The position numbers were made by a program, and so were the translations under genes. A DNA stretch of 37,743 nucleotides from Desulfobulbaceae bacterium (GTDB lineage Bacteria > Desulfobacterota > Desulfobulbia > Desulfobulbales > Desulfocapsaceae), in assembly GCA_008933635.1 (NCBI GenBank), contig WBUQ01000027.1:1-37743 (forward strand), in the 5' to 3' direction. Shown here piece by piece: positions 1-37,743 of the stretch; position 1 is the first letter of the stretch, and every line of letters starts with the position of its first letter. A model generated the notes under the pieces. The model saw only the letters and a list, made by a program, of their open reading frames with translations, did not search any database and was not told where the DNA came from.

Positions 1-2
1 AC

Positions 3-1172
3 ATCCACCATCAGGTATGGATGAGTCACGGCGATCGCATCGAGGTGCTGCCGGCCGGCTTCAGCGTCACCGCCACCAGCGCCCACTCCCCCTATGCCGC
101 CCTCAGACACGAGAGCAGCCCCTTCGTCGCAGTCCAGTTCCACCCGGAGGTGGCCCATACCCTGATCGGCAACGACATCCTCCGCAACTTCATCTTCGGC
201 ATCTGCGGCTGCAGTCCGTCGTGGACCATGCATTCGTTCATCGAATCGACGGTTGCGGCGATCCGTGGCCGGGTCGGCAGCGGTCGGGTCCTGTGCGCCC
301 TGTCCGGCGGTGTCGATTCGTCGGTGGTGGCGGCCATCGTCCATCGTGCCATCGGCGACCAGCTGACATGCATCCATGTCAACAACGGCCTGATGCGCAC
401 CGGGGAGTCGGAGTCGATCCTGCGGTTCTTCAAGGAAAAGAGCAAGCTCAACGTCATCGATGTCGATGCCACCGACTATTTTCTTGGCGAACTGGACGGT
501 GTGGTCGATCCGGAAATCAAACGCAAGCGTATCGGTCTCGGTTTCATCAAGATCTTCGAGGATGAGGCCCACAAGATCGGTGAAGTCCGCTACCTGGCCC
601 AGGGAACGCTGTACCCCGACGTCATCGAGTCGGTCTCCTTCCGGGGGGAGGCGCCGATCAAGTCCCATCACAACGTCGGCGGGCTGCCCGAGATCATGAA
701 GCTCGAGCTGATCGAGCCGCTCCGCGAACTGTTCAAGGATGAGGTGCGGGAACTGGGGCTCGAACTAGGGCTGCCCGAGGAGGCGATCTACCGCCAGCCA
801 TTCCCGGGACCGGGACTCGGCATCCGGATCATGGGCGAGGTCACGGCGGAGCGGCTGCGGGTGCTCAGGCAGTCCGACGTCATCGTCCTCGAGGAAATGA
901 AGAAGAGCGGCTGGTACCGCAAGGTATGGCAGTCGTTTGCGGTGCTGCTGCCGATCCAGACGGTCGGGGTGATGGGCGACGGCCGCACCTACGAGAACGT
1001 GATCGCCCTGCGCGCCGTCGATTCGCGGGATGCGATGACCGCCGACTGGTCGAAGCTACCCTACGAGCTGCTGGGGAAAATATCGAGCCGGATCATCAAT
1101 GAGGTTCGGGGCGTGAACCGGGTGGTCTACGACATTTCGTCGAAGCCACCGGCGACCATCGAATGGGAATAA
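3..1172 (+). CDS. guaA: GMP synthase (glutamine-hydrolysing), 5'-truncated by window edge
   Basis: GMP synthase converts XMP to GMP with ATP and glutamine in the cytosol, the last step of guanine nucleotide synthesis. The reading frame is open from base 3 and begins inside the class I amidotransferase domain; the catalytic Cys and N-terminus lie outside the window. The conserved VWMSHGD block and the VQFHPEV block, which carries the His and Glu of the amidotransferase triad, are visible. They are followed by the ATP-pyrophosphatase P-loop SGGVDSSV and the C-terminal dimerisation domain, ending in the family-typical TIEWE. About 390 of roughly 520 residues are present. The NYN gene follows 20 bp downstream in the same direction, so co-transcription is possible. 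Identification is firm; the ATG at base 21 is internal and not the real start. Confidence 0.97.
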
Positions 1173-1192
1173 AAAGCAACGGGTAGCTGACG

Positions 1193-1957
1193 ATGCTGAA
1201 GACCGGTATTTACGTCGATGCGGAAAACATCAGGCTCTGCGGAGGCTACGGGATGCGCTACGACGTGCTGGTGGAACTGGCCAGCGCGGGCAAATCAGTG
1301 CTGCTGCGGGCCAACTCGTATCTCGCCGAAGACCGGGCGCGGACCAAGGAAGACCCGGAATACCGGCAGAAGCTTTACCGCTATCACGATGTCCTGCGCC
1401 AATGCGGCTTCAGGGTGATCAAGAAGTACGTCAAACACTTCGTCGACGACGAGGGCATCCTCACCACCAAGGCCAACGCGGACATGGACCTGGCCATCGA
1501 CGCGCTCCACCAGGCCCGTAATCTCGACCGGGTTATCCTGCTGACGGGTGACGGCGACTTCATCCGGCTTGTGCTGGCCCTGCAGAATATGGGTTGCCGG
1601 GTGGAGGTCATCGGTTTCAAGTATGTCAGCAGCGACCTGAAAGAGGCAGCCGACAGCTATCTCTCGGGTTATCTGGTGCCGGGACTGCTGCCGATCCAAT
1701 CCGCAACGGGAGAGACCAGGCAGCGGGGGGTGCCGATCAACTACAACCCCGACCGCGGGTTCGGCTTCATGCGTTACTACCGCCTGCGCCCGGAAGGTCT
1801 GGTGCCGGAATCGGTGTTCTTTCACTGTTCCAAGGCGCAGGAGGTGGGCGATGCCCAATTCCTCGACCCCAGCCAGATCTTCGAGTTCACCATCGTCAAG
1901 AATCCCGACAACAACAGCCGGACGGAGGCCTGGGACATCCGCGCCCTTGACAGCTGA
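1193..1957 (+). CDS. NYN/LabA-type nuclease domain fused to a cold-shock-like domain
   Basis: The protein has 254 residues. Residues 1-160 match the NYN (LabA/DUF88) PIN-like ribonuclease fold: the acidic start GIYVDAENIR, a central DMDLAIDAL and the LLTGDGDF motif supply the Asp residues expected to bind catalytic metal. Residues 178-254 resemble a cold-shock/S1-type nucleic-acid-binding domain, with RGFGFMRYY resembling the RNP1 motif and VFFHCSKAQ the VFVHxS strand. The arrangement suggests an RNA-binding endonuclease or RNA-surveillance factor, but the substrate is unknown. It lies 20 bp after guaA and 53 bp before glk, so it may share their transcript, although no functional link is evident. 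The NYN assignment is strong; the C-terminal domain is inferred from motif similarity. Confidence 0.85.
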   Translation: MLKTGIYVDAENIRLCGGYGMRYDVLVELASAGKSVLLRANSYLAEDRARTKEDPEYRQKLYRYHDVLRQCGFRVIKKYVKHFVDDEGILTTKANADMDLAIDALHQARNLDRVILLTGDGDFIRLVLALQNMGCRVEVIGFKYVSSDLKEAADSYLSGYLVPGLLPIQSATGETRQRGVPINYNPDRGFGFMRYYRLRPEGLVPESVFFHCSKAQEVGDAQFLDPSQIFEFTIVKNPDNNSRTEAWDIRALDS

Positions 1958-2010
1958 GAGGGACGTTCACTGGGTTCCTCGCTGATATTTTTCACCGGAG
2001 GTGATCGCCC

Positions 2011-3021
2011 ATGAAGACTCTGCTCGCGGCCGATATCGGTGGCACCAAATGCGAGGTGGCGGTTTTTTCCCTGGCAGGCGATGAATACCAGCCCCTCGCC
2101 AGTTGCCGCTACCCGAGTAGTGAACATGCCGGGATCGAAGATATACTTGCGCTGTTCATGAGGGATTCAGGTCTTCGTCCCGATTTTGCCTGCCTGGGGG
2201 TGGCCGGGGTCACTGGCAGGGATGTGGCGACCGTTACCAACCTGCCCTGGGTCATCGACTCCAGCCGTCTGGCAGAGGCCTTCGGCTTTTCCCGAGTGAC
2301 GCTGCTCAACGATATGACGGCAGTCTGTGCCTCGATAGGGATCCTGGGGGACGGGGACTGGCTCGAGCTCCAGCCGGGTGACGGCGAGGGCGGCGAGATG
2401 GCCGCCGTCATCGCTCCTGGAACCGGACTGGGGGAAGGGCTGCTGTTCAGGTCGGCGGAGGTATTCTTTCCCCGTGGCAGCGAGGGCGGACATGCCGATT
2501 TCGCCCCTGTCAGCGAAGAGCAGGAGGACCTGCTGCGGTGGATGCTGCGGCGGGGCGGTCCGGTCAGTTACGAGGACCTGATTGCCGGACCCGGCATCCC
2601 GTTTCTGTACGAATTCCTGTGCCAGTCCGGCAGAGGTGCGGAAACGGCGGCAGTGCGGGCGGCCCTGCGCGATGCAGCCGACCGCACACCGGTAATCGTC
2701 GATGCCGCGATCGGCGAGAGGCCGTGCCCGCTCTGTCGCCGCACCGTCGAACTGTTCCTCGACATACTCGGCAGTGAAGCCGGCAACCTGGCCCTGAAGC
2801 TCTATGCCAAGGGCGGCCTCTATATCGGCGGCGGCATCGTCCCCCGTCTGGTCGGCCATTTCCCCTTTGCCGGCTTTCTTGCGAACTTCCGGCGGAAGGG
2901 CAAGATGGAACGGCTGATGGCGTCGTTCCCCATTCGCCTTATCACCTGCAGGAACGCCGCCTTGCTCGGCGTGGCCCGCTACGGGCGGAACGCGTTTGCC
3001 GGCGAAGCGGGTTGTGAATGA
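2011..3021 (+). CDS. glk: Glucokinase (Glk family, PF02685 type)
   Basis: This 336-residue cytosolic enzyme should phosphorylate glucose to glucose 6-phosphate with ATP. The N-terminal phosphate-binding motif ADIGGTKCEVAVF is present, followed by LLNDMTAVCASIG with the catalytic Asp region, the second phosphate loop APGTGLGEGLLF, and SEGGHADFAP, the sugar-binding Glu/His segment characteristic of bacterial Glk. The length is close to the usual 320-340. A good ribosome-binding site, GGAGGTGAT, precedes the ATG. The stop codon overlaps the next start as ATGA, so this gene is translationally coupled to the NahK-like kinase. The CxxC near residue 238 (PCPLC) differs from ROK-family zinc sites and its meaning is unclear. 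A different hexose specificity cannot be excluded. Confidence 0.92.
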   Translation: MKTLLAADIGGTKCEVAVFSLAGDEYQPLASCRYPSSEHAGIEDILALFMRDSGLRPDFACLGVAGVTGRDVATVTNLPWVIDSSRLAEAFGFSRVTLLNDMTAVCASIGILGDGDWLELQPGDGEGGEMAAVIAPGTGLGEGLLFRSAEVFFPRGSEGGHADFAPVSEEQEDLLRWMLRRGGPVSYEDLIAGPGIPFLYEFLCQSGRGAETAAVRAALRDAADRTPVIVDAAIGERPCPLCRRTVELFLDILGSEAGNLALKLYAKGGLYIGGGIVPRLVGHFPFAGFLANFRRKGKMERLMASFPIRLITCRNAALLGVARYGRNAFAGEAGCE

Positions 3022-4133
3022 CGATGCGAGGAGTCACCGACGCTGCCGATCCCGGGCTTGAGCGGCGGGGAGCGATTTCCCGGGCAGAGGCAGCTGCCGC
3101 CCATTTTGTCAGCGATCTGCACTCGATCAGGGAGATGGGACAGGGCAATATCAATGCGACCTACCTGGTGGAGTCCGGCGGCCGTCCGATCATCCTGCAG
3201 CGCATCAACCCGGCGGTCTTTCCCGATCCTTTCACCGTTGTCCGCAATTTCATCCGCATCACTGAGTATCTGACCCGGGAAAACGGCAGATCCGGCAGGA
3301 CGTTTCTCGTGCCGTCGCTGATAGCGACGAGAAATGGCCAGCCGTACTGGAAAGACTGTGAGGGAGGGCTCTGGCGTGCCCAGTCCGCGATCGACGGCAC
3401 GGCGATACGTGTATTGACCGGACGGTCCCAGGCGGTAGCGATTGGCCGCTGTCTTGGCTGGTTCCACCGCCTGACCGCCGATCTCGGCTGCGGCGATTTC
3501 GAGATACCTCTCCCCGGTTTCCATGTCCTGCCGCAGTATCTCGCCGAGTTTGACCAGGTGCTGCCGGCGTCGGATCGACACTGGCTGCCGGCTGAGCGGC
3601 ATTCCCTGGCAGCGGTGGAGGGAATGCGCGCCCGGGCCCCGCTCTTCCAGCGCCTCTGCGACGAGGGCAGGCTGCAGCTGCGGATCGTCCACGGTGACCC
3701 GAAGGTGGAAAATTTCCTGTTCGACGGTGCCGGGCGGGTTGTCAGCCTGATCGACCTGGACACCGTCGGGCCCGGCTTGCTGCACCATGATCTGGGCGAT
3801 AGCCTGCGCTCCTGCTGCAATGTCAGTGGGGAGGGAGGTCAAGCCGCTGCGATTTCCTTCGATCTCGACAGCTGCCGGGCATTTTTTGAGGGGTATGACG
3901 CAGAGATGGGCGGACTGCTCGCAGCCAGCGACCGCCGGCTGATATTCGATGCCCTGCTCCTGATCACCTTCGAACTGGGGCTGCGGTTCTTTACCGACCA
4001 CCTTCGGGGCGACAGCTATTTCAGGGTCAGCTACCAGGGGGAAAACCTGGATCGGGCTGCGGCCCAGTTTGCCTTGATGGAGAGCATCGGCGCACAGGAG
4101 GCCGACATCAGGGACGTGATTTCGGCAGGATAA
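3018..4133 (+). CDS. NahK-like (N-acetylhexosamine 1-kinase) sugar kinase, APH fold
   Basis: This 371-residue protein belongs to the aminoglycoside phosphotransferase/choline kinase fold. It contains GQGNINATYLV and ILQRINPAVFPDP, closely matching the N-terminal region of N-acetylhexosamine 1-kinases, which phosphorylate GlcNAc or GalNAc at the anomeric position. The catalytic loop is VHGDPKVENFLF and the metal-binding segment is LIDLDTVGPGLLHHDLGD. In the family's HNDTKLNN loop the second residue is Asn; here it is Gly, and the catalytic Asp is kept. It overlaps glk by four bases (ATGA), so the two sugar kinases are probably made together. It may salvage free hexosamines or other sugars from glycan turnover. 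The family is confident; the precise substrate is inferred. Its stop is 11 bp from the convergent PilZ gene. Confidence 0.82.
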   Translation: MTMRGVTDAADPGLERRGAISRAEAAAAHFVSDLHSIREMGQGNINATYLVESGGRPIILQRINPAVFPDPFTVVRNFIRITEYLTRENGRSGRTFLVPSLIATRNGQPYWKDCEGGLWRAQSAIDGTAIRVLTGRSQAVAIGRCLGWFHRLTADLGCGDFEIPLPGFHVLPQYLAEFDQVLPASDRHWLPAERHSLAAVEGMRARAPLFQRLCDEGRLQLRIVHGDPKVENFLFDGAGRVVSLIDLDTVGPGLLHHDLGDSLRSCCNVSGEGGQAAAISFDLDSCRAFFEGYDAEMGGLLAASDRRLIFDALLLITFELGLRFFTDHLRGDSYFRVSYQGENLDRAAAQFALMESIGAQEADIRDVISAG

Positions 4134-4144
4134 CTCTGGGGCGG

Positions 4145-5557
4145 TCAGTTCGCCAGCTGTTCGATCGAGTAGAGGTAGTGGGAAATAGTTTCAAGGAGAT
4201 AGGGCTGGAGGCTGCGGAATTCGATGCCTATCCGCAGTTCCTGTTTGCTCTTTTTGATGTTCCGGATCACCCCGCCAATTTCCTGCTCTTCCTTCAGCCC
4301 CGGAAGCAGGCAGCGCAGTTGCACCTCGTCGCCGATATCGGTCTGCGGCGGCGGAATTCCCTCTTTCAGCCTGATTACGCAGAGTGTGCCGCCGTTGCTG
4401 AGATCGACGAGCACGCCATACAGGATGGTGTCATCCCTGAAATCGATGGTGCAGGGGATGAAGATGTTCGTGCGTTTGGTCTTGCGCAACTCGTGGTAGT
4501 GGATGACCTGCGGATAGTCAAGGAGGAGGAGCTGGCACGGTTCCTCGATCACCCGCAGGACCTGGGACTTGAACATGCAGACCTTGCCGGCGTGGATATA
4601 CCTGACGACGATGCGGCGGCTCGCTTCGATGGCCTCGTGGACTGCGTCGTGCGGCGTCGGTGTGGTGACGATGAACAGCCTGTCCTGCAGCATGCCGACG
4701 ACGACGCTGACCATATCGGTGCTGATGCCGCTGATCTCCAGCTTGACCCGGGAGCCGATATCGAGGGCGATGCGGGTGCCGACGACCGAGACATGGCTGA
4801 GCTGCGGCTGATCCGGATAGCTCTGCTGATCATCCCTTTTTCCTTCGGCATCATGATTGCCTTCGTCGGTATCTGTCATCCCCGGCGGCATCGTTCGTTC
4901 ATCCTTGTTCTGGAAGGCTTCCATGATGAGGGTGATCAGCGCCTTGTCGATTTCCTTCGGGCGCCTGTCGTTGAGGTATTTGATTTCGATCACGGCCTCT
5001 TCCCAGGTCAGAATGGCATGGGCTGCGTCGACATTCCGTAGTTTCGGCGTCTCGGCACCGATAAGCTCTCCGTCGCGGACGTAGAGGATGCCGGTTTCCT
5101 GCCTGCTGCGGACCAGCAGGGTGCAGGTCTTTCTTTCCGCCTCAAGCATCTGCAGGAAACTGTAGATGGGTATCCCCTTCACCGTGCCGCTGGAACTGAG
5201 TTCCAGCAATTCAGAGACCACCTTCAGCAGCCTCTCGGTCTCGATCGGGCGCTCGAGACAGCGGCTGGCCCCCAGCTTCACCGCCTGGCCGGAGATGTCC
5301 TTGCCGCCGCTGGCAATGGCGACGCAGGGGACAAAAGGGAAAGACGAGGTGAGGCGGGAGACACCTTCGAGTCCGTCCCCGCCGGGGTGGGACAGGCTGC
5401 AGACGAGAAGGTCGACCTGCTGGGTGGAGATGATATTGAACGCCGTCTCTTCGTCCCTGGCAGTCAGGATGTTGATTTCCTTCTGCCATTTCCTGAAGAT
5501 GCTGACGAGGCGTTCCAGTTCGACAATGTCGTTTTCAATCAGGATGATCGTCTTCAT
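4145..5557 (-). CDS. Pseudo-receiver / PATAN (DUF4388) / PilZ signalling protein
   Basis: The start is set at the ATG of MKTIILIEND, a typical receiver-domain beginning; upstream in-frame codons encode low-quality sequence. The 470-residue product has a CheY-like domain (residues 1-115), a PATAN/DUF4388-like segment (about 120-235), a YcgR-N-like beta domain (about 270-350) and a C-terminal PilZ domain with the c-di-GMP motif ELRKTKRTN and DLSNGG. PilZ domains bind c-di-GMP and control motility, exopolysaccharide or adhesion. The receiver is degenerate: the acceptor position is Ser54 in LVCSLSHPGG rather than Asp, and the usual Lys is Arg103 in LERPIE. It probably acts as a phosphorylation-independent scaffold. 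The gene is divergent from tgt and convergent with the NahK-like gene. No clear ribosome-binding site precedes the start. Confidence 0.85.
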   Translation of the reverse strand: MKTIILIENDIVELERLVSIFRKWQKEINILTARDEETAFNIISTQQVDLLVCSLSHPGGDGLEGVSRLTSSFPFVPCVAIASGGKDISGQAVKLGASRCLERPIETERLLKVVSELLELSSSGTVKGIPIYSFLQMLEAERKTCTLLVRSRQETGILYVRDGELIGAETPKLRNVDAAHAILTWEEAVIEIKYLNDRRPKEIDKALITLIMEAFQNKDERTMPPGMTDTDEGNHDAEGKRDDQQSYPDQPQLSHVSVVGTRIALDIGSRVKLEISGISTDMVSVVVGMLQDRLFIVTTPTPHDAVHEAIEASRRIVVRYIHAGKVCMFKSQVLRVIEEPCQLLLLDYPQVIHYHELRKTKRTNIFIPCTIDFRDDTILYGVLVDLSNGGTLCVIRLKEGIPPPQTDIGDEVQLRCLLPGLKEEQEIGGVIRNIKKSKQELRIGIEFRSLQPYLLETISHYLYSIEQLAN

Positions 5558-5704
5558 GAAAAAAGGCTGTGATTGGCGTTTCCTGCAGGCTGTTTCTGTC
5601 AGTATGCGCAAAAGCAGATCGAAAAGCAAACAAAAGACGGCGATTGCCGCCAGCCGCGATCCCGGCGACAGGCGACAGCAGGAAGAAAATCGGCAGAAAA
5701 GCTG

Positions 5705-5733
5705 TTTACTGACCGCCTTTGCTCCGGTATGAT
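5705..5733 (+). promoter_or_regulatory. Candidate sigma-70 promoter of tgt-yajC
   Basis: A TTTACT box (5705-5710) and a TATGAT box (5728-5733, five of six consensus bases) are separated by exactly 17 bp, in the 290-bp divergent region ahead of tgt. Transcription would start near 5740, leaving a leader of about 100 bases. The -35 box is weak, so this is a prediction only. Confidence 0.45.
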
Positions 5734-5832
5734 CGGCACTCCTGCGGATGGCCGCAGATCGGTCACCAGCGCCACGCTCTGCAGCAGGAAACGGCTGGCC
5801 AGCCTCCGTTGCTGCCCTTCCGGTAAACATGA

Positions 5833-6957
<1,125 letters not shown>

Positions 6958-7056
6958 TTATCATTGCCCGGATAACCGTTGAGCTAAAGGTTCATTGCGA
7001 GGATGTTCCACAGGTACTGATCTTCGCATTACAATTCACGTATCGGAGGAAAAAAC

Positions 7057-7422
7057 ATGACAGGAATTGCTTTTGCGGCCGATCCCGCAGCCGGGGCAGC
7101 CGCAGGCGGGGCGATGGGGGCGTTCGGCCAGTTCATCCCGCTGATTCTGATCTTTGTCGTCTTCTATTTTCTGCTGATCAGACCGCAGCAGAAGCAGGCC
7201 AAGCAGCACCAGATCTTTCTCAACGAGCTGAAGAAGGGCTACAAGGTCGTCACCAAGGGCGGTATTCATGGGGAGATTACCAGCCTGGCCGACAAGGTCG
7301 TCACCCTGGAAGTGGCCAAGGGTGTGGAGATCAAGGTTTCCCGGGATGCCATCGCCGGTGCGCTGAACAAGGAAGGGGTTCCCGAGGCCGATAAGAACGG
7401 AGCCAAGAAAATAGGCGGCTGA
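7057..7422 (+). CDS. yajC: Sec translocase accessory subunit YajC
   Basis: This is a small (121-residue) inner-membrane protein of the SecDF-YajC complex that assists protein export. A short Ala/Gly-rich N-terminus precedes one transmembrane helix (about residues 26-46, FIPLILIFVVFYFLLIRPQQ). The cytosolic domain carries the conserved KVVTKGGIHGEI segment. The ATG is preceded by GGAGGAAAAAAC, a strong ribosome-binding site. It follows tgt as usual, but secD and secF, which normally come next, are replaced by a terminator at 7469-7502 and a response-regulator gene, so SecDF must be encoded elsewhere. Confidence 0.96.
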   Translation: MTGIAFAADPAAGAAAGGAMGAFGQFIPLILIFVVFYFLLIRPQQKQAKQHQIFLNELKKGYKVVTKGGIHGEITSLADKVVTLEVAKGVEIKVSRDAIAGALNKEGVPEADKNGAKKIGG

Positions 7423-7468
7423 GGCATCAAAGGCTGCTGATTCCCTGCAGTATGCAGGTGTGGATGAG

Positions 7469-7502
7469 AAGCTGCAGGTCCGTGAGGGCATGCAGCTTTT
7501 TT
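7469..7502 (+). terminator. Rho-independent terminator after yajC
   Basis: AAGCTGCA (7469-7476) pairs with TGCAGCTT (7491-7498) around a 14-base loop and runs into TTTTTT (7497-7502). It lies 46 bases after the yajC stop and separates tgt-yajC from the receiver/ATPase gene. Confidence 0.8.
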
Positions 7503-7654
7503 GTTGGCTTTTTCCCTGAATCGGTGAAGATAGTCTGCATCAGTTCGATTGAGGGGATTGCAACGCCCGGGTGATGGCGCGTCGCCGGGCACGGCGGGAC
7601 CGGATAACGCTGGTCTCGTCATGATATCGCTGGCCGACAGGGGGATAGGGGGCG

Positions 7655-8569
7655 ATGAAAATTGAACGGATCGGTTTGGAGCGCACCAGAATCCTGGCTG
7701 TCGACGACAGCCCTCCATCGCTGCTGCTGCTCCAGAATCTGCTCAGTCGCAACGATGACTACGAGGTCAGGACGGCGGTGAATGGCAGGGAGGCCCTCGA
7801 TATTCTCCGCACCCAACCCGGGGCGACGGATATCGTGCTGATTGACCGGATGATGCCGGAGATGGATGGCCTCGCTGTCTGTGCCGCCATGAAGGCGGAT
7901 GAGCGGCTCCGGTACATCCCGGTGATCATGCAGACCGCAGCCGATCATCCGGAAGAGATCAATGAAGGAATCCGGGCCGGCGTATTCTATTATCTGACCA
8001 AGCCGCTGAATGGCGAAACCCTGCTGTCGGTAGTGGGTGCGGCCGCCAGGCAGGTCAAGCTCTTCAAGCAGCTGCGCAGCGAAATGAGCCAGTGGAAGGT
8101 CAGCTTCGGCCTCGTCCAGGTTCTCCACTGCACTTTCAGGACGCTTGAGGAAGGGGAGAGTCTGGCCACCTTTCTCGCCAATTTCTTCCCCGTGCCGGAC
8201 CGGGCTCTGACCGGCATTTCCGAACTCCTGATCAACGCCGTCGAGCATGGCAATCTCGGCATCGATTACGATGTCAAGGGGAGGCTGATCAGAGAGAACT
8301 GCTGGCAGCAGGAAATCGCCAGCCGACTTGCTGACCCGCTGTACGGCAGCCGTAAGGTCGAAGTACTGTTCGAGCGCCGGGAAGGCGGCTGTTCAATCCG
8401 GATCACCGACGAAGGCGAGGGATTCGAGTGGCAGAAGTATTTGAAGGTCGATCCGTTCCGGGCCACCCATAACCATGGCCGTGGCATCGCCATGGCCAAC
8501 ATGCTCTGCTTCGATGAGCTGGTATTCAATGACAAGGGAAATCAGGTAACCGGCATCGTTATCGGATAG
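7655..8569 (+). CDS. Response regulator fused to RsbW/SpoIIAB-like HATPase domain
   Basis: This 304-residue protein starts with an intact CheY-like receiver (residues 11-135): the acidic pair in AVDDSPPS, the phospho-acceptor Asp in VLIDRMMPEMDG and the Lys in YLTKPLNG. Residues 155-304 form a GHKL ATPase domain of the anti-sigma/serine-kinase kind, with N-box ELLINAVEHGNLG, G1-type ITDEGEGFEW and G2-type NHGRGIAMA. There is no dimerisation His, so it is not a histidine kinase. The likely role is a phosphorylation-switched anti-sigma factor or protein kinase acting on an anti-anti-sigma partner, none of which is encoded nearby. The start is preceded by a G-rich ribosome-binding site (AGGGGG). 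Domain calls are strong; the target is unknown. Confidence 0.85.
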   Translation: MKIERIGLERTRILAVDDSPPSLLLLQNLLSRNDDYEVRTAVNGREALDILRTQPGATDIVLIDRMMPEMDGLAVCAAMKADERLRYIPVIMQTAADHPEEINEGIRAGVFYYLTKPLNGETLLSVVGAAARQVKLFKQLRSEMSQWKVSFGLVQVLHCTFRTLEEGESLATFLANFFPVPDRALTGISELLINAVEHGNLGIDYDVKGRLIRENCWQQEIASRLADPLYGSRKVEVLFERREGGCSIRITDEGEGFEWQKYLKVDPFRATHNHGRGIAMANMLCFDELVFNDKGNQVTGIVIG

Positions 8570-8614
8570 AAGCGTTCGGCAAAAACCAACAACACAGGGA
8601 TCTGAACTGCAGGG

Positions 8615-9304
8615 ATGGGAAGGAAATACTATGCGGTTGCGGCCGGGCGCGTGCCGGGCGTGTACAGTGAATGGCCCGAGGCCGAACGGCAGGTGAAGGG
8701 ATTCGCCGGGGCGAAGTTCAAGGGATTTGGCTCGCGGGCGGAGGCTGAGGCCTGGCTTGAGGCGCCGGTGCACGCGAAAAAGGAAAGGAATGGTGCGAAG
8801 ACAACCGCCACGGAGAAGAAAAAACTCCCTGTCGATCCCGGCGCGGTAATCGTCTTCACCGACGGTGGCTGCATCAACAACCCCGGCCCCGGCGGTTATG
8901 GAGTCGTAATCGAGGATGGCCTCAGCGAGCGGGAATACAGCGGCGGGTATTCTCTGACGACCAACAACCGCATGGAACTGATGGCCTGTATCGTCGCCCT
9001 GCAGAAACTCGAAGGATCCGGCCGGGCGGTGGTTGTCCACTCGGATTCGAGCTATGTCGTCAATGGCATGGAAAAGGGTTGGGCACGCAGCTGGCGGGCG
9101 AGGGGATGGCGTCGGCCGGACGGACATCCCGCTCTCAATGCGGACCTCTGGGCGGAGTTGCTGCGACTGGCAGAGTCGATGCCGGTGCGTTTTGTCTGGG
9201 TGAGGGGCCATGCCGGAAACAGCCGCAACGAGCGCTGCGACGTGCTGGCCAACACCGCGGCCCGGAGTCGCAGTCTGCTGCCTGACAGGGGATATCGGCC
9301 ATAG
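8615..9304 (+). CDS. rnhA: Ribonuclease HI with N-terminal viroplasmin-like RNA-binding domain
   Basis: RNase HI removes the RNA strand of RNA-DNA hybrids during replication and R-loop clearance. Residues 1-50 (KYYAVAAGRVPGVYSEWPE, then KGFGSRAEAEAWL) match the caulimovirus viroplasmin/HBD domain that binds hybrids, as in eukaryotic RNase H1. After a Lys-rich linker, residues 77-220 form the catalytic domain with the D-E-D-D set: Asp83 in FTDGGC, Glu121 in RMELMA, Asp144 in HSDSSYVV and the last Asp in NERCDVLA. At 229 residues it is longer than E. coli RNase HI (155) because of the extra domain. The gene stands alone, 45 bp after the receiver/ATPase gene. Confidence 0.94.
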   Translation: MGRKYYAVAAGRVPGVYSEWPEAERQVKGFAGAKFKGFGSRAEAEAWLEAPVHAKKERNGAKTTATEKKKLPVDPGAVIVFTDGGCINNPGPGGYGVVIEDGLSEREYSGGYSLTTNNRMELMACIVALQKLEGSGRAVVVHSDSSYVVNGMEKGWARSWRARGWRRPDGHPALNADLWAELLRLAESMPVRFVWVRGHAGNSRNERCDVLANTAARSRSLLPDRGYRP

Positions 9305-9330
9305 GCCCGGATGTGTCGGCGGGCTGCAGC

Positions 9331-9648
9331 TCAGATACTGAAGGACTGGCTCTGGGCAACCTCGATGGCCAGCTGCGACCTGGCCTCGGCATCCATCGGG
9401 ATTCCCTTCCTTTCGCACCAGGCCGGGAAAGTCTCAGGATCGATGAAGACCTTGATGACGATGTCCCCCGCTGCCTGGACCTGGTCCTTCATCTGCTCGG
9501 CCCGTTGCAGCCAGTCATTGTAGGTCGCCGGAAGACGGTCTGCGTCGGTGAACAGCGTCTTCAGCGTCTCCCAGTGTTCTTCACGGTACCAGACCATCGC
9601 CTGGATGGTCGGCTGGTGGACATGGTCAGGAGTGTTCTCTTCGGACAT
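9331..9648 (-). CDS. Conserved small hypothetical protein (105 aa)
   Basis: I do not recognise a named function. The 105-residue product is acidic and soluble, with no signal peptide or membrane segment. It has a central ATYNDWLQRAEQ helix and a VFIDPETFPAWCERKG segment resembling short uncharacterised proteins seen in other Proteobacteria and Desulfobacterota. The frame is supported by that protein-like composition and by the lack of a better gene on either strand between rnhA and the tRNA. It is convergent with rnhA (26 bp apart). No clear ribosome-binding site is visible before the ATG. The overlapping plus-strand frame (9313-9681) looks like its antisense shadow. Confidence 0.6.
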   Translation of the reverse strand: MSEENTPDHVHQPTIQAMVWYREEHWETLKTLFTDADRLPATYNDWLQRAEQMKDQVQAAGDIVIKVFIDPETFPAWCERKGIPMDAEARSQLAIEVAQSQSFSI

Positions 9649-9737
9649 AGGGACAGAGTATGCGTGTGTGCGAATTTGTGATTATGATCGCCTGGAATGC
9701 GTTTACTACGCAATGCCAGGTGGCACAAAAGCCAGGC

Positions 9738-9777
9738 AAAAAAAAAGGGACTTGAAGCAGAGTCGCTTGAAGTCCCT
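9738..9777 (-). terminator. Rho-independent terminator of tRNA-fMet
   Basis: On the minus strand, AGGGACTT and AAGTCCCT form an 8-bp stem that continues after a C-C mismatch as AAGC/GCTT, and runs directly into nine T residues. It lies 10 bases after the tRNA 3' end, so the tRNA is a monocistronic transcript. Confidence 0.9.
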
Positions 9778-9786
9778 GGATAGCTG

Positions 9787-9863
<77 letters not shown>

Positions 9864-9875
9864 TTGCGAGGCCCC

Positions 9876-9903
9876 AATATACATCGCGGGCAATGAATGT
9901 CAA
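9876..9903 (-). promoter_or_regulatory. Sigma-70 promoter of tRNA-fMet with GC-rich discriminator
   Basis: On the minus strand, a perfect TTGACA box (9898-9903) is separated by 16 bp from TATATT (9876-9881), followed by a GC-rich stretch GGGGCCTCG before the tRNA 5' end. A G/C-rich discriminator is typical of stable-RNA promoters under stringent control. The predicted start is a few bases upstream of the mature tRNA. Confidence 0.8.
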
Positions 9904-9934
9904 TGGTTAATTTCCACCAGCCTGGGATGAATGT

Positions 9935-10372
9935 TCAGCTCAGGAGTGATTCAAGCTTCAGCGCGATGTCCACCGGCAGGGGTGTCAGCTTGCCCCCTCT
10001 GGTGACCGCGGCGTGGATCGTATAGCCCTTGGCCAGCAGCTGCGGGCGTTCTGCCAGGGGATCATGCCGGCAGATCCGGTAGTTGAAGCGACAGGTCAGT
10101 TTCTTGAGTTCGGCCACCGTGGTTTCGATGACCAGCAGATCGTCGTAGAGGGCCGGAGCCTTGAAGCGTGTGTAACACTCGGTCACCGGCAGGACAATGC
10201 CCATGCGCTCGATATCGCGATAGGAACAGACCCACTCCCGCATCAGTTCAGTCCGGCCGATTTCAAAATAACGCAGGTAGTTGGCATTATAGACGACACC
10301 GGCGGCGTCAGTGTCGCCATAGAGGACGCGGCAGGTGGAGCGATGTATCTTTTTTGATTTTCCTTCGGGCAT
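9935..10372 (-). CDS. Hotdog-fold acyl-CoA thioesterase (YbgC/4-HBT family)
   Basis: The start is placed at the ATG of MPEGKSKK, giving 145 residues; a longer in-frame extension would overlap the upstream gene and encodes Pro/Arg-rich sequence. The active-site segment YGDTDAAGVVYNANYL, with the catalytic Asp of the 4-hydroxybenzoyl-CoA thioesterase type, is near residue 20, followed by YLRYFEIGRTE. Such enzymes hydrolyse acyl-CoA thioesters in the cytosol; YbgC homologues associate with the Tol-Pal locus or lipid metabolism. Here it lies 8 bp after the ApgM-like gene, at the end of the hom operon, with no tol genes nearby. The substrate is unknown. Confidence 0.85.
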   Translation of the reverse strand: MPEGKSKKIHRSTCRVLYGDTDAAGVVYNANYLRYFEIGRTELMREWVCSYRDIERMGIVLPVTECYTRFKAPALYDDLLVIETTVAELKKLTCRFNYRICRHDPLAERPQLLAKGYTIHAAVTRGGKLTPLPVDIALKLESLLS

Positions 10373-10380
10373 CGGGGGGA

Positions 10381-11601
10381 TTACCGTTCGAACAGTTTTT
10401 CGATGAGGAGATGGCCTTGGGCCAGGGCGTTGCCGTGCTGCCGGTCGTGGGCGAGGCACTCCCGTTCCGTGAACCGGCGCTGGGATTTCGGACCTGTGCC
10501 GCGGGAATCGTAGAGCAGGGTGGGGACCGGATCGGAGCTGTGGGTGCGCAGGGCTATGGGGGTGAAGTGGTCCATGGTGACGACGACACGGAAATCAGTG
10601 CCGGCATGCCTCAGGGCGCCGACAATCGGCCTGACGATCCGGCTGTCGAAGTCCTCTATGGCCTGGATCTTGGCGTCTGCAGAGCCCTGATGCCCGGCTT
10701 CGTCCGGGGCCTCGAGATGGACGAAGACGAAATCCTCTCCACCTGCGAGGGCTGCGATGGCTGCATCGGCCTTGCCTTCGTAGTTGGTGTCGAGGTAGCC
10801 GGTTGCCCCGGGGATATCGAGCACCGCTAGTCCGGCGATGACGCCGAGCCCCTTCAGCAGGTCGACGGCGCTGATCATGCTGCCTTTTATCCGGAACCGC
10901 TCTGTCAAAGGAGGGGCGGTCGGCATTTTCCCTTCGCCCCAGAGCCAGATGGCGTTTGCCGGATTTTTGCCGTCGCGGATGCGCTGCCGGTTGACCGGAT
11001 GGGCCTCGAGGGTGGCCGATACCCGTGAGAGCAGGTTCCTCCATTTCACGTCTGCCAGATAGCGCTGCCAGTGGGCGGTGACATCCTTTTCGATCCAGTC
11101 ATGGGGCGGGACGGTGGCCAGCTCGGGGTACTCGCCGCTGACGACGACGAGGTTGCGATAGCTGACGCCCGGGTGGAAATGAAAGGTTTCGTCGGCGCAT
11201 TCCCGCTGCAGGGTGGCGATCAGTTGATGGCCTTCAGCCGTGGTGATGTGTCCGGCGGCGAAATCGACCATGGTGACGCGGTCGCTGTCTCGCCGGTCAA
11301 GGGTGACGAAATTGCAGCGGAATGCCGTCTCGTCGCCCGCCAGGCGAATCCCCATGGCGGCGGCCTCAAGGGGGGCTCTGCCGGTATAGTAGCGTTCCGG
11401 TGCGTAGCCGAGCAGTGACAGGTTGGCGACGTCGCTGCCGGGCGGAAAGCCCTCGGGGACGGTGCGGTTGAGGAAGAGTTCGCCGTTGCGGCAGAGTTCG
11501 TCGATTGCCGGCGTCTCGGCGATCTCCAGCGGCGTCCGGCCGCCGAACTCGGCGAGGGGGTGGTCTCCCATTCCATCGCCGACCAGGATCAGGTATTTCA
11601 T
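10381..11601 (-). CDS. apgM: ApgM-like phosphoglycerate mutase family protein, possible homoserine kinase analogue
   Basis: This 406-residue member of the alkaline-phosphatase superfamily is of the archaeal cofactor-independent phosphoglycerate mutase type. Visible are the metal-binding N-terminus LILVGDGMGDHP, the nucleophile Ser region PPGSDVANLSLLGY, and late metal ligands in HLEAPDEAGHQG and VTMDHFTP. It lies 17 bp downstream of hom. In several Desulfobacterota and Bacteroidetes, apgM-like genes sit with hom or thrC and have been proposed as the functional replacement of homoserine kinase; no classical thrB is seen here. The family is secure. The choice between glycolytic mutase and threonine-pathway kinase role rests on context only. 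Confidence 0.88.
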   Translation of the reverse strand: MKYLILVGDGMGDHPLAEFGGRTPLEIAETPAIDELCRNGELFLNRTVPEGFPPGSDVANLSLLGYAPERYYTGRAPLEAAAMGIRLAGDETAFRCNFVTLDRRDSDRVTMVDFAAGHITTAEGHQLIATLQRECADETFHFHPGVSYRNLVVVSGEYPELATVPPHDWIEKDVTAHWQRYLADVKWRNLLSRVSATLEAHPVNRQRIRDGKNPANAIWLWGEGKMPTAPPLTERFRIKGSMISAVDLLKGLGVIAGLAVLDIPGATGYLDTNYEGKADAAIAALAGGEDFVFVHLEAPDEAGHQGSADAKIQAIEDFDSRIVRPIVGALRHAGTDFRVVVTMDHFTPIALRTHSSDPVPTLLYDSRGTGPKSQRRFTERECLAHDRQHGNALAQGHLLIEKLFER

Positions 11602-11618
11602 CGAATCACGTCCCGTTG

Positions 11619-12923
11619 TTAGTCCTCGTCCAGTATGCGGATCTTGATGGTCGGATCGGTGCAGCAGGCAAGGGCATCGATATCGGTGATCGCCTTTTCG
11701 ACGGCTTCCTCCGAGGCCTGGTGGGAGCGGAAGACGATGTGGACCGGTTCATTGCTCTGCCGGCCCTTCTGCATCACCGACTTGATCGAGATCCCGTGGT
11801 TGCCGAAGATGCCGGAGATGGTCGAGAGCACGCCTGGCTGATCCAGGGCGGTAACCCGGAAATAATAGGGGCAATTCAGGCGGCTCATCGGAGTGATTGT
11901 CGGCTCGCCTATGAATTCGGGCAGATAGGACAGAGCGGGCACCCGGTTGATCGAGCCGGCGATGATATCGCGGCCGATGTCGACAACGTCGGCCGCCACG
12001 GCGCTGCCGGTGGGCATCATTCCGGCGCCCTGTCCGTAGAGCAGCACGTCGCCGACGGTGTCGCCGGTGAACTGGATGGCGTTGAAGGGGCCGTTGATGC
12101 TGGCGAGCATGTGATCGACCGGGACCATGGTCGGATGAACCCGGGCCTCGACATGGTCGCCGTGGTTGCGGCTGATGGCCAAGAGCTTGATGCGGTAGCC
12201 AAACTCGCGGGCGAAGTCGATGTCGATCGGGCGGATGCTGCTGATGCCCTCGACGGTGATATCGTCCAGCTGCACATGCAGGCCGTAGGCGATGGTCATC
12301 AGGATCGCCAGCTTGTGTGCGGTGTCGATGCCCTCGACATCGTAGGTCGGATCGGCTTCGGCGAAACCCATGGTCTGGGCGTCCTTCAGGACGTCGGCAA
12401 AGGCGCTGCCGTGATCGGTCATCTGGGTGAGGATATAATTGGCGGTGCCGTTCATGATGCCCTGGATCGCCTCAATGCGGTTGGCCACCAGGCCTTCCTT
12501 CAGGGCCTTGATCACCGGAATGCCGCCGCCGACGCTGGCCTCGAATCCCACCTCGACCCCTTTGGCCACTGCGGCCTCGAAGATCTCCCTGCCGTGGGTG
12601 GAAAGCAGAGCCTTGTTGGCGGTGACAACGTGTTTGCCGCTGGCGATGGCCTTGAGGATAAAGGTTTTGGCCGGTTCGATGCCGCCGATCAGTTCGACGA
12701 CGATGTCGATGTCCGGGTCGCTGAAGATGTCGTTGGCATCACGCGTGAGCGTCACATCCCGGAAGTGTTCGGGAAGCTGCTCGATATTGATGTCGGCGAC
12801 ACGGGAGAGGATGATGTTGGCGCCGGTCTTGCGACGGAGACGGTCACGCTGCTCGAAAAGGGTCTGGGCAAGTCCGCTGCCAACTGTGCCGAAGCCGATT
12901 ATGCCTACGCGGATGTCATTCAT
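11619..12923 (-). CDS. hom: Homoserine dehydrogenase with C-terminal ACT domain
   Basis: This enzyme reduces aspartate semialdehyde to homoserine with NAD(P)H in the threonine/methionine branch. The 434-residue product has the Rossmann motif VGIIGFGTVGSGL at the N-terminus, VVTANKALLSTHG in the nucleotide-binding domain, the catalytic-domain signature GIMNGTANYILTQM with GFAEADPTYDVEG, and a C-terminal ACT domain (about 350-430) beginning YYFRVTALDQPGVL. The ACT domain suggests allosteric feedback, usually by threonine. It is first in an apparent operon with the ApgM-like gene and the thioesterase. No aspartokinase is fused or adjacent. Confidence 0.96.
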   Translation of the reverse strand: MNDIRVGIIGFGTVGSGLAQTLFEQRDRLRRKTGANIILSRVADINIEQLPEHFRDVTLTRDANDIFSDPDIDIVVELIGGIEPAKTFILKAIASGKHVVTANKALLSTHGREIFEAAVAKGVEVGFEASVGGGIPVIKALKEGLVANRIEAIQGIMNGTANYILTQMTDHGSAFADVLKDAQTMGFAEADPTYDVEGIDTAHKLAILMTIAYGLHVQLDDITVEGISSIRPIDIDFAREFGYRIKLLAISRNHGDHVEARVHPTMVPVDHMLASINGPFNAIQFTGDTVGDVLLYGQGAGMMPTGSAVAADVVDIGRDIIAGSINRVPALSYLPEFIGEPTITPMSRLNCPYYFRVTALDQPGVLSTISGIFGNHGISIKSVMQKGRQSNEPVHIVFRSHQASEEAVEKAITDIDALACCTDPTIKIRILDED

Positions 12924-13297
12924 ATGGTTGTCGATGGAGAAGCTGGGCAGCGAGGTTGTGCCCGAAAGGGTTTCAGAGGGCCGGCAGAACCGTCGTCGAA
13001 GACGGGTAGGCTGTCGGTTTTCCGTTGACTGTAACCGACGAAAATACCCGCTTTATCGGCGAAAGTCAAAATCTTCGGAAGATATTTTTCTCGCCTCGAC
13101 CCTGAGAATCGGCTATATTTCCTGCTTGCGCGATTTTTCGAGATCGCCTCCTCGTTTCGGCTCACGCCGGACAGGCGGGAGGAAGGGGGAAGATTCCACT
13201 CCGTGATGAACGGTGTATGGTTGCTGCAGTTACAGCTGGTGTTGCTTCACGAGCTTTCGGCGATATTTTCAAGATCAAAGGAAAAAGGAGAATGAGT
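12924..13297. other. Divergent intergenic region between hom and adk
   Basis: This 374-bp gap separates hom (minus) from adk (plus) and presumably holds both promoters. A TATATT hexamer at 13114-13119 (plus) could be a -10 box for adk, but no good -35 lies 16-18 bp upstream. The minus-strand open frame at 12920-13165 has no protein-like composition or ribosome-binding site. I see no RNA gene or repeat. Confidence 0.4.
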
Positions 13298-13978
13298 ATG
13301 GGCAAGAATATTCTGGTATTCGGACCGAATGGCAGCGGCAAGGGAACCCAGGGAGCCATTGTGCAGAAGAAATACAGTATTCCGCATATCGAGTCCGGAG
13401 CGATCTTTCGCGAGCACATCGGCGGTGGCACTGAATTGGGAAAGAAGGCAAAGGAATATATCGATCGCGGCGATCTCGTTCCCGATGATATCACCATTCC
13501 GATGATGGTTGCCCGCCTGCAGAAGGACGACTGCAAGGACGGCTGGATTCTTGACGGTTTCCCGCGCTCCAAGGATCAGGCTATTACCCTCGCCAAGACC
13601 CTCGAGGATAACGGCCTGGCCCTCGACTATGTCATCGAGATCGTTCTCGACCGCCAGATCGCCAAGGAGCGTATCATGGGGCGTCGTCTCTGTGTCAACG
13701 ACAACAACCATCCGAACCATATCGCTTTCCCCGCGATCAAACCGGTGGAAAAAGACGGCAAGCTGGTATGCCGTGTCTGTGGCGGCGATCTGAAGACCAG
13801 GCCGGATGATCAGGATGAAGAGGCGATCAACAAGCGTCACAACATCTACTACGACGACAACACCGGTACCATGGCTGCTGTCAATTATTTCAAGCAGGCG
13901 AAAGGGCCGAAAGTGATCTCGGTCGATGGTTCGGCTTCGATCGGCGAAGTGACAGAACTGATCATGAAGGAGCTGTAA
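13298..13978 (+). CDS. adk: Adenylate kinase with SRB-type metal-binding LID
   Basis: Adenylate kinase interconverts AMP + ATP and 2 ADP. The ATG at 13298 lies seven bases after AAAGGAG; the ATG six bases earlier is too close to that site. The P-loop GPNGSGKGTQ, NMP-binding ESGAIFREH, LDGFPRSKDQA, and the LID arginines in GRRLC are present over 226 residues. The LID carries C-x5-H (CVNDNNH) then C-x2-C (CRVC), the pattern described for the Zn/Co/Fe adenylate kinase of Desulfovibrio gigas, here with 19 residues between the His and the third Cys. It is monocistronic, ending at the terminator 14031-14066. Confidence 0.95.
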   Translation: MGKNILVFGPNGSGKGTQGAIVQKKYSIPHIESGAIFREHIGGGTELGKKAKEYIDRGDLVPDDITIPMMVARLQKDDCKDGWILDGFPRSKDQAITLAKTLEDNGLALDYVIEIVLDRQIAKERIMGRRLCVNDNNHPNHIAFPAIKPVEKDGKLVCRVCGGDLKTRPDDQDEEAINKRHNIYYDDNTGTMAAVNYFKQAKGPKVISVDGSASIGEVTELIMKEL

Positions 13979-14030
13979 TTCCGGCGGAGAGTAATTCCGC
14001 ACAGGAAATTATCAGTTGCAGGAAGAGGGA

Positions 14031-14066
14031 AAGGGGGCATGCCTGAGCAGGGATGCCCCCTTTTTT
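14031..14066 (+). terminator. Rho-independent terminator after adk
   Basis: GGGGGCAT and ATGCCCCC form an 8-bp GC-rich stem, extended by flanking AA/TT, around a 12-base loop and followed by TTTTTT (14061-14066). It sits about 50 bases after the adk stop. It also shows that in-frame start codons of the next gene inside this hairpin are unlikely to be used. Confidence 0.9.
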
Positions 14067-14137
14067 GCTCGGTTTTGAATACGAACGGTGGATGGATAGT
14101 GGAACACGCAATCCAAGCCTTGCGATCTGAGTCGGAT

Positions 14138-15700
14138 ATGGAAGAACACACGAAGAAGCACGGACCGGGAAAGGTCTATCTGGTTGGAGCGGGGCCGGGA
14201 GATCCGGGGCTGATTACGGTCCGGGGAAAGCAGCTGCTCGAGCGGGCGGAGGTCGTTATCTATGACTACCTGGCGAGCACGCGGCTGCTCAAGCATATCC
14301 CCAAGGATGCCGAACTGGTCTATGCCGGCAAGAAGGGCGGGGTGCAGCACACCCATACCCAGGAAGAGATCAACCAGATGCTGGTGGATTATGCCATGCA
14401 GGGGAAAATGGTCGTCCGCTTGAAAGGCGGCGATCCGTTCATTTTCGGGCGCGGCGGAGAGGAGGTGCAGCAACTGGCGGCATCGGGCATCCCTTTCGAA
14501 GTCGTCCCTGGTGTCACCTCGGCAACCGCAGCTGCGACCTATGCCGGAATTCCGATAACCCATCGCGATTACACGGCTTCGGTGGCTTTCCTCACCGGTC
14601 ATGAGGATCCTACCAAGGAAAACTCCAACATCGACTGGGCCCGTCTTGCGACCGGGGCAGGAACCCTGGTCGTCTATATGGGCATCAAGAATCTCCCGTT
14701 CATCGTCGACAACCTGATCAAATACGGGCGCGATCCGAAGACCCCTGTCGCTGTTGTCCGCTGGGCTTCCACCCCGGAGCAGGAGTCGGTGGTGGCGACG
14801 CTCGACGAGATTGTCGATGCGGTCAGGGAAAAGGGAATCAAGCCACCGTCACTGATCATCGTCGGCGAGGTGGTCAAACTTCGTGACGCCATCGACTGGT
14901 TCGAGAAGCGGCCGTTGTTCGGCAGGCGGATCATCGTCACCCGGACCCGCGAGCAGGCCAGCGATCTGGTCGCCGGTCTCGAGGAGGCCGGGGCCAACTG
15001 CCTCGAGTATTCAACGATCAATATCCAGCCGACCGATTCATATGATATCCTTGACAGCGAACTGGACCGGCTCAACGAGTACCACTGGATTGTCTTCACC
15101 TCGCTCAATGGTGTCGATTATTTCTTCCGCCGGCTGTATCAACGGGGAATGGATGCCCGTAACCTCAAGGGGCCGGGGATTGCCGTGGTGGGCAAGAGCA
15201 CTGCGGAATTGCTCATGAAATACGGGATCAGGGCTGACCTCGTCCCTGCCGCCTATACCGGGGAGGGACTGGCGGAGAGTCTGCTCGATCAGGGAGTGGA
15301 GGGGCGGAACATCCTCATTCCGCGCGCTGAACACAGCCGTGAGATACTGCCGGAGACGTTGCGCGGTGCCGGTGCCCAGGTGACCATCGCCCCGGTGTAC
15401 AAAAATGTCCCGCCGCAGGGGCGTAAAGATGCCCTGCGGGCGGAACTCGAGACCGGCAAGGTCGACATGGTGACCTTCACCAGCTCCTCAACTGTGAAGA
15501 ATTTTCTGACGATGGTCGATGCGGCCGACCAGCAGGAACTCGAGAAACTCCTTCAAGGCGTCAAGATAGCCGCGATCGGGCCGATAACGGCGAAGACAGT
15601 CACCGATAACGGGCTGAAGGTCGACGTCCAGCCGGCGACGTATACCATTCCGGCCCTGATCAAGGAAATTCTGGACTATTACGCCGCGGCGGGGCAGTAA
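14138..15700 (+). CDS. cobA: Uroporphyrinogen-III C-methyltransferase / uroporphyrinogen-III synthase fusion (CobA-HemD)
   Basis: This bifunctional 520-residue enzyme makes uroporphyrinogen III and methylates it to precorrin-2, the precursor of siroheme and cobalamin. Residues 1-250 are the SAM-dependent methyltransferase: VYLVGAGPGDPGLITVRG, VVRLKGGDPFIFGRGGEE and VVPGVTSATAAATYAGIPITHR are diagnostic. Residues 260-515 are a HemD domain with IIVTRTREQAS, WIVFTSLNGVDYF and the late VTFTSSSTVKNF. Fusions of this order occur in Clostridia and Desulfobacterota. Siroheme is needed by dissimilatory sulfite reductase, fitting dsrC in the same window. The start is uncertain: an in-frame GTG at 14099 is also possible and neither has a strong ribosome-binding site. 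Confidence 0.95.
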   Translation: MEEHTKKHGPGKVYLVGAGPGDPGLITVRGKQLLERAEVVIYDYLASTRLLKHIPKDAELVYAGKKGGVQHTHTQEEINQMLVDYAMQGKMVVRLKGGDPFIFGRGGEEVQQLAASGIPFEVVPGVTSATAAATYAGIPITHRDYTASVAFLTGHEDPTKENSNIDWARLATGAGTLVVYMGIKNLPFIVDNLIKYGRDPKTPVAVVRWASTPEQESVVATLDEIVDAVREKGIKPPSLIIVGEVVKLRDAIDWFEKRPLFGRRIIVTRTREQASDLVAGLEEAGANCLEYSTINIQPTDSYDILDSELDRLNEYHWIVFTSLNGVDYFFRRLYQRGMDARNLKGPGIAVVGKSTAELLMKYGIRADLVPAAYTGEGLAESLLDQGVEGRNILIPRAEHSREILPETLRGAGAQVTIAPVYKNVPPQGRKDALRAELETGKVDMVTFTSSSTVKNFLTMVDAADQQELEKLLQGVKIAAIGPITAKTVTDNGLKVDVQPATYTIPALIKEILDYYAAAGQ

Positions 15701-15736
15701 CGCTTTTCGCGGCCTAGCTGTATGGGGAGGGCCCCG

Positions 15737-16165
15737 GTGCGAGTTCAGGTGATGCTTCCGGAAAATGGCGCGGCGGGACTGATCTGCCTGCATGAACGAG
15801 GGCAGGATGGCTGGGATGAGAATCCTGTCGTTGCCGATGATGAAGAAACCGGCGACTCCTCAGGCCTGTTCTGCCGTGCCTGCGGGTGTCGGATTACCAG
15901 TGATGACCAGCGAATCGCCGTCAACGGTTCGCATACCCACACCTTCTTCAATCCGGACGGCCTGGTCTTCGAATTGGGCTGCTTTGGCCAGGCCCAGGGA
16001 TGTCTGATCGGCAGCCAGGCCAGTACCCTCTTTACCTGGTTTGCCGGATTCGCCTGGCGAACGGTCTCCTGCGCCCGGTGTGGCGCCCATCTCGGCTGGC
16101 GCTTTGAAAGGGGGGACACGGTGTTCTTCAGCCTCATCCTGACTGCTTTGACAGACGGGCGATGA
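15737..16165 (+). CDS. CULT-domain (cereblon-like) zinc protein
   Basis: This is a small protein of 142 residues from a GTG start (15737) placed five bases after GGGGAGGG; the ATG at 15722 lies upstream of that site. After about 40 acidic residues comes a complete CULT domain. The zinc pairs are CRAC and CARC. Between them lies STLFTWFAGFAW, followed by AHLGWRF, which aligns closely with the human cereblon segment holding Trp380, Trp386 and Trp400 of the thalidomide-binding pocket. FFNPDGLVFELGCF is also typical of bacterial members. There is no signal peptide or other domain. The cellular ligand of bacterial CULT proteins is not established. It lies 36 bp after cobA-hemD and is convergent with the SNF2 gene. 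Confidence 0.85.
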   Translation: MRVQVMLPENGAAGLICLHERGQDGWDENPVVADDEETGDSSGLFCRACGCRITSDDQRIAVNGSHTHTFFNPDGLVFELGCFGQAQGCLIGSQASTLFTWFAGFAWRTVSCARCGAHLGWRFERGDTVFFSLILTALTDGR

Positions 16166-16204
16166 ATGGCAGAGGCGGGAGATGGATGGGCGGAGCCGAG
16201 GCGG

Positions 16205-19200
16205 TCAGTTCAATCGGATCAGGTCAAGGAGCTCCTCGGAGCTCATCTTGGCGCTGATGTCGCTTCCTTCCAGCAGGCTGCCGGCCAGGTCGCGTTTTTC
16301 CTGGTGCAGTCTGACAATCTTTTCCTCAATTGAATTCTTGCAGACCAGCCGGTAGATTGTCACCGGCCGGGTCTGGCCGATACGGTGGGCACGGTCGGAG
16401 GCCTGGTCTTCGATGGCGGGATTCCACCAGGGATCCATATGGATGACATAGTCGGCGGCGGTCAAATTGAGACCGAGGCCGCCGGCTTTCAGGCTGATCA
16501 GGAACAGGTCGCCCTGGCCCGCCTGAAAGGCCTCCACCCGCTCCTGCCGCTGCCGGGAACTGGTACTCCCGTCCAGGTACTGGTACGAAATCTTTTCCTT
16601 GTCGAGATGCTCCCTGATGATCTGGAGATGGCCGATGAACTGGCTGAACACCAGTACCTTGTGGCGGCTTTCGATCAGTTCCTCGATAAGCTCCGAAAAG
16701 ACCTTCAGCTTTGAACTGACAATCCGGCTGTTCGGATCGAGAAGTCGCGGGCTGCAGCAGGCCTGACGCAATTTCATGATCTCGGTCAGTATCTGCAGGT
16801 GCCTTTTCTTTTTGTCCTTGTTGTTATCCAGGATCTCGAGCGCATTCTGGCGCAGGGCCTCATAGAAATGAGACTCGTACTCGCTCATTTCAACTTCGAG
16901 CGTCATTTCCGTGCGCGAGGGCAGCTCATCGAGGACCTCCGATTTGATGCGACGGAGGATGAAGGGCCGTATCAGTTTTTTCAGTTTCAGGCGCGCTTCC
17001 CGATCCTGGTACCGTTCGATCGGGATGGCAAAACGCTCATTGAAGCTGTTGACCGATCCAAGGAAGCCCGGGTTGATGAAATTGAAGAGGTTCCACAGTT
17101 CGCCCAGGTGATTCTCGATCGGGGTGCCGGTGGTGATCAGTTTGAATTCTGCCTTGAGGGACATCGCCGCCTTCGAGCGTTTGGTAGCAGCGTTTTTGAT
17201 AGCCTGGGCTTCGTCGAGGATAACGGCCTGCCAGGAGACGGTGGAGAGCAGATCCATTTCCTGCTGGAGCATGGTGTAGGTGGTGATCACCAGATCAAAC
17301 GGTCCGAGTTCGCTGATCACGACTGAACGGTCCTTGCTGTTCAGGGTCCTGATCTGCAGGGTCGGGGTAAAACGGGTGACCTCGGATTGCCAGTTGGTGG
17401 AAACCGATGTCGGAGCTACCACCAGGGAAGGCCCGTCGGCGGCGAAGCGGAGGATGATGGCCAGCGATTGCAGGGTCTTGCCGAGGCCCATATCATCGGC
17501 CAGGCATCCCCCGACGCCCCATTGGGCCAGACGGGCCAGCCAGTAGAAGCCTTCCTTCTGATAGTCGCGCAGCTCGGCCTGCAGGGTCGAAGGCACTTCC
17601 GGCTGAAAATCGCCACTGGCGCGGATTTTCTGCAACAACCGCTTCCAGCCGCTATCGACGCTGGAAGCGGTATGATTGATCAGGTCTTCCAGCGGCAGGG
17701 CGGCGAGAGGATGCAGTAGCAGTTCCTCGTCATCGAATCCGTTCGCGTAGATATTCAGGTCCTCGAGGCGCTTTTTGAATTCCTGGGTGAGGGCAACGAA
17801 CTGTCCGGATCCGATCTCGACGAAGCGGCCGGGGGAGGACTTGATCGTTGCCAGCAGATCCTTGAGGCGGATGACATGATCCTGGTCGAGCCGCAGGCTG
17901 CCGTCTATGGCCAGCCAGTTCTGGCGGTTTGTCCGGACCTTGAGATTGAGATTCTCAAACGATGCCTGGTAGGCGATGGACAGTTTTTCTCCCTCCGGCC
18001 ACTCGATTACCACCTTGTCCCGGATAGCCTGCAGTTCAATCAGGGCCTGGAGGCAGTCCTCCGGGTCCTGCAGGTGCCACTCCCTGTCCGTTTCACGCTC
18101 CATATCGATTGCGAGGTCAAGGATGGGACAGAGCTCTTCGACATCACGGGCTTTTTCCTCCTCCAGAGCAAGGTTTCGCTTCGTCTGCATCCTCCGGCCG
18201 TGGATCTCGGTCATGATGTTCTCGACTCCCTGGCCGGGTTTGAGATAGTGCATGCCGTCGGGGAAGGGCTTGACGAACATCTCGAGCCGGAAGCCGGTGC
18301 CGTAGGGGAGGAGGTGCATATATATGGTCGAATCTGCTTCGACGAACTCGATGTCGCTCTCTCTTCCAGCGGCCCGATCCCCGGCTATGGCGGAGTGAAC
18401 AGTCATGAACGATGAGCTGTTGCCGATCAGTTTGATGACATGCTCACTTGCCGATATCGGCACCAGCAGTCCTTCCTTGCCAATCTGTCGCGCAATTTCA
18501 CGGTGCTTGTCGCTGATGCTGATAATCCTGATGCGGCTGGGTGTTTCCTGAAATACCGAATAGTTATCGGCACCGATCGGCTGAGCGAAACGGATCAGCA
18601 GGTTCTGGCCCTTTTCCTCGATCAGCAGTTCAGGCTCGCCGGCGATGAATTCGACCGGTGTCGACGGTGATTTGGCGAGAAACAGCTGCGGATGTCCGAT
18701 CATTGCCATCAGGGCCTTTTCCTGGCTGAACTGGAAGCTGACACTGTTCGTCTCAGGATTGTGCAGGCGTTTGATCGCGGCGCAGATCTTGCGGTCCTTG
18801 GGAGTAAGGTAGCTGAGTTTGCCCTGGTACAGCCTGGCCAGTGAGATCGGACGCCCTTTTCCCCATCCGCCGGGGAGGCTCAGTTTCTGCTCTCGCGGCA
18901 TGATCGAGATACTGTCGCCATCCAAATCGATCATCCAGACTAACCGGGTCTTTTCCTGTGATGCGGCATCCTCGTCAGTCGAGGTAATGTTTATCAGCGC
19001 CTGAAGGGCACGTTTCCATGGTTCTTCCGGTTCAAAGAGCGGCAGGATTCTGCTTAAGCCGATCTGTGCCCGCAGTTCCTCATAGTCAGTCCGGAAAGGT
19101 GCCGGGTCGGCGTGCAGTTTCGCGAGAATTTCGCAGTAGATGGCGGCAAACAGGGAGTAGCCGCTTTCTCTGGCCCTGGTGTAGCCGTCAATGATTTCCT

Positions 19201-20365
19201 TCTCGAGAATCGGCTGGGTGCTGCTGGTCAGCCAATATTGACAGAGTGAGGCAAAGGCCAGGGTGAGACTGTGGCTGGGGGCATTTTCCGGCAGGCTGAT
19301 CTCTGTATGGCTGGTGCTGCGATCGATCCGTGAATGGACGAGTGTCGCCAGATAGGAGTATGCCGTGTTTTCCGGGGCAGAGTGGAAGAGGGAGAGGGTG
19401 ACGGCAATCTGTTCTGCTATGGTGTGGTAATCCTGTTCTTCAGAGGCGTGGAGTCTTGCCAGGATGTAAAACAGCCCGGTCAGACCGAAAAACGCCACCC
19501 GCTCGTCGTCCTGCAGGGCCTGGAGGAGGTGCAGGTCCTGCGAGTATTGCTCCAGAGACTCGGCGAGTCTGCCCTGGAGAAAGAGCAGGGTTCCCCATGC
19601 GCCGGTCCCCCTGAAAGAATCCTCGCTGTTGCGGAGCAGCATTTCAGTGCGTTGAAAGTCCCCCTGAAGCAGATACTGGGTGAAAAGCAGACGCTTGAAT
19701 GGCAGCTGTTCGTCCGGGCTGAGGGCGGCTGATTGCTGCTCTGCCTCAAGAAATGCATGAATTTCAGGGAAGGCCGTCAAGGATGCCTGGGCATGGCGGA
19801 GTATGGCATTCAGGAGGTAGAATCGGAAGGAGAGGGGCAGGCTGCCAAACCAGTCGGGATCAAAAGGTTCTGTGATAACCTGGACGAGGGGAGGTGCCGA
19901 GCAGACAAGGTCTCGGCACTGACTCGAGATGAAGGACGCCGCTTCTTCAATAAGGTCGAAATCCTGGGAATAGATACCGATCCTCAGTTCCCGCATCGCC
20001 CGCCAGCATCGGGTGGACCATTTGCCGTAGTAGTAGGATGCCGGTGCCTCATCGCGGATGATGCTGGCATACGTGGAGAAAGTGCCTTCGGCGATGGTCT
20101 TTCTGGCGAAGACTTCCACCAGTTGGGGAACGACCCTGTGTTCAGCGGTGATGAAACCGAGCTGCTCGAGTTTGGCGAGGTAGTGGTTGAGATTGACGGT
20201 TGTTGGCCGGTTCCCCCGTGGATTGCTGAGGTCGAGCCGGCGCAGGCTGTTGACGAGAAGAGTCGTATGGGCAGGCTCGTAGATGATCGAAAGGAGGAGG
20301 AGAAGGGTTTGCTCGAAGTGGGATAGGCGGTTGAAATGATCGAGGAGGTCGGTCTCTTTCGGCAT
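16205..20365 (-). CDS. Large SNF2/Rad54-family DNA-dependent ATPase
   Basis: This is a 1386-residue Swi2/Snf2 superfamily-2 ATPase. The C-terminal half holds the motor: motif I LADDMGLGKTLQ (about residue 958), Ia VVAPTSVSTNW, II ILDEAQAIKNA (about 1050), III TGTPIENHLGELW, then VLVFSQFIGHL, LISLKAGGLGLNLT and motif VI QASDRAHRIGQTRPV (about 1327). The N-terminal 850 residues are largely helical, Leu-rich and without a SWIM zinc finger or nuclease motif; a winged-helix-like start (residues 1-90) is possible. Bacterial relatives are linked to nucleoprotein remodelling, RNA-polymerase recycling or DNA repair; the role here is unknown. It is a single gene with no methylase or defence partner adjacent. 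Confidence 0.92.
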   Translation of the reverse strand: MPKETDLLDHFNRLSHFEQTLLLLLSIIYEPAHTTLLVNSLRRLDLSNPRGNRPTTVNLNHYLAKLEQLGFITAEHRVVPQLVEVFARKTIAEGTFSTYASIIRDEAPASYYYGKWSTRCWRAMRELRIGIYSQDFDLIEEAASFISSQCRDLVCSAPPLVQVITEPFDPDWFGSLPLSFRFYLLNAILRHAQASLTAFPEIHAFLEAEQQSAALSPDEQLPFKRLLFTQYLLQGDFQRTEMLLRNSEDSFRGTGAWGTLLFLQGRLAESLEQYSQDLHLLQALQDDERVAFFGLTGLFYILARLHASEEQDYHTIAEQIAVTLSLFHSAPENTAYSYLATLVHSRIDRSTSHTEISLPENAPSHSLTLAFASLCQYWLTSSTQPILEKEIIDGYTRARESGYSLFAAIYCEILAKLHADPAPFRTDYEELRAQIGLSRILPLFEPEEPWKRALQALINITSTDEDAASQEKTRLVWMIDLDGDSISIMPREQKLSLPGGWGKGRPISLARLYQGKLSYLTPKDRKICAAIKRLHNPETNSVSFQFSQEKALMAMIGHPQLFLAKSPSTPVEFIAGEPELLIEEKGQNLLIRFAQPIGADNYSVFQETPSRIRIISISDKHREIARQIGKEGLLVPISASEHVIKLIGNSSSFMTVHSAIAGDRAAGRESDIEFVEADSTIYMHLLPYGTGFRLEMFVKPFPDGMHYLKPGQGVENIMTEIHGRRMQTKRNLALEEEKARDVEELCPILDLAIDMERETDREWHLQDPEDCLQALIELQAIRDKVVIEWPEGEKLSIAYQASFENLNLKVRTNRQNWLAIDGSLRLDQDHVIRLKDLLATIKSSPGRFVEIGSGQFVALTQEFKKRLEDLNIYANGFDDEELLLHPLAALPLEDLINHTASSVDSGWKRLLQKIRASGDFQPEVPSTLQAELRDYQKEGFYWLARLAQWGVGGCLADDMGLGKTLQSLAIILRFAADGPSLVVAPTSVSTNWQSEVTRFTPTLQIRTLNSKDRSVVISELGPFDLVITTYTMLQQEMDLLSTVSWQAVILDEAQAIKNAATKRSKAAMSLKAEFKLITTGTPIENHLGELWNLFNFINPGFLGSVNSFNERFAIPIERYQDREARLKLKKLIRPFILRRIKSEVLDELPSRTEMTLEVEMSEYESHFYEALRQNALEILDNNKDKKKRHLQILTEIMKLRQACCSPRLLDPNSRIVSSKLKVFSELIEELIESRHKVLVFSQFIGHLQIIREHLDKEKISYQYLDGSTSSRQRQERVEAFQAGQGDLFLISLKAGGLGLNLTAADYVIHMDPWWNPAIEDQASDRAHRIGQTRPVTIYRLVCKNSIEEKIVRLHQEKRDLAGSLLEGSDISAKMSSEELLDLIRLN

Positions 20366-20755
20366 GATTGCGCTGTTTCTCAGGTAACGTCGATGCCGGC
20401 GACCAGGTGAAGGGGGATTCCCTCTGCCGGGGCGGGCGCAAAGATCAACAAGGTACTATATCACCGGAGCACCAGCAAGAAAAAGAAAAACTGCAGATGT
20501 TCTGCCGGAGCTGATTCGGTTTGCAGTTCCACAGGGTGTCAACGATCAGCGACGTTACCGAAGGAGACGTTGCCATCATGGATGAAGCAGGTGAATAATT
20601 GAGAAAAAATATTGAAAATCAATTCCTTCGTCCTTGTCAAATGTGATAATGACAGTTGGCAAAACGTCAGAGAATATTGCTGTGAACTTGACACCTTTTC
20701 AGAAATATCTGAAACTGATTCTGCGAAGACTGAGAGATGCTCGCAAAGGAGGAAC
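20366..20755. other. AT-richer intergenic region between SNF2 and recombinase-like genes
   Basis: This 390-bp divergent gap is noticeably more AT-rich than its surroundings in its right half. It contains a TTGACA hexamer at 20688-20693 (plus) and, four bases later, a 7-bp palindrome (20697-20714). A TATAGT hexamer on the minus strand near 20457-20462 could be a -10 box for the SNF2 gene. No gene is supported: an in-frame extension of the downstream gene to 20612 lacks a ribosome-binding site. Confidence 0.45.
20697..20714. promoter_or_regulatory. Candidate operator palindrome upstream of recombinase-like gene
   Basis: TTTCAGA and TCTGAAA are perfect 7-bp inverted arms around AATA. They lie immediately after a TTGACA box (20688-20693) and about 40 bases before the ATG at 20756, where a repressor would block RNA polymerase. 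The protein bound is unknown; autoregulation by the downstream DNA-binding protein is a guess. Confidence 0.4.
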
Positions 20756-21547
20756 ATGGCCATAATCGGATATATTTTCCTGAACCCGGAAAAGGCTGGT
20801 CGGATGTCACTTGAGGATCAGCAGCGGGCAATCATGGCCTATGGACAGGAAGTGGGCCGACAGGTGATGGAGATCTATGTTGAGCAGGCAGCCTCGATCA
20901 GGCAGGCCTTGATCAACCGGGCGGAAGGCGGGAAAATGATCGAGAGGGTCAGGGGGGGCGATACGCTGGTTGTGGCCCGGGCGGCGTATGTCCTCGGTTC
21001 CAGCCGGGAGGCAAGCAGATTGCTCGCCGATCTTCGGCTGAAGAAGGTATCGATGTATTGCCTCGACCTGGCCGAGGATATCACCTGTGATCGCGAGCGC
21101 AGACTTGCTGTCTCCGATGGAGGCGCGGTTCTGATCCAGAAACTCCTGGCCGCATTGTCTCTCTGCGACAGCAGCAGGCATGGGGAGGCGATAAGGGAGG
21201 CGAAAAAATACCGGAAACAGGCCGGTAAATACCTGGGGGGGCCGGTTCCATTTGGCTGGCGGGTCGATGGCGCTGGCCGTCTCATGCAGAATCCGGAGCA
21301 GCAGCGGGTCATCAGGGAGATGAAGCAGATGCGGGAGGACCGCTGGTCGTTTCGGGCTATCTCCGGAATAGTGCGGGAGAGGCATGGTCTGAGTCTATCC
21401 CATGAGGGGATCAGGAGGATTCTGGCAACGGAACAGAGCCGACGCGATGAAAAAAGACAACGGCTTCCTGGCGCCCAAAGCAGTTCAGAGCAGGTGTTGC
21501 AACGGCGCGTTGAGGAGGACCGAAGGAGAGATCGGAAGAAGAGATGA
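20756..21547 (+). CDS. Serine recombinase-like DNA-binding protein lacking catalytic residues
   Basis: The ATG at 20756 follows AAAGGAGGAAC, a near-perfect ribosome-binding site, giving 263 residues. Residues 1-135 follow the resolvase fold (SLEDQQRAIMAYG; RGGDTLVVARAAYVLG) and residues 150-245 the Recombinase DNA-binding domain (GKYLGGPVPFGWRVD...WSFRAISGIV), with a basic Arg-rich tail. The start MAIIGYIFLN aligns with gamma-delta resolvase so that Arg8 is Phe and the nucleophile Ser10 is Asn; the Asp67-Arg68...Arg71 motif is also lost (AAYVLGSS). It therefore cannot cleave DNA by the known mechanism and is probably a domesticated DNA-binding regulator. No attachment sites, transposon ends or cargo genes were seen beside it. 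Confidence 0.85.
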   Translation: MAIIGYIFLNPEKAGRMSLEDQQRAIMAYGQEVGRQVMEIYVEQAASIRQALINRAEGGKMIERVRGGDTLVVARAAYVLGSSREASRLLADLRLKKVSMYCLDLAEDITCDRERRLAVSDGGAVLIQKLLAALSLCDSSRHGEAIREAKKYRKQAGKYLGGPVPFGWRVDGAGRLMQNPEQQRVIREMKQMREDRWSFRAISGIVRERHGLSLSHEGIRRILATEQSRRDEKRQRLPGAQSSSEQVLQRRVEEDRRRDRKKR

Positions 21548-21559
21548 TGGGAGGGGAAT

Positions 21560-21598
21560 ATGCCATGGATTGCCGACGTCAGACGCAATCCATGGCAT
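21560..21598 (+). terminator. Perfect 13-bp hairpin after recombinase-like gene
   Basis: ATGCCATGGATTG (21560-21572) and CAATCCATGGCAT (21586-21598) are perfectly complementary around a 13-base loop. It begins 12 bases after the stop codon, between convergent genes. No T-run follows, so it may be a terminator without U-tract, an mRNA-stabilising hairpin or a protein-binding site. Confidence 0.5.
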
Positions 21599-21636
21599 GT
21601 GCGGCTTGGCAGGCGATATAAGCCTGCTTGTGAGTA

Positions 21637-23532
21637 TTAAAGGCTCTTGTGGCGGGAAATCTCAGCCTGATCCTCGAGGTTGCGGATCCATGCCATCAAG
21701 AGCTGCTGCTGGGTGTATTGAATAAGTGCTGTGCGATATTGCTGGATTGTCTTCTCATCGGCCTTTTCGGTTGGAAGCTTCCGCTTATCAAAGACAAAGA
21801 CATAGAATGAATTGTCAAGCTGGCCGATTTCTTTTGGCAGCGGCGATGATTTTGACAGCTGAAAGGCCTGTTCAAACAGACCGGCGGGAAAGACCGAGGC
21901 CTGCTGCGGATCGTTGCGGTTGAGATCTCCGGAATTTTCAATTTTGAAGGCGGTTCCGGCAATTGCCTGCTCGAGGGTTTTCCCTTTGCGCACCTGCTCG
22001 AGTATGGCTGCAGCCTTGGAGCGTGCCATTTCCTGTGCTTTACTGGAGATATAATCAGCCCGAGCCTTTTCGGCAACCGCAGTCAGTTGCGGGATCACCG
22101 GCGCCTTGTAATCCAGGGCGAAGAGGATCGCGTATCCGGTATCGGTTTCGATGAGCGAACTCAGCTCACCTTTATTGAGCTTGAATGCGGCCTCCAGCAG
22201 TTTCTGGTTGAGGCCGATCTCCGCCGGCGGTTGCTTCTGAGTGAAAAATCCTGTTTCCTTCAGGGTGATGTCGGGATGCGCAGCGATATAATTCTTCAGG
22301 CTGCCAGCCTTGATAATCCCTTCATAGGCCTGATTGGCAAGCTGGAAGGCCATCTGCTTGGCCTCCCTGTTCCTGATGGTCCCGGTGATGGTATCGCGCA
22401 CCTCCTGCAATGGTCGGGTTGCTGCCGGTTTTATTTCCTCGAGTTTGATTATGTGGTAGCCGAAACTCGTCTTGACGACGTCGCTGATTTCGCCGGGCTG
22501 CATGGAAAAGACCTTGGCGTCAAATTCCGGGACCATGCTTCCCTGCTGAAAGAATCCGAGATCCCCGCCGTTGCCCTTGCTTGGATCCTCGGAATATTGT
22601 TCGGCGGCAGCAGCAAAGTCACTGTTTTTCTTTACAATGTTCAGAATTTCGGTGGCTTTCAGCTGTTGCTCCCGGTGTCGCTCAGCACTGTCCTCCTCTC
22701 GTGCCGCCAGCAGGATATGGCGCGCCCGCCGCTGTTCGGGAACCTGAAAACTCGCGAGATTTTCCTGGTAATACGTTTTGACCTGGTTGTCGTCGACTGT
22801 AATTTTCTTTTCAAGATCCTCAAAGGTATAAGGCAGGTACTGCAGCTTGATTTCAGGATCCGAGCGGTAGTTTTCCTTTACCGTTTCAAACCATTTCTGC
22901 AGATCCTGTTGGTCGACCTTGATAGCATCTTTGAAGGAGTCGGTATCGATCTTGATAAAACGGACTGAAACCGTCTCCCGACCCTGATTGTAGAGATCTT
23001 CAATTTCCGCATCTGTGGCGACAGTCACGAATTTGCTGATTTCCTGAACCGTTCGGTCTGAAAGCATATCGTATCGCAGCGAGTCCTCGAAGCTTGTGGG
23101 GGTGAAGCGGTTGGCCGATAACAGGGATTGATAGCGATCCATACTGAACTGGCCGTTGTCCTGAAATTGCGGCATCGCGGTAATCTTGCTGCGGATTTCT
23201 TCAGCGCTGACCCGGATACCCATTTCCCTGGCACCCTGGCGGAGGAGGGATGTTTGAATGAGCTGCTCGATAACCTGTTGCTTCACTCCGAGGGATTCGT
23301 CCAGGCCTTTTGGCAGGGTACCGCCGAACTGACTGCTGAGTCTATTGATCGCCTGGTCATAGGCTTCCTGGAATTGCTGGAACGATATTTCATCGTCGTT
23401 GACGGTCAGAGCGACTTCCCGAGTATTCATCATATTGGTGCCGACTCCCCAGAAGATGAAGACGAGAGCAATGATGACGACGATGATCTGAATGAAGGTT
23501 GACTGGGCTTTGTTGCGAAGGACCTGGAGCAT
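21637..23532 (-). CDS. ppiD: Periplasmic chaperone/peptidyl-prolyl isomerase PpiD (SurA_N / parvulin)
   Basis: A membrane-anchored periplasmic foldase of 631 residues. The ATG at 23532 starts MLQVLRNKAQST, the usual PpiD beginning, followed by a single transmembrane helix (about residues 13-32, IIVVIIALVFIFWGVG). The SurA_N-like chaperone part covers about residues 35-260. A parvulin domain at about 265-365 shows RARHILLAA, YSEDPSKGNGGDLGFF, FDAKVFSMQPGEISD and FGYHIIKLEE. A second parvulin-like region follows. It would assist folding of exported outer-membrane proteins at the Sec exit. A TTG-initiated extension to 23601 is possible but unlikely. It is a single gene, convergent with the recombinase-like gene. 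Confidence 0.93.
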   Translation of the reverse strand: MLQVLRNKAQSTFIQIIVVIIALVFIFWGVGTNMMNTREVALTVNDDEISFQQFQEAYDQAINRLSSQFGGTLPKGLDESLGVKQQVIEQLIQTSLLRQGAREMGIRVSAEEIRSKITAMPQFQDNGQFSMDRYQSLLSANRFTPTSFEDSLRYDMLSDRTVQEISKFVTVATDAEIEDLYNQGRETVSVRFIKIDTDSFKDAIKVDQQDLQKWFETVKENYRSDPEIKLQYLPYTFEDLEKKITVDDNQVKTYYQENLASFQVPEQRRARHILLAAREEDSAERHREQQLKATEILNIVKKNSDFAAAAEQYSEDPSKGNGGDLGFFQQGSMVPEFDAKVFSMQPGEISDVVKTSFGYHIIKLEEIKPAATRPLQEVRDTITGTIRNREAKQMAFQLANQAYEGIIKAGSLKNYIAAHPDITLKETGFFTQKQPPAEIGLNQKLLEAAFKLNKGELSSLIETDTGYAILFALDYKAPVIPQLTAVAEKARADYISSKAQEMARSKAAAILEQVRKGKTLEQAIAGTAFKIENSGDLNRNDPQQASVFPAGLFEQAFQLSKSSPLPKEIGQLDNSFYVFVFDKRKLPTEKADEKTIQQYRTALIQYTQQQLLMAWIRNLEDQAEISRHKSL

Positions 23533-24035
23533 GATAGCAGTGAGATAGCGGCCGGGCCGGTTGTGAAAGGATGAATGGGCGGGTGTATCCCTGAGTTTCA
23601 AGACAAGTTTTCATGGATGTACTCTTTCTTCCCCCTCCGTGCAAGGAAAAACGGGGTGGAGCGCTGTCTGTCGTTCCGTGGCGGAGGAGGGACGCGGTTG
23701 TGGCCGCTGCAGGGCAGGCGGAAAAATCGTCCGGCGCGAGAAAAAATGGACATATGCAAGAAATTCGGTAACTATGTGGCGGCGGTATCGATCATTGGCC
23801 ATGAGCGTTTCTTCCGATCCCGGTGGGACTCATGCACCGCATGCCATTGCTCGATGGCGGTTGCTGTGTCATTATAGCAGTAATTACATATAATTGAGTG
23901 GTGATGGAGGGAATGAATAAATGATTGTCCATTCACTTGACAAACTGTTATCCCTATAGTAATAAGGCCTAATTAGTTTTCAGCCGACTCAAACAACGGT
24001 GAGAGCCACAGAAAAATATTTAAGGAGGTTTTAAA
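23533..24035. other. Intergenic region between ppiD and dsrC
   Basis: This 503-bp divergent gap separates ppiD (minus) and dsrC (plus). The left two thirds are GC-rich with no supported gene; short open frames there lack ribosome-binding sites. The right third is AT-rich and holds the candidate dsrC promoter (23937-23965). Nothing else recognisable was found. Confidence 0.5.
23937..23965 (+). promoter_or_regulatory. Candidate sigma-70 promoter of dsrC
   Basis: A perfect TTGACA (23937-23942) is followed by a 17-bp spacer and TAATAA (23960-23965). The -10 box is imperfect; an overlapping TATAGT lies closer. The surrounding DNA is AT-rich and about 70-100 bp ahead of the dsrC start. Confidence 0.5.
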
Positions 24036-24356
24036 ATGCCAACGCTTGAACACAATGGTTCGTCCTTCCAGGTTGATGAAGATGGATTCCTGCTCAAGGG
24101 AATGGAAGAGTGGAATGACAATTGGGTAGACTATGTCAAGAGCTCTGAGGGTATCTCCGAGCTGACCGATGAGCATCATAAGGTTATTGATGCACTGCAG
24201 GAGTACTACAAGAAGAATGGTATTGCTCCGATGGTCCGTATTCTTTCCAAGACCACTGGATTTCCGCTGAAGAGAATTTATGAGTTGTTCCCGTCTGGAC
24301 CTGGTAAAGGAGCCTGCAAGATGGCTGGCCTGCCGAAACCCACCGGTTGCGTCTGA
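24036..24356 (+). CDS. dsrC: DsrC, trisulfide-carrying partner of dissimilatory sulfite reductase
   Basis: DsrC accepts sulfur from DsrAB as a trisulfide and delivers electrons through the membrane complex DsrMKJOP. The 106-residue product starts after TTAAGGAGGTTTTAAA, a very strong ribosome-binding site. The C-terminal arm has both redox cysteines: Cys94 in GKGACKMAG and the penultimate Cys105 in PTGCV, ten residues apart as in genuine DsrC; TusE-type homologues keep only the last. WNDNWVDYVKSSEGI and KRIYELFPSGPGK are also family-typical. It is monocistronic, as is usual for dsrC in sulfate reducers, with its own promoter region and a strong terminator. No dsrAB is in the window. Confidence 0.97.
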   Translation: MPTLEHNGSSFQVDEDGFLLKGMEEWNDNWVDYVKSSEGISELTDEHHKVIDALQEYYKKNGIAPMVRILSKTTGFPLKRIYELFPSGPGKGACKMAGLPKPTGCV

Positions 24357-24386
24357 TCCTACGATCAGTTGCGAGATCGCAAAAAA

Positions 24387-24417
24387 AGGGGTTGCCGTAA
24401 GGCAACCCCTTTTTTTG
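24387..24417. terminator. Bidirectional rho-independent terminator after dsrC
   Basis: AGGGGTTGCC and GGCAACCCCT make a perfect 10-bp stem with a GTAA loop, followed by a T8 run on the plus strand (24410-24417). An A-run upstream (24381-24387) supplies the T-run for the minus-strand operon ending at 24456. Confidence 0.95.
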
Positions 24418-24455
24418 TTCTCTTTTCCGTGTCGGGTGGTAGCGGTTTTGCTCGT

Positions 24456-24731
24456 TCAGAAGATCATATTGGAAAAACGTCCATGCAGTTCTCTTAGTTC
24501 TTCTTCGCAACTGCCGCAGAAGAGGCGACTGCCTCCAGCTGACTGAATACTGGTATCTTCGACGGAAAAACTGCCATCAGGATTCTGGACGTAATGGGTC
24601 ACGATCACCGCATCCTCGCTGATCTCAAAAAATTCCAGATCGTTGCCGCAGTGAGGGCATTTGATTCTCGGGATGAAGGACATCTCGGTTGCCATCCTGG
24701 TGCCCTGTGGTTTGCGCGGGGTACTAGACAT
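24456..24731 (-). CDS. Small zinc-ribbon-like protein in bactofilin operon
   Basis: I do not recognise a named family. The 91-residue product has a CPHC pair near residue 25 and FCGSCEEEL near residue 72, spaced like a split zinc ribbon, with an acidic middle (FFEISEDAV, HYVQNPDGS). There is no signal peptide or membrane helix. Its ATG overlaps the end of the bactofilin gene by 8 bases, so translation is coupled and a role with bactofilin or the M23 peptidase is likely. A second in-frame ATG at 24695 is possible. It ends before the bidirectional terminator at 24387-24417. Confidence 0.7.
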   Translation of the reverse strand: MSSTPRKPQGTRMATEMSFIPRIKCPHCGNDLEFFEISEDAVIVTHYVQNPDGSFSVEDTSIQSAGGSRLFCGSCEEELRELHGRFSNMIF

Positions 24732-25176
24732 TGGCCTTATGCAGAATAGGTGTTTTTGCGGCTGTCGCTGGAACCGGGTTTGCCTTGTCTTCTATCTGAC
24801 GCAGATCCTTGGTGGCTGACTTTATTTCGCCGTCTATGGCAGCTCCAGGTTCAACCGTCAGGCTGGCCGCCTCAATCCTGCCATGGATGGAACAACTTTT
24901 GCGGGCGATCACGTTGCTGGCCTGGATATCGCCTTCTATGGTGCCAAAACAGTTGAAGGTGTTTGTTCTGATATTACCGTTGACTCTTCCAGTTTCGCTG
25001 AGAATGAGGTGTTCTCCGTCGATATTACCGTCGATGTGACCGTCGATACGGGCTTTCCCCTTGAAAGTGATTGTGCCGGTAATCGACATGCTCTTGTCGA
25101 TGAGAGAGGAAATGGCCTCGATATCAGACTTGCCGGCAAGCTGGTCAAGTTCGTCCTTTTTCGCAAATATGCTCAT
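24724..25176 (-). CDS. Bactofilin (polymer-forming cytoskeletal protein, DUF583)
   Basis: Bactofilins form nucleotide-independent filaments at the membrane that place cell-wall enzymes and shape the cell. The 150-residue product has a short N-terminal tail (1-25), the core beta-helix (about 28-125) with the repeating pattern ITGTITFKGKARIDG, HIDGNIDGEHL, GRVNGNIRTNT, GTIEGDIQA and SIHGRIEA, and a Pro/Ala/Lys tail. It begins one base after the stop of the M23 peptidase gene, an arrangement seen in many bacteria in which the peptidase is the bactofilin's partner. The small zinc-ribbon gene overlaps its end. Confidence 0.94.
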   Translation of the reverse strand: MSIFAKKDELDQLAGKSDIEAISSLIDKSMSITGTITFKGKARIDGHIDGNIDGEHLILSETGRVNGNIRTNTFNCFGTIEGDIQASNVIARKSCSIHGRIEAASLTVEPGAAIDGEIKSATKDLRQIEDKANPVPATAAKTPILHKANV

Positions 25177-25177
25177 A

Positions 25178-26140
25178 TCAGTTTTTTGCGGAATTGCGAG
25201 GGACCGGGAGTGACAGCCCGGCTACCTTCATCAGTTTTGCAGGGTTGATCGGTTTGCCGTGCAAGGTAACTTCGTAGTGCAGGTGGGGGCCGGTCGCTCT
25301 GCCGCTGCTGCCGACCGCACCAATTAACTGGCCTCGTTCGACTCTGTCACCCTTTTTGACCATGAAACGGTCGAGGTGGGCGAAACTGGATGCATATCCA
25401 TTGCCGTGATCAATCTGGACGAACTTCCCATAGTTGCCATTTGTCGTCGCGGTGGTAACCACGCCGGCCCCTGTCGCGAGAATCTTCTCTCCCTTGGCCG
25501 CCCGGAAATCTATGCCGGTATGAAAGGCTCCCTCATTGTTCATGGGATCCTGGCGAGAACCGAAATTGGACGAAATCGATCCTGGCACCGGTCTGCCCAG
25601 TGGCGTATAGCGAATGGTCTCTATATATTTGTCAGTGGTGAAAAGCAGGTCGTCATGTTGGCTCACCCCGCGCGAAATGAAAGGTCCGCCACTGTCCTTC
25701 CTGGCGAGTGAGCTCTTTCTGGTTTTGAGGCCGAGTTTGTCCATGACTTCTTTTATATGTTCACTTCGGTCATTGAGTTCGGTGACGGCCGTGGCGATGA
25801 TTGCCTCCTTCTCATCAGAGAATGAAGCTGCTTGTCGTGCCTTCGCCATTTGCAGGTTGGCGATCTCCAGGCTCATCTGGTGCTTGAGCTGCTCGGTGCT
25901 TTGTTGATGTCTGGCGAGGAGCTGGGTGCTGTGCTGCAGCTGTTGCCTGAGGCCGGCTAGCTCGCTTGCGAAATGCCGGTTCTTCGCAAACAGGCCGATG
26001 GTCAGTGAAGAAGAAAAAATCAGCCCGGAGAGGGCGACGAGGAGCAGGAGGGTGAGACCGAAAAAGCTTTTCTTATGGATGGGAAGACGGCGGGTTCTGC
26101 CGCTGTCACTGGTTATGATGAGGTAAAAATGTTCACTCAT
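25178..26140 (-). CDS. M23-family peptidoglycan endopeptidase, membrane-anchored
   Basis: A 320-residue LytM/M23 zinc metallopeptidase. The ATG at 26140 gives MSEHFYLIITSDSG, the usual start of bactofilin-linked members, with one transmembrane helix at about residues 26-48 (FFGLTLLLLVALSGL). A coiled coil covers about 55-125 (LRQQLQHSTQLL...LKHQMSLEIANLQ). The C-terminal domain has FHTGIDFRA (His and Asp ligands), SFAHLDRF and GPHLHYEV (HxH), so the zinc site is complete. It should cut peptide cross-links in the periplasm for localised wall remodelling directed by bactofilin. A start at 26176 is also possible. A promoter is predicted at 26245-26273. Confidence 0.92.
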   Translation of the reverse strand: MSEHFYLIITSDSGRTRRLPIHKKSFFGLTLLLLVALSGLIFSSSLTIGLFAKNRHFASELAGLRQQLQHSTQLLARHQQSTEQLKHQMSLEIANLQMAKARQAASFSDEKEAIIATAVTELNDRSEHIKEVMDKLGLKTRKSSLARKDSGGPFISRGVSQHDDLLFTTDKYIETIRYTPLGRPVPGSISSNFGSRQDPMNNEGAFHTGIDFRAAKGEKILATGAGVVTTATTNGNYGKFVQIDHGNGYASSFAHLDRFMVKKGDRVERGQLIGAVGSSGRATGPHLHYEVTLHGKPINPAKLMKVAGLSLPVPRNSAKN

Positions 26141-26466
26141 TCCACGTAAACCCTGTTGGTTATCCTTGATCCACATGAGAGCGTGCTGCTTGTGCAGCCG
26201 GTATCCTTCAGTGGAATCAAGATGTTCAAGCCAAAATTTGATAGTTTATACTCTTGACAAGTGATTTATTCAACCATAAAAGGACTCCTGCCCGGGGGGC
26301 GGTCGGATCGGTCGGTTCTCTGGTGCTTTTTCACTGCAATGGCTTCCTCACGTTGCCCCGGGTTGCTGTCGGCAGAGCAGCGATATGGCTCTTTCCGGAG
26401 CGAATGGCCGCGAGCTGCTGTATTTTTCCCTCGTTCCGGCACGACAGGAGGTGTTGAGATATTTCT
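26141..26466. other. Divergent region with overlapping promoters between M23 operon and uup
   Basis: In this 326-bp gap an AT-rich patch (26236-26285) holds a good minus-strand promoter and, overlapping it, a plus-strand TTGACA (26254-26259) followed 17 bp later by TAAAAG, a weak -10. No gene is supported in the remaining GC-rich part. Confidence 0.5.
26245..26273 (-). promoter_or_regulatory. Sigma-70 promoter of M23-bactofilin operon
   Basis: On the minus strand, TTGAAT (26268-26273), a 17-bp spacer and TATAAA (26245-26250, five of six consensus) are present, about 105 bases before the M23 start. It overlaps the plus-strand TTGACA at 26254, so the two directions may compete. Confidence 0.6.
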
Positions 26467-28320
26467 ATGGGAAATCTGATAACTGGCAAAGGCCTCGGGA
26501 AGTCGTACGGCGCCCGACGCCTCTTTCGCGATATACATCTGGCGATCTCCGCGGGTGACCGGGTCGGCCTGGTCGGTCCGAATGGTGCAGGGAAATCGAC
26601 CCTGCTCAGGATCCTTTGCGGTGCGGAGGAGGCCGATGAGGGGCAGGTCGTCCTGCAGAAATTTGCCAGGGTGAGCTATCTCGCCCAGGCTGATTCCTTC
26701 GATGAAGAATCAAGTGCCACGAGGAACCTTCATGCAGCCCTGATGGCAACGGAATTGACAGAAGCGGAAAGGCATACCAGGGTGCAGACATTGCTCAGCG
26801 TTGCAGGTTTCACCGAGGACGGGAATGCTGTCAGCGGTCTGTCCGGAGGGTGGCGAAAGAGACTTGCCATCTGCCGGGCGCTGCTGACGGCACCGGATGT
26901 CCTGGTGCTCGACGAACCGACGAACCACCTGGACATCGAGGGAATCCTCTGGCTGGAATCGCTGCTCTGCGGCAAACTCGGCATCCGTCTGTCCGCATAC
27001 CTGGTAGTCAGTCACGACCGGCGATTTCTCGAAAACTGCACCAATCGGGTGGTCGAAATCTCCGCTGTATATCCTGACGGACTTTTTCAAGTAGCCGGCA
27101 GCTATTCTCGATTTCTCGAGGAACGGGCCGATTTCCTTGCGCTGCAGTCGCAGGAGGAGGAGCGCCTGGCGAACAAGGTGCGTCGGGAGACGGAATGGTT
27201 GCGCCGGGGGCCGAAGGCGCGGGCGACCAAGGCGAGGTACCGGATCGAGGAGGCGTACCGGCTTCAGGACGAGCTCAGCCAGGTGAGGGGACGGAACCGG
27301 TCATCCTCGACGGTGCAGATCGATTTCGAGGCAACCGGCAGAAAGACCAGGAAACTGCTTGAGGGAATCGGCCTGGCCAAGTCGTATGGGAATCGGCAGC
27401 TCTTCGCCGGACTTGATTTGCAGCTCTCGCCGGGCTCGCGTATCGGTCTGCTGGGAAGAAACGGTTGCGGAAAATCGACCCTGATGCAGATCCTCGCTGC
27501 GGCAGCCTTACCCAGCGGCATACGTCCGGATGCGGGGACACTGGTGCCGGCTGATGGAGTCAGGATTGTCAGTTTCGATCAGCGACGCGGGCAGGTTGAT
27601 CCGGAAGACACCCTGCACCGGGCCCTTGCCCCAGATGGCGACGCCGTCGTCTACATGGGGCGGTCGCTGCATGTGGTGTCCTGGGCAAAAAAATTCCTCT
27701 TCCGTCCCGATCAGCTGGAGACGCCTGTCGGGCAACTCTCAGGGGGGGAACAGGCCCGCATCCTGATCGCGGCCCTGATGCGTCAGCCAGCCGACATCCT
27801 GCTCCTCGATGAGCCGACAAACGACCTCGATATCCCCTCCCTCGACATTCTCGAAGAAAGTCTGCAGGAATTCCCCGGTGCGCTCGTCCTCGTCACCCAC
27901 GACAGATATCTGCTGGATGCCGTCTGCGACAGGATTCTCGGTTTCGATGGCAAGGGGGGAGTGGCATGGTATGCGGATTATGAGCAGTGGCTGGATCATA
28001 TTCAGGAAGATGAGAGGACGGTCGGCCGGCCTCAGGCGGAGAGGGGAAAGGCGAAAGAGGTCGAGAGTGGCGTCCGCAGGAAAACGATCCGGCTGTCTTA
28101 TCTGGAACAGCGCGAATATGACCAGATCGAGGACCGGATTGCCGCGGCCGAGCTGACCCAGGAGGAACTGGAGCAGACGATGGAATTGCCGGAAACGATC
28201 GCCGATCCGGCGAGATTGGCGGAGTGCTGGCAGAATCTCGAAAATATCCGGGAGGAAATCGACCGGCTCTATAGCCGCTGGGCCGAGCTTGAGGAGAAGA
28301 AGCTGTCAGGCGGCGACTGA
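26467..28320 (+). CDS. uup: ABC-F family ATPase, Uup type
   Basis: ABC-F proteins bind the ribosome E site or act on DNA intermediates; Uup is linked to precise transposon excision and ribosome quality. The 617-residue protein has two ABC domains and no membrane segments. Domain 1 has Walker A GPNGAGKST, signature LSGGWRKRL and Walker B VLVLDEPTNHLD. Domain 2 has GRNGCGKST, LSGGEQARIL and LLLDEPTNDLD. The C-terminal 75 residues form the Uup-like coiled coil (YLEQREYDQIEDRIAAAE...LYSRWAELEEKK). The ribosome-binding site AGGAGGTG is 13 bases before the ATG, longer than usual. A GC-rich hairpin follows at 28336-28365. Confidence 0.93.
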   Translation: MGNLITGKGLGKSYGARRLFRDIHLAISAGDRVGLVGPNGAGKSTLLRILCGAEEADEGQVVLQKFARVSYLAQADSFDEESSATRNLHAALMATELTEAERHTRVQTLLSVAGFTEDGNAVSGLSGGWRKRLAICRALLTAPDVLVLDEPTNHLDIEGILWLESLLCGKLGIRLSAYLVVSHDRRFLENCTNRVVEISAVYPDGLFQVAGSYSRFLEERADFLALQSQEEERLANKVRRETEWLRRGPKARATKARYRIEEAYRLQDELSQVRGRNRSSSTVQIDFEATGRKTRKLLEGIGLAKSYGNRQLFAGLDLQLSPGSRIGLLGRNGCGKSTLMQILAAAALPSGIRPDAGTLVPADGVRIVSFDQRRGQVDPEDTLHRALAPDGDAVVYMGRSLHVVSWAKKFLFRPDQLETPVGQLSGGEQARILIAALMRQPADILLLDEPTNDLDIPSLDILEESLQEFPGALVLVTHDRYLLDAVCDRILGFDGKGGVAWYADYEQWLDHIQEDERTVGRPQAERGKAKEVESGVRRKTIRLSYLEQREYDQIEDRIAAAELTQEELEQTMELPETIADPARLAECWQNLENIREEIDRLYSRWAELEEKKLSGGD

Positions 28321-28335
28321 TCTGGCATTTCGGCT

Positions 28336-28365
28336 GGCGGGGTGCCCCCGGCGAGGCACCCCGCC
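28336..28365. terminator. GC-rich hairpin between convergent uup and hsp20
   Basis: GGCGGGGTGCC and GGCACCCCGCC form a perfect 11-bp stem around an 8-base loop in the 50-bp gap between the two convergent stop codons. A T-run is weak (ATTTAT on the plus side), so efficiency is uncertain. Confidence 0.65.
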
Positions 28366-28370
28366 GGGAT

Positions 28371-28757
28371 TTATCCTTCGCGGATCTCTATCTTGCGTGG
28401 TTTGACCGCTTCTGATTTCGGCAGGTGGAGTCTGAGAACGCCATCGGTGAGCTCGGCGTCCACCTTGGCCAGATCTATTCCCTGTGGTACCGAAAAGACG
28501 CGACGGAACTGGGCGGAGCTGAATTCCTCCATCAGCTGGCCTTTGCTTTGCTCCAGGTACCGGTTGCCGGTCAGGGTCAGCTGGCCGTTATCCAGGTCTA
28601 TGCTGATGTCTTCCCGGTTTACACCGGGGATATCGACATAGAGGAGATATTCCTCGGTGTTTTCATAGATGTCGACGCTCGGTATAAGCACGTTCAGCTT
28701 CGCAATTTTTTCCGGTGCTGTTTGTTCTTTCTGGATGACCTGTTTTTCCTGTGACAT
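28371..28757 (-). CDS. Small heat-shock protein (Hsp20/alpha-crystallin), second of pair
   Basis: This ATP-independent holdase binds unfolding proteins. The start at 28757 is six bases after AGGAGG and gives 128 residues. The alpha-crystallin domain runs from about residue 28 (PSVDIYENTEEYLLYVDIPG) through REDISIDLDNGQLTLTG to the closing LTDGVLRLHLPKSE, and the tail has KIEIREG, an IxI-type oligomerisation motif. The N-terminal arm is short and Gln/Lys-rich. It lies 32 bp downstream of another hsp20 gene and is clearly diverged from it, so the pair may form hetero-oligomers. Confidence 0.94.
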   Translation of the reverse strand: MSQEKQVIQKEQTAPEKIAKLNVLIPSVDIYENTEEYLLYVDIPGVNREDISIDLDNGQLTLTGNRYLEQSKGQLMEEFSSAQFRRVFSVPQGIDLAKVDAELTDGVLRLHLPKSEAVKPRKIEIREG

Positions 28758-28789
28758 GGCAGACCTCCTATTCAAGGCATCTCGATTTA

Positions 28790-29239
28790 TCAGCGGATGG
28801 TTATCTGCTGCGGTCGTGCGGCAACGCTCTTCGGCAGGATGAGACTGAGTATGCCGTTCTTGATCGAGGCCGTCGCCAAACCGCTGTCCACCTCGATGGG
28901 CAGGGTCATGCTCCTGGTGAATTGCGGATTCTCCCGTTCATGCCGGTGTACGGTGTATCCTTCAGGACCGGCTGTCTTGCGGGTCCCGCTGATCTCGAGA
29001 TAGTTGCCCTGGACCTTGATATTGATATCTTCCTTGGCATAGCCGGGCAGTTCAACGTTCAGCTCGAGCTGCTCCCCCGTGTCGTAGAGGTTCATTTTCG
29101 GCCAGCCGTCAGGGATCCCCCACCCTCTTTCAAAAATGGGCAGGCGGTTGTACGTTTCACCGGCAAGCAGGTTGAACCTGTCCTGCAGGGCATCCATTGA
29201 CGAGAGCAAATGCTGGAGATCATGAAATCGTGTTCGCAT
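28790..29239 (-). CDS. Small heat-shock protein (Hsp20/alpha-crystallin), first of pair
   Basis: A 149-residue alpha-crystallin family chaperone. The ATG follows AGGAGGTGCAGTC, a strong ribosome-binding site. The domain starts near residue 48 (PKMNLYDTGEQLELNVELPG), continues with KEDINIKVQGNYLEISG, and closes with IKNGILSLILPKSVA; QITIR at the end supplies the IxI motif. The longer N-terminal arm (MRTRFHDLQHLLSSM) is typical of Hsp20s paired in tandem in Desulfobacterota. Transcription probably starts from the promoter at 29346-29374. No CIRCE element or clear sigma-32 box was seen. Confidence 0.94.
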   Translation of the reverse strand: MRTRFHDLQHLLSSMDALQDRFNLLAGETYNRLPIFERGWGIPDGWPKMNLYDTGEQLELNVELPGYAKEDINIKVQGNYLEISGTRKTAGPEGYTVHRHERENPQFTRSMTLPIEVDSGLATASIKNGILSLILPKSVAARPQQITIR

Positions 29240-29345
29240 GACTGCACCTCCTGTCGGTTGTGGGTGATGTGGTTGGAAAGCCTCCGGCGATGTCTGGTTT
29301 TTGCTTTATTTATTTGATATTAATAGCAATATTGAGTTTGATAAG

Positions 29346-29374
29346 AAAATAAGCTGCCGTTTGAAATGTGTCAA
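29346..29374 (-). promoter_or_regulatory. Candidate promoter of the hsp20 pair
   Basis: On the minus strand, a perfect TTGACA (29369-29374), a 17-bp spacer and TATTTT (29346-29351, four of six) lie in an AT-rich stretch about 105 bases before the first hsp20 start. A loose inverted repeat, ATATT-N6-AATAT, lies downstream near 29317-29332 and might be regulatory. Confidence 0.5.
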
Positions 29375-29475
29375 GTCCTGCGAAGTGGTACTTCGTCGCT
29401 TCCGGCAAATCGACGGGGGGACAAAAGATCTTGCCTGGTTGCAGGTACTTGGTCTAGGCTGAAGGAGGAACGGGG

Positions 29476-29514
29476 ATGACTGAGATCAATCCGGAAACCG
29501 GTCGTTGTTTATGA
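29476..29514 (+). CDS. Putative 12-codon leader ORF coupled to the phosphoesterase gene
   Basis: An ATG at 29476, seven bases after AGGAGG, opens a 12-codon frame (MTEINPETGRCL) whose TGA stop overlaps the ATG of the phosphoesterase gene as ATGA. The following gene has no good ribosome-binding site of its own, so reinitiation after this leader could drive its translation. The sequence has no attenuation-type codon runs. It is too short for homology evidence, so its reality rests on the strong ribosome-binding site and the overlap. Confidence 0.5.
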   Translation: MTEINPETGRCL

Positions 29515-30242
29515 GAGTGGCAATTCTCTCCGATATCCATGGCAATCTCGAGGCGCTTGAGGCCGTTGTTGCCGATATTCCGTCAAGGGCGGTGGACCGG
29601 ATTGTCTGCCTGGGGGATATGATCGGCTACGGTCCCGATCCGGACGCGGTCGTGAGTCTGGTGCGCGCGATCGGGTGTTCCGCGATCCTGGGCAATCACG
29701 AGGCCGCGCTGATTTCCGAAAGCGCCAGGCGCTGGATGAATTTTCAGGCCCAGGAGAACAGCATACGCACCGAACAGCTGCTTTCCGAGGAGAGCCGCGA
29801 GTACTGCCGGAATCTGCCGCGATCGCTGGTGCTGGCCGGTGCGCTGTTCGTCCACGGCTTTCCGCCCGACTCTGTCTTCATCTATCTCAATCGCCAGTCC
29901 GATCGCAGGATTGCCGAGCTTTTCGCCTCATCGCCGATATCCCTCTTCGTTCTTGGCCATACCCATGAACTGCAGCTTGTCCGCATGGAGGCGGGAGAAG
30001 TGGTACGTCTGCCCCTTGGCAAAGGTGTTGTCAGGATTTCGCCGCAGGTAAAGACCATCGTCAATGCGGGCAGTGTGGGGCAGCCGCGAGATCGGGACAA
30101 GAGCGCCAAATATCTGATCTGGGATCAAGCGACGCAGGAACTGGAGGTGCGATACATTTCCTATGACTGTGAAGCCACGGTGAAGAAAATACGTCTGCTC
30201 GGCTTTCCCGAAGCCTATGCCGAGAGGCTGTGTGGGCCATGA
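29511..30242 (+). CDS. Calcineurin-like metallophosphoesterase
   Basis: A 243-residue cytosolic phosphoesterase of the YfcE/MPP type with a complete two-metal site: AILSDIHGN, VCLGDMIGYGPD, LGNHEAAL, and FVLGHTHEL, plus FVHGFPPD and NAGSVGQPRD. Members hydrolyse phosphomonoesters, cyclic nucleotides or act as protein phosphatases; the substrate here is unknown. The ATG at 29511 is preferred over the TTG at 29505 because it overlaps the stop of the leader ORF. Its own stop overlaps the protein-kinase start as ATGA, so phosphoesterase and kinase are translationally coupled, which makes an antagonistic pair possible. Confidence 0.9.
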   Translation: MRVAILSDIHGNLEALEAVVADIPSRAVDRIVCLGDMIGYGPDPDAVVSLVRAIGCSAILGNHEAALISESARRWMNFQAQENSIRTEQLLSEESREYCRNLPRSLVLAGALFVHGFPPDSVFIYLNRQSDRRIAELFASSPISLFVLGHTHELQLVRMEAGEVVRLPLGKGVVRISPQVKTIVNAGSVGQPRDRDKSAKYLIWDQATQELEVRYISYDCEATVKKIRLLGFPEAYAERLCGP

Positions 30243-31585
30243 TGCGGGCGGGCAGATACGAGATCCTCGGCCGGCTCGGACGAGGCGGCATGAGTACGGT
30301 GTACAAGGCCCGGGCGCCGCTGACCGGCCGGATCGTCGCTCTGAAGATCCTGGATCCACGGGATGAGCTGTTTGTTGATCTGGCCGGCGAGGACCGGCTG
30401 CGCGAGGTGTTCGTCGAGGAGGCCAGGATCATGGGAGGCATCTCCCATGCCCATGTGGCGGAGGTCATCGATTGCGACGAGGCGGAGGGGCGCCCTTTCA
30501 TCGTCCTGGAATACTACGCCCACTCGCTCGGAACGCTGATCGGTGAAGCTTACCGGGTTGAACAGCAGACCCGGATGATTTCGGTGGCAAAGGCCAGCCA
30601 TTATCTGATTCAGACCCTTAAGGGTTTGGAGCGGCTGCATTTCTCCGGCATCGTGCACCGGGACCTCAAACCCTTCAACCTGATGCTGACCAACGATGAC
30701 CGGATCAAGATCATCGACTTCGGCCTGTCGCGGGTACGGGGCGAGGAACGGATGAAGATCCCCGGTCTGCAGGTGGGGTCGCCTTTCTATGCCGCCCCGG
30801 AACAGGAAAGCTGGCCGGAGACGGCCGATGAGCGGGCGGACATCTACAGCGTCGGGATGCTGGCCTACCGCCTGTTGACCGGCCGCCTGGCTTTTGCGGA
30901 TCAGGGCAGCGTGCCGCCGCCGAGCCGTCTCCGGGAAGAGATTGGGGCAGGCTGGGATGAAGTGGTCCTGCGCAGTCTGGCGGCTGAGCCGATGCAGCGG
31001 TTTGCCAGCGCCAGGCTGATGCGGGTGGCCGTCGAGGAGGTTCTTGCCGATTGGGAGAGAGCTTCGGCGGAGGGATGCCGATTCGAAGAGGAGGATGCGG
31101 ACCAGGAACCGTGGTTGATCCCGCGCAGAGAGGCGAAACGGATCCTGCTCAGCGAGGTGCAGTCCGAACTTGGCCTCGACGGATTGATGCGACCAGGCTT
31201 CTACCGACAGTCGCTGCTGCAACCGGTAGATGACCATCTGGTCAGGGACGACCGGAGCGGGCTGATCTGGCAGCGCCGGGGTTCCGGATTCCCTCTTGAC
31301 TGGCAACAGGCGAAAGAGTATGTGGAGCATCTGAACGGGCAGTGCTGGGAGGGGCGGAGCGACTGGCGTCTGCCTGCCCTGCCGGAACTCCTTACCATCC
31401 TCCGGCCTCCGACAGTGGAGCGGGACTTTTGTCTGCCAGTGGTTTTTTCGCGGGAGATACACTGGCTGTGGAGCAGTGACTGGTGCTCCCGGCGGCAGGC
31501 GTGGATGGTCGACATCGTCGAATGCTTCGTCGGGCGGCTGGATCAGGATGGCGCAGCTTCGGTCTGCGCCGTCTGCACGATCTGA
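30239..31585 (+). CDS. Hanks-type Ser/Thr protein kinase with C-terminal DUF1566 (Lcl-like) domain
   Basis: The ATG at 30239 overlaps the phosphoesterase stop (ATGA) and gives 448 residues. The kinase domain (about 5-275) is complete: GRLGRGGMSTVYKA, Lys in VALKIL, HRDLKPFN, IIDFGLSRV and YAAPEQES. No transmembrane helix follows, unlike PknB-type receptors. After an acidic linker, residues 325-448 form a DUF1566/Lcl-like domain (DDRSGLIWQRRGSG, ALDWQQAKEYV-type helix, WRLPALPELL, WSSDWCSRR), a fold related to formylglycine-enzyme and C-type lectin-like modules often found on surface proteins. Here it is cytosolic and fused to a kinase, perhaps as a sensor or substrate-binding part. Targets are unknown. 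Confidence 0.9.
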   Translation: MMRAGRYEILGRLGRGGMSTVYKARAPLTGRIVALKILDPRDELFVDLAGEDRLREVFVEEARIMGGISHAHVAEVIDCDEAEGRPFIVLEYYAHSLGTLIGEAYRVEQQTRMISVAKASHYLIQTLKGLERLHFSGIVHRDLKPFNLMLTNDDRIKIIDFGLSRVRGEERMKIPGLQVGSPFYAAPEQESWPETADERADIYSVGMLAYRLLTGRLAFADQGSVPPPSRLREEIGAGWDEVVLRSLAAEPMQRFASARLMRVAVEEVLADWERASAEGCRFEEEDADQEPWLIPRREAKRILLSEVQSELGLDGLMRPGFYRQSLLQPVDDHLVRDDRSGLIWQRRGSGFPLDWQQAKEYVEHLNGQCWEGRSDWRLPALPELLTILRPPTVERDFCLPVVFSREIHWLWSSDWCSRRQAWMVDIVECFVGRLDQDGAASVCAVCTI

Positions 31586-31649
31586 CCTGCTCGGCAGATC
31601 TTTTCCGGCGGCAGGCCTTGAGTACACCACGTATTGTTTTCAATTCGAT

Positions 31650-32597
31650 ATGGCAAAGAACAATGTCAGGCGTCGGCCGCCGGCGAAAAAGGACAGGGAG
31701 GATCTCCACCTTGTGGTCGGCGGTGAGGCCAGGTTACTGGAATTCCTGGTCGATACTGTTCCGGCGAGATATCGCAATCGTGTCAAAGCCGTTCTGCGCG
31801 ACCGCCAGGTCACGGTGGACGGCAAGGTTGTCACCCGGTTCGACCACCCGCTGCGGGCCGGTCAGCAGGTGCGGGTGCGCTGGGAAAAGATCCCGTTCAA
31901 CCGGCTGTATCACGGGATTCAGGTGGTGTTCGAAGATCGTGATCTGATCGTCATCGATAAGCCTGCCGGCCTGTTGACGGTGGCCACCGAAACGGAAAAG
32001 CGCCGGACGGCCTACAGCATACTCAGCGATTATGTCAAGGAGCAGGACCCCTCCGCCAGGATCTTCATCGTTCACCGGATCGACCGGGAGACCTCGGGTT
32101 TGCTGCTGTTTGCCAAGAACGAGGATATCCGCGACAGAATCCAGGAGACCTGGATGTCGACGATCACCGAACGGTCGTATGTGGCGGTGGTTGAAGGGGA
32201 GGTCGGGCAAGCTGAGGGAGTGGTCACCTCCTGGCTGACGGAGAGTTCCGCCTTCAAGGTCTATTCAAGCCAGAGGGCCGAGCAGGGGAAAAAAGCGGTG
32301 ACCCGTTACCGGGTGCTTCGCGGCAACCGCGACTATTCCCTGCTCAGCCTGTCCCTCGAGACCGGCCGCAAACACCAGATCCGGGTCCATATGCAGGATA
32401 TCGGTCACCCGGTAGTCGGTGACAAGAAATACGGAGCAGTGAGCAATCCGCTCAGACGGCTGGGTCTGCATGCCAGGGTGCTGGCCTTCATCCATCCGGT
32501 CGACGGCGCTCCGTGCCGCTTTGAAAGTGCGATTCCGCGACCTTTCCTGAGGCTTTTCGAGGGCAAGGTGTCGAGCCGATCCGCCAGTCCTGCCTGA
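31650..32597 (+). CDS. RluA-family rRNA/tRNA pseudouridine synthase
   Basis: The 315-residue product isomerises uridine to pseudouridine in structured RNA. Residues 20-75 form an S4-like RNA-binding domain (LEFLVDTVPARYRNRVKAV...VTVDGKVV). The catalytic domain has VVFEDRDLIVIDKPAGLLT, the active-site motif HRIDRETSGLLLFAK with its Asp, and LETGRKHQIRVHMQDIGHPV. The ATG at 31650 (MAKNNVRRRPPAKK) gives a basic N-terminus; longer in-frame starts overlap the kinase gene and encode unrelated sequence. It starts 64 bp after the kinase gene. The exact RNA position modified cannot be told from sequence alone. Confidence 0.92.
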   Translation: MAKNNVRRRPPAKKDREDLHLVVGGEARLLEFLVDTVPARYRNRVKAVLRDRQVTVDGKVVTRFDHPLRAGQQVRVRWEKIPFNRLYHGIQVVFEDRDLIVIDKPAGLLTVATETEKRRTAYSILSDYVKEQDPSARIFIVHRIDRETSGLLLFAKNEDIRDRIQETWMSTITERSYVAVVEGEVGQAEGVVTSWLTESSAFKVYSSQRAEQGKKAVTRYRVLRGNRDYSLLSLSLETGRKHQIRVHMQDIGHPVVGDKKYGAVSNPLRRLGLHARVLAFIHPVDGAPCRFESAIPRPFLRLFEGKVSSRSASPA

Positions 32598-32725
32598 GTC
32601 GGGGAGTTTGTGCTGTCGTCGCCGGGATGTTGCCGCGGGGCCCTGGCAACGTGTGTCCCGGCAAGGTCCGGCGGCACGGCGGTGCGAATTATTTCAGCCA
32701 GGGCGTGCTAATTGTCTTGCAGAAG

Positions 32726-32754
32726 TTGACAGAGTAAGCTAGCATGCGTATCTT
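32726..32754 (+). promoter_or_regulatory. Candidate sigma-70 promoter of RRM protein gene
   Basis: A perfect TTGACA (32726-32731), a 17-bp spacer and TATCTT (32749-32754, four of six) lie about 105 bases before the RRM gene. The resulting leader of roughly 100 bases is long, as in cold-shock mRNAs. The rest of the 261-bp gap (32598-32858) shows nothing else. Confidence 0.6.
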
Positions 32755-32858
32755 CCAACCATACCGAGCATACTCTTTCCCGTCTCCCGCAGTGTCTTAT
32801 TTTTTACACCGCTTGTTGCCGCCAAAGTTTCTGCTGCCCATATCCCAGGAGAACCAGT

Positions 32859-33122
32859 ATGAAACTTTTTGTCGGCAGTCTGCCTTTCGATATTACCGAG
32901 CCCGAACTTGTCTCGCTCTTTTCGTCCTATGGCAGCGTCGTTGCCGCCAACCTGGTCACCGATCATTTTTCCGGCAACTCCAAGGGCTTTGCCTTTGTCG
33001 AGATGTCAACAAGGTCTGAAGGACACAAGGCGATGGAAGATCTCAACGGCAAGCTTTACAGGCACCGGACCCTTGTCTGTAACGAAGCCAAGCCCCCCAA
33101 GAAAAAAGGTCGACGGTACTAG
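32859..33122 (+). CDS. Single-RRM RNA-binding protein
   Basis: An 87-residue protein consisting of one RNA-recognition motif. RNP2 is LFVGSLPF near the N-terminus, RNP1 is KGFAFVEM near residue 47, and the tail is basic (AKPPKKKGRRY). The ATG follows CAGGAGAACCAGT. Bacterial one-RRM proteins of this type (as in cyanobacteria and Desulfobacterota) bind single-stranded RNA and are often cold-induced. The DEAD-box helicase and a cold-shock protein follow within 2 kb, supporting an RNA-remodelling role. Confidence 0.95.
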   Translation: MKLFVGSLPFDITEPELVSLFSSYGSVVAANLVTDHFSGNSKGFAFVEMSTRSEGHKAMEDLNGKLYRHRTLVCNEAKPPKKKGRRY

Positions 33123-33338
33123 TCTGCACCAATTGTCTCCTTTCCCATTTGTCAGTTTTTCATCAGCATGGCGTTCGACGCCGAACGGGTGTTCCGTCTC
33201 GTCCTCGAACCAGGATCATGCTGAAAACAGGTCTCTTGCGCATGTGCTGCAGGAGATGTGGCTGTCGCTTCACCTGCAACCGGGTCTGGAGCGGGAAGTC
33301 ATAAATATCGCACCTTCAATGTGGTGCCAGGAGTTTGC

Positions 33339-34574
33339 ATGAGTTTTTCAGTATTTCAGTTTCATCCCCACATTACGGCCGCTATCCAGGCCAGCGGTTA
33401 CACCAGACCAACCCCAATCCAGCAGCAGGCCATCCCCGTCGTTCTCTCCGGACGTGACGTCCTGGGCCTGGCCCAGACCGGAACCGGCAAGACCGCGGCC
33501 TTCGTCCTGCCGATCATCCAGCGTTGCCTTGAGCAGCGCAAGCCTGGCGTGCGGTCGCTGATCATCGCCCCGACCCGCGAGCTTGCCGAACAGATCCACG
33601 CCTACGTCCTGACCCTTACAGCCGGAACACGGCTGCGCAGCGCCGTCATCTATGGCGGAGTAAGCAAGACTCTGCAGACCAGGAAGCTGCGGGAGGGCGT
33701 CGAGGTCATCGTTGCCTGTCCCGGTCGCCTGCTCGATCACCTGCAGGACAAGGCCGTCGACCTGCGTCATATCGAGATGCTGGTCCTCGATGAGGCCGAT
33801 CACATGTTTGACAAGGGTTTCCTGCCGGATATCCGCAGGATCGTCAGGCAGGTGGCGACGCAGCGCCAGACCCTGGTGTTTTCCGCCACCATGCCCCGCG
33901 AGGTCCGTCACCTAGTGGAGGAGATCCTCACCGACCCGGTGGCTGTCCAGATTGATCACCAGCGTCCGGTCGAGACGGTCCGTCACTCGATCTATCAGGT
34001 CGAGCAGGGCGGCAAATCGACGCTGCTGCAGGAAGTGCTGCAACAGCCGGAAGTCCGGAACGCCCTGGTCTTCACCCGCACCAAACACAAGGCCAGGAGT
34101 CTGGCCGCGGCCCTCGAGAAGGCCGGGTTCAGGGCCACCGCCCTGCAGGGCAACATGTCCCAGACGAGGAGACAGCAGGCCCTGGAAGGTTTCAAGAGCG
34201 GAACCTATACCATCATGGTCGCAACCGATATCGCCGCCCGCGGCATCGATGTCTCCGGGCTCTCGCATGTGATCAACTTCGATATGCCGGACACTATCGA
34301 GGCCTATACCCATCGCACCGGCAGGACCGGCCGTGCCCGCTGCGCCGGGGACGCCTGTACCTTCGCCACCGGTGATGACCAGCAGCTGGTGCGGCAGATT
34401 CAGAAGGCCTTTGGTACGGAGGTCTCGGTCACGGCGCGGCCAAGCCGGCTGCACCAGTCAACAGATCAGGTCGGGAAGTCAGGAAAACCGTCGCCGGCTC
34501 CGGTCAAGACTGCCGTCAGGGGCAAGGGAAATTCCAGGCGGGGGCGGGCTGCATCGTTCGATTTCGGCCTGTAA
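33339..34574 (+). CDS. rhlE: DEAD-box RNA helicase, RhlE type
   Basis: A 411-residue ATP-dependent RNA helicase. The ATG at 33339 lies six bases after CCAGGAG. The Q motif (YTRPTPIQQQAIP), motif I AQTGTGKTAAF, Ia PTRELAEQ, II VLDEADHMF, III SATMP, then VFTRTKHKARSL, VATDIAARGIDVSGLSHV and VI HRTGRTGRA are all present. The C-terminal tail (about 370-411) is Lys/Arg-rich, as in RhlE. Such helicases help ribosome assembly and mRNA decay, especially in the cold. The 216 bp before it contain no gene and probably a leader. The next gene encodes a cold-shock protein. Confidence 0.95.
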   Translation: MSFSVFQFHPHITAAIQASGYTRPTPIQQQAIPVVLSGRDVLGLAQTGTGKTAAFVLPIIQRCLEQRKPGVRSLIIAPTRELAEQIHAYVLTLTAGTRLRSAVIYGGVSKTLQTRKLREGVEVIVACPGRLLDHLQDKAVDLRHIEMLVLDEADHMFDKGFLPDIRRIVRQVATQRQTLVFSATMPREVRHLVEEILTDPVAVQIDHQRPVETVRHSIYQVEQGGKSTLLQEVLQQPEVRNALVFTRTKHKARSLAAALEKAGFRATALQGNMSQTRRQQALEGFKSGTYTIMVATDIAARGIDVSGLSHVINFDMPDTIEAYTHRTGRTGRARCAGDACTFATGDDQQLVRQIQKAFGTEVSVTARPSRLHQSTDQVGKSGKPSPAPVKTAVRGKGNSRRGRAASFDFGL

Positions 34575-34653
34575 CCGCAGGGAGACATGTCTGTCCGGGC
34601 GTTCCGGGCAGCTTCGCCGGAGAGTCGATGACGATCCGGTTTTATGAGAAAAA

Positions 34654-34668
34654 GGTCAACATTTGACC
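34654..34668. promoter_or_regulatory. Palindrome in leader of cold-shock gene
   Basis: GGTCAA and TTGACC are perfect inverted 6-bp arms around CAT, ending 20 bases before the Csp start and just upstream of its ribosome-binding site. It may be an operator or a small leader hairpin. Confidence 0.35.
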
Positions 34669-34688
34669 GAGTACAAGGGAGTAGTACA

Positions 34689-34892
34689 ATGTCTGAAGGA
34701 ACAGTGAAGTGGTTCAATGATGCAAAAGGTTTTGGTTTCATCGCGCAGGATGGTGGCAACGATGTCTTCGTCCATCATTCGGCTATCCAGGGCGAGGGTT
34801 TCAAGTCACTCGACGAGGGTATGCGCGTGACCTTTGATATCGTTTCCGGGGCGAAAGGACCGGCTGCGGCCAACGTCAAGAAGCTGCGATAG
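34689..34892 (+). CDS. Cold-shock domain protein (CspA family)
   Basis: A 67-residue single-stranded nucleic-acid-binding protein of the CspA type. The ATG at 34689 follows GGGAG by eight bases. [18 protein letters not shown] contains RNP1 (KGFGFI) and DVFVHHSAI is RNP2, followed by the typical [23 protein letters not shown]. It acts as an RNA chaperone or antiterminator. It lies 114 bp after the DEAD-box gene, and a perfect hairpin follows the stop codon. Confidence 0.97.
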
Positions 34893-34900
34893 ATATTTCC

Positions 34901-34931
34901 GGTGCACCTCCCGCCTGTCGGGAGGTGCACC
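34901..34931 (+). terminator. Perfect 13-bp hairpin after the cold-shock gene
   Basis: GGTGCACCTCCCG and CGGGAGGTGCACC pair perfectly around a 5-base loop, starting 8 bases after the Csp stop and between convergent genes. No T-run follows on either side, so it may act as a 3' stabilising hairpin as well as a terminator. Confidence 0.7.
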
Positions 34932-34962
34932 AGCGAAACGGCGGGGAGAGGTGTGCTGCGGT

Positions 34963-36027
34963 TCAGGCCGTGGTACGCCCTTTCCGCCTTTTTGTTGCAG
35001 TACGTCCCCATTGCCGGAGGAAGTTGCCGACAGCCTTGAGGACAGTTGCAATATCCCGGCTGCGGATATCGAGATGCGTCACCAGGCGCAGCGGCTGCCC
35101 GGGGCTGATCAGTATGCCGGCTGCCTGCAGATGAGCCGCCAGATCCCGGCAGAGATCGCCGTCGAGATCGACGAAGACCATATTGGTCTGGACCTTGGCC
35201 ATATCGACCTGCAGCTGCTCGAATCGCTGTAATCCACCGGCCAGCTGCAGGGCGTTGTGGTGGTCGTCGGCCAGGCGTTCGACATGGTTGTCGAGGGCGT
35301 GGAGCCCTGCCGCCGCCAGGATGCCGGCCTGCCGCATGCCCCCGCCGCAGACCTTGCGCCAGCGCCGCGCCTCCCTGATGAAATCCCGCCCGCCGCAGAC
35401 CACCGAGCCGACCGGAGCGCCGAGACCCTTGGACAGGCAGACCGATACTGAATCAAACGGCGCCGTCAGCTCCCGCACATCCACTTCCAGTTTCACCGCC
35501 GCGTTGAAGATCCTGGCCCCGTCGAGATGCAGCCGGAGTTTTTTTGCCCTGGCGAAGGTGCCGGCCCGTTTCAGGTAATCGAGCGGCAGCACCTTGCCGC
35601 CCTGGGTGTTTTCCAGGCACAGCAGCCTCGTTCTGGCAAAATGGAAGTCGTCCGGCTTGATCGCCCGCGCCACCCGCTCGAGGTCGAGGGTCCCGTCCGG
35701 CTCGAGATCCAGAGGCTGCGGCTGGATGCTGCCAAGCACGGCCGCCCCGCCCCCTTCATACTTATATGTGTGCGCCTGCTGTCCGACAATATACTCCTCG
35801 CCTCTGCTGCAGTGGCTCATGAGGCTGACCAGGTTGGCCTGGGTGCCGCTGCCGGTGAAGAGGGCGGCCTCGAATCCGAGACGCTCGGCGGCGACGGCCT
35901 CCAGGCGGTTGACCGTCGGGTCGTCGCCGTAAACGTCGTCGCCTACTTCGGCTGCGGCCATGGCCTTGCGCATCGCCGGGGTCGGTCTGGTCACCGTGTC
36001 GCTTCGCAGATCAATCTGTTTCATCAT
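34963..36027 (-). CDS. ltaE: Low-specificity L-threonine aldolase (PLP)
   Basis: A 354-residue fold-type I PLP enzyme that cleaves threonine or allo-threonine to glycine and acetaldehyde. [30 protein letters not shown] and [11 protein letters not shown] at the N-terminus are signatures of the family. [10 protein letters not shown] contains the PLP-binding Asp, and the Schiff-base Lys is in [12 protein letters not shown] (about residue 200). The ATG overlaps the stop of the SulP gene as ATGA, so it is translated with the transporter. The tail after about residue 335 is basic ([12 protein letters not shown]) and unlike the usual end of the family. Confidence 0.95.
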
Positions 36028-37743
36028 CCTTTCCTGTCTGTATATGGGAAGTGTGGTAGCGTCATCCCTGGTTCAGGCCGTCCGCCGGCCGCAAGTACCG
36101 GGACAGAGGCGCATTCCTGGAAGATCCTGGCCCGGCAGCGCATGCAGATTTCGCGATCGAGGACCGCGAAGATGCCGGCGATGGCCTCCGCCTTTGATTC
36201 ATAGATGTTTTCCGCACCGATTTCAAGGAGATACTCGAAAAACTTGAAATGGTCGCAGACCCCCTCCTTGACGTCGTAGAGATAGAGATTTCCCCCCTTG
36301 CGGCGTAGAAGCCTGTCGATTTCCAGCAGCAGCTCGGCGCCGGTCATATCGATCAGGTTGATGCCGCTGGCGACGATCAGCATATGTTTCTGGCCGGGGT
36401 TGTCCTCCAGCATTGCCAGCAGGGTCTGGCGGACATGGCTGATCGCGCCGAAATAGAGCGAGCCGTCGATCCGGACGATCTTCAGCTGCGGGCATTCCGG
36501 CAGCCGGACGTCGGTGGTGAAGGGGCGGGTCGGCAGCCGCGGGTCTGGAACGCGGATGCGGATATGCGGGTGCGAGGTCCTGTTCAGGTAGAGGACCAGC
36601 GACAGCATGACGCCCAGGAAGATCGCAAATTCGAGCTGCAGGAAAAGGGTGGCGAAGAAGGTGGAGCAGAGAATCAGGCTTTCATAGGTGCTTGCCTGGA
36701 GAATCTTGCGGATGTGGACGATGTCGACCAGGCCCCAGGCGACCAGCAGCAGAATGCCGGCCATGACCGAGAGGGGGAGGTACGCGCTCAGTGGAGCGAC
36801 GAGGATGACGATGACGATCAGTGAAAGGCCGGCAATGACCGCCGACAGAGGGGTCTTCGCCCCGGCCTGGTAATTCAGGCCGCTGCGGTTGAAGGAGCCT
36901 GTGGCGACATAGCCGGAGAAGAAACTGCCGACGATATTGGAGAGACCCTGGCCGATGAATTCCTGGTTGCCGTCAAGATCCTGGCCCGTCTTGTCGGCCA
37001 GTGAACGGGCGATGGAAACCGCCTCGGTCAGGGCGAAAAGGGTGGTTGCCAGTGCTGCCGGCGCCAGCAGCCTGATGTTTTCGAGAGTGATTGCCGGGGC
37101 CGAGAGGGGCGGCAATGTGGAGGGCAGGGCTCCGGCGAAGGCGATGCCGCTGTTCTGCGGTCCCAGGATAAGGTTGAGCAGCAGGCCGGTGCCGCAGCCC
37201 ACGAGCATCGCCACGATGATATAGGGAAAGCGCGGCCGGTAGAGCCTGATCAGGATGCCCACGGCAAGGGTCACGGCTCCGGTGGCGGTCGTGGCCGGAT
37301 TGATATCCCGCAGGTGGCTGGCCACGGCCCAGAGGGTGTGCGGCAGGTCGGTCGTGCGGGGCAGTTCGAGACCGAGGAAGTGTTTGAGCTGGCTGGCTAT
37401 GATGAGGATGGCCGCACCGGCGGTGAAGCCGACCACCACCGAGTGGGAAATGAAGTTGACGATGGCGCCGAAGCGCACCAGGCCCATGCTCAGCTGGATC
37501 AGGCCGACCATGATCGTAAGGGTCAGGGCGAGTTCGATGTAGTGGGGGCTGCCCGGCGTGGCGTGTCCACTGAGCACCGAATACATGACGATCGAGGCGG
37601 CGGTGGTGGGGCCGGAGACGAGATGCCAGGAGGAACCGAACAGGGCGGCAACAATCGCCGGCACCATGCCGGCGTAGAGCCCGTATTCAGGCGGCATGCC
37701 GGCAATGGCGGCAAAAGCGACTCCCTGGGGCAGGGCGATGACC
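36024..37743 (-). CDS. SulP-family anion transporter with STAS domain, 5'-truncated by window edge
   Basis: An inner-membrane anion carrier of the SulP/SLC26 type (sulfate, bicarbonate or other anions). The frame is open to the window edge: residues before the first Met read [15 protein letters not shown], the conserved first SulP segment, so the true start lies outside. About ten hydrophobic helices follow ([55 protein letters not shown] in two parts). A C-terminal STAS domain (about the last 130 residues, [28 protein letters not shown]) regulates transport. In a sulfate reducer sulfate uptake is attractive, but bicarbonate cannot be excluded. Threonine aldolase is coupled downstream. Confidence 0.93.

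Follow-up and report, generated by a model that had tools for sequence, protein, structure and literature searches.

Resolvases are known both to cut DNA and to repress the genes that encode them, and the subsites of res in Tn3 and gamma-delta are unequal. In serine recombinases, three arginines (Arg8, Arg68 and Arg71) are the activators of the scissile phosphate; the residue numbers used below, Ser10 and Asp67 included, are those we take to be the gamma-delta ones. The large serine integrases (Bxb1, phiC31, A118) carry a zinc-ribbon with a coiled-coil after the recombinase domain. A mobile-element enzyme can also lose catalysis and become a regulator, as TnpB did in giving the phage-encoded TldR. 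TldR proteins are described as RNA-guided transcription factors (PMC13418256), and TnpR of Tn3 as binding res between tnpR and tnpA and autoregulating both (PMC7157771). Among the recruited recombinases covered by the available part of a review, the serine ones are DNA inverters and resolvases that cut (PMC8987985). A search of the open-licence literature with a few wordings found no description of a natural family of dead serine-recombinase regulators.

The gene considered here lies in a 37,743-base stretch of DNA from a Desulfobulbaceae bacterium, analysed as a whole and called the window. It occupies positions 20756..21547 of the forward strand, with an ATG at 20756 and a stop codon ending at 21547, and its intact frame encodes 263 amino acids, which the open reading frame list, Pfam and alignments together identify as a catalytically dead serine-recombinase homologue. 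A ribosome-binding site, AAAGGAGG, was read directly at 20745..20752 on the same strand. An earlier note, made from the sequence alone, had described a serine recombinase homologue that kept its frame, its ribosome-binding site and a Recombinase DNA-binding domain after losing every catalytic residue, and had suggested domestication rather than decay of a mobile element; the results below confirm the former and support the latter.

Domain architecture and loss of the active site

By descent the window protein is a member of the serine recombinase superfamily. The Pfam Resolvase N-terminal domain (PF00239) is matched at E 1.1e-9, with 39 bits against a cut-off of 23.3, and in an AlphaFold2 model (mean pLDDT 80.6, pTM 0.50) residues 1-142 (20756..21181, forward strand) take up the resolvase fold, superimposing on the serine-recombinase catalytic domain 3bvp with a Z of 16.0 (2.2 Å over 127 residues) and on 2rsl with a Z of 15.1. 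The recombinase-type DNA-binding domain that follows, residues 146-232 (21191..21451, forward strand), carries conserved GGPVPFGW and SHEGIRRIL motifs and matches the Bxb1 recombinase domain 9iu8 with a modest Z of 7.9 (2.4 Å over 86 residues) and 4kis with a Z of 6.9; at the sequence level the same part also resembles integrases, weakly (E 0.003-0.006), in agreement with the structural match. The matches confined to these residues are integrase recombinase domains, and 1gdt, which aligns over the full length at 11.7 Å rmsd, is not a clear domain match. The Pfam scan gave no separate Recombinase-domain match, only a sub-threshold HTH_32, and an NCBIfam scan of the protein returned only unrelated families far below their cut-offs. 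A charged tail (21455..21544, forward strand), largely of low model confidence and not conserved, extends the protein about 30 residues beyond the recombinase domain, where most members of its family end sooner.

The window protein has the catalytic-domain fold of Tn3/gamma-delta TnpR, as the match to 2rsl indicates, but appears to differ in its C-terminal DNA-binding domain and lacks the catalytic residues. With the large serine integrases it has in common the recombinase-domain fold and the weak sequence match, but it ends soon after that domain, has no zinc-ribbon or coiled-coil and again lacks the catalytic residues. Closer are the short plasmid recombinases of Gluconobacter, Methylobacterium and Vibrio, which are of the same size class and have the same catalytic fold motifs and a short recombinase domain; the protein of Gluconobacter oxydans 621H plasmid 5 (WP_011251597.1) shows 33.6% identity over 85% of the query. 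These recombinases are plasmid-borne and keep both G/SYxRVS and LDRxxR, whereas the Desulfobulbales family lacks both motifs, carries some nine extra residues inserted after about residue 105, and resides on the chromosome, for the most part at a single locus.

Where the closest intact relatives (the Gluconobacter, Methylobacterium and Vibrio plasmid proteins) read G/S-Y-x-R-V-S-T, the window protein reads GYIFLN, with Phe8 in place of Arg8 and Asn10 in place of Ser10; LDRxxR has become AAYVLG, with Ala77, Tyr78 and Gly81 in place of Asp67, Arg68 and Arg71. In a HMMER alignment to the TP901-1 integrase the first strand is displaced by two residues, with Tyr6 opposite the arginine and Phe8 opposite the serine, and both are still lost. 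Judged by these residues, the window protein fails the defining chemical test of a functional serine recombinase.

The same losses recur among its orthologues, and the intact orthologue that would have spoken against the earlier note was looked for among 43 aligned members and not found. Arg8, Arg68 and Arg71 are each present in 0 of the 43 aligned family members, while the relatives L183-L186 have all three. The Arg8 column holds Phe in 37 members, Tyr in four, and Leu and Val in one each; the Arg68 column holds Trp in 36, Phe in three, and Tyr, Met, Ala and Ser in one each; the Arg71 column holds Gly in 26, Ser in 11, Ala in four and Cys in two. Serine occurs in the Ser10 column of two of the 43 (L026, L080), without the arginines, and aspartate in the Asp67 column of two others (L081, L083), both of which also have an arginine one column past the Arg71 site. 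None of the 43 has a working catalytic residue set, and on this alignment the loss of the catalytic residues is fixed across the members examined. Tyr6, Glu43, Arg55 and Asp69, by contrast, are invariant in all 43.

Distribution, descent and selection

Of 38 related genomes searched, 13 have the gene, all drawn from the 25 that belong to the same family as the window; in two of the 13 (G018, G019) the copy is broken, and G164 holds a fragment. Across the class, 49 of 257 genomes match at E 0.001, 42 of them at E 1e-58 or better, and the named relatives with the gene include Desulfoprunum, Desulfofustis glycolicus DSM 9705, Desulfocapsa, Desulforhopalus and Desulfopila records. In a phylum sample of 395 genomes, 19 match at E 1e-6, with family-like scores only in the window genome (G000) and G009; the other 17 lie at E 5e-19 or weaker, and the eight of their loci that were aligned (L175-L182) keep the catalytic motifs. 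A contig search returned 38 loci, of which 30 belong to the family (the named loci) and eight (L045-L052, from Arthrobacter and kin) were dropped as ordinary integrases by name and score. All named loci but L028, 29 in total, entered the structure alignment together with the window. Many genomes lack the gene or hold a broken copy of it, so it is dispensable in some lineages.

The tree and codon alignment used 39 of the 43 members, the broken or cut-off L044, L012, L083 and L013 being left out; the tree also took in 13 of 14 relatives (without L181), all recombinases with intact motifs. Beside these the 39 dead members form one clade, supported at 100/100, on a stem of 1.25 changes per column. 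Under midpoint rooting its nearest neighbours are plasmid recombinases of Gluconobacter, Methylobacterium and Vibrio that keep the motifs, support being only 87/47 for the dead clade plus the Gluconobacter branch and 97/98 for the branch that takes in Methylobacterium.

Loss of the original activity has been followed by purifying selection. A codon model over 39 sequences and 230 codons gave an omega of 0.157, and by domain 0.163 for the dead catalytic domain and 0.137 for the DNA-binding domain; the dead domain is thus almost as constrained as the protein overall. In the eight closest pairs dN/dS was 0.09-0.23 (pS up to 0.609); the next six pairs listed gave 0.29-0.48 at dS above 1.25, near saturation, and no weight was put on them. 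The comparison with omega = 1 gave likelihoods of -24157 versus -22723, and since kappa was fixed at 2 as well it is not a clean one-parameter test. The low dN/dS among orthologues that the earlier note had called for is thus present, and the neutral drift that it set against domestication was looked for and not found.

The gene stands between a divergent neighbour, which we take to encode an SNF2-type helicase (16205..20365, reverse strand), and a convergent one, presumably for a PpiD/SurA-like peptidyl-prolyl isomerase (21637..23601, reverse strand), in conserved synteny with both. As far as the contigs reach, 26 of the 30 named loci have the SNF2 gene upstream of it, the ppiD-like gene downstream, or both, and the same gene order recurs at the broken copy of G018, in L091, and in G102 and G054, two genomes from a different family of the order. 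In gene-less genomes SNF2 was found in all 20 examined, and 18 of them show an empty SNF2-ppiD site with a gap of about 173-754 bases; the other two (G007, G013) gave no ppiD match within the stretch covered. Copies lie away from this locus in four of the named loci (L027, L038, L039, L043), in L073, in the outgroup member L082 and in the broken L085. L027, L038/L039, L043 and L073 belong to one sub-clade of genus g6 and lie in four different neighbourhoods, whose genes we presume to be for cobalamin biosynthesis, a nucleotidyltransferase, hslU and folC. With these exceptions the gene appears to have been inherited vertically at a conserved locus. Elsewhere in the window, a presumed bactofilin-like gene lies beside a presumed M23-peptidase-like gene (24724-26176), a pairing conserved in many related loci, and 14039-15700 holds a 553-amino-acid gene that we take to be a fused uroporphyrinogen-III methyltransferase and uroporphyrinogen-III synthase-like one.

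Tandem palindromes upstream of the gene

Upstream of the gene stands a tandem palindrome of the form TTGNCA-N3-TGNCAA, its second copy exactly 32 bp after the first. The two operator-like copies, at 20656..20670 and 20688..20702 on the forward strand, each match eight of the ten consensus positions, and no other pair in the 37,743 bases of the window scores as high (16/20, the next being 14). Upstream regions of the family were scored against a threshold of 16 of 20 matches in 42 of the 43 cases (L043 has too little upstream DNA), with a consensus derived from the same upstream sequences. At 32 bp, 12 of the 42 reach the threshold, whereas 200 shuffles gave 0.025 on average and never more than 1, other spacings at most five and the reversed pattern none of 42; the 12 strong cases span three genera (g1, g18, g6) and are not 12 independent events. 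In a scan of spacings from 16 to 60, the combined score peaks at 32 (z 16.5, 20 shuffles), and as it is also raised at every other spacing (z 3.0 to 11.6), only the excess at 32 is specific. At 31 bp the threshold is reached by L081, from another family, and by L027 and L038, and there is a third copy, in register, in G125 (L021). The remaining 30 of the 42 regions fall below threshold at 32 bp, or 27 when pairs at 31 bp are counted; they include groups g14 and g5, where the recognition-helix motif is nonetheless little changed. Desulfofustis glycolicus DSM 9705 likewise has no recognisable operator pair.

A weak sigma-70-like promoter match (9/12) at 20649..20678 on the forward strand has palindrome 1 in its spacer, and palindrome 2 begins 10 bases after it; a better match (10/12) is found further upstream, at 20570-20599, and does not touch either palindrome. 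The search found these two against a shuffle mean of 0.7, and they are consensus matches, in themselves no evidence of function.

A candidate autoregulator and its alternatives

With the cutting chemistry lost, the gene kept intact, mostly at one locus, and often paired sites upstream of it, the protein is probably a self-controlling DNA-binding regulator in a group of sulfur-cycling bacteria. It is the tandem palindromes in its own upstream region that point to a DNA-binding regulatory role. The account that we favour, and hold with moderate confidence, is that of a short serine recombinase, domesticated long ago, whose strand-cutting chemistry is entirely gone and which now serves as an autoregulating, sequence-specific DNA-binding protein. 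In its favour are the loss of the active site across the family, the purifying selection, the mostly fixed locus with its empty counterpart in gene-less genomes, and the tandem palindromes that go with the gene in part of the family. Against it stand the upstream regions below threshold, the origin of the strong cases in three genera and of the consensus in the same sequences, the scores raised at all spacings, the lack of a clear multi-gene regulon in the scans described below, the weakness of the promoter match at the palindromes, and the many genomes without an intact copy. The recombinase domain would bind each TTGNCA-N3-TGNCAA palindrome as a dimer. A distance of 32 bp is about three helical turns and would place two dimers on the same face of the DNA, where they could be joined as a tetramer, as the resolvase fold can form. 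The bound dimers would repress the promoter at the protein's own gene and so set its level; palindrome 2 lies about where a transcript from the weak promoter match would begin, and dimers bound there could block RNA polymerase. The operators would then take the role of the res site of a resolvase, with evenly spaced 32-bp tandem sites here where the subsites of Tn3 res are unequal. The protein may have further targets. The simplest reading, by analogy with resolvases, would be that binding and repression were kept and cutting was lost.

The earlier note had also allowed for an architectural protein, and a domesticated DNA binder that organises the chromosome, in the manner of the non-cutting accessory-site subunits of resolvases, instead of regulating a promoter seems to us unlikely. 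The best Foldseek matches include the serine recombinase-DNA regulatory complex 2r0q and Tn3 resolvase-site III complexes, the same-face spacing of 32 bp would suit tetramer building, and single palindromes are in excess in seven gene-bearing genomes (G000, G002, G003, G021, G124, G125, G102), with 51 against 11 for the reversed pattern (44 against 11 without the seven matches at the gene itself), and not clearly so in three gene-less ones (G001, G004, G012; 11 against 8). However, of the 40 single-site loci fetched (out of 44 non-self matches), 31 fall within frames that a simple caller marks as open, and for coding sequence the reversed pattern is not a perfect control. The tandem sites, moreover, are concentrated upstream of the gene rather than spread over the genome: in a scan of 20 genomes, the gene's own pair is the best of the genome in nine of 13 gene-bearing genomes and tied for best in G145. 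The best pair lies elsewhere in G005, G143 and G102, in the last of which the spacing at the gene is 31. Among the seven gene-less genomes scanned, G015 has a one-mismatch pair and G006 a two-mismatch pair elsewhere, and at three mismatches several genomes give no more pairs than the reversed-pattern control does (two against nine in G102, three against four in G131). A TTGTCAGT-type tandem repeat at G143:C1:2003719-2003765 matches the pair pattern with zero mismatches by repetition alone.

No clear multi-gene regulon emerged from the single-palindrome scan (10 genomes) or the tandem-pair scan (20 genomes), and since most single sites lie inside open frames we claim none; a small regulon may be served through single palindromes. 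In genus g18, a TTGTCAATCTGGCAA palindrome near position 1000 of L204/L213 is conserved between divergent genes, which we take to be lysine-2,3-aminomutase-like and malic-enzyme-like, and is a possible second target. A TTGTCAAGCTGTCAA palindrome near position 1000 of L203/L210 is conserved in two g18 genomes upstream of one gene, presumably for a branched-chain amino-acid-binding-like protein. The flanks are conserved at both places, and we therefore claim neither as a target.

That the tandem palindromes belong to some other transcription factor, which controls the gene while the protein itself does something else, we consider improbable to a slightly greater degree. The sites are missing from several clades in which the gene and its recognition helix are retained, as such a division of labour would allow. 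But no pair above 14/20 was found at any of the 18 empty loci, the pair at the gene is the best in most gene-bearing genomes, as noted above, and degenerate operator pairs accompany the relocated copies L027, L038 and L073, though not L039. A factor with its single target at this gene is also less likely than self-binding.

That the protein is a regulatory partner of an active serine recombinase of the same cell, damping or steering it, is very improbable. Nine of the 10 gene-bearing genomes searched with PF00239 have at least one other Resolvase-domain match, but in G002, which is 93% complete, this protein is the only one, and the additional matches differ from genome to genome in both size and number. 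Least credible of all, despite the broken or fragmentary copies in G018, G019 and G164 and its absence from other genomes, is a decaying mobile-element remnant without function, given the omega of 0.157, the four residues invariant in 43 of 43, and intact frames at one locus across two families; the domestication that the earlier note proposed agrees with this selection, with the single clade and with the mostly conserved locus.

The autoregulator account can be carried further, though only tentatively and with rather more doubt than confidence. A plasmid resolvase and its resolution site might have turned into a self-contained repressor-operator pair, with new conserved aromatics (Phe8 and the Trp at the Arg68 position) replacing the active site and a non-cutting tetramer sitting on tandem same-face operators. 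Gene and sites would then form a small cassette, found in four chromosomal contexts within one sub-clade, which may control a few further promoters via single palindromes.

The dead recombinase family would be an exapted mobile-element protein, and as such of a known kind. Compared with TldR the proteins are unrelated, and guidance is by RNA there and, as we propose, by palindromes here. If this account is true, the family separates in nature the two jobs of a resolvase, with cutting gone and regulation kept, and the separation is apparently older than the split of two families of the order, provided that the shared locus reflects common descent. The dead-enzyme sequences, their active sister sequences and a predicted operator form a natural set in which the path from recombinase to regulator is directly testable.
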